Origin: Deltaproteobacteria bacterium | GTDB taxonomy: Bacteria; SAR324; XYD2-FULL-50-16 | Direction of reading: 5' to 3' | DNA: 64,000 nucleotides | Assembly: GCA_018657625.1 (NCBI GenBank) | Contig: JABHWU010000013.1 | Location: 1 to 64,000 of the forward strand | The notes under the pieces: model-generated | The model's database searches: none | What the model was told of the DNA's origin: nothing | What the model saw: only the letters and a program-made list of their open reading frames with translations | Program-made: the position numbers and the translations under genes | Part shown: piece after piece, positions 1 through 64,000 of the stretch | How positions within the stretch are numbered: the first letter of the stretch is position 1 | How the letters are laid out: each line of letters opens with the position of its first letter

Positions 1-556
1 AAACAAAGGTTTTTCAAAATCTTTGTTTGGTTCCAACAATCCTCCAAAGTGATATTTTCTATATATATGAAAGTTGGGCTTGTCCAACAAACGGTTCAGA
101 TTGTGGTTCGCTCCACTCACACAATCTAACCTTATTCGTTATTTTACCTTTATATAAAATATCTATAAAATTTAAATATGTGACTATTATTATAGCGTTG
201 TAACACTCAAATTTATCTTAATTTGTGATAACGTGATTTGTAAATACCTTTGGCCTAATAGAATGTCCTAGATACTATTATTTTTAAACAACTACAACCC
301 AAATTCAAACCCAGAACAAAGCAATTCAATTACAAAGCTTTTTTATTTTTATCGATTGATAAATTAAAAATATCTACAGCCCGATTTCCCACCTGGAAAA
401 GGCCACTTTAAGTATCCCAAAATAAATTCCAGTAATTTAAATGACATTGGAAATTTATAAAAGATTTTTAATAACAACAATTAAAATTTTGGACCACGGG
501 GGTATGCACTCAGGATTGGTATCAATAATTAATTCACAGTTTTATTTTTTGGAAAA
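1..556. other. AT-rich intergenic stretch with small hairpins
   Basis: No coding region is supported here. There is an 8-bp inverted repeat at 1-8/21-28, a GTTGG/CCAAC hairpin at 73-88, and a longer stem at 93-105/120-131 with one bulged C and a 14-base loop. The rest is low-complexity AT. It lies downstream of the leftward acpH gene, so it could hold that gene's 3' end, but no T-tract terminator is visible. Confidence 0.6.
93..131. repeat. Bulged 12-bp hairpin
   Basis: The left arm 93-105 pairs with 120-131 over 12 bp, leaving C97 unpaired. The preceding hairpin (73-88) carries GTTGGGC and GTCCAAC boxes. It may be a REP-like element or the remains of a recombination site. Its function is unknown. 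Confidence 0.4.
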
Positions 557-1141
557 TCATCCTTCGATATTCGATAAACGCACATGATCGATTAATTGAG
601 GAAAAAACAGAAGGAAGGTGCTCTCATAGACATTATAATAATCCACAACCTCATCGATAGCGCCGGAAAGTTTGTTTTCAAAGCGGATTCTCTGGGACAT
701 CCTGTCAAATACATACCCCATAGTTTTCAGAGAGCCGTAACTTCTGAACCAGTCCATGTCCACCATGCGTTTCACCACCGTCGCCATTGTTTTGGGCATG
801 ATAGCTATGTTATCTAAAAGTTCCGGATAAACCTGATCCACAAAATGATAAAAATTCATCCCGGAGTAACGGTGCCAATGTTTAATCAGAAAATAATCGA
901 ACATCACATCAGTGATAATTCCCGAAAATCTTTTTCTGTCAGGACTTAAACAGTTTTTTAAGGCGCTGACACTTTGATGACTATCGGTAAAAGCGTCCAC
1001 CATTTGGTGATTCTGAATGCCCAAAGCTACAGAAGGTGGTAGCTGATTAATATCGACCCCTTTCATAAAATCTCCCATGAGATTACCAACCATAGAAAAC
1101 GGATCTTTTTTGGCGAAAAAGAGATGTGCCAAATAATTCAT
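557..1141 (-). CDS. acpH: Acyl carrier protein phosphodiesterase (AcpH/DUF479)
   Basis: This 194-residue cytoplasmic protein matches AcpH in length and pattern. It opens MNYLAHLFFA, followed by GNLMGDFMKG, then HQMVDAFTDSH and DVMFDYFLIKHW, the His/Asp-rich metal-binding signature of this HD-related family. AcpH removes the 4'-phosphopantetheine group from holo-ACP and so turns over the carrier protein of fatty acid synthesis. It overlaps the upstream DTW-domain gene by four bases (ATGA), so the two are probably cotranscribed and translationally coupled. Confidence 0.9.
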   Translation of the reverse strand: MNYLAHLFFAKKDPFSMVGNLMGDFMKGVDINQLPPSVALGIQNHQMVDAFTDSHQSVSALKNCLSPDRKRFSGIITDVMFDYFLIKHWHRYSGMNFYHFVDQVYPELLDNIAIMPKTMATVVKRMVDMDWFRSYGSLKTMGYVFDRMSQRIRFENKLSGAIDEVVDYYNVYESTFLLFFPQLIDHVRLSNIEG

Positions 1142-1923
1142 GATAAAAATTTCTGCAATTTTGATTGTTTTTGGTTTTCCATTTGAAAAGTCACCATTCG
1201 ATTGAAGACACTCATCATTGTGTCTTCCCGGCGAAGGGTTTGTTCAATCTTTAGTTGGTTACAAATTTTCAAAAAATAGTAAGTCGCCTCAATCGTCGAT
1301 AAACAATGCTTTTGTGGCTGTTTTTTAAAAAGAAATTGGGAAGGCTTGTCATTATTAAATAGTATATGCGGTAAATTTTGAAGATTAGTACTGATATTCA
1401 TCATCTTCTTCGCACAAGCCCAGGTGGCGTCAATTAGAAATATATTAATTTTTTTTTCCTCTGAGGGATCTGGTAAAATGTTGTTTTGAGATATTTCCTG
1501 GGCTTTGACACCGGGATATAAGATCGCAGAGAACTGATCGGGAGTGTTAATAATTTCATTAATGCGCTTGTTTTGGGTAAAATCGACATCTACAATAATT
1601 TCTGAATTTTGTAAAGCAAGATGTGTTAATCTTCCTGTCCCGGTTCTCTGTCGTCTGTCTTCCTTAGGATGCATGAGGATGACAAAGTGGATATTGGTTT
1701 GAAATGGTTTGAGGTATCGGCAGAAACAATTACTCAACGGCCGGAAACATCGATAACAATTTTGTCGGTAAATCTTTTGATTCAAATTGGATATCCCTGG
1801 TCTGCAAAAACACTTTCGTGCTGTAAATTTTAAGATTCGGCTGAAAATGCTATTTATTTTGATGTCTCTTAGTTTAAAAACTCGACGAACCATCAAGACA
1901 ACGCTTGATGGTTCCCTGAGCAC
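1138..1923 (-). CDS. DTW-domain tRNA acp3U aminocarboxypropyltransferase (TapT-like)
   Basis: The protein has the family's Cys cluster (CYRCFRPLSNCFC), a MHPKEDRRQRTGTGRL segment and a D-A-T-W-A-C-A-K-K-M motif corresponding to DTWxxAKKM. The family uses S-adenosylmethionine to add an aminocarboxypropyl group to uridine in tRNA. The start is uncertain. The first 46 codons precede the conserved region and contain a perfect 10-bp hairpin (1888-1913). A TTG at 1785 preceded by AGGG would give about 215 residues, closer to the family length. The gene overlaps acpH by 4 bp. Confidence 0.8.
   Translation of the reverse strand: MLREPSSVVLMVRRVFKLRDIKINSIFSRILKFTARKCFCRPGISNLNQKIYRQNCYRCFRPLSNCFCRYLKPFQTNIHFVILMHPKEDRRQRTGTGRLTHLALQNSEIIVDVDFTQNKRINEIINTPDQFSAILYPGVKAQEISQNNILPDPSEEKKINIFLIDATWACAKKMMNISTNLQNLPHILFNNDKPSQFLFKKQPQKHCLSTIEATYYFLKICNQLKIEQTLRREDTMMSVFNRMVTFQMENQKQSKLQKFLS
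1888..1913. repeat. Perfect 10-bp hairpin in the DTW gene's 5' region
   Basis: AACCATCAAG at 1888-1897 and CTTGATGGTT at 1904-1913 form a perfect stem with a 6-base loop. No T-tract follows in either direction. It sits inside the longest reading of the DTW gene, which suggests that this part may be 5' untranslated. Confidence 0.55.
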
Positions 1924-2192
1924 TGAATTTGCGATGCTTTGAGCAAAGAACGAACAGTTAATTATTAAAGAATAATCTTCTTAGCAGTTTTTGGCTAGTG
2001 TCTGAAAAAATATTACCCGATCATTGTGGCATGCTTTCTTATGGTTCTTTTTTTAGGGATTTTCCTTAAAAATTGATTTAACTATCAAATGAAAAAAAAT
2101 CCGAAGCAGACCGGATTAACTGGTTGACAAAAGGTGATATTCATTGTTTGGTTAAGGTACTCTCAGGCATTGAACAGCACTATACAGGCAAA

Positions 2193-2924
2193 ATGAACAA
2201 CAAAACGATCAGTATTTTACAGGAAGGTGAAACACTTTGCGATTTAGCGGCAGAATTAGTTCACAAAGGTGATTATCCATTGGCAATCCATCACTATGAA
2301 CAAGCAGAAACAAAATTTAAATCCGTTCAGGATATAAACTGGATTGTATTTGCACAGCATGAAAGATTTATCTGTTTGCAGAACCTTGAAAATTATGAGG
2401 CAGCCGCTCATTTGTCAAAAGAGATTATCGAATATTATCAATTCCTGGAAAAACATGAAAATCTATGCCTCTTTTTAATTCAATTGGCAAACGTTTACAT
2501 GGCAAACAATAAAAATGAAATTGCCATAGAGTCACTGCGTATGGCTGAAGATATTGCATTAGAGCATCAAATGACCCATATATTTGCCCATACCTACTCC
2601 AATATCGCAGCCTGTTTAATCAATTTACAACATTATACCGGAGCCCTGGAATATCTAAACAAGGCAACAGCAGAATACCAACAACAGAATCAGGAACAGG
2701 GACTAGCCTGGTGTTACGAAAATATCGGTCGATGTTATGAAGAACTTTTTTTAAATGATGAAGCAGAAAAAAATTATTTCAAAGCGCAGAGGAGGTTTAT
2801 AGCTTTAAAGGCGCCCAAATCCGCACTAGGCGCCTTAAAGTCCTTGGTTTATTTATATGGAATTTCCGGTAAAAAAGAAAAAGAGAAACAAATACAGGAT
2901 CTCATTCATCAAATTGAAAACTAA
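2193..2924 (+). CDS. Tetratricopeptide-repeat protein
   Basis: From the ATG at 2193 the product is about 243 residues. The frame is open back to a TTG at 2124, but the TPR fold begins after this ATG. The protein is made almost wholly of helix-turn-helix TPR units: LAAELVHKGDYPLAIHHYEQA, LANVYMANNKNEIAIESLRMA, NIAACLINLQHYTGALEYLN, and ENIGRCYEELFLNDEAEKNY. It has no signal peptide or membrane segment, so it is probably a cytoplasmic scaffold for protein contacts. It stands alone and converges on the next gene, so the context gives no partner. Confidence 0.75.
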   Translation: MNNKTISILQEGETLCDLAAELVHKGDYPLAIHHYEQAETKFKSVQDINWIVFAQHERFICLQNLENYEAAAHLSKEIIEYYQFLEKHENLCLFLIQLANVYMANNKNEIAIESLRMAEDIALEHQMTHIFAHTYSNIAACLINLQHYTGALEYLNKATAEYQQQNQEQGLAWCYENIGRCYEELFLNDEAEKNYFKAQRRFIALKAPKSALGALKSLVYLYGISGKKEKEKQIQDLIHQIEN

Positions 2925-2975
2925 ACGACTGCTTTATCAAACAGATGTCCATTTCTAAAAAAGTAAATTTTCTGA

Positions 2976-4175
2976 TTATTCAATTATTGATTCAATTATG
3001 TCAGAAGAAGTATCAAAAAAAGTATCCGAACTGGCATCCTCCTCAATCTCATATTCAAATTCAATCTGTGCCGATGCTATAGATAGAATATCTAAACCCA
3101 AATTTTCGTCTGCAATCAGACTTTCTTCCCAGGTAAGACCATCAAAAGATGAAAAAATCTTTCCATTGTTACCAACAATGAAAAGTTGTTCATTGAGGAA
3201 AGCAATGTTATTAATTTCTATATCTATCAATTCCTCTGAGAACAGTTGCCAACCGACACCTATGTCATTCGAGGAATATAAATCTTTTTCTTTACTAACG
3301 GCCCACCAAACACCGTTACCGAATGTCACCGCAGAACCAGGTATATTCCCTGGAAAAATTGAGAAATTCCAGGTTACCCCCATATCAGTAGAAAACGCAT
3401 ATTTGTTACTATTTGAAAGTGCAACCAGGCTATTATATCCATCAAAAATAATGGAGTTTAACCCCCCAGAAGCTAATAGAGCTTTTTCTGCGTAACGCTT
3501 TTTAAGTGATGTTTTTTTTACCCTGACCAATTTTTCTTTTTCATTGATCTCATATACTGCAATGGCGCATTCCCGACTGCCACCGGAAACATAAAACCGC
3601 CCTTCGGCATATTCGATATCCAAAGGAAACATTAAATCTTCACTTTTATCGGGTGGATAATTACCATCATATTTACCATATTTTTTCTTGCGCTTTTCTG
3701 CAGCAGTCATCTCCTCAACCCGGACATATTTCCAATCCATACCATCTTTTGAATACAGGATATATTTTGAAGCTGCTGCTACAAAAAATCCGTTGCCATA
3801 TGCCACAGATTTTATATATTGATTTGAGGTGAACATTTGTGTATATGGGTAATTTCGCAAGATTATCTCATTCCAGTCTTTACCACCATTTTGTGACATT
3901 AGAATAGTATTACCCACTGCCACCAGGCGACCATCACCAAAGACAATATCTGTAACACGATTATTCAATGTTTTGGCATGAATCCTCCCATCCCAGGCTA
4001 TTTCCCAACTAACACCAAGGTCTTCAGACTGGTAAATATATCCTGTACGATTGTATTTAATAGCCGTTGTATACAACATATCTTTTAATTCTGTTTCCTG
4101 AGCCAATAAAAAAGATTGAAGTGGAAAAAGTAATAGAAATGTTACTAGTAAGGGCATCCAAAGGGATTTTTTCAT
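2976..4175 (-). CDS. Secreted protein with Asp-box-like beta-propeller repeats
   Basis: A signal peptide (MKKSLWMPLLVTFLLLFPLQSFLLAQ) is followed by repeated motifs of the type S-x-D/N-x-G-x-x-W: SQNGGKDW, SKDGMDW, STDMGVTW, SFDGLTW. They alternate with VAYGNGFFVA-like strands. This is the pattern of BNR/Asp-box propellers (sialidase, Vps10, YCF48-like folds). The sialidase catalytic residues are not evident, so an enzyme call is not justified. The C-terminus is rich in Asp, Ser and Glu. It is likely periplasmic or exported, with unknown function. The gene is monocistronic, between a convergent TPR gene and the GH57 gene. Confidence 0.75.
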   Translation of the reverse strand: MKKSLWMPLLVTFLLLFPLQSFLLAQETELKDMLYTTAIKYNRTGYIYQSEDLGVSWEIAWDGRIHAKTLNNRVTDIVFGDGRLVAVGNTILMSQNGGKDWNEIILRNYPYTQMFTSNQYIKSVAYGNGFFVAAASKYILYSKDGMDWKYVRVEEMTAAEKRKKKYGKYDGNYPPDKSEDLMFPLDIEYAEGRFYVSGGSRECAIAVYEINEKEKLVRVKKTSLKKRYAEKALLASGGLNSIIFDGYNSLVALSNSNKYAFSTDMGVTWNFSIFPGNIPGSAVTFGNGVWWAVSKEKDLYSSNDIGVGWQLFSEELIDIEINNIAFLNEQLFIVGNNGKIFSSFDGLTWEESLIADENLGLDILSIASAQIEFEYEIEEDASSDTFFDTSSDIIESIIE

Positions 4176-4290
4176 TTTCTTAATTCATCTCACTCTAAAT
4201 ATATTTAAAATAATTTCTGGACTTGAATTTAAGGAATTTTGAAAATGAAGTCAAATCCGGAAGGTATTATTTTTCAAGGTTTTACACTTT

Positions 4291-7200
4291 TTAAGCTGAA
4301 AAACCATAAAAAGATTTAAATTCCGGGAACATATCGTTTTCATGTTGTCTAAAAGTTAAAAAATCAGAGCAAACACTATCGTTATCTATCATATGTTTCA
4401 ACAAGTAAAAATAATCCAGATATTTTAATATTTCACGTTGCATATCCTCTTCAAAATCACCGGATATCATCACAAAAGTCAAATCGGAACTTTGGGAACG
4501 AATCAATTCAGCACCCATTTGTTGAACAGTTTGTTTTTGTGTTGAATTCAATTCTCCATGAAGGGCTTTCTTCAGATATTGTTTTAGAACATCATCGGCT
4601 CTTGCCAATTCTCTGAAAGTCCAGGCCACTTTTGGTGCTGTCCAACGCAGATGGAAGGCTTCATGTCCCCAGGTAGAAGGGTTGGGAGTCAATTCCGGTA
4701 AATTGGGAGAACCAGCCAAATAATGAGATGGCGTCGTTAAACCGATAGTATCACCCTTACGGTAAAATTCCCTTAGTAGTTCTTCTAAAAATATTGGCCC
4801 TTCAAACCAATGATGGCCAAAAAGTTCGGCATCATAAGTACAGGTAATCAGAGGAATACTTTGAAAGTGTTTGTTTTCCAGGCTATGTACCTGGTCACAG
4901 AGTTTACTATAAAAGTCCTGGGCTAAATGACGGGCTGATTTTTCAGCCTTGTCCGGGTTATAGGGTCCTTTTTCATTGGATAGTTTTGTGGTGATGCGTT
5001 TTAATTGAAGTCCGTAATGCCTAAAATGATATTCACGAAAATCAGGATGACCGGCATACCCAATTTTCGCATCCCAGACCTGTGTGCGTCCCAGGCGACT
5101 TCGGCCAAAAGCGCAAACCTGACTACCGGGTATAATAACCGGATTATATTCTTCTTCTGCTGGTAACACGGAACCATTTAATATCGCTTCTGCTTCAACA
5201 AAAAAATAGTGGAGGTTTTGTTGTTCCAGTACTTTTTCCACCCCCGGAAAATATGAGTTTTCTGCCAGCCAGATTCCTTTCGGCTCATCACCAAAAATGC
5301 GATGATGAGCCTGTTTTGCAATTTGAATTTGAGTGCTTAATGAATCCGGTGTGCTTTGCAGTAAACCCGCCATACCGTGAGTGGCAGTACAGGTTGATAA
5401 TTCAAGATAACCAGCCTTGGATAAGCTCCGGTAAGTACCAATGATGTCTTTGTCCAGATCATGATGATAAAATTGATCCAAAGCCTCAATGTCTTTAAGA
5501 TATCTTTCAGCTGCCCAAATGTAATCCTGAGCACCCAATTGCGATTTCATAATCTGCATCTGACTTCGGATATGCGCCATCGTCCGCTTAATATACCTCG
5601 ACATATAGTCTTTAAATCTGGGATGGGACAAAGTATAGGCAACAGGAGGACTGATGTTAAGACTAATCTGATAGTCAATTTTTTCCGAAACCAATGTTTT
5701 AAAAACCCTAAGCAGAGGCAACCAGGAATCCAGGCAATTCTTTAACACCCATTCTCCCGGCGTATTATGAACCTCTTCACCGGACGCAGTTTTAATTGGC
5801 CAGATACCTGGTCTCAAAAAACTTTCCCGAAAAGGATCTGCCCGAAAAAGATTAGGGGAATGCATATGCAGATGTAATAAAACTTTTCCTTTATTCGCAC
5901 TATCATGCCCATTTTGATGATGGACTTCATGCTGCGTGGCATGTAACCAGGAAGGAGACAGGGATCGATGCTCGTATTCAGCCGGGTTAATATTTGTTTT
6001 GCTTCTGGGGGATACCATTGATGGTGACACCGCTGTCAGCGCATGTTCATGATTTTGATATCTGGCAACGATTTCAACCGAATAGTTTTTATTGTCATCG
6101 ACACCAAAATAGATATTTTGATTTGGGGTAAAAAGCTCATGAATATGAACATCTAAATCTGCGCGATGGGTTCTTTTTCCCAGGTATTCTTCATGGACTT
6201 TTAAATAAAAGCCTACATGGCCCATATCCGTATTCCACTCATTTTTTAAAACCTGTTCAACTTCTGTTTTATCCAAATCCCACCAGGCCAGCAATTTTTT
6301 GTCATGATAGGGTTTTAAATCCACTTTTGGTTCCCAACGCATTCGGTATTCAACTCCGGATATCATCAATTCCAACGACTTTTCAGTCTGTTCCAGATCA
6401 CTCAATATCCATTTAATTTGACAGTGTTGGGTATTTGAATTCGGTATAAAATCCCAGCGATAACCATAGGCCTGATCTCTTTGAAATTCCTGCCAATCAT
6501 CCCCTTGATCTTTAAAATAAAGAACCAGTTCCAGGTAAGATTGTTCCCATTTCACCAACGGGTTGATATCGAAAAGTTTCGTTTGGGCGTCAATGACTTC
6601 CTGCTCTGAAAAGCCAATCAATGGATCTGCATTTTCAGAATCAACTATTTTTTCTAACAAAACCGTCTTCAACAATTCACGATGGGGCGACGTCACCTGA
6701 AGTTGAATTCTGTATTGATCAACAGCCCTGGGTTTAGGGTATTTCTTTTCCCGGAGTTGAATACTCTCAATGATATCCTTATCAATGGGGGTGTAAAAGC
6801 CAAACATCCGCACAGCTTGCGTTTCCTGATCATCTTCATGCAAAACAAAGGAGCCAATCAATTTCGAAATATCGGCTTTAGGATATTTTTTTGTAAAGGC
6901 TGCCTGCCAATCCTGATAATTATTAAAATAGGGCAGGATTTCGGCCCGAACCTGCCATCCGGGAATCGGTTGAATAGCTGTCGTCGCTGATAAAAAACGG
7001 TTTTTAATATTTAAATGAAAATTAAAGCTTTCTACAGTTTCCCGCTCCTGCAAATTAGTATTAACCTCAAACAATAGCGGACCGTTTTTGATGCTAACTT
7101 TAATATTTTGGGGAAGGGAATTTATAAAAATATAAGGCGTATCTATAAACGCAGTGTTTTCAATCCTTTTATCGTCATAAGCGATTTCGAGCGAATGCTG

Positions 7201-7575
7201 GTTTTGATTGAATCCCAATGATTGAAAATCAATATTCCCCCAAATTAACCGAAACAGTGATTCATGCTCGGCAATTAAACTAATTTCAGGATTGGGTTCC
7301 AATTGCGATTCAATCTCAGTTTTTAAATAAGGTACCTTAACCAATTGCAATTGATAACTATTGTTTTCCCTTAGACAACAAAACATCGGCCCGGCAGAGT
7401 TAGGATGAATCAGTTCTGAAGGAATCAAGGCTGATTTAGGGATGATTTCAACCTGGTAATAGTATTGGGATAAATCCAAACCCGGTAATCTTTCCCAATC
7501 AAAAAACAGTTCAATATAAGGGTTATTGGTAATATCTATTTTGATACCATTTTGTTCCAGGATTGTTCTTTCCAT
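4291..7575 (-). CDS. DUF4912-GH57 fusion, probable alpha-glucan branching enzyme or relative
   Basis: This is a 1094-residue cytoplasmic protein. The N-terminal ~550 residues include DUF4912-like segments, clearest around 428-530 (LLAWWDLDKTEVEQ ... IYFGVDDNKNYSVEIVARY ... VSPSMVSPRS). The glycoside hydrolase family 57 domain starts near 565 with LHLHMHSP (conserved HxHxP-type region). It contains GIWLAENSYFPG, with the probable nucleophile Glu at about 772, and TYDAELFGHHWFEGP, with the probable acid/base Asp at about 915. GH57 enzymes with this layout include 1,4-alpha-glucan branching enzymes, so a role in glycogen metabolism is inferred. No other glycogen genes are nearby. Specificity could instead be amylase or glucanotransferase. 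Confidence 0.88.
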   Translation of the reverse strand: MERTILEQNGIKIDITNNPYIELFFDWERLPGLDLSQYYYQVEIIPKSALIPSELIHPNSAGPMFCCLRENNSYQLQLVKVPYLKTEIESQLEPNPEISLIAEHESLFRLIWGNIDFQSLGFNQNQHSLEIAYDDKRIENTAFIDTPYIFINSLPQNIKVSIKNGPLLFEVNTNLQERETVESFNFHLNIKNRFLSATTAIQPIPGWQVRAEILPYFNNYQDWQAAFTKKYPKADISKLIGSFVLHEDDQETQAVRMFGFYTPIDKDIIESIQLREKKYPKPRAVDQYRIQLQVTSPHRELLKTVLLEKIVDSENADPLIGFSEQEVIDAQTKLFDINPLVKWEQSYLELVLYFKDQGDDWQEFQRDQAYGYRWDFIPNSNTQHCQIKWILSDLEQTEKSLELMISGVEYRMRWEPKVDLKPYHDKKLLAWWDLDKTEVEQVLKNEWNTDMGHVGFYLKVHEEYLGKRTHRADLDVHIHELFTPNQNIYFGVDDNKNYSVEIVARYQNHEHALTAVSPSMVSPRSKTNINPAEYEHRSLSPSWLHATQHEVHHQNGHDSANKGKVLLHLHMHSPNLFRADPFRESFLRPGIWPIKTASGEEVHNTPGEWVLKNCLDSWLPLLRVFKTLVSEKIDYQISLNISPPVAYTLSHPRFKDYMSRYIKRTMAHIRSQMQIMKSQLGAQDYIWAAERYLKDIEALDQFYHHDLDKDIIGTYRSLSKAGYLELSTCTATHGMAGLLQSTPDSLSTQIQIAKQAHHRIFGDEPKGIWLAENSYFPGVEKVLEQQNLHYFFVEAEAILNGSVLPAEEEYNPVIIPGSQVCAFGRSRLGRTQVWDAKIGYAGHPDFREYHFRHYGLQLKRITTKLSNEKGPYNPDKAEKSARHLAQDFYSKLCDQVHSLENKHFQSIPLITCTYDAELFGHHWFEGPIFLEELLREFYRKGDTIGLTTPSHYLAGSPNLPELTPNPSTWGHEAFHLRWTAPKVAWTFRELARADDVLKQYLKKALHGELNSTQKQTVQQMGAELIRSQSSDLTFVMISGDFEEDMQREILKYLDYFYLLKHMIDNDSVCSDFLTFRQHENDMFPEFKSFYGFSA

Positions 7576-8081
7576 TTTTATTTTATGCTTAGGTTAAATA
7601 GATATGAGCTTAAAAATAATTGAAAACGCTTTATAAACCAATTTTTATGAACACTTTTAAATATTGATGAAAGTTATACTAACCTATTTACAGGGATGTT
7701 GAAAGCTGAAATAAAATTTGAAGGAAGGTTTAAGAAAAAACAAATTGAATGTGATTTTTTACTGCGGAATCGTAGGTCGCATATCAAGCGATAGCGGATC
7801 CGGCATATTAAAATCCCTTTCCGTGTATTCCGTGTGGTCCGTGGATGTCTGGCTTTTTATCTGCTTTGAGTATAAACTTCTTAACCACGGACCACACTGA
7901 CCACACGGAAAAATAAATATAGTTTCCCTTCAGCGTGGCTCCGTCGTCTTTCTTGCTCAGAATATCGCAATTCAGTTTGAGTCACCTTACATCAATAGTT
8001 ATAATCAAATAAAAAGTTTTCATATAAGGTTTGCTGTTGATTTGTTATTCAGTTATATTTGAACTCCAATTCCTTTTATTA
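7576..8081. other. Intergenic stretch with one family A hairpin repeat
   Basis: No gene is supported. An open frame at 7718-7900 runs through the repeat and has no protein-like composition. Contents are the family A hairpin (7819-7912), its conserved right flank to about 7955 (AGCGTGGCTCCGTCGTC), and a 19-bp segment at 7958-7976 that recurs at 31498-31516. Confidence 0.6.
7819..7912. repeat. Family A long-hairpin repeat, copy 1
   Basis: The left arm TTCCGTGTATTCCGTGTGG continues into TCCGTGG, and the right arm from about 7884 (CCACGGACCACACTGACC...) is its near-complete inverse. The loop region includes ATCTGCTTTGAG, part of an inner hairpin seen intact in other copies. Five copies lie between 7.8 and 11.0 kb and none elsewhere in the window. 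Confidence 0.85.
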
Positions 8082-8227
8082 ACTAGTGGTTGAACGAAAA
8101 TTCAATTATTGGATATAAGCCCGGTAATTAGGATACACGTAACAACTTGGTATTTAATTATTAAAGTGTTTTCTACAAATTGTACATGTCCCCAAATTAC
8201 CTACTTTTCGTTCAGACACTGACTAGT
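8082..8227. mobile_element. MITE-like element with terminal inverted repeats
   Basis: The element is bounded by ACTAGT on both sides (8082-8087 and 8222-8227). Inside these lie inverted ends: TGAACGAAAA on the left, and on the right TTTTCGTTCAGACACTG, whose complement reads CAGTGTCTGAACGAAAA. At ~146 bp it encodes nothing. It looks like a non-autonomous transposon remnant, with ACTAGT as a possible target duplication. It ends 29 bp before the mntA start and so may supply or disrupt the TA promoter. Confidence 0.55.
8173..8200. repeat. Family C half-palindrome (TGTACATGTCCCC)
   Basis: AATTGTACATGTCCCC followed by AAATTACC matches the right half of the perfect palindrome at 10595-10625 and resembles the segment at 9033-9104 that follows the TA pair. 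It lies inside the MITE-like element. Confidence 0.5.
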
Positions 8228-8256
8228 AAAAATTTTTTAATCATATCCCTTGAAAT

Positions 8257-8544
8257 ATGAGGCTGAAACCGGAAATAACTGCTTATTTTAAACAAAAAAT
8301 AGAGTGTCTCCCAACCAGAGCTGAAGGTTATCTTTTTGGTTCACGCACCTCTGACAATAAAAAGGGTGGGGACATTGACATTCTGGTTTTATCGGAACAA
8401 CCCATCGAAAGAAAAACCCTTCGACAAATTAAGATTGATTTTTACAAAAAGTTCGGCCTACAAAAACTAGACTTGCTAAACTTTACTTTTGATGAACAGC
8501 ACCCATTTAAAGCTTTAATCATCGAGGAAGCTATCCGACTATGA
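8257..8544 (+). CDS. mntA: MntA-type minimal nucleotidyltransferase antitoxin
   Basis: This 95-residue protein has the minimal nucleotidyltransferase signature: G28-S29 followed nine residues later by D39-I-D41 (GSRTSDNKKGGDIDILV). In characterised MntA/HepT systems this enzyme transfers AMP groups from ATP to a tyrosine of the HEPN partner and so inactivates the toxin. The gene overlaps the HEPN gene by 4 bp (ATGA at 8541-8544), typical of the two-gene module. The usual spacing is about 10 residues, so nine is a minor variation. No strong ribosome binding site is seen. Confidence 0.87.
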   Translation: MRLKPEITAYFKQKIECLPTRAEGYLFGSRTSDNKKGGDIDILVLSEQPIERKTLRQIKIDFYKKFGLQKLDLLNFTFDEQHPFKALIIEEAIRL

Positions 8545-9005
8545 ATAAAAATCATAATAAAATGCTCAGCCTGTTACAGGATAACCTTTCTTTATTAAAA
8601 ACTTCACAAGCAACGCTATCTCAATCCTATGAGAAATGTAAAAAGATTGGGATCAAAAAGGTTTATACATTTGAGCAATTAGAATCATTTGATTCCCTGA
8701 CTTCAAAATTTGCCAGAACTTCTGATATTTATACTCAGAAAATTCTCATCTCTCTATTCAAAATATTACGGGAAGAAGCAGATACCTTTTTGGATCGGGT
8801 CAATTTATCCGAAAAGCTGAAATTAATTACATCTGCAGATGACTTATTGGCTATTCGGGATATTAGAAATCAAATTGCCCATGAATATAAGCAGGAAAAG
8901 ATTGAAGAGCTGTTCGAAGACGTCCTGGAAATGGTAGATCAATTGTTTAAAAGCTTTGATATGACCAGAAAGTTTATTGCTGAAAAATCCATATTTCAAT
9001 GCTAA
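8541..9005 (+). CDS. hepT: HepT-type HEPN-domain toxin (predicted RNase)
   Basis: This 154-residue, mainly helical protein has the motif R109-N-Q-I-A-H114-E-Y116. That is the RX4HXY signature of HEPN ribonuclease toxins, with arginine and histidine catalytic and the tyrosine the site modified by MntA. All key residues are present, so the toxin looks intact. It is translationally coupled to mntA. Family knowledge places such pairs in plasmid stabilisation or phage defence. Here the pair sits inside a repeat-rich island, which supports horizontal acquisition. Confidence 0.87.
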   Translation: MNKNHNKMLSLLQDNLSLLKTSQATLSQSYEKCKKIGIKKVYTFEQLESFDSLTSKFARTSDIYTQKILISLFKILREEADTFLDRVNLSEKLKLITSADDLLAIRDIRNQIAHEYKQEKIEELFEDVLEMVDQLFKSFDMTRKFIAEKSIFQC

Positions 9006-9032
9006 GGAAAATTCGTTGCTATTTTACGTCAA

Positions 9033-9104
9033 ATCAGGGGACATAACAAATTAATACTTTTGTTTTGGTCCTGTTCCATCAATTGTACCTGTCTCCCTAT
9101 TTAA
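9033..9104. repeat. Family C degenerate palindrome downstream of hepT
   Basis: It begins AAATCAGGGGACA and ends TTGTACCTGTCTCCCTATTT, which is imperfectly inverse to the start. The end resembles the copy upstream of mntA (8173-8200), so the TA pair is bracketed by related sequence. Confidence 0.5.
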
Positions 9105-9115
9105 CTACACCTCCC

Positions 9116-9203
9116 TTTCGTGTATTTGTGTGGTTGTTTTTCTTTAATTATCTACTTTGAGTAAAAACATCTCAACCACGGACCACACTGACCACACGGA
9201 AAT
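9116..9203. repeat. Family A long-hairpin repeat, copy 2 (degenerate left arm)
   Basis: The right arm CCACGGACCACACTGACC is intact from about 9175. The left arm (TTTCGTGTATTTGTGTGG) has decayed by small changes. Confidence 0.75.
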
Positions 9204-9266
9204 TCAATTAAACACTGTTAGCAATTGGATCTCATCCTTTTTAAACACCTAAAAACTATTCAATCA

Positions 9267-9329
9267 TGTCATTTCGAGGAGAAATCTTTAATTAGGCGAT
9301 AAGATCTCTCACATATGATTGAGATGACA
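9267..9329. repeat. Family B palindrome (TGTCATTTC...GAGATGACA), copy 1
   Basis: The ends TGTCATTTCGAGGAG and TTGAGATGACA are inverse. The inside carries GAAATCTT and GATCTCTC, as in the copies at 31437-31529, 41620-41687 and 54868-54943. Confidence 0.75.
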
Positions 9330-9368
9330 AAAAGTTCAATACGAATTATAAAGGTCTATAAAGCATTT

Positions 9369-9456
9369 TTCCGTGTATTCCGTGTGGTCTGTGGTCGTTT
9401 TTTATTTGCTTGGAGTAGATACTACTTATCCACGGACCACACTGACCACATGGAAA
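9369..9456. repeat. Family A long-hairpin repeat, copy 3
   Basis: The left arm from 9369 (TTCCGTGTATTCCGTGTGG) and the right arm ending near 9456 (CCACGGACCACACTGACC) are inverse. The conserved right flank TTCAGCGTGG follows at 9477. Confidence 0.82.
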
Positions 9457-9553
9457 AAACTAGAAAGTTGAATCAATTCAGCGTGGTTCCTGGTTCTTTG
9501 TATTTTATTCTTTTAAAGCTGGTAATGCGTAGATCGAGTCAGGATCCGGCTGA

Positions 9554-10168
9554 TTATTTTTCCAGCAAGGTCTGTTTGTAAAACCGGAAGGTTTTCAGGT
9601 AGGGAAAACTGCCCAGGAAAATCAGTAGCGCATAGAGGACTTTCCAGATCGATATTTTTAGATCCAGCTCAAGATAATTGTTTTCCAAATAATTATTTCT
9701 GATTTGAATCCGTTTTGAATTAAACCGATGCGATATTCCATGAATAATTCCTTGCCAGTAACAGTCATTAAGACCAATATCGGCGGATAGTTTTCGAAAA
9801 TCGATAGACTTAAGCAAACGTTTTAAGAGATTAAGGGCTTTGTGAAGAATTTTTTTAAAAAGGGGATGATAAATAATTTCTTTAATGAAATCGATGGATA
9901 TTTTTCTGAATTTATTTTTTTTTGCAGCTTTTTTCTGTGGTTTTTTCTTTTTTTTGAGAATAGATAATTTTTCTTTTTTTGGTCGTGATTTTAGTTTTAA
10001 ACCAAAAATTTGATATTTCAGGATTATTTTTTTCCCCTGCAAAACAGCACTCACTTTTATAAAAAACCAACTTACAGTAAAAACCGTCGGGGAGTGAATA
10101 GCGGAAATTTGGACCGGAAAACTTAATATAACAATAATAAGAGCTACTATACTTAAGAAAATAGTCAT
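9554..10168 (-). CDS. DUF2953-like membrane-anchored protein
   Basis: This 204-residue protein has an N-terminal hydrophobic segment (MTIFLSIVALIIVILSF) and strand-like sequence. A highly basic lysine-rich stretch follows (about residues 62-90), then amphipathic helices and a hydrophobic segment near the C-terminus (KVLYALLIFLGSFPYL). It lies 2 bp downstream of a YtfJ/GerW-family gene. In Bacillus the ytfI (DUF2953) and ytfJ genes are also paired, and this neighbour relation supports the assignment more than the weak sequence similarity does. No enzymatic motif is seen. Confidence 0.6.
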   Translation of the reverse strand: MTIFLSIVALIIVILSFPVQISAIHSPTVFTVSWFFIKVSAVLQGKKIILKYQIFGLKLKSRPKKEKLSILKKKKKPQKKAAKKNKFRKISIDFIKEIIYHPLFKKILHKALNLLKRLLKSIDFRKLSADIGLNDCYWQGIIHGISHRFNSKRIQIRNNYLENNYLELDLKISIWKVLYALLIFLGSFPYLKTFRFYKQTLLEK

Positions 10169-10170
10169 GA

Positions 10171-10539
10171 CTATTTTTCAGTTTTTGGTTCTTTACTCTG
10201 GAGCTTTTGAAGAATTCCGATAAATTTTTCAACCACGTCCGGCACTTTAGTCATCACATTTTCGATAGTACCTGAATTTAAGCTATGGATCGTTACATCT
10301 CCATCTTTAACGATCACAAAAGCCACTGGTGTTAATAAAACACCGCCACCACCTCCCAGGGAATCTGACTTTTTTTCCGATCCGGCGCCACCGTATCCAA
10401 AACCCACCTTAACTGAATTAATGGGAATCAGGGTTACATTGCCTGCCACATATGGTTCTCCCATAACTGTTTCAGCCTTAATGAAATTCTTTAATTTCGG
10501 CAAGAAGTCATTCATGATGTTACTATTTTCAGATTCCAT
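10171..10539 (-). CDS. YtfJ/GerW-family protein
   Basis: This 122-residue protein has the family's layout: a helical N-terminus, GEPYVAGNVTLIPINSVKVGFGYGGAG, a glycine-rich loop (SLGGGGGVLLTPVAFVIV), KDGDVTIHSL, and a C-terminal helix. Such proteins are called sporulation protein YtfJ in Firmicutes but also occur in non-sporulating bacteria, where their role is not established. A strong Shine-Dalgarno (GGAGG, 7 bases before the ATG) supports the start. It is cotranscribed with the DUF2953-like gene, and the pair is isolated within the repeat hot spot. Confidence 0.83.
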   Translation of the reverse strand: MESENSNIMNDFLPKLKNFIKAETVMGEPYVAGNVTLIPINSVKVGFGYGGAGSEKKSDSLGGGGGVLLTPVAFVIVKDGDVTIHSLNSGTIENVMTKVPDVVEKFIGILQKLQSKEPKTEK

Positions 10540-10594
10540 AGATACCTCCGTCCTTATTTAATCAATATAAAATAATGTAACTTTAAATATTGAA

Positions 10595-10625
10595 ATCAGG
10601 GGACACGTTGTACATGTCCCCTGAT
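10595..10625. repeat. Family C perfect palindrome (ATCAGGGGACA/TGTCCCCTGAT)
   Basis: Eleven-base arms at 10595-10605 and 10615-10625 are exact inverses around a 9-base loop. Related half-sites flank the mntA/hepT pair. The shape resembles REP sequences mobilised by TnpA-REP transposases, but no such gene is in the window. Confidence 0.75.
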
Positions 10626-10631
10626 CTCCAC

Positions 10632-10692
10632 TTTTTTATCTGCTTTGAGCAGATACTTCTTAACCACGGAACACACTGACCACACGGAAAAA
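10632..10692. repeat. Family A repeat, copy 4 (right half only)
   Basis: The left arm is missing. The inner hairpin ATCTGCTTTGAGCAGAT and the right arm CCACGGAACACACTGACC remain, with the conserved right flank AGCGTGGCTCCGTCGTC beyond. Confidence 0.75.
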
Positions 10693-10855
10693 TCAATTTA
10701 GTTTCCCATCAGCGTGGCTCCGTCGTCCCTCCTTGAGCCACCCTACAACTACATACCATACAATGACATGCGCTTACTGTAGAAATCAATTTAGAGGCGG
10801 TACTGTTTTAACTAATTGACCAATGAATGCGTAATATTGTTTCTTCACACCTATC

Positions 10856-10950
10856 TTCCGTGTATTCCGTGTAGTCTGTGGTTGTTTGGTTTTTTATCTG
10901 CTTTGAGCAGATACTTTTTAACCACGGAACACACTGACCACGCGGAAAAA
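10856..10950. repeat. Family A long-hairpin repeat, copy 5
   Basis: The left arm TTCCGTGTATTCCGTGTAG, inner hairpin ATCTGCTTTGAGCAGAT and right arm CCACGGAACACACTGACC are all present. The flank TTCAGCGTGGATT continues into the hairpin at 10974-11007. Confidence 0.82.
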
Positions 10951-10973
10951 TCAATTTAGTTGAGATCCCTTCA

Positions 10974-11007
10974 GCGTGGATTCATCGCTTCGCTCTTTAA
11001 TCCACGC
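10974..11007. repeat. 9-bp hairpin GCGTGGATT/AATCCACGC
   Basis: A perfect 9-bp stem lies just downstream of the TraB-family gene's stop, with no T-tract. It may slow transcription or protect the 3' end, or it may be only the extended end of the family A repeat. Confidence 0.55.
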
Positions 11008-11025
11008 ATAGCAGCATTACCCTGC

Positions 11026-12171
11026 TTACAATAATGACGCGACCCAGGGAATTCCTATAAAAGTCCCGATTGCGCTGCCTAAATTGCAAAACACTACCAC
11101 CAGTAAAATTTTGGTGACTTTGTTTTTTCTAAACCCTTTGATCGATGTGATGTCATGGGCCAAATTTTCAAAATCTTCCACCTTTGGTTTTCTGACCCAG
11201 GCTTCCGTCAAGCCGGCTACCCAACCGGCAGCAATGGTTGGATTCAGGGACGTTATCGGTGCCGCCACAAAAGCTGAGATTATGGTGATAATATGGGCGC
11301 CAACTAAGATGGCACCAACTGCTGCAAGGACGCCATTAATGAGCACCCAATATTTAACCATTTCCAGGCCCACTTTCATATCAACACCCAAAAACCCATA
11401 AATAATAACAGCCAGCATGGCAAGTGGAATTAACCATTTCAAGATTTTGCCAGTTTTTTTCGGTTTCGGCAATATTTCTAACTCAGATAAATCAACCGGA
11501 GAGTCAATATTTTTTTTGATACCGGGTGTATGGGCAGCGCCAACTACCGCGACAATAGTTTCACCTTTGGCTTCAGCGATTTTAGTGGACAGATATAAAT
11601 CCCGTTCATCAACCAATACTGTTTTGACACTCGGCAAAGCTTTGGAAAGGGTTTCAATGGCTTCAGTCAGCATATCTTTTTCTTTCAGTTTTTCGATATC
11701 CTCTTCTGAAATATCCGGTGATTCAAATATTCCAAAAAACAGTTGCCCGAAGAGTTTCATCTTTTCCCACAGAGATAACTTCCCCCAGGTTCTTTTTAAA
11801 GTAATCGTGACATCCCTATCTGCCAATACAGTGCTGGCTCCAACTTCTTTTGCAATTTCCAGAGCCTTAACCATTTCAGTACCGGGTTTTACGCCGAGTT
11901 TATCACCCATTTTTTTCTGGAAAGCAGACATCATCAAATTCGCTAATAAAACCGGGGTTTTTCCCTGTTTAATTACTTTAATAATGTCCATATTTTTCCA
12001 ACGGTTGGCATTGTGAATAGAATCATACCGGCTTTGACAAAGTTCTACGCAGACAGTATCCGGTTTTTCTTCCCGAATGATCTGAGTGACTTCATCGATA
12101 CTATCCTGTGAAATATGGGCAGTTCCCACCAAAATTATTTTTTTATTATTTAGAATAAATTCTTCTCTCAT
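11026..12171 (-). CDS. TraB/GumN-family membrane protein
   Basis: This 381-residue protein opens with the TraB signature: KIILVGTAHISQDSIDEV, then KPDTVCVELCQSRYD. VLADRDVTITLKRTW, DERDLYLSTKI and VAVVGAAHTPGIKK follow. The C-terminal third holds several hydrophobic helices (LIPLAMLAVIIYGFLGV; VLINGVLAAVGAILVGAHIITII; KILLVVVFCNLGSAIG), so it is an inner membrane protein with a soluble N-terminal domain. The family includes the enterococcal pheromone regulator TraB/PrgY. GTAH and a second His region are thought to form a protease-like site, but the substrate here is unknown. It lies 29 bp after lpxB in the same direction. Confidence 0.85.
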   Translation of the reverse strand: MREEFILNNKKIILVGTAHISQDSIDEVTQIIREEKPDTVCVELCQSRYDSIHNANRWKNMDIIKVIKQGKTPVLLANLMMSAFQKKMGDKLGVKPGTEMVKALEIAKEVGASTVLADRDVTITLKRTWGKLSLWEKMKLFGQLFFGIFESPDISEEDIEKLKEKDMLTEAIETLSKALPSVKTVLVDERDLYLSTKIAEAKGETIVAVVGAAHTPGIKKNIDSPVDLSELEILPKPKKTGKILKWLIPLAMLAVIIYGFLGVDMKVGLEMVKYWVLINGVLAAVGAILVGAHIITIISAFVAAPITSLNPTIAAGWVAGLTEAWVRKPKVEDFENLAHDITSIKGFRKNKVTKILLVVVFCNLGSAIGTFIGIPWVASLL

Positions 12172-12200
12172 TTGTCTGGAATCTTCCTTGAATATGCTAA

Positions 12201-13343
12201 TTAGAGATTGCTTAAGTATTGATTAATAAATTCTGCTGTTTTTTGATAAGCACCGGTCGTCCCCAGTTGCTTTTTTAGTTCTATTAAATCTTTTTTGATG
12301 ATTTGATATTTATCTTTTGAATCTAAATATTCCAAAATTACATCTGATATCCCACCCGCAGTTGCAAAATTGTTAACCAACTCCGGGACAATCTTTTTAC
12401 CGGAAATGATATTGGGTAATCCAATGGTTTCAATTTTAAGGATATGTTTACCTAGAAAATAGGTTCCAGCAGATATTTTATAGTAAATTACCATTGGAGT
12501 TTCCAAAACGGCTGTTTCCAAGGTGGCAATTCCAGAAGCAACAACAGCAAAATCGGAATGTCCGACAATATTATAGGTATCTCCCTGAATCAATGTTATA
12601 TCAAAACCTGCTAATTGCCTTTCAATATCCGATTGATTAACAGTTGAAGCCAGAGGGATGACAAACTGGACATTCTCTTTTTGATGGTTGATTATTTCAG
12701 CTGTTTCAATCAGCAATGAAAGATGTTTACTTATCTCATTTTCCCGGCTACCAGGCAGCAAACAAATGGTGGTTTTATCCTCATCCAATTGGTATTTTTT
12801 GAAAACCTCCGTTTTATTTTGTGTCACTTGGGCAACATCCAACAAAGGATTTCCAAAAAAACGGGTGTTCATGCCTTCTTTTTTAAAATAATCAACTTCG
12901 AAAGGAAAAAGAACAATCAATTCATCAATATACTGTTTGATCTGTTTAATTCGATTTTTTTTCCAGGCCCAAACCTGAGGGGCCACATAAAAGATGACTT
13001 TAATGCCGCGCTTTTTTGCTTCAGCCGCTAATCTTAGATTAAAACCAGGATAATCAATTAAAAGGACAGCTCCGGGTTTTTCTTCATCCAACTTTGCCAC
13101 AATATCATTGAAAACCTGTTTAAAATAACCATATCTTTTTAATACCTCCCAAAATCCTATTACTGCCAGATCTTTAACATTATAATAAAGTTTAACCCCG
13201 TTCGCAGCTAACTTAGCGCCACCTGTACCAATAAGTTGAATACTGGGATTTAACTTTATTAGATCCTGGATAATATAACCACCATGGAGATCACCGGAGG
13301 CTTCACCGGCAATAACCATCAGTTTATCGGGAATTGTTTCCAT
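12201..13343 (-). CDS. lpxB: Lipid-A-disaccharide synthase LpxB
   Basis: LpxB joins UDP-2,3-diacylglucosamine and lipid X to form the disaccharide of lipid A at the inner membrane. At 380 residues it has the usual length and motifs: MVIAGEASGDLHGG, GFWEVL, the LLIDYPGFNLRLA segment, FYVAPQVWAWKKNR, LFPFEVDYF, FFGNPLLD, CLLPGSRENE and SGIATLETAVL. It follows lpxA by about 50 bp in the order skp-fabZ-lpxA-lpxB found in many Gram-negatives, so an outer membrane with lipopolysaccharide is expected. Confidence 0.96.
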   Translation of the reverse strand: METIPDKLMVIAGEASGDLHGGYIIQDLIKLNPSIQLIGTGGAKLAANGVKLYYNVKDLAVIGFWEVLKRYGYFKQVFNDIVAKLDEEKPGAVLLIDYPGFNLRLAAEAKKRGIKVIFYVAPQVWAWKKNRIKQIKQYIDELIVLFPFEVDYFKKEGMNTRFFGNPLLDVAQVTQNKTEVFKKYQLDEDKTTICLLPGSRENEISKHLSLLIETAEIINHQKENVQFVIPLASTVNQSDIERQLAGFDITLIQGDTYNIVGHSDFAVVASGIATLETAVLETPMVIYYKISAGTYFLGKHILKIETIGLPNIISGKKIVPELVNNFATAGGISDVILEYLDSKDKYQIIKKDLIELKKQLGTTGAYQKTAEFINQYLSNL

Positions 13344-13394
13344 TGTTGGCCAATGACATTACAAGCAAGCAAAATTCTGGACAAGCATCTCTCT

Positions 13395-14165
13395 TTAGCG
13401 GCAGACACCACGTTCCGATGCTTCCACAAAGTCAGTGAATAACTTAATATGCCGTTTATGAGTGAAAGATTGTTTTATTTTTTCAATGGCGTCTTTTCGG
13501 GTCAATCCACTTCGGAAAAAAATAGAATAAGCTAAATTGACATCATCAATATCCGATTGGCTAAAGCCGTTTCGCTTCAATCCCACAAAATTAACACCGG
13601 ATAATCTAGCTCTGTTACCAGCAACCAAAGAAAAAGGAGCAATATCCTGTGGGACCATACTTTGTCCGCCAATCATGGCATATTGACCACGTTTACAAAA
13701 TTGATGGACTCCGGATAATCCACCAATAATAACATGGTCCTCGACTGTAACATGGCCACCGAGTGTCGCGCCATTAGACATGGTAATATGATCTCCCAAT
13801 ACGCAATCATGGGCGATATGACAACAAGCCATTATCCAGCCGTTGTCCCCTATTCTGGTTTCCCCTTTATTGGCTTCGGTACCGCGGTTTATGGTCACAT
13901 GTTCCCGAATGGTATTATTATTACCAATAACCAGAAATGATGCTTCACCGTGAAATTTTTTATCCTGGGGTTCTAATCCAATCGAAGCAAACGGGAAAAT
14001 TCGGCATCCGGAGCCTATCGTGGTCGGACCTTCAATGACGACATGATGTTGTATTTCGGAATCTGCCCCAATTTCCACATCAGGGCCAACAATTGTATAT
14101 GCCCCAATCTTGACGTTTGAAGCTAATTTAGCTTTGGGATCTATTATAGCAGTTGGATGAATCAT
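13395..14165 (-). CDS. lpxA: UDP-N-acetylglucosamine acyltransferase LpxA
   Basis: LpxA transfers a 3-hydroxyacyl chain from ACP to UDP-GlcNAc, the first step of lipid A synthesis. From the ATG at 14165 the protein is 256 residues, opening MIHPTAIIDPKAKLASNVKIG. An AGGAAG ribosome site precedes it, 7 bp after the fabZ stop. A longer reading to 14207 would overlap fabZ by 35 bp and add unrelated residues. Hexapeptide repeats of the left-handed beta-helix are clear (VKIGAYTIVGPDVEIGADSEI; CHIAHDCVLGDHITMSNGATLGGHV), with the catalytic His in the HIAHDC region. Confidence 0.96.
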   Translation of the reverse strand: MIHPTAIIDPKAKLASNVKIGAYTIVGPDVEIGADSEIQHHVVIEGPTTIGSGCRIFPFASIGLEPQDKKFHGEASFLVIGNNNTIREHVTINRGTEANKGETRIGDNGWIMACCHIAHDCVLGDHITMSNGATLGGHVTVEDHVIIGGLSGVHQFCKRGQYAMIGGQSMVPQDIAPFSLVAGNRARLSGVNFVGLKRNGFSQSDIDDVNLAYSIFFRSGLTRKDAIEKIKQSFTHKRHIKLFTDFVEASERGVCR

Positions 14166-14172
14166 AATCTTC

Positions 14173-14607
14173 CTAAGCCGAAGCAGATGCAAGTTTAAAT
14201 TCAGCACTGCAGGCTAATTTATCGTCAACATATGCTTCACCTTTGAGAAACCAAACATTCATCTTCTTCTTAATAAATGTTGCTTTCAATACTAATTGAT
14301 CACCAGGAACCACTGGTTTCTTAAACTTTACTTTGTCCAGGCCGGCAAAAAAGATGATATCCTTTGAAGCATCTTTATGCAGTGAATAACCTGCAATTCC
14401 CCCGGTTTGGGCCAGAGCTTCACAAATCAATACACCCGGCATAATCGGACTTTCGGGGAAATGGCCATTAAAAAATGGTTCATTAACAGTAACATTTTTA
14501 ATGGCTGTACAACTAACGCCTTCTTCCAGTTCAATAACGCGATCAATAAGTAAAAAAGGGTAGCGGTGCTTCAGCCGTTTTTTAATTTCCAAAATGTCCA
14601 TTATCAT
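14173..14607 (-). CDS. fabZ: 3-hydroxyacyl-[ACP] dehydratase FabZ
   Basis: This 144-residue hot-dog-fold enzyme dehydrates 3-hydroxyacyl-ACP in fatty acid elongation. The signature is HRYPFLLIDRV, then FFNGHFPESPIMPGVL with the catalytic His, and LICEALAQTGG with the catalytic Glu. It lies between skp and lpxA, where FabZ competes with LpxA for the same hydroxyacyl-ACP substrate. It starts 2 bp after the skp stop, indicating one operon. lpxD, often found between skp and fabZ, is absent here. Confidence 0.96.
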   Translation of the reverse strand: MIMDILEIKKRLKHRYPFLLIDRVIELEEGVSCTAIKNVTVNEPFFNGHFPESPIMPGVLICEALAQTGGIAGYSLHKDASKDIIFFAGLDKVKFKKPVVPGDQLVLKATFIKKKMNVWFLKGEAYVDDKLACSAEFKLASASA

Positions 14608-14609
14608 GT

Positions 14610-15137
14610 TTATTTCCCATTACTAAGTTTATTAAATTCAGCAATTACCTGATCGGTAATATCAATGATGTTTAAATTGTGATATAATAATCCTTTTACG
14701 ATCGTGTCATCGAGCACCATATCAAACTTTTGAGCTTTAGCAACTTTGTTAACAACCGGTTTCATGCGGGTAAAGATGGTTTCCAAATATCGTTTTTCAT
14801 TCCCCCGAAAATCACGATCAGTTTTGGATTTTTCTCTTTGCAAAGCAACATATAGTTTTTGCATCTCTGCATATTTTTCCTGTTTGGCTTTTTCTGTCAG
14901 CATCACTGAGTTTTGAAGTTCGGCCTGTTTTTGTTTGAGCTCCTGTACTTTGGTTTGTAGGTAAGCATCTGCCTGTTTTTTCTGAGCAACCAGTAATTTT
15001 TGTAATTTCACACCTTCATTAGATTCATTGATGGCTCTGTTGGTATTCATGGTTGCAATTTGAAGTTTATCCTGACTGAAACCAACAACAGGTGAGAGTA
15101 ATAAAGCACATAAAAATACAGTTAATATTCTTTTCAT
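14610..15137 (-). CDS. skp: OmpH/Skp-family periplasmic chaperone
   Basis: A signal peptide (MKRILTVFLCALLLSPVVGFSQ) is followed by a short strand (KLQIATMNTNRAINES) and a long charged coiled-coil region rich in K, Q and E (about residues 45-115). A C-terminal segment (FDMVLDDTIVKGLLYHNLNIIDITDQVIAEFNKL) completes the fold. This is the tentacle-like layout of Skp, the trimeric chaperone holding outer membrane proteins in the periplasm. At 175 residues it is of usual size. It leads the skp-fabZ-lpxA-lpxB operon. Confidence 0.88.
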   Translation of the reverse strand: MKRILTVFLCALLLSPVVGFSQDKLQIATMNTNRAINESNEGVKLQKLLVAQKKQADAYLQTKVQELKQKQAELQNSVMLTEKAKQEKYAEMQKLYVALQREKSKTDRDFRGNEKRYLETIFTRMKPVVNKVAKAQKFDMVLDDTIVKGLLYHNLNIIDITDQVIAEFNKLSNGK

Positions 15138-15287
15138 AAAAACCTTGCTTTTTAAAGTGGTTATACCAGTAATAAAATGTTCAACGATCCGGCAAGAAGT
15201 GGTATTAGTTTTATTAAAATTAACGTTAAATCTAACTTGGTTTGTCTAGGATCGTCAATGAGTTAATCGAAAACACCGGCGGAAAAA

Positions 15288-15995
15288 TCAAGACAGGAAG
15301 AAAATTACATAGATATCATAAAATGCGTGTGCCATACAGGTTATCGCAAATCCTCTAACTGTATACAGTAATGTAAACCAGAAACCGGCAAAAAACCGAA
15401 ACATGAACGAACTGATTGTAAAATAATCCGCCATATTACCCATATAATGCACTAAAGAGAATAGAAAAGAAGCCAGTACAACAGAAATCAGAATGGAAAT
15501 AAATTTATTGGAGAATAATTGACTAAATAAGTAAATCAGGAAGGTGGTCAGTAGTACCCGAAATAATAATTCTTCAAACAAGCCAGCCCCTATTGCTAAT
15601 CCTAAATTTGCTAAAAAGGAGTTGGAAAATTCACCAGAAAACATGAATAAATTAACCATAAATAAACGAATGATATAACCGGTAGCAATTCCCCAAAAAA
15701 TCGCTTCACCCACCATTCCAAATATCACACTCTTTTTTATAGTTACTCCGGATCGATAAAAAACGGGAATTGTCACTAAAGCAAGCGTCACCAGCATAAA
15801 ACTAATATAGTAATGGGAAACGCCGATAAAGGATAAAATACTTCTCAGCCAGGCCTCTGGGGCATTTCTAACGATCCCGCCATTGGGTAACTCACCCCAG
15901 ATAATTAAAGTTTCATAAAGCACCAACATAATCAAGGCGACCACAGAACCGTAAAAACGATGAGAAGAAGCCTGAAAATAGGTCTTAATCGTCAT
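15288..15995 (-). CDS. CPBP (CAAX/Abi) intramembrane metalloprotease-like protein
   Basis: This 235-residue protein has about six hydrophobic helices and the three CPBP motifs: EELLFR (EExxxR), FSLVH (FxxxH) and HAFYD (HxxxD). The family includes the eukaryotic Rce1 protease and bacterial proteins for bacteriocin immunity or protein processing. All likely catalytic residues are present. It starts 4 bp after a membrane-anchored protein with a regulatory-like domain, so the two may work together at the membrane. The substrate is unknown. Confidence 0.87.
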   Translation of the reverse strand: MTIKTYFQASSHRFYGSVVALIMLVLYETLIIWGELPNGGIVRNAPEAWLRSILSFIGVSHYYISFMLVTLALVTIPVFYRSGVTIKKSVIFGMVGEAIFWGIATGYIIRLFMVNLFMFSGEFSNSFLANLGLAIGAGLFEELLFRVLLTTFLIYLFSQLFSNKFISILISVVLASFLFSLVHYMGNMADYFTISSFMFRFFAGFWFTLLYTVRGFAITCMAHAFYDIYVIFFLS

Positions 15996-15999
15996 ATTG

Positions 16000-16971
16000 C
16001 TATTTTTGATTTAAGTTTTTGGCATTTCGAATGATATAAATACCCAAACCTAAAAACAGTAAACAGGTAATAATGACAGCCGGGATCAACATCTGGATTT
16101 GTGGTGTAGGAAATCCTGATATCTTTATTCGCAGCATTTTTCGTTCCTCTTTAAATTGAATAGTTTTAGAAATATAGGATTCTTTATCAAAGGTTTTTTT
16201 CCGTTCAATGATTTGATCGCTGCCTTGTGGGAAAAGATCTGCTGAAATTCCGGTCGCTGGTGTAATTACTTCAACTTCAGCCATCCCAGGTAAAATATCA
16301 TGATCGACCATTTGATAGCTACTATCAGATGGCAGGTGGTAGCTAAATAAAATCTGTTGGGGTCCTGGTTTGATATGCAAACGAAAAACAATAAAATCAG
16401 TTCCGATTTCATAGTCAGAACCTTCCGGTTGTTTCAGTACAACTACATTTTTGGCTTCCCGGGGTAAGTGAATTTTATAAGGGGACTGTTTTAAATTTAG
16501 AATAGCGTTGGAACGATTTAATAAATGATATACATTCGTTACCCGAAGATAATCATTTCCCAGATCAAAAACCAGTAACTCTTTGTCAAAAACTAATTCC
16601 TTTTGGTCTGTGGAGATATCCGGTAACCTGAGATCAATTGTAATTGTGTTCCCTTGCTTTGCCGCCCTAAAAGGTGATGAAACAGTTTCACGTCCATCCT
16701 TCTCTGCTGAAATTCTATAGAAGAAGCCAGCTACAGCCTGCCGGTTCTTAAAAACATAGGCACCTTCTTGATCGGACTTTGTTTCTGAAGTAGTAGCAAT
16801 TTTAGGAGGTGAGGCCATTTCTATCAGAAGCAGGTTTACTTTTGCATCGGTGACAATATGTCCCTTTCCATCCCGAATGATACCACTAATATCAAATAGC
16901 TTGTCGTTTTCTGCTAATGCAATAAAATTAAAAAAAAAGGATAGAAGCAGAATTATCAGAAAATGTTTCAT
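16000..16971 (-). CDS. Membrane-anchored protein with carboxypeptidase regulatory-like domain
   Basis: A signal peptide (MKHFLIILLLSFFFNFIALAEN) precedes a beta-sandwich domain resembling the carboxypeptidase regulatory-like fold: FDISGIIRDGKGHIVTDAKVNLLL ... DQEGAYVFKNRQ. A second beta-rich region of no known family follows. A C-terminal membrane helix (MLIPAVIITCLLFLGLGIYII) ends in a short basic tail. It is therefore probably a periplasmic protein tethered to the inner membrane. It is paired with the CPBP protease gene 4 bp downstream; function unknown. Confidence 0.75.
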   Translation of the reverse strand: MKHFLIILLLSFFFNFIALAENDKLFDISGIIRDGKGHIVTDAKVNLLLIEMASPPKIATTSETKSDQEGAYVFKNRQAVAGFFYRISAEKDGRETVSSPFRAAKQGNTITIDLRLPDISTDQKELVFDKELLVFDLGNDYLRVTNVYHLLNRSNAILNLKQSPYKIHLPREAKNVVVLKQPEGSDYEIGTDFIVFRLHIKPGPQQILFSYHLPSDSSYQMVDHDILPGMAEVEVITPATGISADLFPQGSDQIIERKKTFDKESYISKTIQFKEERKMLRIKISGFPTPQIQMLIPAVIITCLLFLGLGIYIIRNAKNLNQK

Positions 16972-17096
16972 AGGGCTTTCGGCTTAGTATGTTTATTGCA
17001 TTTATTAAAAAATAAACAGAATTAATTTTAAAATCAATAATTAGGCATGAACCAGAGATTTATTAATCTTCTGATTACTACCAGAGGTTAACTGAT

Positions 17097-17714
17097 ATGA
17101 AACAACAAACTTTGCATATCTTCAATAGTAAAAGTAAAAGTATTGAAAAAGTAAATATAATTTACACTGATAAATTTTTAAAATGTGGTGACGATAATTG
17201 TTCTGTCTGCTCAACAGGGTTAGGTCACGGGCCATATTGGAATGCAACTTTTTCTTTTAAGGGTCAGATAAAAAATATACTATTGGGTAAAAAATTTAGC
17301 CCGCAAAAAGTTGAAGCTGAAATCAGAAAATTAATGGACCTTACCGATCCTGATCAACGTTTTAATCCCAATAAACAGAAGGTCTTAAAACCAAAAAGAT
17401 CGGAACCGGGATTGTCTTTAAATAATAACATAAAAAACAACCTCATCGATCGCATTGATATCAGTAAGATTCCCAATAAAGTCAACCGAACACGATCCTT
17501 TCAAGCACACCCGCCAGGTAGAAATGACTTCGAAAAGGATTTATCATTACTGAGTAAAATTAAACATCCAACCGCACTAAAGACCATCTATAAAAAACTG
17601 ATCAAAAAGTATCATCCGGATCAATTCCCTGGACATAGACACATGAACGATTGGATGGCTGAGATAAATGGGCTCTACCAACAGAATCTTTCTTTTCAGA
17701 GATCAATGGCCTAA
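17097..17714 (+). CDS. Cys/HGPY-motif protein with J-domain-like C-terminus
   Basis: This 205-residue cytoplasmic protein has two recognisable parts. Residues 28-50 read KCGDDNCSVCSTGLGHGPYW (C30, C35, C38, H44), resembling the short DUF6788-type motif CGxxxCxC...HGPY and likely to bind metal. A poorly conserved linker follows. The C-terminus (about 150-197) reads LKTIYKKLIKKYHPDQF ... WMAEINGLYQ, with HPD at 173-175 and the paired-helix pattern of J domains that stimulate DnaK. I do not recognise the full combination. The gene stands alone among minus-strand genes. Confidence 0.65.
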   Translation: MKQQTLHIFNSKSKSIEKVNIIYTDKFLKCGDDNCSVCSTGLGHGPYWNATFSFKGQIKNILLGKKFSPQKVEAEIRKLMDLTDPDQRFNPNKQKVLKPKRSEPGLSLNNNIKNNLIDRIDISKIPNKVNRTRSFQAHPPGRNDFEKDLSLLSKIKHPTALKTIYKKLIKKYHPDQFPGHRHMNDWMAEINGLYQQNLSFQRSMA

Positions 17715-17715
17715 A

Positions 17716-17746
17716 GGAGATCACAGGGCATTTAACAGTAATCTCC
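17716..17746. terminator. Candidate bidirectional terminator hairpin
   Basis: GGAGATCAC and GTAATCTCC form a 9-bp stem with one mismatch between the convergent ends of the J-like gene and pyrG. A TTTTATTTATTTT stretch follows a few bases later on the plus strand. The long loop weakens the case. Confidence 0.4.
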
Positions 17747-17752
17747 AAGGTT

Positions 17753-19399
<1,647 letters not shown>

Positions 19400-19548
19400 T
19401 TAAGAAATCAATTTCATAATGATTCATACCAAAACCAGGGTATTGATTTATATTCGGTATGAACTGGATTTTATCTGAATATATTTTTTAGATTATGATC
19501 TAAAACAGTTGGTCTCACTACTATTTATTGTAAAGACAGGAGGCACGG

Positions 19549-22404
19549 TTATTTTTCTAACAGTATCTTTTTTAAATATTGCCCGGTATAGCTCTCTTTG
19601 ATATTAGCGACCACTTCAGGATTCCCTTGTGTAATCAATCGTCCGCCATACTCGCCGCCTTCAGGCCCCAAATCGATAATCCAATCAGAACATTTTATAA
19701 TATCCTGATTATGCTCTATTATCACAATTGTATTCCCCAAGTCTACAAGTTGCTTAAGAACCCGCATTAATTGAGCAATATCATGAAAATGTAGACCAGT
19801 AGTGGGTTCATCAAGGATGTAAAAAGTTCTCCCGGTGCTTCGTTTACTTAATTCTGAAGCCAGTTTAACCCTTTGAGCTTCTCCACCCGATAAAGTCGGT
19901 GAAGGTTGTCCCAGTTTAATATAACCTAAACCAACCTCCATAAGTGTCTTTAAACCTGGATAAATTTTCTTGTGATTTACAAAAAATTCACAGGCTTCTT
20001 CCACTGCCATATTTAAAACATCTGCGATATTTTTCCCTTTGAAGCGAACCTGCAGTGTTTCTCTATTATATCGACTTCCTTTACAGGTTTCACATGGTAC
20101 CAATACATCCGGTAAGAAATGCATTTCAATAACTTTTAAACCTTGCCCCTGACAGCTTTCACACCTGCCTCCTTTGACATTAAAGGAAAACCTACCGGAA
20201 TTATATCCCCTGATTTTAGCTTCCGGCAATTGAGAAAAAACACTTCGTATACCATCAAAAACACCTGTGTATGTAACCGGATTGGACCTGGAGGTTCTGC
20301 CAATTGGGGATTGATTAATATCGATAATCTTATCAATTTGTTCGATACCTTTTATTTCCTCATATTTACCGGGAATCACGTTGGATTCCAATAACTCCTT
20401 TTTAATTCCTTTAAGTAAACATTCATTTACCAAACTGGACTTTCCTGAGCCCGATACGCCTGTTACACAAATCATTAATCCCAGGGGAAATTCAACATCA
20501 ATTTTTCTCAGATTATTGGCCTCTGCACCTTTAATCCGAATCGATTTTCCTTTTTTAGGTTTCTGACGGACAGAAGGTATTTCTATTTCCAGTTCTTTTC
20601 TTAAATATTTACCCGTTAATGAAGTCTTATGGTTCTGAATGTCTTCAGGAAAACCCTGCGCAACAATTTCACCTCCATGTTCACCGGCACCCGGTCCGAT
20701 ATCAAAAATATAATCAGCGGCCCGGATGACTTCCTCATCATGCTCAACTACAATAACGGTATTTCCAATGTTTTTCAGATGTAGCAAGGTATCCAGCAAT
20801 TTGGCATTATCTCGCTGATGTAACCCGATTGTAGGCTCATCCAGAACATAGGTTACCCCGACCAATTTTGCACCAATTTGACTGGCCAACCTTATTCGTT
20901 GGGATTCTCCTCCAGAAAGGGTGTTGGTAGCACGATTTAAGGTGAGATATCCTAGGCCAACATTTTTTAAAAAACCTAATCGTTCAATCACTGCTTTCTT
21001 AATCGGTTTAGCGATTTTGGCCCGGGTTTGATCTAATTCCAGAGTGATAAAAAACATATAAGCATCATTGATGGTCATACAGGTTAAATCATCAATGTTT
21101 TTACCTTTTACCTTCACAGAAAGTATTTCAGGACGGAGCCTCTTACCCTGACAAACATTACAGGGCAAAGTCGTCATAAATTCGTGAATTTTGGTTTTCT
21201 GAGATTCTGAATCTGTGGCGGTAAATCGTCGCTTTAAATTTGGAATAACCCCTTCAAAAGCTTCCCCGGCAATTTTGCCAGCTTTTTCACCATATAAAAT
21301 GGCAGCTTGAATCGTTGTTGGGAGATCACACCAGGCTGTTGCGGTGGAAATATTAAAAATTCTCGCTACGATTCGAACGGACTTGGGATAGAACCCCCGG
21401 AGACCAGACCCACACCTCTTCCAGGCTTTAATAGCACCTTCTTCCAATGATAACCTGGGGTCCGGTATTACCAGGTCCGGGGAGATCTCCATCAAAGTCC
21501 CTAAGCCAGAACACTCCGGGCACGAACCAAATGGGCTATTAAATGAAAATATCCTGGGAGATAACTCTTCTAAAAAAGAACCGTGTTTAGGACATGCAAA
21601 TTTTTCACTGTAGGATATTTCTTTTTTAACTTTAGCATTTGTATTTTCAAGTAGTACGATTACTGTCCCATCTCCTAGTTTTAATGCTGTTTCAATCGAA
21701 TCCGTTAATCGTGAACCAACCCCTTCCTTAAGAACGATTCGATCAATAACTGCTTCAATAGTATGAGACAGCGTTTTTTTCAGCACCGGCACTTCTTCCT
21801 GAAGCAAAACCTCACCATCAACTCTAATTCTGGTATATCCTTCTCTTTTTATATATTCAAAAACATCTTTATGAGTTCCCTTTTTAGCCCGTACCAATGG
21901 AGTTAAAATATGCAACCTAGAACCTTCCGGATAGGTGAATAAGTCATTTACGATATCTTCGGCAGATTGAGAGGAAATTTTTTCATTACAAACCGGGCAG
22001 TAGGGAGTTCCTGCACGCGCAAACAGAATCCTGAAATAATCATATATTTCTGTGGTGGTTGCTACTATTGAGCGTGGTGTCGCCTTTCCGGAGCGTTGTT
22101 CAATTGATATGGTGGGGGTTAACCCTTCAATGGATTCGACAGCCGGTTTTTGCATCTGATCCAGGAACTGTCTGGCATAGGCTGACAATGATTCCACGTA
22201 CCGTCTTTGGCCTTCCGCATAGATGGTATCAAAAGCCAGGGAGGATTTTCCACTTCCGGACAGTCCGGTAAATACCACAAAACTATTGCGGGGGATAGCG
22301 ACATCAATTCCTTTCAGATTATGCTCGCTGGCTTTTTTTATCTGAATGTGGTGATTGAAGTTTAGCTTTTCTGAGCGTGTGTGATCACCCACTTTTGTAT
22401 CCAA
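19549..22404 (-). CDS. uvrA: Excinuclease ABC subunit A (UvrA)
   Basis: UvrA recognises DNA damage and loads UvrB in nucleotide excision repair. It has two ABC ATPase domains with Walker A motifs [14 protein letters not shown] and [13 protein letters not shown], and signatures [12 protein letters not shown] and [12 protein letters not shown]. Zinc modules include CPVCNEK, CPKHGSF and CESCQGQG ... CETCKGSRY. The 951 residues are typical. The first codon of the longest reading is TTG (22404). A GTG at 22392, with GGA seven bases upstream, is an equally plausible start. Confidence 0.96.
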
Positions 22405-23093
22405 CTGCCTGTATTATTTAAAGGAATTGTCAGAATCGATTTATTAGTAAAATCGATATATGATATGTTTTTAATAATATGTAGAAATATGAATATCTTT
22501 TTATGGGTAAGTTATCAATCCTAATTATTGATTATAAGTTGAAAAGAATTTTAGGGATTAGAGAGGGGGGTCATAATTGAAAATACTTTAAAATGGCATT
22601 GAAAAAGGAGATACAGCAGCAAATATAAAGGTGAAAGAGGTGATAAACAGGATATAAATTAGAACAAGTTTCGTAAACATGTGAACCTTTTTTCCGGGTG
22701 TATAATCGATTTGGGTATTGGATACTACTTAATAGTTATAATAAATCTATCGTTGCAATAATTTTACCTAATAGGAACTTATAATAAGAATTATTCTTTT
22801 TAAAATATATCACAGGGCTATTACAGGTGATTGGAAATAAGGAGCAAATGATTTCCATCACTGTCAGCGATGATTCACTATTTATTATTGCTTAACTAAG
22901 AAAAATGGCTTAAAAGTTAATAATCGTCAATCAAAAAGGATTTATTTGACTGTTTTTTTCATTATGGTCTAAATATCCGTCGTTAATGTAAAGACTATTT
23001 TTATCAAAATACTTGATCGACAGACCTTAAAAAGACTACTTAATATAAGTTTCTTATCATTTAAAGCTTTTAAATTATAACGAATAAATCAAA
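22405..23093. other. Divergent AT-rich intergenic region
   Basis: It separates uvrA (leftward) from a DUF350 gene (rightward) and should hold both promoters, although no clear -35/-10 pair stands out. Apart from the small membrane-peptide frame at 22588-22680 I see no gene or repeat. Confidence 0.5.
22588..22680 (-). CDS. Possible 30-residue hydrophobic small protein
   Basis: A short frame begins at an ATG with AAAGG five bases upstream and ends in TAA. It encodes a single likely membrane helix with one lysine near the start (MFTKLVLIYILFITSFTFIF, then ten more residues). Such profiles are typical of bacterial small membrane proteins. The length is too short for statistics, so chance cannot be excluded. 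Confidence 0.3.
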   Translation of the reverse strand: MFTKLVLIYILFITSFTFIFAAVSPFSMPF

Positions 23094-23987
23094 ATGGGGA
23101 ATACATTGAATGAGATTTTGACCGAACTTATGGCTGGATATGAGGTCAGTTTAGAGACATTTAGTCATTTACCAGATTTAGTGCTGATATGTGTTATACT
23201 GGGACTATTGTGGGTTTCAAAAAAAATATACGATTTTTTTACTCCATACGAACTGGAATACCAATTAGTTAAAGCTGACAATAAAGCTGTCACTATCAGT
23301 TTTGTCGGGTATTTAGCCGGTGTAGTCGTTATTTTAGAAGGCGTGCTCCATGGCGATTCCATTTCATTAATCAATGATATTATTAGTGTTTTGGTCTGGG
23401 GAGTTATCGGTATTCTATTATTGAATCTGGCAGGAATCATTAATGATAAATTGATCCTGCATCGATTCAATAATAAACTGGAACTGGTTGAAAACCATAA
23501 TGTTGCAGTGGCTACTGTTATTGCCGGAACCTATTTCGGTAGTGGTATCATCATTCGTAGCATCATTATTGGTGATTCAACCGGTTGGGTATTGGATATC
23601 GGCTTAACTGTCTTATATTTCCTTTTAGCCCAACTGACATTTTATCTTTACAGTCTGTTATACCAAATCATTACTAAATATAATTTTCATCATGAGATAC
23701 AAGAAAACAATGTCGCTGCTGGTATTGCGCTTGGCAGTAATCTTGTCGCAGTGGGTATTTTATTATCCATTCCGCTTCAAATGTCTTATTCTCTGATCTT
23801 TTATTTTACCTGGTTTATTATTGGGAGTTCTCTTTTAGCCTTTTTCAGATTTATAATGGATCATACCATAATACCAATGGAAAAGCTGGATGAAGAGATT
23901 CATAAGGATCAGAACTGGGGAATCGCTATCCTGGAAGGTTGTTTTTCAATCGCAGCTATTTTTATTATGCAAGCACTTTTTACATAA
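23094..23987 (+). CDS. DUF350-family integral membrane protein
   Basis: This 297-residue protein has about eight hydrophobic helices arranged as repeated units. Each opens with a similar N-x-A-V/A motif: DNKAVTISFVGYLAGVVVI, HNVAVATVIAGTYFGSGIII and NNVAAGIALGSNLVAVGIL. That pattern is typical of DUF350 proteins, inner membrane proteins of unknown function. Charged loops separate the repeats. It lies 101 bp before a zinc-ribbon gene on the same strand. Confidence 0.78.
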   Translation: MGNTLNEILTELMAGYEVSLETFSHLPDLVLICVILGLLWVSKKIYDFFTPYELEYQLVKADNKAVTISFVGYLAGVVVILEGVLHGDSISLINDIISVLVWGVIGILLLNLAGIINDKLILHRFNNKLELVENHNVAVATVIAGTYFGSGIIIRSIIIGDSTGWVLDIGLTVLYFLLAQLTFYLYSLLYQIITKYNFHHEIQENNVAAGIALGSNLVAVGILLSIPLQMSYSLIFYFTWFIIGSSLLAFFRFIMDHTIIPMEKLDEEIHKDQNWGIAILEGCFSIAAIFIMQALFT

Positions 23988-24088
23988 TATTTTAATTTAA
24001 AATTTGCTCCAAATTAGATTGTACTGAATAATAGGAAATATTTTTGTTTAAATAAAAATCAAATACGTTTATAATCTAAATTATCGAT

Positions 24089-24595
24089 ATGTCTGATTCA
24101 AAACCAATTTCACTGGATCGTTTTCGGGAAAAAAAGAAAAAAGAAGCGGCAGAAAAAAAACATCCCGGAATTATGGTTTGGCTATATTGCCCAAAATGTC
24201 AAACGATCGAATACACTGAAGTAATAGCGCCAAGCGGTCGAACACATATGTGTGGGATGATCGTTGAAGAACGAGAGGTGGAATTAGATTTAAGAGCAGA
24301 ATTTACAATCGTTTTATATAATCTAAAGATCATAGATGAACTGATCAAAGGAAATCAGGCATCTAAAATCAGAAAGCTTTTTGCCAAAACACTGGATAAA
24401 GCTTTGTTTAAGTTAAAAAAATCGGAAGAGTTATATTTAGAACGCATGGGAATTAAAAATATCGTTCCTTATGAAGGCGATATAGAGGAGTTAAAAGCTA
24501 AGCTTCCGATTAAAGAAACAAATCAATTGGGACTTTGGATATCAGATTTTAGATATAAACCTGAAGAACGTTTTAAGCAAAAATTAGATGGATAA
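24089..24595 (+). CDS. Small zinc-ribbon-like protein of unknown function
   Basis: This 168-residue protein opens with a basic segment (FREKKKKEAAEKK). A probable zinc knuckle follows (WLYCPKCQTIEY ... RTHMCGM), with three cysteines and a histidine. The remainder is charged and helical (about residues 65-135), with a tail ending LWISDFRYKPEERFKQ. I do not recognise the family. It lies 40 bp upstream of a CheX-like gene and is probably cotranscribed with it. Confidence 0.6.
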   Translation: MSDSKPISLDRFREKKKKEAAEKKHPGIMVWLYCPKCQTIEYTEVIAPSGRTHMCGMIVEEREVELDLRAEFTIVLYNLKIIDELIKGNQASKIRKLFAKTLDKALFKLKKSEELYLERMGIKNIVPYEGDIEELKAKLPIKETNQLGLWISDFRYKPEERFKQKLDG

Positions 24596-24635
24596 AATAT
24601 TCTAATAATACAGTTATTTACGTCAAAGGAGTAAA

Positions 24636-25406
24636 ATGATAAGGGCTACAAACACACTAAATTCGATCGCACGTATATTCTGCGATGCAACCAAGGAAGT
24701 TTTAGGGACCAGCACTGGAAAAGAAGTTAGCTTCGCAAATACGATTCAAAAAATTCCCCTCGTACATTTAAGACCTGAAATTGGTTGTTTTGTCCTGTTT
24801 AACGGCGATTATTCAGGTATCATGATTATGAATTTTTCGGCAAAAGCAGCGATGGAAATTTATCGTAATCAAATGTTGACCATGGGTCTACCAGAAGAGG
24901 ATCTGGCAACTGAATACACAGCGGATGATGTTGTCGATAATATTGGCGAAACGATTAACCAGATTATTGGAAGTGTCAGAAGAAAAATTGAAGGTATCTA
25001 TGGTCTGGTCTCTTCTAACACCCAACCAAAAGCGATTGCATTAACAACTTCTATTATTTTAACTATTGATGCCCATGATATTGAAAAAGAATTGTGTCGA
25101 AGATTATCGTTTAAAATCGGAGGACACTCTTTTCATATTGAGCTTTCCATGGAGAAAACAGAGTTTGTTTCTATCGATGGAAAGGACATTCATAATCAGG
25201 GAAGCCAGGCAGGGGTGGAAAAAGATCAGTATGAAACGATTCTGAAGGCTGAACAGGCAAAAGCAAATGTGGGTAAAGCCGGCAATGATCAAAATCTGGA
25301 TTTTGAGGCACTAGTAAATGCTAACAAAACAGAAGAAAGTCCTGATAAATCTGTATCTAATGACAATTTGGATTTTGAGGCACTACTCAAACAAAATAAG
25401 GAATAG
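24636..25406 (+). CDS. CheX-like phosphatase (DUF3334-like) with duplicated C-terminal FEAL motifs
   Basis: The first ~185 residues form a CheX/CheC-like domain. GETINQIIG carries E105 and N108, the ExxN pair that CheX and CheC use to dephosphorylate CheY-P. The overall pattern (MIRATNTLNSIARIFCDATKEVL) fits the uncharacterised DUF3334 family as I recall it. The C-terminal tail is unstructured and repeats a short motif, NLDFEALV (residues 220-227) and NLDFEALL (244-251), similar to the EIDALL peptide with which FliM and FliY dock CheY. A strong AAAGGAG site supports the start. The role is probably in phosphorelay control, but the partner is unknown. Confidence 0.72.
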   Translation: MIRATNTLNSIARIFCDATKEVLGTSTGKEVSFANTIQKIPLVHLRPEIGCFVLFNGDYSGIMIMNFSAKAAMEIYRNQMLTMGLPEEDLATEYTADDVVDNIGETINQIIGSVRRKIEGIYGLVSSNTQPKAIALTTSIILTIDAHDIEKELCRRLSFKIGGHSFHIELSMEKTEFVSIDGKDIHNQGSQAGVEKDQYETILKAEQAKANVGKAGNDQNLDFEALVNANKTEESPDKSVSNDNLDFEALLKQNKE

Positions 25407-25408
25407 CA

Positions 25409-26464
25409 CTAATTAATGGAAAAGGTGTGTATGATAATACCATTTTTTCCATCATTATTAAGTTCAATCAGGGAATAAATACCTAATTGATACTGGTCGA
25501 CCAGAATAATATATTTAATTTCAACATATTTTGATTGAACTTTAAAAAGCTTTTTCTCCTCCTCAAGTATTACCCCTTCCTGTTCTAATGCTTTGAAAAA
25601 GTCAGAAGTATTTTTGAAATAGGGATCTGTCTGATTACCGGGATTTCGAAGTATGATCTCTTCAATCTCTAAGGCATTGGCTACTGCCGTCTCATATTTT
25701 GATACACCATCATAGCGATTAAGAAATTGAACAATTTCACCTTCTAAACCAAGATTAATATTGATAAATTCATCCGGAATTCGTCCGTTGCCAACGACCC
25801 TGAAATATTTTTTAATGATAAAATCAGAAAGCTTTAATTGATTAATGCCTGGGATTAATTTGATTTCACTTAAAAAGTCAAATGGGCTATTCTTAACTTC
25901 AAAGGGGTATTCCACAGATCCGTAAAACTCGATACCCTCTCCGTAATCGGGATAAGGATCTGAATCATCATCACGCCAGTCGTTAATGGCACTAACAATA
26001 CCGTAAACATCACGGTCGTTCAATTCAAAATAAGTCTCCCCTGTATCCTGGCTTTCGTTTTCTTTCTGACATAGGATCAACATATTTTTAAAAACCGTTT
26101 CGCGGTCAGATGCATCTCCTTTGAACTTCTGATTAAGTTCAAATCGGAAGTCAACAGGTTGAATCAATAAATCAGTTAAAACACCCAGATCAGCAACATC
26201 TGTTGAAAAACCAAATTTCTGATATTGTCTGTTAGCACTGACAACCTGATACAGGCCTCTTTCGTGGATAGCTCCTAACAATACCCTGAAGACAGAACGG
26301 GCAACTGATTCCGCTTTAAATTGCTGAGTGCTGTTATCCAATTGGGCCACTTCCAAAGAACGATTCTCAAATATTTGAATCAGGGCAATAGAAAGCACCA
26401 TTAAAATGGACATGGTTAACAACAGCGCAAACCCATGTTTAGGTGAATGACCTAGTTTTTCCAA
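25409..26464 (-). CDS. gspK: Type II secretion minor pseudopilin GspK
   Basis: This 351-residue protein has a prepilin leader cut before FALLLTMSILMVLSIALIQIF. It lacks the Glu at position 5 of the mature protein, as is usual for GspK. The large periplasmic domain contains AINDWRDDDSDPYPDYGEG, the GspK calcium/asp-rich signature, and FDFLSEIKLIPGINQLKL. GspK caps the pseudopilus tip with GspI and GspJ. It ends the gspG-H-I-J-K run, overlaps gspJ by 13 bp and converges on the CheX-like gene with a 2-bp gap. Confidence 0.9.
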   Translation of the reverse strand: MEKLGHSPKHGFALLLTMSILMVLSIALIQIFENRSLEVAQLDNSTQQFKAESVARSVFRVLLGAIHERGLYQVVSANRQYQKFGFSTDVADLGVLTDLLIQPVDFRFELNQKFKGDASDRETVFKNMLILCQKENESQDTGETYFELNDRDVYGIVSAINDWRDDDSDPYPDYGEGIEFYGSVEYPFEVKNSPFDFLSEIKLIPGINQLKLSDFIIKKYFRVVGNGRIPDEFININLGLEGEIVQFLNRYDGVSKYETAVANALEIEEIILRNPGNQTDPYFKNTSDFFKALEQEGVILEEEKKLFKVQSKYVEIKYIILVDQYQLGIYSLIELNNDGKNGIIIHTFSIN

Positions 26465-27156
26465 GTGATAAATCCCTCTGTGGTTGATCGCAAAATGATT
26501 TGAAAAGATGACTTTAAAGTTGCTCCGGAATCATATTGATATATCAGAGTTACTTCTACTCCAGCCGGAATTGGTTGTCTCTCTTTTTCTGAATCCCACT
26601 CTTCGATTTTCTCAGGCTCAATGCCCCGAAAGAACTGGATATCAAATTCTGTCACATATTGAGATAGTGAATAAGTAATACTGCGGTCACCATCAGTGAT
26701 ATCGTCATCTACATATAATTCTTCCCGTCGTTGAAACCGTAAATGGTCTTCATCAGTGTCATCAATAAAATAGCTGACTTCATGGACTTCAGGATCCTCG
26801 GAAAGTTTCATGGTTCGATTGAATTCCGAGGGTTTATGGACATGCATATGGACCACATCACGATTTTTATTGTCATATTCGTTGCTAAGGCTAACAATAC
26901 CACTCTGTCGATCATCCAATATAACGGGTTTAAGCCGCATGTATTCTGTTAAATAAACCGCCGATTGAAAATCACGGCGAATGATTTTCTCCAGAATTCT
27001 GGCTTCCTGTCGCAATTTCAGAATGTCAGAAATTGCGGTATCCTGATTCTGTAATTGAACGAAAGATCCCAACAACAGGGTAATGATCGTGGCAAACAAC
27101 GCCAAGGTAACCAGTAATTCCAATAGTGTGAATCCGGATATCTGTTCTTTTTTCAT
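26452..27156 (-). CDS. gspJ: Type II secretion minor pseudopilin GspJ
   Basis: The short leader MKKEQISG is followed by FTLLELLVTLALFATIITLLL, a class III signal with the conserved Glu5. The 234-residue length and central EARILEKIIRRDFQSAVYL segment fit GspJ. It is translationally coupled to gspI (4-bp ATGA overlap) and to gspK. It acts at the pseudopilus tip in the periplasm. Confidence 0.88.
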   Translation of the reverse strand: MKKEQISGFTLLELLVTLALFATIITLLLGSFVQLQNQDTAISDILKLRQEARILEKIIRRDFQSAVYLTEYMRLKPVILDDRQSGIVSLSNEYDNKNRDVVHMHVHKPSEFNRTMKLSEDPEVHEVSYFIDDTDEDHLRFQRREELYVDDDITDGDRSITYSLSQYVTEFDIQFFRGIEPEKIEEWDSEKERQPIPAGVEVTLIYQYDSGATLKSSFQIILRSTTEGFITWKN

Positions 27157-27572
27157 TTTATTAAAATAGAAGACTTGTATGAATTGGAATAGATCCCATT
27201 TTGCCAGGTAATATGGTAGGTGACTTTGGTGACGGGAATTACTTCCATAAAAGTTTCTTTTGACTCAATAATTTTCCAGCTTCCTCCGGCTAACTCATGT
27301 TCTTCGGGAAATTGTCCAGATTTATTTGTGAAACTATCCAGGCCCTGCCTTTCAATTTTGGATAATTCATAAAATGTCGTTCGCTGAGCAGTTTCCTTCA
27401 GCCGGGTTCTTTGTAAAAAAGATGAGGTGTCAGAATACGATTGAAGAATAACAACCAGCAAAGAGGATAAGATGGCAAAAGCAATCAGTACCTCTATCAG
27501 GGTAAATCCTTTATTTTTAGCAAACTGAAGGCATTTGGTATCAGTAGGTTTATAATTTTTCTTCGGTACCAA
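27153..27572 (-). CDS. gspI: Type II secretion minor pseudopilin GspI
   Basis: This 139-residue protein has a prepilin cleavage site in KNKG|FTLIEVLIAFAILSSLLVVIL. A TGSFLQRT-type region and a C-terminal strand (TYHITWQNGIYSNSYKSSILI) follow. The start appears to be TTG (27572), overlapping gspH by 23 bp, which implies coupled translation. GspI nucleates the tip complex with J and K. Its position between H and J supports the name. Confidence 0.87.
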   Translation of the reverse strand: MVPKKNYKPTDTKCLQFAKNKGFTLIEVLIAFAILSSLLVVILQSYSDTSSFLQRTRLKETAQRTTFYELSKIERQGLDSFTNKSGQFPEEHELAGGSWKIIESKETFMEVIPVTKVTYHITWQNGIYSNSYKSSILIK

Positions 27573-28107
27573 TCTCTATATCTCCCATGATATTAACCAC
27601 AGAAAGTGCGATTTTATTTTTTTTATCTTTTAACTTGATATCAAACATATCCATAAAACCACTGGAATCAATATTAAAACTAAACTCCTGACCAATGATT
27701 TTATCAAATTCAATTTCTTTAAACTCAAACTGCCTGGATTCCTCTGATTTGATTTGTTTTTTGACACTATAAAATTCTACTGACGAAATTAATTTAATGG
27801 GTTCCGGATAGTCAGGATGGTTTTTGTATTCGTGTTTCAAAGCAGGAGTGTTTATTTTAAAAGTATACTTAGATTCCTTCGTATCAAAAATCACCCGATA
27901 GGATTCTCCTTTTAAGATAGCCTGATGTCTCAGGTTCTTTAATAACTTAGCGATTTTTTTTGTCTCAGATAATAAATCGGAATCAAAATTTATATTGAAA
28001 CTGGGTAAGGCGAAACTAAAGATCAGCAACAGAATAAATAGCATGATGCTGAACTCCAATAAGGTAAATCCCCTGTCCTGTATTTTTTGTCTTTCAGTAA
28101 AAATCAT
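27550..28107 (-). CDS. gspH: Type II secretion minor pseudopilin GspH
   Basis: The leader MIFTERQKIQDRG is followed by FTLLEFSIMLFILLLIFSFALP, with Glu5. The 185-residue protein continues with LAKLLKNLRHQAILKGESYRVIFD, the conserved helix and first strand of GspH. It overlaps gspG by 4 bp (ATGA) and gspI by 23 bp. It links the major and minor pseudopilins. Confidence 0.88.
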   Translation of the reverse strand: MIFTERQKIQDRGFTLLEFSIMLFILLLIFSFALPSFNINFDSDLLSETKKIAKLLKNLRHQAILKGESYRVIFDTKESKYTFKINTPALKHEYKNHPDYPEPIKLISSVEFYSVKKQIKSEESRQFEFKEIEFDKIIGQEFSFNIDSSGFMDMFDIKLKDKKNKIALSVVNIMGDIEIGTEEKL

Positions 28108-28571
28108 TGTTTAAATATGATATCTTCATCTTCTTCGGTACCACCTTCCTGACTATCCGTACCCAGACTAATCATTTCAAAAGTTTTCCCATCGCTTCTG
28201 TAAATATAGTCATTTCCCCAGGGGTCTTTGGGATGATCAGACCTTAAGTAAGGGCCATTCCAGTTTTTAGGTATTATTCCAACTTCGGGTTTAGTTCTTA
28301 AGGCTTGCAAACCTTGTTCTGTTGTTGGATATATAAAATTATGTCTTCGATAATCATCCAAAGCGTTACCCGTTAAGCGCATTTGAATTTTAGCCGTCTT
28401 GACATTCGCCTCATTCATCTGATTAATCATCATTGGACCGGCGATGGCAGCCACCCCTAATAATAAGGTAATAACAATCATAACTTCCAGAAAAGAAAAG
28501 CCCTGATCCCGACGGTTCATTTGATTAAGGCAATCTTTATTCCTCTCCACTCCAGGATTATTAGCAGACAT
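28104..28571 (-). CDS. gspG: Type II secretion major pseudopilin GspG
   Basis: The mature protein begins FSFLEVMIVITLLLGVAAIAGP after a G cleavage site. It contains YPTTEQGLQALRTKP and DPWGNDYIYRSDG ... SLGTDSQEGG, the GspG signature with its calcium-binding Asp residues. The ATG at 28571 (MSANNPG) has GGAG ten bases upstream and gives a 24-residue leader; a later ATG (28520) lacks a ribosome site. It leads the G-H-I-J-K operon. The assembly ATPase, secretin and platform genes are not in the window. Confidence 0.93.
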   Translation of the reverse strand: MSANNPGVERNKDCLNQMNRRDQGFSFLEVMIVITLLLGVAAIAGPMMINQMNEANVKTAKIQMRLTGNALDDYRRHNFIYPTTEQGLQALRTKPEVGIIPKNWNGPYLRSDHPKDPWGNDYIYRSDGKTFEMISLGTDSQEGGTEEDEDIIFKQ

Positions 28572-28802
28572 GTTATTCGGTCTCCATAAAAAAAGTAAAT
28601 ATTGTTGTAAAAACACTAAAGAATCGGATCAATTAAAGCTGTCAACTCACTATAAAAAAGGAATAAAATTCAAATTTTTTTTAATTAGCATATCACTTGC
28701 ATTGTTAATATTCATTCTTTAATAATTGATAATTTTATTTTGATAAGGAAGATTACTATTTATATTCTTTTTCATCCAGACATAATTCGCATTTCCTGAT
28801 CC

Positions 28803-29366
28803 ATGAAATTAAATTCAATTTGTTTTATTGTTTTCACCCTGATTACACTCCTATTCACCGGGACCAGTTTTGCCCAAGATGTTGACTATCTGGAGGATGA
28901 TGGAACGTCATTATGGGAAGAGGAAGGTTTTATCGATTCCATTGGGGACTTAGACGAACAATATAATACCAATGATGGGCAATATATTGCCGAGGAAGAA
29001 ATCCAGGCCCAGGAAGAAGCCTTAAAAGCCGCACAGGGATCTGGCCTTGATATTGCTTCGGCTTTGGAAAAAGACAAAAAACTGTTACCTGATAATATCA
29101 TGTATGGTATGGGAACAGGTGCCGTTATTGGTGGCTGGTTTGCTTTATGGTCAGGAAATGATGGAAGGGAAAATGTCCAATACCTCAGTGTGGGTATCTT
29201 AGCTGGTGTTTTACTTGGTATTACTGTGGGAACAAAATCCTTTTATCAGGATCCCCTGGTTGTTAATTATCCGGAAAATGATTTTACAATCCCTTCAAAA
29301 ACAAGGTCAGCAATATCTAGTTCAACACCAAGTTATTCATTGCTAAATTTCGAAGTCCCATTTTAA
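28803..29366 (+). CDS. Exported protein with glycine-rich membrane segment
   Basis: A signal peptide (MKLNSICFIVFTLITLLFTGTSFAQ) is followed by an acidic low-complexity stretch (DVDYLEDDGTSLWEEEGFID). A short helical region leads to a glycine-rich hydrophobic segment (MYGMGTGAVIGGWFALWSG ... VGILAGVLLGITVGTKS) resembling a glycine zipper. I do not recognise the family. It is divergent from gspG across 186 bp, so the two may share regulation. Its stop codon overlaps the ABC-F gene's stop in a TTAA. Confidence 0.65.
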   Translation: MKLNSICFIVFTLITLLFTGTSFAQDVDYLEDDGTSLWEEEGFIDSIGDLDEQYNTNDGQYIAEEEIQAQEEALKAAQGSGLDIASALEKDKKLLPDNIMYGMGTGAVIGGWFALWSGNDGRENVQYLSVGILAGVLLGITVGTKSFYQDPLVVNYPENDFTIPSKTRSAISSSTPSYSLLNFEVPF

Positions 29367-31288
29367 TCTGTACTATTTTGTAACTGTATTGACTCCAGCT
29401 CTATTTGCAAGGTTTCCCATCGATCATTGGCTTCAGAAAGCTTTTGATTATTCAATTCCTTTTTTGATAAGAGTTCCTGCAACTGAACCTGATTTTCAGG
29501 GTTATAAATATCTGATTGAGCAAGTTTTTCATCAATAATTTGAATTTTCGTTTCCAAATCTTCAATTTCCTTTTCTTTGAAGGAAACACCTTTTTGAAGC
29601 CTATTAAGCTCTTTCTTCATAAACTTCCAGGCTTTATTATTCTGACGCTTTGGTTTTGATTCAATTCCCCTATCAACAGAAATTTGGGAACGGTCTAAAT
29701 AATCATTACCCTGCTTTTCAAGATATTCCCGATAACTGCCTTTAAACAGCTCGAATCCATTTGTTTTAAGTTCTAGGATACTGGTCGCAAATTGATCAAT
29801 AAAGTTACGATTATGACTAACGCAAACGACACTACCCGGATATTCCTGCAACGCTCTACCCAGCGCGTTAATAGACTCAATATCCATGTGGTTAGTGGGT
29901 TCATCCAGTAACAGTAAATTCGGCTTCTCCAGAATCACTTTTGAAAAAATCAAACGTCCTGATTCCCCACCACTTAGCGCTTTTAGTTGTTTATGCACAT
30001 CATCACCCTGGATTAAAACTCTACCTAACAGCCCCCTGATTTTACCGATTTCCTCCCACGGGGCAAACGAATATAACCATTCATATGCAGAAGTATTTTG
30101 ATTTAGCAGTTCCTTGTGATCCTGGGGGAAGTATCCGATTTTTACTTCATAGCCTAATTCTACTGACCCTTCACTTGGTTTCTGGCTATCTGTTAATATT
30201 TTAATCAGGGTGGATTTTCCAATACCATTTGGACCGATGACTGCGATTTTTTCATCCCGTTCCATTTTAAAGTTGATATTGTCCAAAACGGATTTATTAC
30301 CATATTGTTTTGATAAATATTTAATATCAAAAACTTTTTTTCCAGAGGGTCTTTCTATATCAAATGCAAATCCAGGTGCTAACCTTGAACTCCTTTTAAT
30401 GACAATATCCTCAATTTTATCCAGTTGTTTACCACGACTCGATGCTTGCCTGGCCTTAGTTGCCTTCGCCTTAAATCGATCTATAAATTGTTGCAGCTCC
30501 TCCTTTTTTTTCTCCTGCCTAACAATTTCCTGTTCTTTTTGTTGTCGCTCTAATGCCTTTGCTGCCTGGAATTGTGTGTAATTTCCGGTATATATTTTTA
30601 CCGTTTCATAATCTATATCAATAATATGAGTACTCGTCTGATTTAAAAAATGCTCATCATGTGAAATCACAAATGTTGCCCCTTTAAAATCCTGAAGATA
30701 GGATTCTAACCATTGAATTGAATTGATATCCAGGTGGTTGGTGGGTTCATCCAACATTAAAAAATCAGGTTGGCTAAACAGACATTGCGCCAACAAAACT
30801 CTGAGTTTATAACCCCCTGACAATATATTTAGCGGCTGTTTTATGACACTGGTTTCAATTCCTAAACCGGTCAGCAACTCTGTTGCTTCTGCTTCGGCCA
30901 GATAACCATCATTATCAGCAATTGTTGTTTCCAGGTCTGCCAGTTTTTTACCAATGGTTTCATTAATACTTTCAGTTTGGTTTATTTTTTCTTTTTCGGC
31001 TAACGCTTCCCACAGCAAAGGACGTCCTCTTAACACAACGTCTAAAATAGGAGTGTTTTCATACTTAAACTGATCCTGTTTTAACAAACCCAAATTAATA
31101 TTTGAGGGTAAAAATACTTCACCGGATTCCGGTTCCACTTCGCCAATTAAAATTTTCATTAAGGTGGATTTACCCGATCCGTTGGCACCGACAACACCAT
31201 AACGACTGCCTGGATTTAGTTGAAAATTGACAGATTCAAATAGAACCTGTTTTCCAAAATTAACTCCTAAATTACTGATATTAATCAT
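29363..31288 (-). CDS. ABC-F family ATP-binding protein
   Basis: This 641-residue soluble protein has two ABC domains: Walker A GANGSGKSTLMKI and GPNGIGKSTLIKI, signatures LSGGYKLRVLLAQ and LSGGESGRLIFSK, and Walker B MLDEPTNHLD and LLDEPTNHMD. A charged linker (about 235-295) lies between the domains, as in the P-site tRNA interaction motif of ABC-F proteins. The last ~100 residues are a coiled coil. There are no membrane segments. ABC-F proteins act on the ribosome and relieve stalled translation; some confer antibiotic resistance. The exact subtype cannot be decided by eye. Confidence 0.93.
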   Translation of the reverse strand: MINISNLGVNFGKQVLFESVNFQLNPGSRYGVVGANGSGKSTLMKILIGEVEPESGEVFLPSNINLGLLKQDQFKYENTPILDVVLRGRPLLWEALAEKEKINQTESINETIGKKLADLETTIADNDGYLAEAEATELLTGLGIETSVIKQPLNILSGGYKLRVLLAQCLFSQPDFLMLDEPTNHLDINSIQWLESYLQDFKGATFVISHDEHFLNQTSTHIIDIDYETVKIYTGNYTQFQAAKALERQQKEQEIVRQEKKKEELQQFIDRFKAKATKARQASSRGKQLDKIEDIVIKRSSRLAPGFAFDIERPSGKKVFDIKYLSKQYGNKSVLDNINFKMERDEKIAVIGPNGIGKSTLIKILTDSQKPSEGSVELGYEVKIGYFPQDHKELLNQNTSAYEWLYSFAPWEEIGKIRGLLGRVLIQGDDVHKQLKALSGGESGRLIFSKVILEKPNLLLLDEPTNHMDIESINALGRALQEYPGSVVCVSHNRNFIDQFATSILELKTNGFELFKGSYREYLEKQGNDYLDRSQISVDRGIESKPKRQNNKAWKFMKKELNRLQKGVSFKEKEIEDLETKIQIIDEKLAQSDIYNPENQVQLQELLSKKELNNQKLSEANDRWETLQIELESIQLQNSTD

Positions 31289-31436
31289 ATTTATGTATCA
31301 CAAAAAGTATTTGGGAAGATGATAACTCGAAGGCAAATTAAGATAAAAACGGGGCTCTGTCCACTTCAAATATACTATAGCAGTTTGCAATTAGGTTGAA
31401 CATATTACCTGAAGAAACAAAGAATTTCTTTGCCCC

Positions 31437-31529
31437 TGTCATTTCGAAGAGGAACGAGGAGAAATCTTGCTTGATTAAATAGATCTCTCATTCTGGCCAG
31501 AATATCGCAATTCAGTGTTCGAGATGACA
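31437..31529. repeat. Family B palindrome, copy 2
   Basis: TGTCATTTCGA at the left end is nearly inverse to TCGAGATGACA at the right end. Inside are GAAATCTTG and AGATCTCTCA. It also contains the 19-bp segment CAGAATATCGCAATTCAGT (31498-31516), found again beside family A copy 1. Confidence 0.82.
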
Positions 31530-31611
31530 AAAGGCTCAGTGCGATTGAAAAGCGTTATAGCTGCAATCTAAAAAGTGATGAAAAGAATTTCCATTTTCTT
31601 AACATATCATA

Positions 31612-31665
31612 TTGAAAAGTAACGACTAATATTACCGTTTAAAACGGTTGCCAACTACTTTTCAA
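31612..31665. promoter_or_regulatory. Nested inverted repeat upstream of BI-1 gene
   Basis: The outer arms TTGAAAAGTA (31612-31621) and TACTTTTCAA (31656-31665) are exact inverses. They enclose a second exact palindrome, ACCGTTT/AAACGGT (31634-31648). It ends 74 bp before the start codon. It may be an operator, an mRNA structure or a degenerate mobile element. Confidence 0.45.
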
Positions 31666-31739
31666 GGCGTTAATATTTTTATTAAAGATGTTTACTTTTT
31701 ACCAACTAGAAAAATCAATTAATTTTAGGAGAATAAAAT

Positions 31740-32414
31740 ATGCAATCAGCAACACTTGGTCATCGTCAAGTAGCAGCGCAAGCTCCAGTGGGAGAACGTT
31801 TAGCCTTCTTAAAAAAAGTATATGGACTATTATCATTAAGTGTATTGTTAGCGGCAGGTGCTGCTTGGATTACAAGCAACAATATGCCATTTGCTAGCTT
31901 CGTTGCACAGAATATGTTAATGTTCTTTATTCTAGAGATTGCCGCCATCTTTTTTACCTTCTGGGCCCGAAAACGGGAAACAATGGGTTTAATTGCTTTG
32001 TTTTCATTTACAATTTTAACTGGTGTTACCACCACTCCTTTATTACTGAGGTATACCGGTGGAACAGTGACCATGGCTGCATTTTTAACCGGTTTAACCT
32101 TTGCTGGACTATCACTATACGCCTTAACGACCAAGAAAGATTTATCCTTTATGGGTGGTATGTTAAGAACCGGTTTAATTCTTTTAATTGTCGGAAGTTT
32201 ACTCAATGCCTTTTTATTTAAAAGTGCCTGGGGAAGTTTCGGTATATCCTGCGTGGGCGTTTTTCTATTTAGTGGCTTTATCCTATATGATACAAAAAAC
32301 ATCATGCATCGTTACCCGACCGATGAAGTAATTTCTGCAACCCTAACCCTCTATCTGGATATACTCAACCTGTTTATATTTATACTTAATATTCTCGGAT
32401 TCAGCAGAGACTAA
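31740..32414 (+). CDS. Bax inhibitor-1/YccA-family membrane protein
   Basis: This 224-residue protein has a short cytoplasmic N-terminus and seven hydrophobic helices. The late segments FSGFILYDTKNIMHRYPTDE and LTLYLDILNLFIFILNILGF are the hallmark of the BI-1 family. Bacterial homologues are proton/calcium leak channels (YetJ) or modulators of the FtsH protease (YccA). The gene has a good ribosome site and a long leader with a nested inverted repeat. hflK/hflC, which also modulate FtsH, lie 10 kb away, which is suggestive only. Confidence 0.92.
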   Translation: MQSATLGHRQVAAQAPVGERLAFLKKVYGLLSLSVLLAAGAAWITSNNMPFASFVAQNMLMFFILEIAAIFFTFWARKRETMGLIALFSFTILTGVTTTPLLLRYTGGTVTMAAFLTGLTFAGLSLYALTTKKDLSFMGGMLRTGLILLIVGSLLNAFLFKSAWGSFGISCVGVFLFSGFILYDTKNIMHRYPTDEVISATLTLYLDILNLFIFILNILGFSRD

Positions 32415-32459
32415 AAGATATAAAGATAGGAAAAAAACAGATATTTGGATCCAATATGA

Positions 32460-32942
32460 TTACCCAGTGATCTTGTTGGATTCAAAACAGGCTTCGATAA
32501 AATATTCTCCACCCGGGGTTTTAAAAGGAATAACAATGATTCGCCCCTGCACAAAATGCAGGATTTCATGATTATTTCCATTGGAAGTAACAGGAATTCC
32601 GGCAGCAAAACGAAAACCTCTTTTGGCCAGCTCCCTTCTCGTTTCACCGCTGACCATATTCACCAACTCTCCGACCATGTCCACCACTTCATGATTGATA
32701 TCCGTAAAATCATCTCCAAACATCTGTTTAGCAATCGCTAAAATACTGTCTTTCTTGAAACTTAAAGCAATGCTGCCTCTTCCTTCACCGGTCAACTCAA
32801 TAACAGCTGAAATATCTCCTAACCCACGACGACTATCAACGTCTTTTAAAAAAGGTTTGCCGGCTTTTGATTCAGTAAAAGCCATAGTATGTAGTACTTT
32901 TTGGGTAGCGGCGATAAAAGGATTGATATATTCAACTCGCAT
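32460..32942 (-). CDS. cheX: Chemotaxis phosphatase CheX
   Basis: This 160-residue protein matches CheX throughout: EYINPFIAATQKVLHTMAF, SAVIELTGEGRGSIALSF and MVGELVNMVSGETRRELAKRG. The catalytic pair is E92 and N95. CheX dephosphorylates CheY-P in chemotaxis or related phosphorelays. No chemotaxis genes adjoin it. Together with the CheX-like protein at 24.6 kb and FliN at 53.4 kb it indicates a dispersed motility regulon. Confidence 0.9.
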   Translation of the reverse strand: MRVEYINPFIAATQKVLHTMAFTESKAGKPFLKDVDSRRGLGDISAVIELTGEGRGSIALSFKKDSILAIAKQMFGDDFTDINHEVVDMVGELVNMVSGETRRELAKRGFRFAAGIPVTSNGNNHEILHFVQGRIIVIPFKTPGGEYFIEACFESNKITG

Positions 32943-33148
32943 AAGTTCACTTCATTAGATGATCGAAAATAGTAAAAAACCACAACAACTGATAAAAAGA
33001 TTATCACATCAGAATTATTATTTCTATAATTATTATTCAACCAATAATGTAAATTCTTCAGAAATGTTGTTTTAGACTGGGATACTTTTTGTAAACTACG
33101 TCTAATAAAGCTGGTGTGATTTGAGCAATATTTAATTCCAGCTATTGA

Positions 33149-34114
33149 TCATTGATTACCAGTTTGGCTGGCATCTAATCTCAAAGTCGTTATCAATGAT
33201 TGTATTTGATAAGGTAGTTCCGAATTGAATTCCACCCATTCTTTAGATTCGGGGTGAACAAATCCCAGGGATTTAGCATGAAGGGCCTGACTTGGGTATT
33301 CTTTTAATATTTTTTTTATGTGATCGGGGTAATTCCGGGCAAATATTCTGAATTTTCCGTATAATTGATCACCAAGAATTCCATGACCGATTGATTTCAA
33401 ATGAACTCTGATTTGGTGCGTTCTACCGGTTTGCAATTGGCAATCGATTAAAGAGAGGTGATGATAGGATTCCAGCATTTTCCAATGGGTCGTTGCTGGT
33501 TTTCCTGTTTCAATAACAGCTCTTTTTTTCCGATCAACCGGATGTCGGCCTAACGGTTTATCGATAATTCCATCAGGAGATTCAGGAATTCCCCAAATGA
33601 CTGCCTGGTAATTCCTTTTAATTGAATGATCAAAAAATTGTTTTGCCAGAAATTCATGGGATTTACTATCTTTAGCCACCACCAGCAGGCCTGAAGTATC
33701 TTTATCAATACGATGGACAATTCCCGGACGGATAGCATCCACCGTAGAAAGTTTGGTGTGGTGTAGCAGATAGTTTACCAAAGTGTCTTTTGGGTGTCCG
33801 GGAGCCGGGTGAACCACCACACCAACCGGTTTATTAACGATTAATATCCAATCATCTTCAAAAACAATATCCAGCGGATAAGGAACCGGGGATAATTCCA
33901 ATGCAACTTTTGGCAGGGGGTTAAAAGATATAATGTCACCTGCCTTAAGGATATATTTTGCTTTGACAAAATCTGACTTATCGTTAATCAGGACGTTACC
34001 GGCGTTGATGATTTTTTTTGCTTCTGATCGGGACTGGATCGTTTCATGATTTGATAAAGCGATATCCAGCCGCATAGCGATTAAATTTTCATCAACATGG
34101 ATAAACGGCATCAA
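33149..34114 (-). CDS. rluD: RluA-family 23S rRNA pseudouridine synthase (RluD-like)
   Basis: This 321-residue protein has an N-terminal S4 RNA-binding domain (MRLDIALSNHETIQSRSEAKKIINAGNVLIN). The catalytic domain contains HRIDKDTSGLLVVAKD with the catalytic Asp, VNKPVGVVVHPAPGH, and LQTGRTHQIRVHLKSIGHGILGD. The RluD subtype is inferred from the S4 domain and this pattern. It would modify helix 69 of 23S rRNA. It overlaps rng by 4 bp, linking two RNA maturation genes. Confidence 0.9.
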   Translation of the reverse strand: MMPFIHVDENLIAMRLDIALSNHETIQSRSEAKKIINAGNVLINDKSDFVKAKYILKAGDIISFNPLPKVALELSPVPYPLDIVFEDDWILIVNKPVGVVVHPAPGHPKDTLVNYLLHHTKLSTVDAIRPGIVHRIDKDTSGLLVVAKDSKSHEFLAKQFFDHSIKRNYQAVIWGIPESPDGIIDKPLGRHPVDRKKRAVIETGKPATTHWKMLESYHHLSLIDCQLQTGRTHQIRVHLKSIGHGILGDQLYGKFRIFARNYPDHIKKILKEYPSQALHAKSLGFVHPESKEWVEFNSELPYQIQSLITTLRLDASQTGNQ

Positions 34115-35634
34115 TTCTCCAAAATTTCGTATTGAGTATGGTGATATTTTTCTGACGTCTGTAGAGAAATATTCCCCTTAATCTGCCGTTCCATCATCCT
34201 GAAAGTATCCAATTCTTCAATTTCAAAATATTCAGCAACGTCTGGATGAATTCCAATTAGTAGATTATGCGGTGTATAACTGTCTTTTGCCAATCGGGTA
34301 ATTTCCTGATAGATTTCGTAAATAGTTGTCGCCGGAGAAACAATTCGAGCCGTACCATCACAATATGGACATACTGTCCGTAGAAAACGACCCAGATTTT
34401 CACGATTTCGTTTTCGGGTCATTTCTACCAACCCTATTTCTGAGATGGGTAGTACTTTCGTCCTGGCCTTATCCCGTTTAAGTTCACGCTTCAAAGTATT
34501 ATAGACCTTCTGCCGGTTTTCCAAGGTTTCCATATCGATAAAATCTATAATAATAATCCCACCAATATCTCTAAGTTTTAACTGGTGAACAATCTCGATA
34601 GCTGCTTCAACATTTGTAGTTAAAATGGTATCTTCATGATTATTTGATCCGGTAAATCTGCCTGTATTTACATCAATAGCTGTCAATGCTTCGGCTTGAT
34701 CAAAAACAAGATGACCACCAGATTTCAACCAGACTTTTCGACTCAAGGCTTTATCTATTTCTTTGGTAACCCCGAAGGCATCAAAAATGGATGCTTTATG
34801 CCTGAAATATTTCAATTTATTAGCATATTGGGGGAGATAGGTTGTCAGATATTTTTTGATCTTTTCATATTCATATTCATCATCAATAATAAATGAATCC
34901 ACAGCGTGTGAAAGCATATCTCTGATTGTCCTGAAAGTCAGGTTCAAATCTTCATAAAGCATAGCGGGGGCGCGATAGGTACGAAATTTTTTTTCGACAT
35001 CTGCCCAATTGGAAGTTAAATACTCAATATCATTTTTAAATTCATCCTCTGAACGTTCACAGGCTACTGTGCGAACAATAAACCCAGCATCATCCGGTTT
35101 TGAAGATGAGACAATTTTGCGGAGTCTACTACGTTCCCGCTCATCACGAATTTGTCTGGATACTCCAACATTATTCACATGGGGCATAAAAACCAGATTT
35201 CTCCCGGGTATTGTAACATTACAGGTTACTCTGGCTCCTTTCGTACCAATAGGGCCTTTTGATACCTGGACCATTATATCCTGTCCTTCCTGTATCAATG
35301 AAGATATATTTTGTTTTTTTTGACGATCTCTGGTGGGTTGACCGTTACTATTACCGTTGCCATTATTATTTGAATGATCATCGGGATCACAATCTTCTTG
35401 AAGGCTATCGTTACGGATATCATCTACATATAGGAAAGCAGCTTTTTCAAGTCCAATATCAATGAAGGCGGACTCCATACCGGGTAGGACTTTTAATATT
35501 TTTCCTTTATAAATATTACCAACTACACTTTTATTCTTAACTCTCTCGTAAAAAATCTCAGAAACAATGCTATTTTCTACCAAAGCAATTCTGATTTCGT
35601 GCTTTGTGTGATTAATAACTATCTGTTTTTTCAT
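34111..35634 (-). CDS. rng: Ribonuclease G (RNase E/G family)
   Basis: This 507-residue protein opens MKKQIVINHTKHEIRIALVE with the S1-domain strands VVGNIYKGKILKVLPGMESAFIDIG. It has the active-site stretch FDQAEALTAIDVNTGRFTG, IIIIDFIDM, and the zinc-link motif CPYCDGTARI. There is no long disordered degradosome scaffold, so RNase G rather than RNase E. A short Asn/Gly/Ser-rich insertion (SNNNGNGNSNG, about residues 88-100) lies in the S1 region. It processes 5' ends of rRNA and mRNA. Confidence 0.92.
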   Translation of the reverse strand: MKKQIVINHTKHEIRIALVENSIVSEIFYERVKNKSVVGNIYKGKILKVLPGMESAFIDIGLEKAAFLYVDDIRNDSLQEDCDPDDHSNNNGNGNSNGQPTRDRQKKQNISSLIQEGQDIMVQVSKGPIGTKGARVTCNVTIPGRNLVFMPHVNNVGVSRQIRDERERSRLRKIVSSSKPDDAGFIVRTVACERSEDEFKNDIEYLTSNWADVEKKFRTYRAPAMLYEDLNLTFRTIRDMLSHAVDSFIIDDEYEYEKIKKYLTTYLPQYANKLKYFRHKASIFDAFGVTKEIDKALSRKVWLKSGGHLVFDQAEALTAIDVNTGRFTGSNNHEDTILTTNVEAAIEIVHQLKLRDIGGIIIIDFIDMETLENRQKVYNTLKRELKRDKARTKVLPISEIGLVEMTRKRNRENLGRFLRTVCPYCDGTARIVSPATTIYEIYQEITRLAKDSYTPHNLLIGIHPDVAEYFEIEELDTFRMMERQIKGNISLQTSEKYHHTQYEILEN

Positions 35635-36629
35635 ATTTCAAACCTAATGAAAATCACACACTATATAAAATCAATCACCCTTATAAATAAATCTCCGATA
35701 TACTACGTTTTCAAAAATTCTCGATCAGGTCTTGAGAATTACCTGTGATAATAACAAATTAAATTATGTTAAATGCATAATCTGATTAATTGAGTTACTA
35801 AATACTTCCGGGCAAAATCTTCATAGATACATCTATTGCTAATTTTCAGTTCTATTCGTATTTAGATATCTTTTCTGGATTATTATTTAATTATTAGTTT
35901 TTTACTTCTATTATTTGATTATTATCACCGTAGTATAAAATAATTTAATGGGCGATATATTATTAGTATGTCAATTGGTTAATTGTTTTAAATTTTTCAT
36001 AACGCAATATCTTCTAAATTTAATATTGACTAAAATAACTATCGCTAAATATTCCTTGAATTTTTAAAGGTCAAATCCTAAAAATTAATATAATCGTTTA
36101 TCTTAGTTCTTAATGGACAATCAATATTAAAAAGTCGTTTGATATAAATATTGAATTAATGGGTCGCTTAATTATAATCTTGAACAGGTACTGTTATCGC
36201 CAACCAAATCCTTCAGTAAAAATTATCATTCAATCAGGAGTTATTGATGGTTGTATTGTTATTACTAACTTAATTTGAATTTACCTAAATTCGTGATTGT
36301 TGATCATTTTAGTAATAGGTAATAGTAACTTTTTTATATTTTTGGCGCAACAGAATTAGTTATCTTTAAAATTCCATCAATTAGTAAAAGAGTCGCCCAT
36401 TTCCCTTGAAAAATCTGCCTTTATTGAATTTCTCAATTTTCATCTCTAAACCAGGTTGAAAACAAAACAGAATCCAAGATTTGTGAAGACAGAATTCAAT
36501 CAATTTGATAGATAAATTAGTTAAAATTAATTTTATTGTTATGATAATATATCAATATTTTACCATTTTGACAGAAATTTAAATTGTACGACTATTTTCA
36601 CAATATTTAATGAACTTGAAACACTAGTT
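35635..36629. other. 995-bp AT-rich region without genes
   Basis: I see no coding frame, repeat family or RNA structure that I can support. It separates divergent rng and the LolA-like operon, so both promoters should be here. It is the longest gene-free stretch in the window and notably richer in A/T than its surroundings. Confidence 0.5.
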
Positions 36630-37439
36630 ATGAAATACAGGTTAATTTTATTTTTTCTATTAGTGTCGTTATCCGGGGCTCTACATGCAAAAGTGATTGA
36701 ACCTGATACCCTACTTTCTAAGATCATAGAAAATTATCGCCCTGTTTATTCGTTTGATCTACAAGTAAAAGTTAAGGTTTTCAATCCCGAAGCTTTTGTG
36801 CCTTTAGAGGAAATAGTAGAAGATGATAAAATTACTTTTGAGGATAAAGAAAAAGGTTTTCTTCAGCATATTATATTTATGAGAGATGAATATATTTTCA
36901 TCGAAACCTTGGATTTTGAAAATAAACCTCTACACTTATTTTTACAGGAAGGATTTAAAAAAGGATCTGTTAATATTCAAGATCAACGATTTTTCCATTT
37001 TGAAGATGTCTTTTTTCCCTATATCGTACTGTTTACAAAATTTAACCGCTTTTTGACCTGGGGACTTGAAAGCCTTGGTATTTCTCCAATAAAAGCCAAT
37101 ATTGTGAAACATGGTAATATATATGCGTATCAATTAGGAACACCAGAGAATAACATCATCGTCGATCAAGATAAGTTTCTAGTTATTGAAATGAACAGAA
37201 CGATTAATATCAGAGGAAGAGATTATCCTTTAAAAATTACTTTTGATCGTTGGGATCAGAAAAGAAACCGCATTCCCAGGCTAATCAGATTTTATATCAA
37301 ATCCAGGTTATTTAAAGAGTTAAAAGTTAATCAAATTATTTACCGAGGAATTAGAACCAGTGCGGAAGCATTTAGTAGTAAATATAAATATTATTTCCCT
37401 GCGTTAAAGTTTTCAGAAACCATCAATTTTTCTCAATAA
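36630..37439 (+). CDS. LolA-like periplasmic protein
   Basis: A signal peptide (MKYRLILFFLLVSLSGALHA) is followed by a ~245-residue strand-rich domain. The pattern LLSKIIENYRPVYSFDLQVKVKVFNP ... KYPLKITFDRW ... RLIRFYIKSRLFKELKVNQI resembles the LolA/LppX half-barrel that carries lipoproteins or lipids. The match is structural in feel rather than motif-based. It is the first gene of a run with a SurA-like isomerase and an LpoA-like protein, all secreted, so an outer envelope role is likely. Confidence 0.55.
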   Translation: MKYRLILFFLLVSLSGALHAKVIEPDTLLSKIIENYRPVYSFDLQVKVKVFNPEAFVPLEEIVEDDKITFEDKEKGFLQHIIFMRDEYIFIETLDFENKPLHLFLQEGFKKGSVNIQDQRFFHFEDVFFPYIVLFTKFNRFLTWGLESLGISPIKANIVKHGNIYAYQLGTPENNIIVDQDKFLVIEMNRTINIRGRDYPLKITFDRWDQKRNRIPRLIRFYIKSRLFKELKVNQIIYRGIRTSAEAFSSKYKYYFPALKFSETINFSQ

Positions 37440-37463
37440 ATATTTCTCAACCTATTTCAATTT

Positions 37464-38465
37464 ATGAAGTCTCTTGTAATCATTGTCTATTTAACCCTTG
37501 TTTCTACATTTTCCACCGGCATGCATCCGACGTGTTTTGCAGAAGTGTTGCCATATGATTCAATCAAAATATTTGTCAATGACGCTGTTATCACTGCAAA
37601 TGAAATCGAAATTCGCTTATTTGAAGAACTCAAACGTCAGAAAATCCCCCTTAGCAACCAGGAGACTATTAAAAAGATCAGAACAGAAATCACAGATCTT
37701 TTAATTGAAGAAGCGCTATTAAATGCCAGAGCCGATGAAATGATGATTCATGTTTCTGATGATGTCCTTGAAAGCCAAATGGATAAATTTCGCAGCGACA
37801 GGAAATTAACAAAAAGTGATTTTGAAGATTTATTGGATCATCAACAAATATCACTAATCGCATTTAAAAAAAATTATGCGAATCAGATGCGACGCAACCA
37901 GGTAATTTCAAGGGAAATTCGATCCAGAATTCAAATATCTGAAGAAATTCTTCAAAAAAATTATGCCCAAAAGGAAGTTACATATTTGGAGGTTCGGGCC
38001 AAACATATTTTTAAAAAGGTACCAGCGAATGCTACAAAGGCTGATAAAGAAAAACTACGACAACAGCTAATATGGATCAGTGATCAAATTAAAGGCGGTG
38101 AAAACTTTGAAACAATGGCCTCAAAGTATTCCGATGACCCTTCTGTTAAATCCAATAAAGGTGACTTAGGGTATTTTAAGAAAGATGAAATATTAAAATC
38201 CGTTTCTGATGTCGCCTTTGGTTTAGCAATTGATCAACTGAGTAAACCTGTATTATCCAATTTAGGTTATCATTTATTGATTGTCACAGATAAAAAGAAA
38301 GAAGAAAAAAAGCCTTTTAATGATATCAAAGACCAACTCTATCAAGAAGAATATCAAAAAGTTTTTCCTGAACAATTTAAAAATTATATTAAAAAATTGA
38401 AATCACGAGCAATTATTAAATATAATCCAAAAACCACTTTACATTTAAGTAATGAAAATGGTTAG
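37464..38465 (+). CDS. SurA-like periplasmic peptidyl-prolyl isomerase
   Basis: This 333-residue protein has a signal peptide (MKSLVIIVYLTLVSTFSTGMHPTCFA) and a helical chaperone region beginning KIFVNDAVITANEIEIRLFEELK. A parvulin domain follows (about residues 185-275: EVRAKHIFKKVP ... FETMASKYSDDPSVKSNKGDLGYFKKDEI ... GYHLLIVTDKK). SurA proteins guide outer membrane proteins across the periplasm. Only one parvulin domain is present, where E. coli SurA has two. The gene overlaps the LpoA-like gene by 14 bp. Confidence 0.87.
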   Translation: MKSLVIIVYLTLVSTFSTGMHPTCFAEVLPYDSIKIFVNDAVITANEIEIRLFEELKRQKIPLSNQETIKKIRTEITDLLIEEALLNARADEMMIHVSDDVLESQMDKFRSDRKLTKSDFEDLLDHQQISLIAFKKNYANQMRRNQVISREIRSRIQISEEILQKNYAQKEVTYLEVRAKHIFKKVPANATKADKEKLRQQLIWISDQIKGGENFETMASKYSDDPSVKSNKGDLGYFKKDEILKSVSDVAFGLAIDQLSKPVLSNLGYHLLIVTDKKKEEKKPFNDIKDQLYQEEYQKVFPEQFKNYIKKLKSRAIIKYNPKTTLHLSNENG

Positions 38466-41052
38466 AAATCTGCTATTTGTAGTGATCTTTTTGCTCTCCC
38501 ACAGCCTGGTCTTTGGCCAGTCTTTTTTAAGCGAGATTAGAGTTATTGAACCTATCCCTGTTGATGCCTCTACTGATTCTTCAACGGATGTTCTGATTGA
38601 AAAAGGCACGGACGTTTCCCGTGATTTATTTGTAAACCCTTTTGATATAATAGTAACAGATGCTTCAGATGATTTAAGCATGACTCCTCTTGATCTGGCA
38701 GTCACAGATGCTTCAGATGATATAAGCCTGACTCCTCTTGATCTGGCAGTCACAGATACTTCAGATGATATAAGCGTGACTCCTCTTGGTCTGGCAATCA
38801 CAGATGCTTCAGATGATTTAAGCATGACTCCTCTTGATCTGGCAGTCACAGATGTTCAGGATCAAACCAATGATTCATTAACACTAATTGAACATCCTAT
38901 TGAATCAGATTCTTCATCGGATTCCGTTAACCAAATATCCGATTCGACCTCTGATCAAATTTCACCAGAAACACAAACAACTCAAACTGAAACCGAAAAG
39001 CCGGAATATCCTATAGTTGAAACAAAAAATATTGAAAATGAAAAAGACATTATTGATGCCATTATTTCATTTATCCAGTGGGAATCAGATATAGAAGAAC
39101 CATTGGATGAAGAATTTATTGCAACATTTGATCTTCCTAAAAAAGAAAGCCTGATTGAAACAGAATTAAATTATGGTTCCTTGTCTAAAGTTCAATTATT
39201 AATTGAAAATGAAGAATATAATCTTGCTTTAGAATATATCAATAAACTGCCTGAAAATCCGAATACAGAAGATATAGATATCGCTTTTAACATATCGGAA
39301 TATCGATTGTTCCTCTTGATAAAATGTTATTATCAATTGGCGGATTTTGAAAAAGTTAAAATAACAGGGCGAGGTTATATTCAAAATTTTGGTAACGGAG
39401 CTAGTTTTTATCAAACCTACTACTATTTTTCTTCTGCACTTTTTGAGTTAAATGAACCGATTGAATTTACTTCTTTGATTACAGATGATTTTTTTACTGA
39501 ACTTTCCAATAGAGAAAGTCACAACTTAAGACGAATATTGATCCAGAATGCTATAAATAATAACGACGCTATTTTCGCCTTTGATTTTTTAGTTGATGTC
39601 GATAACAATTTAATCACTAATTATGAAGAGTGGTTGAATCAGATTATTGATAAAATTGAACAGGTACAAGATATCAATGACATTCTGGAGCGTGATATCC
39701 ATTACTCAATCAAGTCATTGCTATACTTAAAGAAAATACAATTATTAATTCGAGACGGGTTATACCAAAAAGCCGAAGATTTTCTACAGGTACTATTTTC
39801 AGAAGAAGATTTGGATAAGGGTACTTATAATCAATTAGAAGAACTGAGAGATTATGTAACAGTTGCATTAAATACCGAACCACAAAAAATTGGTGTCATT
39901 TTACCACTGGGTCATAAAAAATTACTCGGACGACTATCACAGGAAGTCATGGATGGACTGGAACTTGCTAGCCAGGAGCTAAATATTGCTGATAATCCTA
40001 TTGAATTGGTTTTTAAAGATTCTTTTATCAAATATGGTCCTAATGACTCTTTCCGAGTAAAGAAAAATAAAAATCGTACCCGAATAGAAACCTGTATTCG
40101 GGAGCTCGTGGAAGAAGATAAGGTTATCGCCATTATTGGACCAATAACAAGAAATTCTTCAATAGTCGCCGGTGAAGTAGCTGAAAAATATAAAATACCG
40201 GTTATCTCCCTTTCCCAGACAGAAAATATTGGTGAAAATTTACCGTTTTTATTCCGATACTATCGAAAACAAACACAGGAGGCAGCAGCTATAGCCAAAT
40301 ATGCCACAGATTATTTGAATGCAAAACGATTTGTTATATTTTATCCAGCTGAAAAAACAGAAAAACAGATTAAGATTGTTGCAGCCTTTGAAAAAGTGGT
40401 TAAAGAGCGTGGCGGTGATATTGTGGGATCAGTGAGAATTCATAATAAACAGGTGGATTTTCAGAAGGGTTTTTTGAGTTTTACCGGCGGATTAAAACCA
40501 CTGTCAGATGAAGAAAAAGAAGAGATGGAAAAAACCCGGGAACGGTTTCAAGCTGACATCGACTTTGATGCCGTTTTTATCCAGGGCTCTCCCGAAACAT
40601 TGATGAATATTTCTTCGTTCCTGCGCCTATATGGTGCAAACCACGCCTGGGTTTTATCCGGTAGTAATATCAATATTCGCAAAAACAAACTGCTAAAATA
40701 TACCAGAAAACTACGTTTTGTAGACGCTTTTCCGGTTAGCAGTACTTCAACATTTTTACGAACTTTTTATGAATCCCATTGGCGGAACTTTAATTTCAGA
40801 AGGTCATACCAACCACCAACTGCCTATACAATATTCGCATACGAGGCCATTGAATTACTTTCCAAGTTATTGAATGACCCCAGTTTTCATAACCGTGAGT
40901 CCTTAAGAAATGCAGTTCAGATTTTAAATGATTTCCCTGTACTCACAGGTAAAGTTACCACTGGAGAAAATGGGGATCTAATCAAAGATTTGAAAATTCT
41001 TAAAATAGAAAGAAACAATACTGTCGAAGTCTTCCCGACCATTTTCAACTAA
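38452..41052 (+). CDS. LpoA-like TPR/periplasmic-binding-fold protein with 16-residue repeats
   Basis: This 866-residue protein has a signal peptide (MKMVRNLLFVVIFLLSHSLVFGQ) with no cysteine at the cleavage point. Residues 68-131 are four 16-residue repeats (TDASDDLSMTPLDLAV type) inside a long Ser/Asp/Thr-rich linker. A helical TPR-like region follows (about 235-470). The C-terminal ~385 residues are a type 1 periplasmic binding fold (IGVILPLGHKKLLGRLSQEV ... IAIIGPITRNSSIVAGEVAEKY ... IPVISLSQTENIG). TPR plus this fold is the layout of LpoA, which activates class A PBPs. LpoA is a lipoprotein; this protein is apparently soluble. It is coupled to the SurA-like gene. Confidence 0.75.
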   Translation: MKMVRNLLFVVIFLLSHSLVFGQSFLSEIRVIEPIPVDASTDSSTDVLIEKGTDVSRDLFVNPFDIIVTDASDDLSMTPLDLAVTDASDDISLTPLDLAVTDTSDDISVTPLGLAITDASDDLSMTPLDLAVTDVQDQTNDSLTLIEHPIESDSSSDSVNQISDSTSDQISPETQTTQTETEKPEYPIVETKNIENEKDIIDAIISFIQWESDIEEPLDEEFIATFDLPKKESLIETELNYGSLSKVQLLIENEEYNLALEYINKLPENPNTEDIDIAFNISEYRLFLLIKCYYQLADFEKVKITGRGYIQNFGNGASFYQTYYYFSSALFELNEPIEFTSLITDDFFTELSNRESHNLRRILIQNAINNNDAIFAFDFLVDVDNNLITNYEEWLNQIIDKIEQVQDINDILERDIHYSIKSLLYLKKIQLLIRDGLYQKAEDFLQVLFSEEDLDKGTYNQLEELRDYVTVALNTEPQKIGVILPLGHKKLLGRLSQEVMDGLELASQELNIADNPIELVFKDSFIKYGPNDSFRVKKNKNRTRIETCIRELVEEDKVIAIIGPITRNSSIVAGEVAEKYKIPVISLSQTENIGENLPFLFRYYRKQTQEAAAIAKYATDYLNAKRFVIFYPAEKTEKQIKIVAAFEKVVKERGGDIVGSVRIHNKQVDFQKGFLSFTGGLKPLSDEEKEEMEKTRERFQADIDFDAVFIQGSPETLMNISSFLRLYGANHAWVLSGSNINIRKNKLLKYTRKLRFVDAFPVSSTSTFLRTFYESHWRNFNFRRSYQPPTAYTIFAYEAIELLSKLLNDPSFHNRESLRNAVQILNDFPVLTGKVTTGENGDLIKDLKILKIERNNTVEVFPTIFN
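38653..38844 (+). repeat. Four tandem 48-bp repeats inside the LpoA-like gene
   Basis: The units at 38653, 38701, 38749 and 38797 are 48 bp each, in frame, and encode V-T-D-A-S-D-D-[LI]-S-x-T-P-L-[DG]-L-A. The first and fourth units are almost identical and the third has drifted most. A partial fifth unit begins at 38845. Confidence 0.95.
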
Positions 41053-41619
41053 AGTTTACTATCTTGTTGATTATATGCTTTTGGCACACCGGTTATAAAC
41101 AGTCCCATTCCAATCGTCTTTATAAAATATAGTTTTTGATATTCAGTAACAAGTTGTTACCTGTATCCTGATTTCAGAGGAACTGATCCGACATCAATAT
41201 ACTTCGACTTCGCTCAGCATACAGATAAGGACAAGCAAATTTAAAATTGCTATAGTGTCGTGGATCAAATTGAATACCCCTTTTTAATCTATCTGGATAT
41301 CGATATAGATAAAATGAGGGCGACATGGTCTTGATGCTACACGTACCCTTATTTTATCAGGCTTAGTGCAATTAAGTGATAAAAATCGATTAATTTGATG
41401 CAGTACCCGGATTATTAGGCCAAAGAATGAAGTTTGCTATTAATAAGCAGATCTTTTCATTCACATCAACGAAAACTGATAGCCTATTTATGGGATCTGG
41501 GAAGGAATTATTGATTAGGATGAGGATTTGGAAGCAATAAAACGGCAAGAAGGTTAATTGCTTGCTGGTTTATTTTATTGCGCCGCTTGGGGTTTAATAC
41601 CCCGCCCCTTGGGGTGTTC

Positions 41620-41687
41620 TGTCATCGCGAACGAATGTGAGAGATCTTGTCCTAAAAGAAAGATTTTTCCCTGCGGTCGAAATAACA
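41620..41687. repeat. Family B palindrome, copy 3 (degenerate)
   Basis: It starts TGTCATCGCGA and ends TCGAAATAACA, imperfect inverses, with GAGAGATCTTG inside. GC-rich hairpins (41599-41615 and 41714-41738) stand on either side, in contrast to the AT-rich surroundings. Confidence 0.6.
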
Positions 41688-41713
41688 TGCAGTCATTCTA
41701 CAGTTAATGAGGA

Positions 41714-41738
41714 TACCCCGTCCGTTTGCGGCGGGGTA
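41714..41738. repeat. GC-rich hairpin TACCCCG/CGGGGTA
   Basis: A perfect 7-bp stem with an 11-base loop lies 23 bp beyond the hflC stop. No T-tract follows on the hflC strand, so it is at best a weak terminator. It is more likely a dispersed repeat. Confidence 0.55.
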
Positions 41739-41760
41739 GTTCATTCATTTTTCTAATATG

Positions 41761-42693
41761 TTATTTAGATGTGGATTCAATATCCTTTAAGTATTTATAT
41801 AGTGGAGAATCTGTATCCAGAACCAGACGGGAATTTTTCCCGATCAGGTTTTTGTAGTTATCCAGGGTCATATAAAATGCATAAAAGTTTGCATCTTTTG
41901 AATAAGCTTCTCCTGAGATTCGTGCAGCTTCTCCATCAGCATCACCTCGGATTTTTTGGGTTTTCCGAAAGGCAACGGATTGAATTTCCTTCAATTGTTT
42001 ATCCATATTACCCAGAATTTCAGCCTTTTCAGCCTCACCTTCAGATCTTCTTCGGGCTGCGATTCTTTTTCGTTCAGATATCATTCTGTCATAAACGGTG
42101 TTTCTAACATTAACTGTGTAATTGACACGTTTTACCAATACATCAATTAAATCGATACCAAAATCTTTAATCGTGGTAGCAACAGTTGCCTGCACCAGTT
42201 TTGAAAACTGATCTCGTCCGACCTTAATCCTGACGTCTTCTTTAATTTTCAATTCCTCAGACATCGTATATTTTTCATCCCAATCTGAACTTCGGATAAT
42301 TTCCAGCAAAACATTTTTAGTGACAAAATCACGGACAGCACCATTGATTAAATCGCTAATTACATAATTAGCCCGATTATAATTCTGCATTCTTTGTAAA
42401 AACAGCAGTGGATTATCAATCTTCCATCTAGCTGTCGTATCCAACCAAATATACTTTTTATCTTTAGTAGGGATTTCATTGGGCTCTCCATCCCATTTGA
42501 TAATTCTTTTTTCAAATTCGTGAACTTTTTGAAAAAAAGGAATTTTAAAATACAGTCCAGCTTCGTTAAAAGCACCACGTACCGGCTCTCCAAACTGAGT
42601 GATTACAGCCTGTTTGCCTTCATCGATAACAAAAATCGAATTATAAAAGACAAATGCACCAACCACCACTAAAAGTGTTAATAGGGTCTTCAT
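41761..42693 (-). CDS. hflC: FtsH modulator HflC (SPFH/band 7 protein)
   Basis: This 310-residue protein has one N-terminal membrane helix (LLTLLVVVGAFVFYNSIFVI) and then VIDEGKQAVITQFGEPVRGAFNEAGLYFKIPF, the HflC prohibitin-fold signature. A long helical domain rich in Glu/Arg/Lys follows (ISERKRIAARRRSEGEAEKAEI). With HflK it forms a periplasmic cage around FtsH and limits degradation of membrane proteins. It follows hflK by 21 bp with a good AGGAGA site. Confidence 0.94.
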   Translation of the reverse strand: MKTLLTLLVVVGAFVFYNSIFVIDEGKQAVITQFGEPVRGAFNEAGLYFKIPFFQKVHEFEKRIIKWDGEPNEIPTKDKKYIWLDTTARWKIDNPLLFLQRMQNYNRANYVISDLINGAVRDFVTKNVLLEIIRSSDWDEKYTMSEELKIKEDVRIKVGRDQFSKLVQATVATTIKDFGIDLIDVLVKRVNYTVNVRNTVYDRMISERKRIAARRRSEGEAEKAEILGNMDKQLKEIQSVAFRKTQKIRGDADGEAARISGEAYSKDANFYAFYMTLDNYKNLIGKNSRLVLDTDSPLYKYLKDIESTSK

Positions 42694-42714
42694 TATTATT
42701 CTCCTGATTATTTA

Positions 42715-43800
42715 TTAATTAGTCTGTCTGATGGCGTTACTTCCACCAAGATTTAATATTGGTAACATGCCATTTTTCTTTTGATCCATTATGATCACTT
42801 CTTTAACAGTTGGTAATACTTCTTTTAAAGCTTCAATATACATCCTGGTTTTTGTTACTTCCTTATATTTCCTATATTGTTCGTAAATCGAATTATATCT
42901 GGCAATGTTACCTTTAGCATTATTGACTCTTTCGATTGCATAACCCTGTGCTTCTTCCAGCATCTGCTTGGCAACCCCTTCTGCTTTTGGTATTTTCTCA
43001 TTTCTTTCTTTTTGAGCTTCATTACCCAATCGGACTTTATCTTGTTCTGCCTGGTTAACTTCGTTAAAAGAGGGTCTCACCGGATCAGGTGGATTCAAAT
43101 CCTGTAATTGCACAGTTACTACTTTAATACCTGACTTGTATTCATCCAGATGTCTCTGGATTTCTTCAAAAGAAGAATCTGCTAGTTCAGCCCGATTATT
43201 TAAGGTATAATTGAAATCACGATTACCAACCAAACGTCTGATGACCGCTTCAGATTGGTCACGAACTGCAGCAACCGGATCCTGGACGTTAAAAAGGTAG
43301 TCTTCAGCTTTGGAAATACGATATTGAACCACCCAATTTAGCTGGATAACGTTATTGTCTGAAGTAATCATCAAAGACTCCAAATCAGAAAAATTGGATT
43401 TTTTATTATAGGCGCTGGTAGCATTTTGGCGAGTTCCAAACTCTTCCTTCCGGATAGATTCCACATTAACTTTGATAACTTTTTCTACGAAAGGAATTAA
43501 AAAATGCAAACCCGGACTAGTGGTGTTACTATATTTACCAAATTTTAAAACAACACCCAGTTCACTTTGTCCAATTTGATAAAAGGACTGCATTAGGACT
43601 AAAGCAACAATCGCTACAATTGCTATAACACTCAAAAAGCCTTTTTTAGGGGCCTGTGGGCTACTACCGCTACTTCCAGTTGGAGGCGTTGGTCCACCTG
43701 ATTTATTACCAAAAAGCTTTTTTAAACCTTGCTGAATCATATCTTCTAATTCAGTTGGTTTTTTACCCCGGTTGTCCCATGGGTTTTGATTATCTGACAT
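42715..43800 (-). CDS. hflK: FtsH modulator HflK (SPFH/band 7 protein)
   Basis: This 361-residue protein has a short cytoplasmic N-terminus beginning MSDNQNPWDNRGKKPTELED, as in HflK, with a Gly/Pro/Ser-rich linker. A membrane helix follows (FLSVIAIVAIVALVLMQSFYQI, about 54-75), then the SPFH domain (GQSELGVVLKFGKYSNTTSPGLHFLIPFVEKVIKV). The later VTVQLQDLNPPDPVRPSFNEVNQAEQDK is diagnostic. It leads the hflK-hflC operon. Confidence 0.95.
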   Translation of the reverse strand: MSDNQNPWDNRGKKPTELEDMIQQGLKKLFGNKSGGPTPPTGSSGSSPQAPKKGFLSVIAIVAIVALVLMQSFYQIGQSELGVVLKFGKYSNTTSPGLHFLIPFVEKVIKVNVESIRKEEFGTRQNATSAYNKKSNFSDLESLMITSDNNVIQLNWVVQYRISKAEDYLFNVQDPVAAVRDQSEAVIRRLVGNRDFNYTLNNRAELADSSFEEIQRHLDEYKSGIKVVTVQLQDLNPPDPVRPSFNEVNQAEQDKVRLGNEAQKERNEKIPKAEGVAKQMLEEAQGYAIERVNNAKGNIARYNSIYEQYRKYKEVTKTRMYIEALKEVLPTVKEVIIMDQKKNGMLPILNLGGSNAIRQTN

Positions 43801-43987
43801 TAAAGTTCTCCTTATTTTACGTTACCAAATACAACAGCCTGCTATGATACAGACAAATATGATCTAATAAATAGTACAAACATAAAAAAATTATAAATAA
43901 TATAAGAAAATCATAGTACATTAAATTAAATTAACCAAGGCATGAAGCAATATAAAGCAACTTAAATTAATAAATTAAGAATTTTCC

Positions 43988-45013
43988 TTAAAAAGATCGA
44001 TAATTCTTTTTTCGACGTTTCTGATATTTTCGTACAGCATTAACATGAGATCGGTAATTATCTGAGAATTTATGTTTCCCATTCCCTTTTGCCACAAAAT
44101 AAAGATACTTTGTTTTAGCTGGATTGACCGCTGCCAATAACGAATCCAGCCCTGGATTAGCAATTGGTGTCGGTGGTAATCCAAAATTAGTATAAGTATT
44201 ATAAGGATTGCTTTCCCTGAGTTGACGTTTTGTCAAGTTACCATCAAAATTCGTAATTCCATAAATAACGGTAGGGTCCGTCTGTAGCTTCATATTTTGA
44301 CGTAAACGATTATGAAATACTGACGATATCAAAGTTCTCTCATCAGTGGAGCCGGTTTCTTTCTCAATGATGGATGCCAGAATAATGGCCTCATAGTAGG
44401 TCAAATTAACGCCTCTCGCTTGTGCGGCAAAGTCTCTGGGAATTCGTTTTAGAAATGTATTTACCAGTGTTTGAATAATTATCTTTTCCGAAGCCCTTTT
44501 TGATACCTTATAGGTATCCGGAAACAAAAACCCTTCCAGCATTTTAATATCATCCGGTAAATTAAAGCTTTTCACAAATTGTGACTCATTTATAACGTCC
44601 TGATATTTCCCACTGTTGATATATCCGGCCCTTTTAAATAGCTGGAAAATTTCGGTCATTCGCAACCCTTCAGGAATAGTAACCTGAAGCATCACTGTTC
44701 GACCTTTACTTAACAAATTGATCAATTGATAAAGCGATATTTTAGGTTCTATGTTATAGTTTCCGATTTTGATCGATTTCCCTTTACCGAATAAAACAGC
44801 TGTCCATTTAAAAAGATGTTTGCTTCTTATAACTCGGGCTTGCTCTAAATTTTGACTAATTTTATTTAAACTTTCCCCTTTTTCAATTTCGAAAACAATT
44901 GCCTCAGTATAGGATTTTGGATATGAGAAAAATATTTCAATAGAAAGCCATGTTGTGGTAATTATTGCCAGGATAAAAATAGTCAACGCCACATGTATTT
45001 TTTTAAAGTTCAT
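43988..45013 (-). CDS. mltG: Endolytic murein transglycosylase MltG
   Basis: This 341-residue protein has one N-terminal membrane helix (VALTIFILAIITTTWLSIEIF), a LysM-like segment (VFEIEKGESLNKISQNLEQARVI), and the YceG domain with LEGFLFPDTYKVSK. ASIIEKETG carries the catalytic Glu; QTDPTVIYGI, SNPYNTYTNFGLPPTPIANPG and LYFVAKGNGKHKFSDNY complete the family pattern. MltG cuts nascent glycan strands and sets their length. It begins 1 bp after gspN, so it is likely cotranscribed with the secretion genes. Confidence 0.95.
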   Translation of the reverse strand: MNFKKIHVALTIFILAIITTTWLSIEIFFSYPKSYTEAIVFEIEKGESLNKISQNLEQARVIRSKHLFKWTAVLFGKGKSIKIGNYNIEPKISLYQLINLLSKGRTVMLQVTIPEGLRMTEIFQLFKRAGYINSGKYQDVINESQFVKSFNLPDDIKMLEGFLFPDTYKVSKRASEKIIIQTLVNTFLKRIPRDFAAQARGVNLTYYEAIILASIIEKETGSTDERTLISSVFHNRLRQNMKLQTDPTVIYGITNFDGNLTKRQLRESNPYNTYTNFGLPPTPIANPGLDSLLAAVNPAKTKYLYFVAKGNGKHKFSDNYRSHVNAVRKYQKRRKKNYRSF

Positions 45014-45014
45014 T

Positions 45015-45872
45015 CTAATTCTTATTTATTTTTGGATATTGTACGCTTCCGCCAATTTTGAGTTTGATTTGGCCATTCGCATTTTGAAAAGATTTCAAAA
45101 TTTGCATAACCAATGGATCGACTTTATTTTTATATTCAGAGGATAACGAACCTGAAGCCTGAATATCAAGACCTGAACGATAGATGGTTTTTGAGTTGAT
45201 AAAAATAGTACCAGTTATCTTACTTACGATATCACCGTAAGTTGATGCTTTAATTGTTAATCGATTGTTTTGCAGCTCCCCATTCATGGAAAATAATTTC
45301 AGACTAAGGGTTGGTAATTTGACAATATTTTTGAATTTCGTATCGTTAAAACTAATGTTAAATTGCTGTGATTCAACCGTTATTTCTGCAGAAAGGATCT
45401 CTTTTAATACAAAAGAGGAATGAATGTCCATATAAACTGGTGCGGGTAAAATCCTTGTGTTAAAAACCAGCGGAATTTGTCTGATATTGATTTGAGCAAC
45501 ATCGACAATAATACGTGTAGGGAAAAACTGTAGTTTACCACTAACCAATCCATTATAGATTTCTGCTTTGAACGGAATTCCAAGATTCATTAAAAAACTG
45601 AATGGGTTGACATCAATATCGATGTACTGGGCATCCATGATTTCATTTTTTTTCAGTTTATCAGTTATCAATACTTTGGCAATATCAACACCCGACCATC
45701 GAGGTACTACATCTTTAAATTTAATTTCAAATTGATTTGTCGTTTTCTGAATTACTATCTGGTTCAGCCATAATGTCAATTTTTCAGGTGGTATGTTCAA
45801 CCAGATTGACAGGCAAAAAAAGTAAATCGTTAAAAAGATGACAAATATTGCCAGAAAAATCTTTTTAATCAT
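45015..45872 (-). CDS. gspN: Type II secretion protein GspN-like
   Basis: This 285-residue protein has an N-terminal membrane helix (IFLAIFVIFLTIYFFCLSIWL) followed by a beta-rich periplasmic domain like GspN/AsmA. The start PPEKLTLWLNQIVIQKTTNQFEIKFKDVVPRWSGVDIAKVLI and the end PLVMQILKSFQNANGQIKLKIGGSVQYPKI fit the deltaproteobacterial-type GspN pattern. It lies 11 bp after a GspM-like gene, which strengthens the call. It is thought to assist the inner membrane platform. Confidence 0.78.
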   Translation of the reverse strand: MIKKIFLAIFVIFLTIYFFCLSIWLNIPPEKLTLWLNQIVIQKTTNQFEIKFKDVVPRWSGVDIAKVLITDKLKKNEIMDAQYIDIDVNPFSFLMNLGIPFKAEIYNGLVSGKLQFFPTRIIVDVAQINIRQIPLVFNTRILPAPVYMDIHSSFVLKEILSAEITVESQQFNISFNDTKFKNIVKLPTLSLKLFSMNGELQNNRLTIKASTYGDIVSKITGTIFINSKTIYRSGLDIQASGSLSSEYKNKVDPLVMQILKSFQNANGQIKLKIGGSVQYPKINKN

Positions 45873-45883
45873 GGTATTTTTTT

Positions 45884-46378
45884 TTATTCACTGGAAAGTG
45901 ACATATTTATTTTAAATAGTTTATCACTTTTATATGTAGGGCTTAAATCAAAAGAATCAATTAATATAACAGGTGAACTGTGTTCTATTCTATAGATCAG
46001 GTTTACCAATTCATTTAGATTTAAATCTGTTAAGGTAAGTACTAATTTCTGACCGGTTCGAGGTCTATCACCGACACTGATTCGAGATTTAATTTTCAGT
46101 TTTGTCCGATTCAGAATATGATTCATACGCTTACTTAAAGATTGCACTTTTCTTTGGGATAAACGTTCGTAATATCTAAGTTCCTGCCCTAGTAAATTTA
46201 CGGATTTTATATTTTGCTCAAGTTTGGTATTGTGTTTTGAAAGATCTTCCTGGTAATCCTGAATCGTCACAATGATCAGTCTGTACAACAGCATAGGAAG
46301 CAGAACGCAAATGGTGATTACCATCAGAATCTTTTCTCTTTTACTAAGTTCTAAATATCTATTCAGTAGATTTAGCAC
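45884..46378 (-). CDS. gspM: Type II secretion protein GspM-like
   Basis: This 164-residue protein has a short cytoplasmic N-terminus (LLNRYLELSKREKILMVI) ending in the SxREK motif common in GspM and a membrane helix (VITICVLLPMLLYRLIIV). A coiled coil (DLSKHNTKLEQNIKSVNLLG) and a small ferredoxin-like periplasmic domain follow. GspM normally pairs with GspL to couple the ATPase to the platform. No gspL lies upstream; the next gene upstream is on the other strand. Confidence 0.75.
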   Translation of the reverse strand: MLNLLNRYLELSKREKILMVITICVLLPMLLYRLIIVTIQDYQEDLSKHNTKLEQNIKSVNLLGQELRYYERLSQRKVQSLSKRMNHILNRTKLKIKSRISVGDRPRTGQKLVLTLTDLNLNELVNLIYRIEHSSPVILIDSFDLSPTYKSDKLFKINMSLSSE

Positions 46379-46617
46379 AAAAACCTTGTTGTTTTTCTCA
46401 GGTTAATAAATATTTTGTTCATGCAAATTAGGAGTTTTTTTCAAGATCGTCTACTATCTTTTTATCCATAGGAATTTCGTGAATATTTTTCTGGTAAAAA
46501 GTCTGTTAATCAGACGATCATTGAGTTATTTTAAAATTACTTAATATTTATAAAATGAAATACGCCTTCAATTGTAAATCAAAATGTAACAGTTGAATTT
46601 ATTTTATATCTTTGATA

Positions 46618-46854
46618 ATGTCGGAACGATTAATATACGATTTTATTAAAAAACTTCAGGTTATTGTTATGGCGAATGTAAGTATTTATGTACATCCAGT
46701 TAAGGTGACAGTTTATACCAATGAATATACCAAAAAACTGGATGAAGCCCCACCAAAAGAAACAGTAAGGATTAACCCATCAACCTGCGTTTATAAAAAA
46801 TGGGATACAACACGGTATGAAATGCCGAGTATGCCAACAGCTCATGGGTTATAA
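46618..46854 (+). CDS. Small protein of unknown function
   Basis: A reading of about 78 residues begins at the ATG 46618. The better-looking part starts at the ATG 46669 (MANVSIYVHPVKVTVYTNEYTK, 61 residues). Neither start has a good ribosome site. The composition is protein-like, with strand-forming residues and one cysteine (INPSTCVYKKWDTTRYEMP). I do not recognise it. Its 3' end overlaps the 3' end of coaBC by 13 bp. Confidence 0.45.
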   Translation: MSERLIYDFIKKLQVIVMANVSIYVHPVKVTVYTNEYTKKLDEAPPKETVRINPSTCVYKKWDTTRYEMPSMPTAHGL

Positions 46855-48083
46855 TTTTTAATTTGTGCCCATTTTGGGTCAGAGACTATTTTTTGGATAA
46901 TTTTTTCAGCAACCATAAATTTTGATTGCTGAGGGAGTTGCAAAACATCCGTCGCATTGATTAATGATACGATGTTGGTGTCTCCATCAAAACCAGCTCC
47001 CGGCTCTAAAATATTATTAGCCACGATCAAATCAAGCTGTTTGTCCAACAGCTTTTTTCTAGCATACGCTTCCAAATTTTCACTTTCCGCCGCGAAACCA
47101 ACCAAATACTGATTCTTTGATTTTTGTTTGCCTAGTGTTTTTAATATGTCTCTATTTTGAATTAAATTTAGTTTTAAATTAACGCGTTTTTTATTTTTAC
47201 CAGGGTCCGGTTTTTCAATTTTATAATCACTGACAGCGGCTGATTTTATAATTAAGCTATTTTGCGGTGCATTTGCCATTACAGCTTCAAACATTTCATC
47301 AGCAGATTGTACTGAAATAAAATTAATACCCTCAGGAGGCATCAAGGCGACAGGACCTGAAACCAGTGTCACTTTAGCTCCCTGAGATAGGCAATACTCC
47401 GCAATAGCAAATCCCATTTTTCCGGAAGAATAATTGGATATATAACGAACCGCGTCAATTTTTTCACGGGTCGGCCCCGCCGTTACCAAAACCTTTATAC
47501 CATTCAATAATCCATTATTGCTATTTGATTGGAATTCGGGATTTTTGACTAGGAACTTAACGATAGATTCCGGTTCTGCCATTTTCCCCAACCCAACAGT
47601 TTGGCATGCAAGAAGTCCAGAGGTAGGTGGTATTATAGAAATTCCCCTTGCTTTTAATTTTTCGATATTTTCCTGAACAATAGCTTTATTCCACATATTT
47701 GTATTCATGGCTGGAGCCAAATATAAAGGGGAATTATTGGCTAAAACAGAGGTGGATAAAAAATCATCTGCCAACCCACAAGCAATTTTGGCGATAATAT
47801 TAGCAGTCGCCGGCGCGATAATAAAACAATCTGCCTGTTCCGGTACCTTAATATGACCGATATTTTCCTGAAAATCATCATTGAACATGTCATAAAATAC
47901 CGGCCGACCGGTGATAGTTTGAAAAGTCAAAGGCTGAACAAACTTAGTGGCGGCTGTTGTCATAACAGTAGTTACCGATACTCCAGCTTTAATCAATAAA
48001 CGGGCTAAAGATACAGATTTATAACTGGCAATACCTCCAGATACTCCCAGCACAACTTTTTTCCCCTGTAAATTCAAACTCAC
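46842..48083 (-). CDS. coaBC: Bifunctional phosphopantothenoylcysteine decarboxylase/synthase CoaBC
   Basis: CoaBC makes 4'-phosphopantetheine from 4'-phosphopantothenate, cysteine and CTP. The N-terminal CoaC flavoprotein domain has KVVLGVSGGIASYKS, PATANIIAKIACGLADD, APAMNTNMW and the Cys-containing GLLACQTVGLGKMAEPE. The CoaB domain has VTAGPTREKIDAVRYISNYSSGKMG and KKKRVNLKLNLIQNRDIL. The 413 residues are a normal length. With coaX at 55 kb it gives two steps of CoA synthesis, and pyrG supplies the CTP that CoaB uses. Confidence 0.95.
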   Translation of the reverse strand: MSLNLQGKKVVLGVSGGIASYKSVSLARLLIKAGVSVTTVMTTAATKFVQPLTFQTITGRPVFYDMFNDDFQENIGHIKVPEQADCFIIAPATANIIAKIACGLADDFLSTSVLANNSPLYLAPAMNTNMWNKAIVQENIEKLKARGISIIPPTSGLLACQTVGLGKMAEPESIVKFLVKNPEFQSNSNNGLLNGIKVLVTAGPTREKIDAVRYISNYSSGKMGFAIAEYCLSQGAKVTLVSGPVALMPPEGINFISVQSADEMFEAVMANAPQNSLIIKSAAVSDYKIEKPDPGKNKKRVNLKLNLIQNRDILKTLGKQKSKNQYLVGFAAESENLEAYARKKLLDKQLDLIVANNILEPGAGFDGDTNIVSLINATDVLQLPQQSKFMVAEKIIQKIVSDPKWAQIKNYNP

Positions 48084-48484
48084 ACTCCAGTAGTAAATAT
48101 TATTAAATCAACTGATTCCAGGATAGATCTTCATCTCATATGAACAGATTTAAATTGTCACTAAAAAACAATTCTTACAAAAAAACAAATTTAATTAACA
48201 TCTTGATTTATTAAAGTTATAATACTCTAATTGATTCTAAAATGAAATTCAAAAAAATTCTGGAAGTATTTGACTTGTTTAATATTTGTTGTTAACCTTT
48301 TTGATTTTGGAAAAAATGAATCCTGATATTTTTCCAGTTGAAAAACAATAAAATTAATATTGTTTCATATTTCTTTTTTTATATAGAAAGCTGATATGAC
48401 ATAAAAGAATCAGCATGTTCACATACTGATTTAAATCTATTTATTATTGTTTAGTAGTACTCAATTTATTTTTAAGGTAGAATC
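48084..48484. other. 400-bp AT-rich divergent intergenic region
   Basis: It separates coaBC (leftward) from rplY (rightward). I see no gene, repeat or clear RNA structure. A 24-codon frame at about 48139 lacks a ribosome site. Confidence 0.5.
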
Positions 48485-49144
48485 ATGAATCTTACGGTTC
48501 AGACCCGTGAAAGTACCGGCAAAGAAAGCAATAAAAAACTTAGAGTTCAAGGTATTGCTCCTGGTATTATTTACGGTAAAGAAAGCCAACTGGTTTCAAT
48601 GAATGCTGAAAAAGCCCATCGATTCATAAAATCGATGCAGGGTGCCAAACAGCTCTTTGAATTAACAGTTGAGGCCGAGGGTAAGTCTTCTAACAAAACA
48701 GTTGTTATCCAAGACTTCCAAACCAGCATTATTGGCAACCGGCTCATTCACGTTGATTTTTTAGAAGTTAACGAGAATACCCGATTGACTGCTGAAATTC
48801 CAATTACAGTAACTGATAACTGTATCGCAGTAAAAGAAGGTGCAGTATTGCAGATTATCCGTAGAACAGTTCCCGTGACTTGTTTGGCCTCAAAAATTCC
48901 GGAAACGATTCTGGTGGACGTCGAAAATCTTGAATTTGGTAGTAGTATCCACGTCCTGGATTTAGATTATCCGGAAGGTGTTAAGCCCATCGTTAAAGAC
49001 CGAAATTTTACCGTGATTACAGTCGCAGGTCAAATGGCGGAAGAGGTAGATGAAGTAGATGAAGTAGATGCCGAACTTGAAGGTGCAGAAGTAGTTGAAG
49101 GTGAAGAAGCTGCTGCAGATGACAAAAAAGCAGATGAAGAATAA
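48485..49144 (+). CDS. rplY: 50S ribosomal protein bL25 (CTC/TL5 type)
   Basis: This 219-residue long form has the 5S-rRNA-binding domain (TGKESNKKLRVQGIAPGIIYG, IGNRLIHVDFLEV), a C-terminal CTC domain (VPVTCLASKIPETILVDVENLEFGSSIHVLDLDYPEGVKPI), and a strongly acidic tail of about 35 residues. The tail includes tandem EVD repeats. It is translated from an AAGGTAG site and followed 15 bp later by pth, the standard rplY-pth order. Confidence 0.95.
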   Translation: MNLTVQTRESTGKESNKKLRVQGIAPGIIYGKESQLVSMNAEKAHRFIKSMQGAKQLFELTVEAEGKSSNKTVVIQDFQTSIIGNRLIHVDFLEVNENTRLTAEIPITVTDNCIAVKEGAVLQIIRRTVPVTCLASKIPETILVDVENLEFGSSIHVLDLDYPEGVKPIVKDRNFTVITVAGQMAEEVDEVDEVDAELEGAEVVEGEEAAADDKKADEE

Positions 49145-49159
49145 GCAGCAGATTAACCT

Positions 49160-49717
49160 ATGAAATTGATTGTGGGTCTCGGAAACCCCGGAACCAAATA
49201 CCAAAATACGCTTCATAATGTTGGTTTTGCTGCAGTGGATTTTTTATGTCGCAGTCGATCACTATCAGACTGGGCGACTAAATTTAAAGGACTGTATCAA
49301 AGGGAACGTATTGGTAGTCATCAATTCATTTTATTAAAGCCGCAGACCTATATGAATTTAAGTGGTGAATCGGTTTTAGCCTGCATGCAATTCTTCAAGC
49401 TTGATTTAGAAGATGTTTTAGTGATTTCTGATGATGTCGACCGACCTGCCGGAAAATTAAGATACCGGGAAAATGGCGGTCATGGAGGTCACAACGGTTT
49501 AAGAAGTATTATGCAACTATGTGGCGGTAATCAATTCCATCGGATTAAGATCGGAATTGGCAGACCTGAAGGTAAAATAGGTGTCGCAGATTATGTTCTG
49601 GGGAATCCACCGGAAACGGTTAAGATATCTGTTATTAATGCCATTGAAAAAGTCGATGAATATTTGATCCAGTTTATCCAGAGTCAACCGGTTCAAATTG
49701 ACCCTCAATACGCTTAA
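49160..49717 (+). CDS. pth: Peptidyl-tRNA hydrolase
   Basis: This 185-residue enzyme recycles peptidyl-tRNA released from stalled ribosomes. It opens MKLIVGLGNPGTKYQNTLHNVGF with the conserved Asn and catalytic His, followed by LLKPQTYMNLSGESV, VISDDVDRPAGKLRYRENGGHGGHNGLRSI and RIKIGIGRP. All are canonical. It is cotranscribed with rplY. Confidence 0.96.
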   Translation: MKLIVGLGNPGTKYQNTLHNVGFAAVDFLCRSRSLSDWATKFKGLYQRERIGSHQFILLKPQTYMNLSGESVLACMQFFKLDLEDVLVISDDVDRPAGKLRYRENGGHGGHNGLRSIMQLCGGNQFHRIKIGIGRPEGKIGVADYVLGNPPETVKISVINAIEKVDEYLIQFIQSQPVQIDPQYA

Positions 49718-49734
49718 ACATTTTAATAAAAATT

Positions 49735-49780
49735 ATTCGGATTTTCCGAATTTCTCACAAAATAGCGCTATTATTTTGTG
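49735..49780 (+). promoter_or_regulatory. Two hairpins in the rpsF leader
   Basis: ATTCGGA/TCCGAAT (49735-49751) and CACAAAATA/TATTTTGTG (49756-49780) are exact stems between pth and rpsF. The first could end the rplY-pth transcript. The pair could also form a leader like the S6:S18-binding mRNA element of other bacteria, which uses a CCG motif. The CCGAA here is compatible but not proof. Confidence 0.4.
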
Positions 49781-49825
49781 ATTCCTTGCCTGAAAATTCA
49801 GGCTGTAACTCGAAAGGATGTTGCT

Positions 49826-50203
49826 ATGACATTAAGAAATTATGAAATTATTCTTGTGGCAGATGCAAAATTAACGGATGAAGAAGCTGGAGCATCAATT
49901 GATAAGTTTAAGAAACTAATCACTGATGCTGGTGGAAACGTTAAATTTGAAAGCCCCTGGGGTAGACGCCGCTTAGCTTATGAGATCAAAAAAGTTAAGT
50001 ATGGCATTTATCACCTGTTTTTTGCTGAAGCAAATGGTGAAATCATCGAAAATCTCGAAAGACAAGTCGTCTTTGACGATAATATTCTCAAGTTTTTCGA
50101 TTGTTCAATAGCGGATTTGGAAAAAGCGTATAATGACTTTGAAGCGCTTAAAGAAAATCCACAGAAAAATTCAACACTAGTTTCAGAAGCCTTGGGAGCA
50201 TAA
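49826..50203 (+). CDS. rpsF: 30S ribosomal protein bS6
   Basis: From the ATG at 49826, with AAGGA upstream, the protein is 125 residues beginning [43 protein letters not shown] and [15 protein letters not shown] match S6. A longer reading from a GTG at 49778 begins inside a hairpin and is unlikely. S6 binds S18 on the platform of the small subunit; the genes are adjacent with a 1-bp gap. Confidence 0.95.
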
Positions 50204-50204
50204 A

Positions 50205-50492
50205 ATGGGTAAAAAGAAAAGAAGAAGTCCAAATACAGAAGGTATTCAAAAGCGACCATGCGCAATTCTTCATTCAGGTATTGAAGAGGTCAACTATAAA
50301 GATGTTGAACTGCTAAAATTATTTGTTACTGAAAAAGGGAAAATTATTCCCAGAAGAATATCAGGATTAAGTGCCAAATCACAAAAAAAGTTGACTGCAG
50401 CTGTTAAAAGAGCTCGTAACAGTGCACTACTTTCCTTTTCTGAAGGATATGTACCTCAGGATGAACCTATGGAAAAAGGGAAAAAGTCATGA
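50205..50492 (+). CDS. rpsR: 30S ribosomal protein bS18
   Basis: This 95-residue protein is basic and contains [50 protein letters not shown], diagnostic of S18. It overlaps rplI by 4 bp in the standard rpsF-rpsR-rplI operon. The one Cys near the N-terminus (RPCAIL) is a remnant of the zinc-type N-terminus. Confidence 0.96.
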
Positions 50493-51040
50493 AAATAATA
50501 TTAACACGAGATGTTGAAAAACTCGGATCATTGGGAGATGAGCTAGAGGTAAAACCAGGCTACGCCCGAAATTTTTTAATTCCACAAGGGAAAGCTGTTC
50601 CTGTCACACGTGATAACATCAAAACAATTACTCATAAAAGAGCCTTGTTGGATAAACAGAGAGCCGATGCTATTTCAAAGTCAAAAGAACTGGCCAAGAA
50701 AATAGAATCAGCTGAAGTTGAATTTAAAATGAAATCTGGTGATAGCGGGAAGCTATTTGGTTCCGTAACACTGAAACATATTTATGAAGCTTTAGACGAA
50801 AAAGGTATCGAACTGGATCGAAAAAAGCTGACTTTAGCCAGCCCAATCAAAAATTTGGGTAAGCATGAAATTTTGGTTAAGTTGCACACAGAAGTAAATG
50901 CAACATTAGTCGTTGTTGTTACTCCAGAATCTATCGAAGTGACACCTTCTGAAAATGAAGGTGAAGCTGTTGAAGGCGAAGTAGCAAATGCTGAAGAAAG
51001 TACTGAAGTTTCTGAAGAAACAGAATCCAAAGCAGAATAA
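50489..51040 (+). CDS. rplI: 50S ribosomal protein bL9 with acidic tail
   Basis: The first ~148 residues are a normal L9: [54 protein letters not shown], and [23 protein letters not shown] Glu/Ser-rich tail of about 35 residues ([16 protein letters not shown] onwards) extends the protein to 183. L9 sits at the base of the L1 stalk and helps keep the reading frame. The tail is probably disordered and resembles that of bL25 two genes earlier. Confidence 0.95.
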
Positions 51041-51047
51041 ATAGATA

Positions 51048-51079
51048 TTTTCAACTGGTCATTTTCTGATCAGTTGAAA
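51048..51079 (+). terminator. Hairpin after rplI
   Basis: TTTCAACTGGTCA and TGATCAGTTGAAA form a 13-bp stem with one G-T pair and a 5-base loop, starting 8 bp after the rplI stop. No long T-tract follows, so intrinsic termination is uncertain. Confidence 0.45.
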
Positions 51080-51272
51080 ACCCCACCACCGTACCACTCC
51101 CCATCTTTACCGATTTATTTATAAAAATCACTCCAATTATATTATTGATGCTGGACATTTGAGTGTTATGAAATCAAGTGACATCTATTACTGATAGTGC
51201 CACCATACCAAAGTTCGTTTTTAAACCCATCTTTAGCGATTAAATAATCACTTTATCTCATAATATATTATC

Positions 51273-52880
51273 ATGGCAGAATTTACATACCAGGATATGT
51301 TTCAGTTGGGTGAGGATACAACTGAATATCGATTTTTATCGAATAATGGCATCTCCACTATTGAAATTGAAGGCAAAACCTATTTGAAAGTCGCTCCTGA
51401 AAGCTTAACCTTGTTAACACAAGAGGCAATGAAAGATGTCTCACATTTATTAAGGAAATCTCATTTGGAGATGTTAAAAAAAATCCTTGATGATGAGGAA
51501 GCTTCAGGAAATGATAAATATGTCGCTAATAATTTGCTGGAAAATGCTGTTATCGCAGCTGAAATGGTTTTACCTAGTTGTCAGGACACAGGAACTGCGG
51601 TTGTAATGGGAAAAAAAGGAGAACGAGTAATTACAGGTACCCATGATACGAAGGCAATCAGTGAAGGTGTTTTTCAAGCCTATTCTGAAAACAATTTGAG
51701 ATATTCCCAAGTTGCACCTTTAAGTATGTATGAGGAAAAAAATACAGGTACGAATCTACCGGCTCAAATTGATATTTATGCAACAGAAGGAGAGACGTAT
51801 AAATTTGCATTTGTGGCCAAAGGCGGTGGTTCTGCGAATAAAACCTATTTATACCAGGAAACTAAGGCTTTATTAAATCCTGAGAAGCTACTCTGTTTTC
51901 TAAGAGAAAAAACGGCCAGTCTCGGAACAGCTGCATGTCCACCTTATCATTTAGCCATTGTCATTGGTGGTACTTCTGCCGAAATGAATCTAAAAACAGT
52001 AAAATTAGCCTCAATGAAGTACTATGATAATTTACCAACCACAGGAAATGATTCAGGCCGAGCTTTCAGAGATATCGAACTGGAAAAAGAGGTCTTTAAA
52101 ATGACTCGAGGATTAGGTTTAGGGGCTCAATTCGGTGGTAAATATTTTTGTCATGATGTTAGGGTCATTCGACTTTCCCGTCATGGCGCTTCCTGTCCCA
52201 TCGGCATCGGAGTCAGTTGTAGCGCCGATCGAAATATCCTTGGAAAAATCACAAAGGAAGGAATTTTTCTGGAAAAACTTGAAACAAATCCAGCTCAATT
52301 CTTACCTGAGACATCAGAACTGTCCGGCGATACCGTGGTCCATTTGGATCTGGATATGGGAATGGACAAACTTAGAGAAACATTATCAAAATACCCGATT
52401 AAAACGCGCTTTATGTTAAGTGGAAAAATAGTTGTTGCCCGTGATATTGCTCATGCAAAACTCAATGAACGGTTACAGCAGGACGGTGCTTTACCGGATT
52501 ATTTTAAAAATCATATCGTATATTATGCCGGTCCCGCTAAAACACCAGAAGGCTATGCTTCAGGATCTTTTGGACCTACCACAGCCGGCCGTATGGATTC
52601 TTACGTCTCCATTTTTCAAAAAGCAGGCGGATCAATGGTTATGTTGGCCAAAGGAAACAGGTCACAAGAAGTCACAGATGCTTGTAGCACCTACGGGGGT
52701 TTTTATTTAGGGTCAATCGGCGGGGCTGCTGCCATTTTAGCAAAAGATTGCATTACGCATGTTGACTTGATTGAATATCCTGAGTTGGGTATGGAAGCTA
52801 TCTACTTAATTACTGTTAAAGATTTTCCAGCTTTTTTAATTGTTGATGATAAAGGTAATGATTTTTTCAAATCTCTATAA
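51273..52880 (+). CDS. Class I fumarate hydratase (iron-sulfur)
   Basis: This 535-residue single-chain enzyme interconverts fumarate and malate in the TCA cycle. It holds the 4Fe-4S ligands of FumA/FumB-type fumarases: [37 protein letters not shown], and [18 protein letters not shown]. The C-terminal half has [27 protein letters not shown] and [12 protein letters not shown]. It is oxygen-labile in the known family, consistent with a low-oxygen lifestyle and with the 2-oxoacid:ferredoxin enzyme at 63 kb. It stands alone. Confidence 0.95.
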
Positions 52881-52886
52881 TTTTTT

Positions 52887-52921
52887 ATCCAGTCGAGCTG
52901 ATTAAGTCAGCTCAGCTGGAT
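52887..52921 (+). terminator. Hairpin after fumarase gene
   Basis: The arms 52887-52901 and 52907-52921 (ATCCAGTCGAGCTGA/TCAGCTCAGCTGGAT) match at 13 of 15 pairs, 7 bp after the stop. Only a short TTT follows, so it is a weak intrinsic terminator. Further hairpins follow at 53045-53066 and 53077-53103 before the next gene. Confidence 0.45.
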
Positions 52922-53140
52922 TTGGTAAAAAGTCCCTTCTCTTACCCAGCACTTTCATGATACTTTATGTTATATCTTAGCTAGCTTAAGATTCAAAACA
53001 ATCCCTACTATTTTGGCTTGATTCATGCTTTGATTCTGATAATCATTCTTGCAATTACACAAGAATTCTAATTGTTGTAAGCGGGTCCTAGAGGTCTGCT
53101 TACACGACATCAGCAACTGGATTTACTCGGATAAATATTC

Positions 53141-53395
53141 ATGAAAACGATTATCACATTTCTGATCTTACTGGTTTTACTGGGCAGTAGCCAATTGATT
53201 GGAGGTCCAAATTTGAAATCCCAACCACCTAAGGAATGTCGTTCAGCTGGGTATACATGTGTATTAAAAAAATCTGCTGGCGGCTATTTTTGGTGTCAAA
53301 AAACAATCCGTGAGCGAAATCAACGCGCAAGACAAAAAATTAGAGTAACCAAACGCATTCGATGTATCAATCGTTTCCCCGTGGAAGAAGAATAA
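53141..53395 (+). CDS. Small secreted cysteine-containing protein
   Basis: An 84-residue product has a signal peptide (MKTIITFLILLVLLGSSQLIGG). The ~60-residue basic mature part has four cysteines (KECRSAGYTCVLKK ... WCQK ... IRCINRF), enough for two disulfides. I do not recognise the family. It lies 12 bp upstream of fliN and shares its transcript, so a surface or motility role is possible but unproven. Confidence 0.6.
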   Translation: MKTIITFLILLVLLGSSQLIGGPNLKSQPPKECRSAGYTCVLKKSAGGYFWCQKTIRERNQRARQKIRVTKRIRCINRFPVEEE

Positions 53396-53407
53396 AAGAG
53401 GATAATT

Positions 53408-53953
53408 ATGGCTGAAGGAGTTGATCCTTTTGAAGCCGCTATGGCTTCAATAGACGGAGATGGCGCAGACCAACCTGCAGAAAGTAAAACCCCGGTTGAA
53501 GCAACAGAAAAACCGGCAGCAGATCCATTTGATGCAGCATTAGGTGCCTTAGACAGTGAAGAAACAGGGACAACTGAAGCATTGGAAGGTGATGACCCTT
53601 TTGAGGCGGCTTTACAGGTTGCAAAAACTGAACATAGTGTCGCTGCGGCTCAAAAAACATCAGACAAAGATGGTGAACATCTGGATTTAGGTTTTTTATT
53701 GGATATCAAGTTGGAAGTTACTTTTGAAGTGGGTCGGGCTAAGATGTTTATCAGCGATTTGTTATCCCTAGGTCAGGGATCTGTCATTGAATTGCACCGA
53801 CTCGTAGGGGAAGAACTGGAGATATTTGTAAACGGCCATCTATTCGCCGTTGGAGAAGTTGTTGTCGTAAACGAAAAATTTGGCGGTCGCATCACTAAAA
53901 TTATCAGACCGGAAGAACGCATTCAAAGACTCGGAACAAACTATATAATGTAA
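53408..53953 (+). CDS. fliN: Flagellar motor switch protein FliN with three N-terminal DPFEAA motifs
   Basis: The C-terminal ~90 residues are the SpoA domain of FliN: LDLGFLLDIKLEVTFEVGRAKMFISDLLSLGQGSVIELHRLVGEELEIFVNGHLFAVGEVVVVNEKFGGRI. The N-terminal ~85 residues are an acidic, alanine-rich extension with three copies of a short motif: D6-PFEAAM, D39-PFDAAL and D63-PFEAAL. These resemble the CheY-docking peptide of FliM/FliY. FliN forms the lower C-ring of the flagellar motor. No other flagellar structural gene is in the window. A GAGG site supports the start. Confidence 0.9.
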   Translation: MAEGVDPFEAAMASIDGDGADQPAESKTPVEATEKPAADPFDAALGALDSEETGTTEALEGDDPFEAALQVAKTEHSVAAAQKTSDKDGEHLDLGFLLDIKLEVTFEVGRAKMFISDLLSLGQGSVIELHRLVGEELEIFVNGHLFAVGEVVVVNEKFGGRITKIIRPEERIQRLGTNYIM

Positions 53954-53976
53954 TCACATTTATATATTAAAAAATT

Positions 53977-54315
53977 GTGGAAGGTTTCTTATCCCGCCTG
54001 GATCCAAATATTATTATGGATCAATCCATCCAACTCGCTAAACATGCTGAATTTAAAACTGCCCCGGATCCTATGGTGGGATCTATTTTAGTCACCTCTG
54101 ACGGTACAGTTTTATCACAAGGTTACTATCTTCAGGCTGGAAAACCACATGCTGAAGTTATTACTTTAAAACATCTGTTTGCGATTCCGGAAAATGCTAT
54201 CTTATTTATCCCACTTGAACCTTGCTCGTTTCAGAAAACAGGACAATCATGTACAGATTTAATGATTAAAAAAAAAATTAAATATGTTTGTATCGGCTGC
54301 CGGAAAATTAATTGA
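53977..54315 (+). pseudogene. ribD: RibD deaminase domain, 3' end lost (out of frame)
   Basis: The frame encodes the pyrimidine deaminase half of RibD (riboflavin synthesis). It carries zinc ligands H58 (PHAEVITL), C83 (LEPCSFQKT) and C92 (GQSCTD), and PDPMVG in place of the usual PNPPVG. It matches to IKYVCIG and then stops within a few codons. The start is GTG at 53977 or, more likely, ATG at 54016. The rest of the gene continues in another frame (54284-54661). The deaminase fold itself could still be complete. Confidence 0.75.
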
Positions 54316-54661
54316 ACCTAAAAGAATATACTTCTTAGAAAAATCAGGTGTTGAAATTATCATTGCCGATACTATCGTTCCCGATATTGAATGGGCGCTT
54401 AGAGCACTATACAGACAGGGCATCTGTTCGGCTCTATTAGAAGGTGGAGCAACTTTAACGGCCTCATTTCTGAAATCTAAACAAGTCGATCAGGTTTATC
54501 TATTCCTGCCAGGTAAAATTATTGAGAATCTGCAAGCACCAAGCTGGACAGGAGACCTTCAGATTTCAAAATTGACAGAAATACCCACCATCCAATTTGA
54601 AAATATTGAAAAAGTCGGAGATAATATCCTCGTAATCGGTTCTTTTAAGTCTTATTCCTGA
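54284..54661 (+). pseudogene. ribD: RibD reductase C-terminal remnant
   Basis: It reads, in a frame shifted by one, KRIYFLEKSGVEIIIADT ... LRALYRQGICSALLEGGATLTASFLKSKQVDQVYLFLPGKII, the last part of the RibD reductase domain (the EGGATL motif is typical). The first ~110 residues of the reductase are missing, so the NADPH-binding fold cannot be whole. With the preceding frame this is one ribD with an internal deletion. Separate translation is possible, but an active reductase is not expected. Confidence 0.72.
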
Positions 54662-55030
54662 TGATTAAAAAAGCTTTCACTGAACCAAACTCTGAAAAAA
54701 GGCGCTTCAGATTTTATCTCAGAAATCCGAAAATAAATCCTTATAGGTTTAATTTGCCCTGAAAATGAAATCTCTCGGAGTATATTACTTGTAAAAAGGG
54801 AGTTTTCGGGATATTTAGGGTATATGCAGGGATAAATTCCCCCTATGGATATAATAATTATAGCAAATGTCATTCTTATTCATAACAATAACCCGGCTCT
54901 AAGTAAGATGCTCGTTAAGAGATCTTTCAGGCTCAGAATGACAGATGGAAAAAACCAGCTCAAAGCCGGACAATCATCATATCGCTGGTTTTATTGAATG
55001 TCTAAGACTATTAATCAACTGGAATTGTGA
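54662..55030. other. Intergenic region with family B repeat
   Basis: No gene is supported. The family B copy at 54868-54943 is the only recognised element. It separates the ribD remnant from coaX. Confidence 0.55.
54868..54943. repeat. Family B palindrome, copy 4
   Basis: TGTCATTCT (54868-54876) and AGAATGACA (54935-54943) are exact inverses, with AGAGATCTTTC inside, as in the other family B copies. Confidence 0.75.
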
Positions 55031-55807
55031 ATGATATTTGTTATTGACATTGGAAACACCGATATAAAATTAGGAATTTATCAGGAAAATCTGTTACTTT
55101 ACAAATGGCGGATTAGTACAGATATGCAAAAAAATGGTATTGCATATTTAAAACAGTTTGAGGCTATTTTTGCTTCGGAAAACATAAACCCTGTCTTTTT
55201 CAACCAAGTGATTGTATCCAGTGTTGTTCCACAACTATTGCCAGTTATCGACTATGTGATCAAAAAATTGACAAATATTGATTGTCTTATTGTTGACCAT
55301 AATAGTTTTTCGAAAATGCCAATCAATGTTGATCATCCTGAACAGGTAGGTACCGATCGATTGATAAATGCTTTTTCAGGCTATAACCTTTATCAGTCAG
55401 GTTTAATCGTTATTGATTGTGGAACCGCAACTACTTTTGATGTCATTGATGATCAGGGAATATTCCAAGGAGGGGTCATCACAACCGGACTACTGCTATT
55501 TCAACAGGCACTTACAACAAGAACCAGCAAATTACCGGGGATCAAATTAGAGCCTCCAAAAAATGTAATTGGTAAAAATACACTACAAAGCATGCAGTCT
55601 GGCATTATATTTGGATATGCAGGAATGGTGGACTCTATCATTGATCGAATCCATCAAGAATTAGAATCACCTGTAAAGGTAATAGCAACAGGGGGTTTGG
55701 CAAGATTGATACACCCCGTTTCGGAAAGAATTGAAAAAGTAATTGATGACTTAACGCTTAGAGGGTTGTATCTTATTTCCCAAAACATAGGAAAAAAAGA
55801 CCATTAG
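55031..55807 (+). CDS. coaX: Type III pantothenate kinase CoaX
   Basis: CoaX phosphorylates pantothenate, the first step of CoA synthesis. The 258-residue protein opens MIFVIDIGNTDIKLGIYQ with the conserved phosphate-binding Asp. It has DHPEQVGTDRLINAFSGYN, LIVIDCGTATTFDVIDDQGIFQGGVITTG and VIATGGLARLIHP. All are typical of type III kinases, which need a monovalent cation and are not inhibited by CoA in known cases. It leads a short run with a SPOR-like protein. Confidence 0.94.
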   Translation: MIFVIDIGNTDIKLGIYQENLLLYKWRISTDMQKNGIAYLKQFEAIFASENINPVFFNQVIVSSVVPQLLPVIDYVIKKLTNIDCLIVDHNSFSKMPINVDHPEQVGTDRLINAFSGYNLYQSGLIVIDCGTATTFDVIDDQGIFQGGVITTGLLLFQQALTTRTSKLPGIKLEPPKNVIGKNTLQSMQSGIIFGYAGMVDSIIDRIHQELESPVKVIATGGLARLIHPVSERIEKVIDDLTLRGLYLISQNIGKKDH

Positions 55808-55850
55808 TCGGTCCCCCCAAAACAAATAAACAGTTATTGACAGGAAAATC

Positions 55851-56894
55851 ATGGCAGAAGAAGAAAATTTAGATCTTGATGATGATATGGACTTGGGGGA
55901 CGATTCCGATGATATGGATTCAGGAGATGATTTTGCCGGTGAATTAGATGACATGATGGGTGATGATGAACTCGGTGGTGATTCGGATGATGGAGATGGA
56001 GAGTTAGATTCCTTCTTTGAAGATCTGTCATCTATCGAAGAAATGGATGATGGAGATGATGAGGCTCCGGAACCTGCTCCAGAACCTGTGGCGGCTGCAA
56101 AACCAGCTGAACCGATTCAACCTGTAACACCAATGTCCAAAACCGGAAAAAAAGGCGGTAAACTTAAGTGGATTTTAGTTGTTTTATTACTGCTGGGATC
56201 CGGCGGATTTGGTTATTATTGGTTTCAAATGAGGGAAGTACCACCACCAATTGTTGAAGACATGGAAGCCCCGATGATTCAACCAATGCTCCAGGAAGAA
56301 CCCGTCATAAGACCAAAAATTGAACCGATCATTCGTGTGGAGCCAAAACAACCGGTTGCACAACAGCCAACGATGGCAGTCGAAACCCAAAAGCCAGTTT
56401 CTACTTCATCTGGAATAAGGTACTATGTACAAGTTGCTACCTGTTCTTTTGAAAAATGCAAAGAAGATTATATGTCAAAACTCCGTCAACTCGGCGAGCC
56501 CGTATTTTTGAAAAAAAATGCTGAAAAATATGATTTTATTGAACTGATTTCCAGTGATGTATACTCTTATCGGAAAGCAAAAGATTTTGTGGATCAGATT
56601 AATCGAACTAATAAAGGGGCCGGCAAAGCATCTATTGTATATCAGTCCAATGGACATCGGATAACAATGGGAACTTTCACCGTTTTGGAAAGAGCCAAGA
56701 GTGTCAAGTTTTACCTGAAAAAACATATTAACTCGAAAGAACTATCCTTTAATCTAGAACATGTTCGTAAGGATTATCAAACCATTAAGGTTTGTGCAGG
56801 ACCATATAATTCCAGAAAAACGGTAAAAAAAGTTTTGACTGATTTTAACCAAATGAATGCCTTCCCCGGCGCATTTGTAATCGCTTTAAAATGA
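55851..56894 (+). CDS. Membrane protein with acidic N-terminus and SPOR-like C-terminus
   Basis: The first ~85 residues are extremely Asp-rich (LDLDDDMDLGDDSDDMDSGDD and more). A Pro/Ala/Glu linker and one membrane helix follow (LKWILVVLLLLGSGGFGYYWF, about 104-124). The periplasmic C-terminus has two SPOR-like halves: YYVQVATCSFEKCKEDYMSKL ... and YQTIKVCAGPYNSRKTVKKVLTDFN. SPOR domains bind denuded peptidoglycan at the septum, so a cell division or envelope role is inferred. A cysteine pair (CSFEKC) is unusual. An ACAGGAAAA site precedes the ATG. Confidence 0.68.
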   Translation: MAEEENLDLDDDMDLGDDSDDMDSGDDFAGELDDMMGDDELGGDSDDGDGELDSFFEDLSSIEEMDDGDDEAPEPAPEPVAAAKPAEPIQPVTPMSKTGKKGGKLKWILVVLLLLGSGGFGYYWFQMREVPPPIVEDMEAPMIQPMLQEEPVIRPKIEPIIRVEPKQPVAQQPTMAVETQKPVSTSSGIRYYVQVATCSFEKCKEDYMSKLRQLGEPVFLKKNAEKYDFIELISSDVYSYRKAKDFVDQINRTNKGAGKASIVYQSNGHRITMGTFTVLERAKSVKFYLKKHINSKELSFNLEHVRKDYQTIKVCAGPYNSRKTVKKVLTDFNQMNAFPGAFVIALK

Positions 56895-56994
56895 TTCACA
56901 CCAAATTACAAAATTCAAAAAAGAAAGACCGTTAATCATCTTTTTTGAATTTTGCTTAATCCTTACGTGTTTTATTTCAACGGGTATATTATTT

Positions 56995-58077
56995 ATGAAC
57001 CTTTCCCGTTTTCTGCAACTGATTTTCATTAGCTTTTTAATATTTTCAAGCAGTGGTCCCGCTTCTTGTCGGACAAATATAACCATCACTCTCTTTCCCT
57101 CAGAAACCATTTTTTTACATAAAATTAAAAATACTATATTAATATTGCAGGCACTAAATGATGAAAATCGTAACAACCTTCAGGAAGCAAACGCAAAATG
57201 GCAAAAAATTACAAACCATGGCCAGAAAAAAGAAGAACATCTATTTATCAACCAACTACTGATTGAGCAACGATTACCGAACCATGCTTATCCAAAAACC
57301 GAGCATTCGGTTTTAGCCATTTCAGGCTATTTATCCTGGAACAGAGAGCTGATAGAGGCATTAAAAGCCTTGCAAATTGAAAATAAAACCAATGATATTT
57401 TATTGGAAGAAATCCGATTAAATTTATTTTTGGGAAACTATCAACAGGTGGAAAAGAATTTGGTCCAATTTTCTCCAAAAACGAAAGAAGAAAAATTAAT
57501 CCATCAAATATTAGAATATTGGTATTTAATGTTGACAGGCGATATTGAAAGCGCTGTACAGATTTCACAATCCATAGAAACTGAATATTTATATTCTCCC
57601 CAGTTTAATTTTCAGTCTGATAGCTTTAATTATAAAACCGAAGTTAAAATAGAACTTTATCAAAAAGCCTTAACCCGGTTTCCTTCAAATGAAATTATAT
57701 TTGAAGCCTTAATTAAAAAACTGGTTCAGGCCGGGAAATATTGTGATATTCAATATTTATTAAATTTACAGGCCAGTATATATCATTTGAAAACAGAACC
57801 CAAATATTTAAAAAACACGATGGATAAATGTTTAAACCAAAACAGTGTTGAAGTTAAAGAAGATTATACATTTTTAAGTTGGCAGGCGGCCCAGGCTTTG
57901 AAAAAAGCACAATATAGTAATTTAAAACAGTATGCTGAAGCATTGATCCAATTCTATCCTGAATATTTGGATGGGCAATTGTTTTTGGTAGAGTATTATC
58001 AAAAAACAGGACAGGTTGAACAAAAACGGAAATTACTAAAAACGATAAAACTGCCAAACCTAAATCATTTGAATTAA
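56995..58077 (+). CDS. Exported TPR-like protein
   Basis: This 360-residue protein has a hydrophobic N-terminus (FLQLIFISFLIFSSSGPASC) that may be a signal peptide. The remainder is mainly helical with TPR-like spacing: LLEEIRLNLFLGNYQQVEKNLVQF, QKALTRFPSNEIIFEALIKKLVQAGKY and EALIQFYPEYLDGQLFLVEYYQKTGQVEQK. I do not recognise a specific family. It follows the SPOR-like gene by 100 bp. Its stop overlaps that of the next (opposite) gene in TTAA. Confidence 0.55.
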   Translation: MNLSRFLQLIFISFLIFSSSGPASCRTNITITLFPSETIFLHKIKNTILILQALNDENRNNLQEANAKWQKITNHGQKKEEHLFINQLLIEQRLPNHAYPKTEHSVLAISGYLSWNRELIEALKALQIENKTNDILLEEIRLNLFLGNYQQVEKNLVQFSPKTKEEKLIHQILEYWYLMLTGDIESAVQISQSIETEYLYSPQFNFQSDSFNYKTEVKIELYQKALTRFPSNEIIFEALIKKLVQAGKYCDIQYLLNLQASIYHLKTEPKYLKNTMDKCLNQNSVEVKEDYTFLSWQAAQALKKAQYSNLKQYAEALIQFYPEYLDGQLFLVEYYQKTGQVEQKRKLLKTIKLPNLNHLN

Positions 58078-58979
58078 AACGTCAGTGGTAATACTATTAT
58101 AAACCCTTGCAGGTTTTTACCAGAAGAAACAACATCCAGTTTTCCGCCAATTTCCCTAATAGCATTTCTGACCTGTAACACACTCGTGCCGGAATTAATT
58201 AAATTAACATCATTTTTTTTCAGAAATGAAGACCATGTATCTTCCCACTGAATTTTCAAAGGTTGAGAATTTTCGATCTTTATTTTTAAATCCGATAATT
58301 CAATTCCATATTTGTCCTCTGATTTCTCACAGGAGATCAGAATTGTAATATTGGATGAGGTTTGACTGTTTCTAACTTCATCAACTAACCCATTTAAAGC
58401 CTTATTAATGGTAGTCAGGTATAGTGCGCTTTTTTCCGGTACATTTTTATCAATTAAAAGGCGAAGCAGATGCTGTTCAGCCTGATCCTGCATTTTGATC
58501 GAGGAAACCTTCTCCCGAAAAAATTCCCTGATGTCAACTGGTTCCTGGTTAATCATTTCCTGATTCCCCGCATCCAAACAAAATTCTTCAACAGAATTAA
58601 AGGAGTCCAAAACAAATGAAGCTGTTTTCATACACTCTTTTAAGGTATCCCGGGTATCCTCATCATCAATTTCCGTGATAATTTCAGAAAGATTATCAAC
58701 GACATCCGATACCGGTGATTTTAAATTATGCATGACATTCGCAATGGCATTATAGTTATCATTGTTAACATCGAGTTCTTCTTTCTGATAGGATATCAGA
58801 TCATTAGATAATTCACCCTGAAAAGATAATTGTTCCAACAATAGTTTGTTTTCTTCCTGCTCATCCTCAATCAGATTCATGCGTGATTTAAGTTCTTCCA
58901 GTTCATTGCTTAAATCTTTTAAAATCTGATCTGATTCTGTATAGATCGTTGGTCTTTTTATTTTATCCTGGGTAACCAA
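58074..58979 (-). CDS. Degenerate histidine-kinase-like protein
   Basis: This 301-residue soluble protein has an N-terminal coiled coil (about 15-55) and an H-box-like segment NVMHNLKSPVSDVVDNLSE, with His84. The C-terminal region resembles a histidine kinase ATPase fold, ending VRNAIREIGGKLDVVSSGKNLQGFIIVLPL. The N-box asparagines and the DxGxG motif are not recognisable (INKALNGLVDEVRNSQ stands at the N-box place). ATP binding is doubtful, so it may be a pseudokinase or phosphotransfer partner. It lies 28 bp after a membrane protein gene. Confidence 0.6.
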   Translation of the reverse strand: MVTQDKIKRPTIYTESDQILKDLSNELEELKSRMNLIEDEQEENKLLLEQLSFQGELSNDLISYQKEELDVNNDNYNAIANVMHNLKSPVSDVVDNLSEIITEIDDEDTRDTLKECMKTASFVLDSFNSVEEFCLDAGNQEMINQEPVDIREFFREKVSSIKMQDQAEQHLLRLLIDKNVPEKSALYLTTINKALNGLVDEVRNSQTSSNITILISCEKSEDKYGIELSDLKIKIENSQPLKIQWEDTWSSFLKKNDVNLINSGTSVLQVRNAIREIGGKLDVVSSGKNLQGFIIVLPLTF

Positions 58980-59007
58980 TTGGTCTCCAATATTTGAAAT
59001 TGAAAAA

Positions 59008-59970
59008 TTAATCCTCAGTTTCCTCTACTTCTGTGGTATCCGGAGTTTGAATTGAAAAATAAGATTTAATGGAATCCGGATTAAAGCGCATCATTAAAGA
59101 AAGAAACAAGATACACAAGAAAATGGACTTAATCGGTCGAACTAAACAATGAATTAAAATCCTACCAATCGCAAAATTGGGTTCCTGTAATATTTTAAAT
59201 ACAATGTTAATCATTTCCAATTGGGTTTCAATCATTTTTTCACCCATGGCAGGTTGCTGGGTGTCAAAAGATTTAATTAATGCCGTCACTTCTGGATGAT
59301 TCATTAAATACCAGTTCATGAAAATAAAAACAGGTATTGAGATCAGTATTGTTATCTTAAAAATGGCAATTAATACAGGAAACAAAGATGTTTTAAGCAA
59401 TTGAATACTGGAAAGCAGATTACGTTTAACATCAATTAATTTTGTTTCATTACCAAGAATCAAAAAGAAACCGCTAAAGATTAGTTTTATGTATGGTATG
59501 AACCCTACCACTAGAATCGCGATGCTAATAGGTATAAAAATAATTAGAAAAGGAATTCCTCCTGCAGCTTGTGTTCCGATAGCTAAAACCGATATGGCCA
59601 GTTTCATAAAAATCATAATACCAATGACAATCAGTGCGAAAAACTGGACAACCGAAATAATAACAGATGACGCAAAAAAACGTTGAAAGAAAATTTGCAG
59701 GGTTGCAATTGGAAATATTTTTTTGTGAATAAAAATCGTTGGTAAGGTTAAAAAAATAATAACATCCAAAAAGCATCCATGAAGTGTTTCAACAAAAACA
59801 ACAAATTGGGGATCATCAGTAAATGGTTCCAATAGTAAAAAAGGAAGATAAGCCAGTGCAGACAAGCTGATTACACTTAAGAAATGGCTACGATATAACA
59901 GAAATGTTTTCTTAAAAATCGTTTTAAATTTTATTGGAAGGCCTAAATCATCCAGGCGTAATGCGTTCAT
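59008..59970 (-). CDS. Integral membrane protein of unknown function
   Basis: This 320-residue protein has about six hydrophobic helices (HFLSVISLSALAYLPFLLL; VIISVVQFFALIVIGIMIFM; IPFLIIFIPISIAILVVGFIPYI; LFPVLIAIFKITILISIPVFIF; SIFLCILFLSLMMRF). Its charged C-terminal tail reads TPDTTEVEETED. The helix LIDVKRNLLSSIQLLKTSL before helix 4 resembles that of DUF975/glycerophosphoryl-type membrane families, but this is weak. It is probably cotranscribed with the kinase-like gene. Confidence 0.6.
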   Translation of the reverse strand: MNALRLDDLGLPIKFKTIFKKTFLLYRSHFLSVISLSALAYLPFLLLEPFTDDPQFVVFVETLHGCFLDVIIFLTLPTIFIHKKIFPIATLQIFFQRFFASSVIISVVQFFALIVIGIMIFMKLAISVLAIGTQAAGGIPFLIIFIPISIAILVVGFIPYIKLIFSGFFLILGNETKLIDVKRNLLSSIQLLKTSLFPVLIAIFKITILISIPVFIFMNWYLMNHPEVTALIKSFDTQQPAMGEKMIETQLEMINIVFKILQEPNFAIGRILIHCLVRPIKSIFLCILFLSLMMRFNPDSIKSYFSIQTPDTTEVEETED

Positions 59971-60335
59971 ATGGAAAACTCCTTATTCCACAGTCAGATT
60001 ATCGTCATTAGTAAACAGATATTTGAACTGATTTTTTCTTACTAAAAAGTACAGCTTTAAAAATAAATATTATATGTTTTGTAATCCAAAATGACTATTA
60101 TTACAATGTTTCATCGTTATCATTAACCCTTTGCTCAGTCAAACAGGATTCTTAGTTAACACGACTTATTGTAATAACCAACTACTGATTCTTCAACAAT
60201 TTATTGAACCATTTCAATGTTAAAATTCAAATAAAAACATATTAATAGAGTGACATAAAAAGCGCCATTTTATACCTTGACATCACCTTATAATATCTAT
60301 CACTTGCTTTTAATTGATTTTATCAGTTTACAAAT
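59971..60335. other. AT-rich divergent intergenic region
   Basis: It separates the membrane protein gene (leftward) from engB (rightward). I see no gene, repeat or clear structure. Confidence 0.5.
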
Positions 60336-60932
60336 ATGATTATTAAATCCGCTGAATATGTAAAAAGTCTACCAGATATAAAGCAATTAGACATAGCCCC
60401 TTTACCGGGAATTGCCTTCGTTGGACGCTCAAATGTTGGTAAATCCAGCTTGATTAATCATTTATTGAATCGTAAAAATCTGGTAAAAACCAGTTCAACA
60501 CCGGGTAAAACACAATTGATTAATTTTTTTATTATCAATAGTGAGTTTTATTTCATTGATTTACCTGGTTATGGATTCGCAAATGTTCCTGTAAAAGTCA
60601 AACAAAGTTGGATGGATATGATTCAGAACTTCCTGTTCTCATACTCCAACTTAAAAACTATTATACAGCTGGTTGATATCAGACATAAACCGAGTAATGA
60701 CGATATTACTTTTCAAAAAATGTTGCGAGCCGGTAACTTAGACTATTTAGTAGTTGCCAATAAGGTAGACAAAGTTAAAAAAAATCAAATCCCAAAAACC
60801 CTAAAAACAATTCAGCAGACTTTATCTATAGCTCAAAAACCAATGCTCCATTCCTCACTCAAAAAAGTCGGTAAAACTGAAATATGGAGTATTTTAAATA
60901 AAAAGCTTACCACTAAAACAAGTGATCATTAA
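60336..60932 (+). CDS. engB: Ribosome biogenesis GTPase EngB (YsxC/YihA)
   Basis: This 198-residue GTPase is needed for maturation of the large ribosomal subunit. It has G1 GIAFVGRSNVGKSSLI, G2 TSSTPGKTQ, G3 FIDLPGYGFA, and G4 VVANKVDKVKKNQ. Size and motifs are standard. Its stop overlaps that of the PBP gene in TTAA. Confidence 0.95.
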   Translation: MIIKSAEYVKSLPDIKQLDIAPLPGIAFVGRSNVGKSSLINHLLNRKNLVKTSSTPGKTQLINFFIINSEFYFIDLPGYGFANVPVKVKQSWMDMIQNFLFSYSNLKTIIQLVDIRHKPSNDDITFQKMLRAGNLDYLVVANKVDKVKKNQIPKTLKTIQQTLSIAQKPMLHSSLKKVGKTEIWSILNKKLTTKTSDH

Positions 60933-63208
60933 GGTTGAATATTGTTTTCTGACGCTTCTAATTCATTTATTGTAGAAGTAGGGATGCTCTCAAATTCCTT
61001 GATTAAACTTTCAATATCCGGTTTGTGAACATCACAGTATTCGTCCGGTAACTCACCCTGGTTAAATTTCAGTTTCTTCACTTGAGCAGCCGGGCAATAA
61101 GGTGTTGCTAGTTTATGCGAGACACCGCATATATTTGCTTCGTAATCGGATTCAAAATGGATATCACAATATTCACTCGGACCTGTATCTCTTTTTAAAG
61201 CATACCAACTTTTTGCAGGGCACCAGGGTCTTGCCAACTTTCCTGAATGATCACAAATCAGAAATTCATCATACTCAATATTCATTGGAAAGTTCTTTTG
61301 AATATCAGCCTTTTTTCGTTTACTCATCAGACTTTTCCACAACCTGGCTGGTGTTCCCCCACCTACTTCCCCATCCATGGTTGTATTGTCATCATTTCCA
61401 ATCCAAAAACCGGTTACCAGATCAGGTGTATAACCAATGTACCAGGCATCCCGAAAATCATCACTAGTTCCGGTTTTACCTGCGGAGGGTGTTCCGATAT
61501 CAGCAGCGCGTCCCGTTCCTGATTCAACCACTTTCGTCAACATATGATTGAGCTGATATGCCAATGACTCACTCAAAACTCTGGTTTCAGTTGATTGGGT
61601 AAATGATTCAAGAATTTTTCCTTTTTTATCCGTCACCTTTAATACAAAAACAGGCGCTACACGAATACCTTTATTTGGAAAAGTTGTATATGCATCCACC
61701 AATTGCAATAGCGTCGTTTCCAGGCAACCTAACGCCAAACACAGTCCTCTATTTGTTGGAACATCAATACCAAAACGACTGGCAACATTTGCCAAATTGG
61801 AAATTCCTGTTTCATTTAATATTTTAACACTGACAACATTATTAGATACTTTTAAAGCATGACTAACTGTAATCGTCCCAATATGTTCATTATTAAAATT
61901 GCTGGGTTCGTAAAATTGATTTAATTCAATTGGAATATCTGCTGAAGTTTCATCATTTTCATTAACGGTAACAACCGATACGTCAGAATCAAAAGAATTC
62001 GGATATCGGGTTGGCTCATCAATAAATACATCTATTGGACTCATCCCTTTAGAAAGCGCGGCAGCATATACGATGGGTTTAAAACTGGATCCAGGCGGTC
62101 TTTTTGCTTGTGTGGCCCGGTTAAATTCACTCTTGTAAAAATCGACACCCCCAACCAATGCTTTAACAAAACCTGTGGCCGGTTCTATACTGACACCAGC
62201 TACTTCTGCATAACTTTGTTCCTGTTGCATTCGGATTGATATTTCTTTTTCCATAGAATCCTGAAGTCCACGATCCAAAGTTGTATATATTCTTAAGCCG
62301 CCACCATAGACAATTTCATGTTCATATCGTTTTTTTAATTCCAGTAATATATGATTCACAAAAAAGGGGGCTGATTGTAAATTGGATTCTTTATTTCGTC
62401 GAATGTACAGTGATTCATTAACGGCCTGTTGATATTGTATTGAGGAAATCCACCCAAGCTGCCGCATTCTCTTTAAAACTAGAACTTGTCTTTTCCGGGC
62501 CTTTTTCAGGTTCACAAATGGTGAATAGCCTTCAGGTTTTTTAATCAAGCCCGCTACAAAGGCACTTTCAGCTAAGGTTAAATGCCTGGCAGGTTTGTGA
62601 AAATAGTTTAAGGAGACATTTTCCACACCGAAATTCCGATGCCCCATGTAAACTTTATTCAAATATAGTTCAATAATTTGAATTTTGGAATATTCTGTTT
62701 CTAAGGCCAGTGCCATAAATATTTCGGTAATTTTCCGGTTAAAAGTCCTCTCCGGGGAAAGTAATGTCATTTTTACCAACTGCTGGGTAATCGTACTGGC
62801 GCCATGGAGGTTTTTATTAAAGGTAATAATCCGGATTAAAGCATTTCCCATTCGCATGATATCGATACCGATATGCTGAAAATATCGGGAGTCTTCGATG
62901 GCCACCACCGCCATCTGGAGGTTTTTATTAATTTGATCGATTTTAACGTATCTGCGATCTTCTGTTCCCCGAATCACATGAAATGGTTGCTGGTCGATAT
63001 CATAAAATATCGTATTATCGTCTTGTATTAATTGTAGCTGTTTGAAACGCTCAATCGTGTGATTTCTGAAAATAACAAACCAAATGGCGAACAACAGGAA
63101 AAATAAAAAAAGTGGGATTGTAATTTTGTATATCAGAGGAGTATTTTGTATTCTTTTTTTCGCTTTTGAATGCATGGTAAAATAACAGGAGACATCAACA
63201 AAGTTCAT
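60929..63208 (-). CDS. Class A penicillin-binding protein (PBP1A type) with Cys-rich C-terminus
   Basis: This 759-residue protein has one N-terminal membrane helix (ITIPLFLFFLLFAIWFVIF). The GT51 transglycosylase domain carries the catalytic Glu in AIEDSRYFQHIGID, then GASTITQQLVKM. The transpeptidase domain has the active Ser at about 371 (PPGSSFKPIVYA), an SxN box (SNNVVS) and KTGTSDDFRDAW. The C-terminus has two similar Cys repeats at about 652-684 and 694-728, with CxxSxKLAxPxCPA and EYCDxH. It builds and cross-links peptidoglycan. The start may be 63208 or 63175. Confidence 0.93.
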   Translation of the reverse strand: MNFVDVSCYFTMHSKAKKRIQNTPLIYKITIPLFLFFLLFAIWFVIFRNHTIERFKQLQLIQDDNTIFYDIDQQPFHVIRGTEDRRYVKIDQINKNLQMAVVAIEDSRYFQHIGIDIMRMGNALIRIITFNKNLHGASTITQQLVKMTLLSPERTFNRKITEIFMALALETEYSKIQIIELYLNKVYMGHRNFGVENVSLNYFHKPARHLTLAESAFVAGLIKKPEGYSPFVNLKKARKRQVLVLKRMRQLGWISSIQYQQAVNESLYIRRNKESNLQSAPFFVNHILLELKKRYEHEIVYGGGLRIYTTLDRGLQDSMEKEISIRMQQEQSYAEVAGVSIEPATGFVKALVGGVDFYKSEFNRATQAKRPPGSSFKPIVYAAALSKGMSPIDVFIDEPTRYPNSFDSDVSVVTVNENDETSADIPIELNQFYEPSNFNNEHIGTITVSHALKVSNNVVSVKILNETGISNLANVASRFGIDVPTNRGLCLALGCLETTLLQLVDAYTTFPNKGIRVAPVFVLKVTDKKGKILESFTQSTETRVLSESLAYQLNHMLTKVVESGTGRAADIGTPSAGKTGTSDDFRDAWYIGYTPDLVTGFWIGNDDNTTMDGEVGGGTPARLWKSLMSKRKKADIQKNFPMNIEYDEFLICDHSGKLARPWCPAKSWYALKRDTGPSEYCDIHFESDYEANICGVSHKLATPYCPAAQVKKLKFNQGELPDEYCDVHKPDIESLIKEFESIPTSTINELEASENNIQP

Positions 63209-63300
63209 TTATAACCGCTTTTATTGAAGTACCCTAATTTATATAATGCAGTTCGTAAAGTTTACCTTGAGTTTATCGTAATTAATAATAGTGAGGATAT

Positions 63301-63330
63301 AAAAAGGGGGACATAGTCCCCCGCTTTTTT
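63301..63330 (-). terminator. Rho-independent terminator of the 2-oxoacid:ferredoxin oxidoreductase gene
   Basis: Read on the minus strand, an A-run is followed by GC, then GGGGGAC, loop TAT and GTCCCCC, then TTTTT. The stem is 7 bp and perfect, right after the stop at 63329. The symmetric A/T tracts would let it work in both directions. Confidence 0.87.
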
Positions 63331-64000
63331 AATTAATTTCCCAGGTGTCACCTGAGTTTAACATTGATTGTAAATCACCTTTACCTTTTAAGGCGATACT
63401 TTTTTCAACCTGCTCTGTAGTAATACTATCATAAGTTTCTTCTTCAACATTACGAAGTACACCCATCGGAATTGGGAATTTTTCAACAGTTTTAGACCCT
63501 GCAAATTTACCTGCCCGCATCGATGCCAGCAACAATGCTAATCCAGGTTCTTTAGCTCTTTCATGATGAATCAATATTTGGGATTCATCAACAAAGTTTC
63601 GATTCACTACCTTTGGATTCAAGCCTTCTAAGACAATCGCCTTATCTTTGTTTTTCCCAAAGATCATCGGTTCTCCATCTACTAATATTAAGCTGTGTTC
63701 ATCCCTTGTCTCTTTATTAGTGATATCATCATGCGCACCATTATTAAAAATGATACAATTCTGAAGCACATGTACCAAGGAAAAACCTTTGTGCTCATAT
63801 GCCTTATGCAGTACTTCCGCTAATTGTTTTGGTCTTCTGTCAATTGTCCTGGCCACAAAATTAACACCGGCTCCTAAAGCTAAAGCAACAGGGTCCATCG
63901 GCAAAGAGCGTTTTCCAGAGGGTGACGTTTTTGTCACCTGACCCTTTATAGATGTTGGAGAGAATTGCCCTTTCGTCAAACCATATATTTGATTGTCAAT
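63329..64000 (-). CDS. 2-oxoacid:ferredoxin oxidoreductase beta subunit (KorB-like), 5' part outside window
   Basis: The frame continues past the right edge. The first visible residues (IDNQIYGLTKGQFSPTS) are internal to the conserved NxxYGxTKGQxSPT motif, so the apparent start near 63979 is not real. DPVALALGAGVNFVAR, HKGFSLVHVLQNCIIFNNGAHD and EPGLALLLASM fit the C-terminal part of KorB-type subunits that bind thiamine diphosphate. The enzyme oxidises 2-oxoglutarate (or another 2-oxoacid) to the CoA ester and reduces ferredoxin. It points to anaerobic or reductive TCA-type metabolism. Confidence 0.88.
   Translation of the reverse strand: MDNQIYGLTKGQFSPTSIKGQVTKTSPSGKRSLPMDPVALALGAGVNFVARTIDRRPKQLAEVLHKAYEHKGFSLVHVLQNCIIFNNGAHDDITNKETRDEHSLILVDGEPMIFGKNKDKAIVLEGLNPKVVNRNFVDESQILIHHERAKEPGLALLLASMRAGKFAGSKTVEKFPIPMGVLRNVEEETYDSITTEQVEKSIALKGKGDLQSMLNSGDTWEIN

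Follow-up and report, generated by a model that had tools for sequence, protein, structure and literature searches.

A DUF3334 protein with a CheX-like core and docking-like tail motifs, and a FliN with repeated N-terminal motifs, in a bacterium of the SAR324 phylum

The DUF3334 gene and its CheX-like core

The window studied here is the complete stretch of 64,000 nucleotides (contig JABHWU010000013.1, positions 1 to 64,000) from a Deltaproteobacteria bacterium of the SAR324 lineage. It encodes a DUF3334 protein with two docking-like motifs in its C-terminal tail and, unlinked to it, a FliN with three repeated motifs in its N-terminus (Table 1).

Table 1. Positions of the genes, domains and motifs discussed in the text.
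Feature	Positions	Strand	Details
168-aa gene directly upstream of the DUF3334 gene	24089-24595	+	Cys-containing segments YCPKC and HMCG; no significant Pfam/NCBIfam match
DUF3334 / CheX-like protein	24636-25406	+	256 aa; PF11813 (2.2e-51) and PF13690 CheX
CheX-fold core, residues 1-178	24636-25169	+	AlphaFold2 pLDDT mostly >90; Foldseek match to CheX
E105-x-x-N108, catalytic pair on helix 97-122	24948-24959	+	invariant in 70 homologues
Acidic tail, residues 179-256	25170-25403	+	net charge -7; block mean pLDDT about 48-79; lacking in 33 of 70 homologues
Docking-like motif copy 1, NLDFEALV, residues 220-227	25293-25316	+	predicted short helix 223-229
Docking-like motif copy 2, NLDFEALL, residues 244-251, near C-terminus	25365-25388	+	predicted short helix 247-254; position conserved in orthologues
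FliN with repeated N-terminal motifs	53408-53953	+	181 aa; PF01052 1.4e-21; TIGR02480 above cut-off
FliN motif copy 1, DPFEAAM, residues 6-12	53423-53443	+	DPF at residue 6 in 10 of 10 family FliNs
FliN motif copy 2, DPFDAAL, residues 39-45	53522-53542	+	
FliN motif copy 3, DPFEAAL, residues 63-69	53594-53614	+	

The DUF3334 gene is present in a single copy in the genome. Its product reaches 175.3 bits with the Pfam profile PF11813 (DUF3334, cut-off 25.2) and, more weakly, also exceeds the cut-off of PF13690 CheX (37.5 bits against 27); both profiles are matched by all 60 members of the homologue alignment. The NCBIfam model CheX_Thtogales is not matched, and Pfam searches for the CheZ domain (PF04344) and the SPOA/FliN domain (PF01052) gave no match. 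DUF3334 is already a Pfam family, for which Pfam gives no function, and no paper naming it was found in a literature search that ran mostly without subscription papers and does not prove absence.

In the AlphaFold2 model the core is confident and contains a long helix bearing both E105 and N108. A PDB search with the sequence alone returned no useful match; a profile search did find CheX and aligned the GE..N stretch of the DUF3334 protein with the GE..N of CheX 3hm4. Foldseek matched the core to the same CheX structure (E 2e-12, TM 0.85 by target); its matches also include 3hzh, a CheX-CheY complex. E105 and N108 are invariant in 70 of 70 aligned homologues, tailed or tailless. The hydrolysis of CheY-P by CheX requires ExxN (PMC3510030). 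The model and these matches support the assignment of the core as a CheX-fold domain with the catalytic pair, and the CheX-like core with E105/N108 in the original prediction stands in this form.

The neighbours of the DUF3334 gene in the window are genes for a DUF350 protein, the 168-aa product and pseudopilin-like proteins. No che genes were recognised beside it in the window, nor in the recurrent neighbourhoods of its homologues, whose genes are housekeeping-like, and an operon with che genes was therefore rejected. Several loci of Thermodesulfobacteriota whose DUF3334 protein is tailed (L123, L125, L135, L136, L142 and others) have a common conserved upstream block, by eye dxr, rseP, tsaB and sfsA-like.

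Tail motifs among the DUF3334 homologues

AlphaFold2 models the tail of the DUF3334 protein with low confidence, and within it both motif segments as short helices; the two repeats of the original prediction are found at the residues it gave, 220-227 and 244-251. To look at their conservation we used 70 homologues, drawn from relatives of the window and from the genomes of GTDB species. Among relatives with a name, SAR324/Lambdaproteobacteria stand nearest; most of the wider set belongs to the Thermodesulfobacteriota (former Deltaproteobacteria). A longer tail is present in 37 of the 70 proteins, and the other 33 end at most 7 residues past the core. Because nearly half of the homologues thus do without a tail, docking would be inessential to the function of the core. 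Two genomes (G002, G005) harbour tailless DUF3334 paralogues (L016, L017) alongside a tailed one. On the tree of the cores three changes are needed to explain tail presence.

The strict motif [DE][IVF][DE][AS][LIM][LMFIV] occurs 35 times in the 37 tails, against 0.06 expected from composition-preserving shuffles (maximum 3 in 2000), with the reservation that the motif expressions were set or widened (I/V/F) after the sequences had been seen. When only 18 cluster representatives are counted, 22 strict motifs stand against 0.03 by shuffling, and the form known from the literature alone, [DEQ][IV]D[AD]LL, is found 7 times in the tails with 0.009 expected. In the orthologous tails the motif is thus several hundred times as frequent as in shuffled sequence. 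Its last copy begins 7-13 residues, most often 10, before the C-terminus, and the number of copies per tail varies from one to seven.

The conservation that the original prediction asked for is therefore found in the alignment of the orthologues, in many of which the motif closely matches the docking peptide of FliM or CheZ. The tails of two SAR324 genomes hold five and seven QPDIDALM-like units and end in SPSQADIDALFD or APSQSDIDALFD, which are of the FliM type (E. coli FliM: SILSQAEIDALLNG); among the homologues, the tail peptides SPSQADIDALFD and ISQDDIDSLFD come close to the SQAEIDALL of FliM. Tails from Thermodesulfobacteriota end in ASQDELDDLMAEFGLD, SQEELDQMMADLGL, QDEIDALLESIG or VDIDALLAEFG, near to the C-terminus of E. 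coli CheZ (ASQDQVDDLLDSLGF, taken from the genome record). The F-type form (DF[DE]AL), to which both copies in the window belong, is restricted to the clade of the window in the core tree.

FliN repeats and the distribution of the motif in the genome

The product of 53408-53953 carries the FliN C-terminal domain (TIGR02480, 92.0 bits against a cut-off of 84.05), and its three DPF motifs, all found in the N-terminus as originally claimed, precede this domain. The gene is flanked by a fumarase and a deaminase (ribD-like) gene and lies outside any flagellar operon; two more FliN-like ORFs (C51, C8) are without the DPF motif. Elsewhere in this genome (L025/L026, G000 C83:88099-89252) a divergent FliM-like ORF adjoins a FliN-domain ORF whose very long, acidic N-terminus has many repeats of the LDLDD type.

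A DPF copy is found at residue 6 in each of the ten FliNs read from the family of the window, which together hold 25 DPF-type copies, with 0.003 expected. FliNs from other families of the phylum carry DIDALL, DLDSLM, DLESML and similar repeats; one of them has a row of QSSIDALFDGAGG-like units after SQDDIDALL. Loose motifs number 39 in the FliN N-termini (in 16 of 28) against 1.8 expected, and by either pattern 26 of the 28 N-termini contain motif-like repeats. The forms DIDALL, DLDSLM, DLESML, DLEAAL and DPFEAAM make up a series of intermediates, and in three FliNs of the family DLEAAL or DLESAL adjoins the DPFEAAM copies, which makes it plausible to regard DPFEAAM as a diverged docking motif. 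The DPFxAA of FliN is tied to EIDALL only through these intermediate forms and through resemblance, and we would give about even chances that the repeats bind CheY. In the model of the Salmonella C-ring, which has 102 FliN, the FliN chain starts at residue 45, 59 or 63 (PMC11087270), so that a flexible N-terminal array on FliN is physically possible.

The genome was scanned with strict DNA patterns; the assembly, a MAG, is about 80% complete. The pattern D-x-F-[DE]-A-.-[FLIMV] gave 7 matches, three of them the FliN copies (3 in the reversed control), and D-[FI]-[DE]-A-[FLIMV]-[FLIMV] gave 12, two of them the tail copies of the DUF3334 protein (control 6). The remaining matches of both patterns fall within long ORFs that look folded or within very short ones. 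By these patterns the F-type motif in terminal, disordered-looking regions is limited to the DUF3334 protein and the FliN of 53408-53953, which is the outcome of the genome-wide search proposed with the original prediction. The canonical form [DE][IV][DE][AS]LL was found in a protein terminus in FliM only, very short ORFs aside.

The FliM of this genome has a canonical LSQNEVDALL (in MSQVLSQNEVDALLKG). The docking system had been predicted as not centred on FliM; in view of this canonical peptide that holds only in part, and docking at FliN and the DUF3334 protein would be additional to FliM and not a replacement. A motif-less FliM whose docking function moved elsewhere was rejected for the same reason. 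No match to CheZ was found in this 80% complete genome. We do not take a loss of CheZ as the driver, because the assembly is incomplete and 8 of 9 other genomes of the family that were searched possess CheZ.

At least two single-domain CheYs with conserved Y106/K109/K119 are encoded in the genome. By sequence, C120:90622, with 62% identity to E. coli CheY, and C8:139214, with 45%, are the best candidates for partners among the single-domain response regulators. The genome further has two additional CheX proteins and a single CheC-like ORF: a second, tailless CheX lies in the same window (32460-32942, minus strand; PF13690 9.3e-20) and a third on contig C102, and the CheC-like ORF of 204 aa (L230, G000 C110) adjoins a single-domain response regulator.

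Throughout the family of the window the CheZ C-termini and the FliM N-termini are of the I/V-type (e.g. SQDDVDALLTKFGF), and FliN and DUF3334 are of the F-type. This shift follows one tree split and is therefore not independent evidence. In genome G002 FliN and the DUF3334 tail share DPFAAAQAA, encoded by differing codons, which hints at a code common to the two proteins. They are not an obligate pair, because tailless DUF3334 homologues exist, and FliN repeats are present in G003 and G004 in which no tailed DUF3334 was detected; the FliN repeats of these genomes would therefore have a role of their own.

A putative tethered phosphatase and its alternatives

We favour, at a probability of about two thirds, the reading that the 24636-25406 protein is a CheX-class CheY-P phosphatase with a CheZ-like docking tail. 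As short helices, its two FliM/CheZ-type tail peptides would dock on phosphorylated CheY at the alpha4-beta5-alpha5 face, tethering would raise the local concentration of CheY-P, and E105 and N108 of the core would complete the active site and position the water hydrolysing the aspartyl phosphate. This would be the strategy of CheZ, a docking tail plus a catalytic body, realised on the unrelated CheX body. The repeated hooks of the tail, similar to those of the flagellar motor, probably catch CheY. One face of CheY is common to FliM and CheZ peptides (PMC3774744), and the site of the FliM peptide is the alpha4/alpha5 groove (PMC9126983). At the motor, the N-terminal repeats of FliN would capture this CheY-P or a related one, besides the single FliM site, and the phosphatase and the motor FliN may compete for the same CheY signal. 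Against docking speaks that the window's own family has the motif in a divergent form, the F-type (DFEAL, DPFEAAM), while the peptides of its FliM and CheZ are canonical.

CheX, CheZ, FliY and EIDALL are already known, and each resembles the DUF3334 protein in part. With CheX (PF13690; T. maritima 1xko, Desulfovibrio 3hm4, Borrelia CheX-CheY3 3hzh) it has the fold and the ExxN pair in common; however, the matched solved CheX chains comprise about 155 aa and leave no room for such a tail, whereas the DUF3334 core of about 180 aa is often followed by docking-like motifs. In FliY, a CheC-family phosphatase of the C-ring, a CheC/CheX-type domain is likewise joined to an EIDALL-type peptide, but in FliY the docking peptide is N-terminal and the SPOA/FliN domain C-terminal, while DUF3334 lacks the SPOA domain and carries its peptides C-terminally. 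CheZ bears a C-terminal CheY-docking peptide on a flexible tail, which some DUF3334 tails nearly match; it is nevertheless a different protein, with DxxxQ as its catalytic pair (PMC3510030) and, as stated, without a Pfam match in the DUF3334 protein, where several copies of the motif are possible. The EIDALL peptide of FliM belongs to the same motif class and is nearly identical in several DUF3334 homologues, but FliM has a single N-terminal copy, and here multiple copies occur on a phosphatase-like protein and on FliN.

It is possible, if doubtful, that only the DUF3334 tail docks CheY and that the DPFxAA repeats are an unrelated FliN-specific element, e.g. for export or for a C-ring partner, whose likeness is a coincidental convergence on short acidic helices. 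DPFEAAM indeed differs from EIDALL by the P before F and by A for L, a segment particular to E. coli FliN, DDLWAEAL, stands at a similar place, and both the repeats of G003 and G004 and the canonical FliM in the same genomes fit such an element. Yet in this region FliNs from other parts of the phylum have SQDDIDALL and QADIDALL along with graded intermediates, the DPFAAAQAA of G002 stands in both proteins with differing codons, and among the terminal regions of this genome the motif is confined to FliN and the DUF3334 protein. The tail itself might be an intramolecular or partner-binding helix, for autoinhibition, a dimer contact or localisation, with an incidental likeness to EIDALL. The existence of tailless homologues would agree with this, but we hold it to be quite improbable, as the match runs past the core motif (S-Q-x-x in FliM-like, AEFG/AELG in CheZ-like tails), the tails have anything from one to seven copies and, as in CheZ, one copy lies at the very C-terminus. 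Acidic tails rich in D, E, A and L could finally resemble the motif by chance; since shuffles preserving this composition yield 0.06 strict motifs where 35 are observed, and the motif is conserved across homologues, this explanation was rejected as hardly credible.

A further reading, rather unlikely in our opinion, takes the F-type motif as a separate code for one dedicated CheY paralogue, which FliN and the DUF3334 phosphatase would have in common and which would be kept apart from the canonical code of FliM and CheZ. The division of the family's proteins into F-type and I/V-type and the at least two motor-type CheYs of the genome argue for it; the shift, however, tracks a single tree split and counts as about one event, and the same pocket may simply accept F as well. 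Speculative, and unlikely to hold in full, is the wider proposal that the FliN of the SAR324 phylum is a polyvalent CheY antenna, each FliN bearing as many as about seven motifs, and that in the family of the window the docking code is split into a canonical one on FliM and CheZ and a private F-type one on FliN and DUF3334 for a dedicated CheY.

No relevant description of multi-copy CheY docking tails or motifs was found in our literature search, which covered mostly papers outside subscription and leaves absence unproven. With the favoured reading, that of a CheX-class phosphatase tethered by its tail, the uncharacterised Pfam family DUF3334 gains a specific, testable function, and a phosphatase of the CheX class would possess a tethering device known from CheZ and FliY. 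If FliN docks CheY via several copies, a motor with roughly 100 FliN would show hundreds of docking peptides as against about 34, and such a multivalent FliN would bear on the sensitivity of the motor to CheY-P and on the competition between phosphatase and motor.
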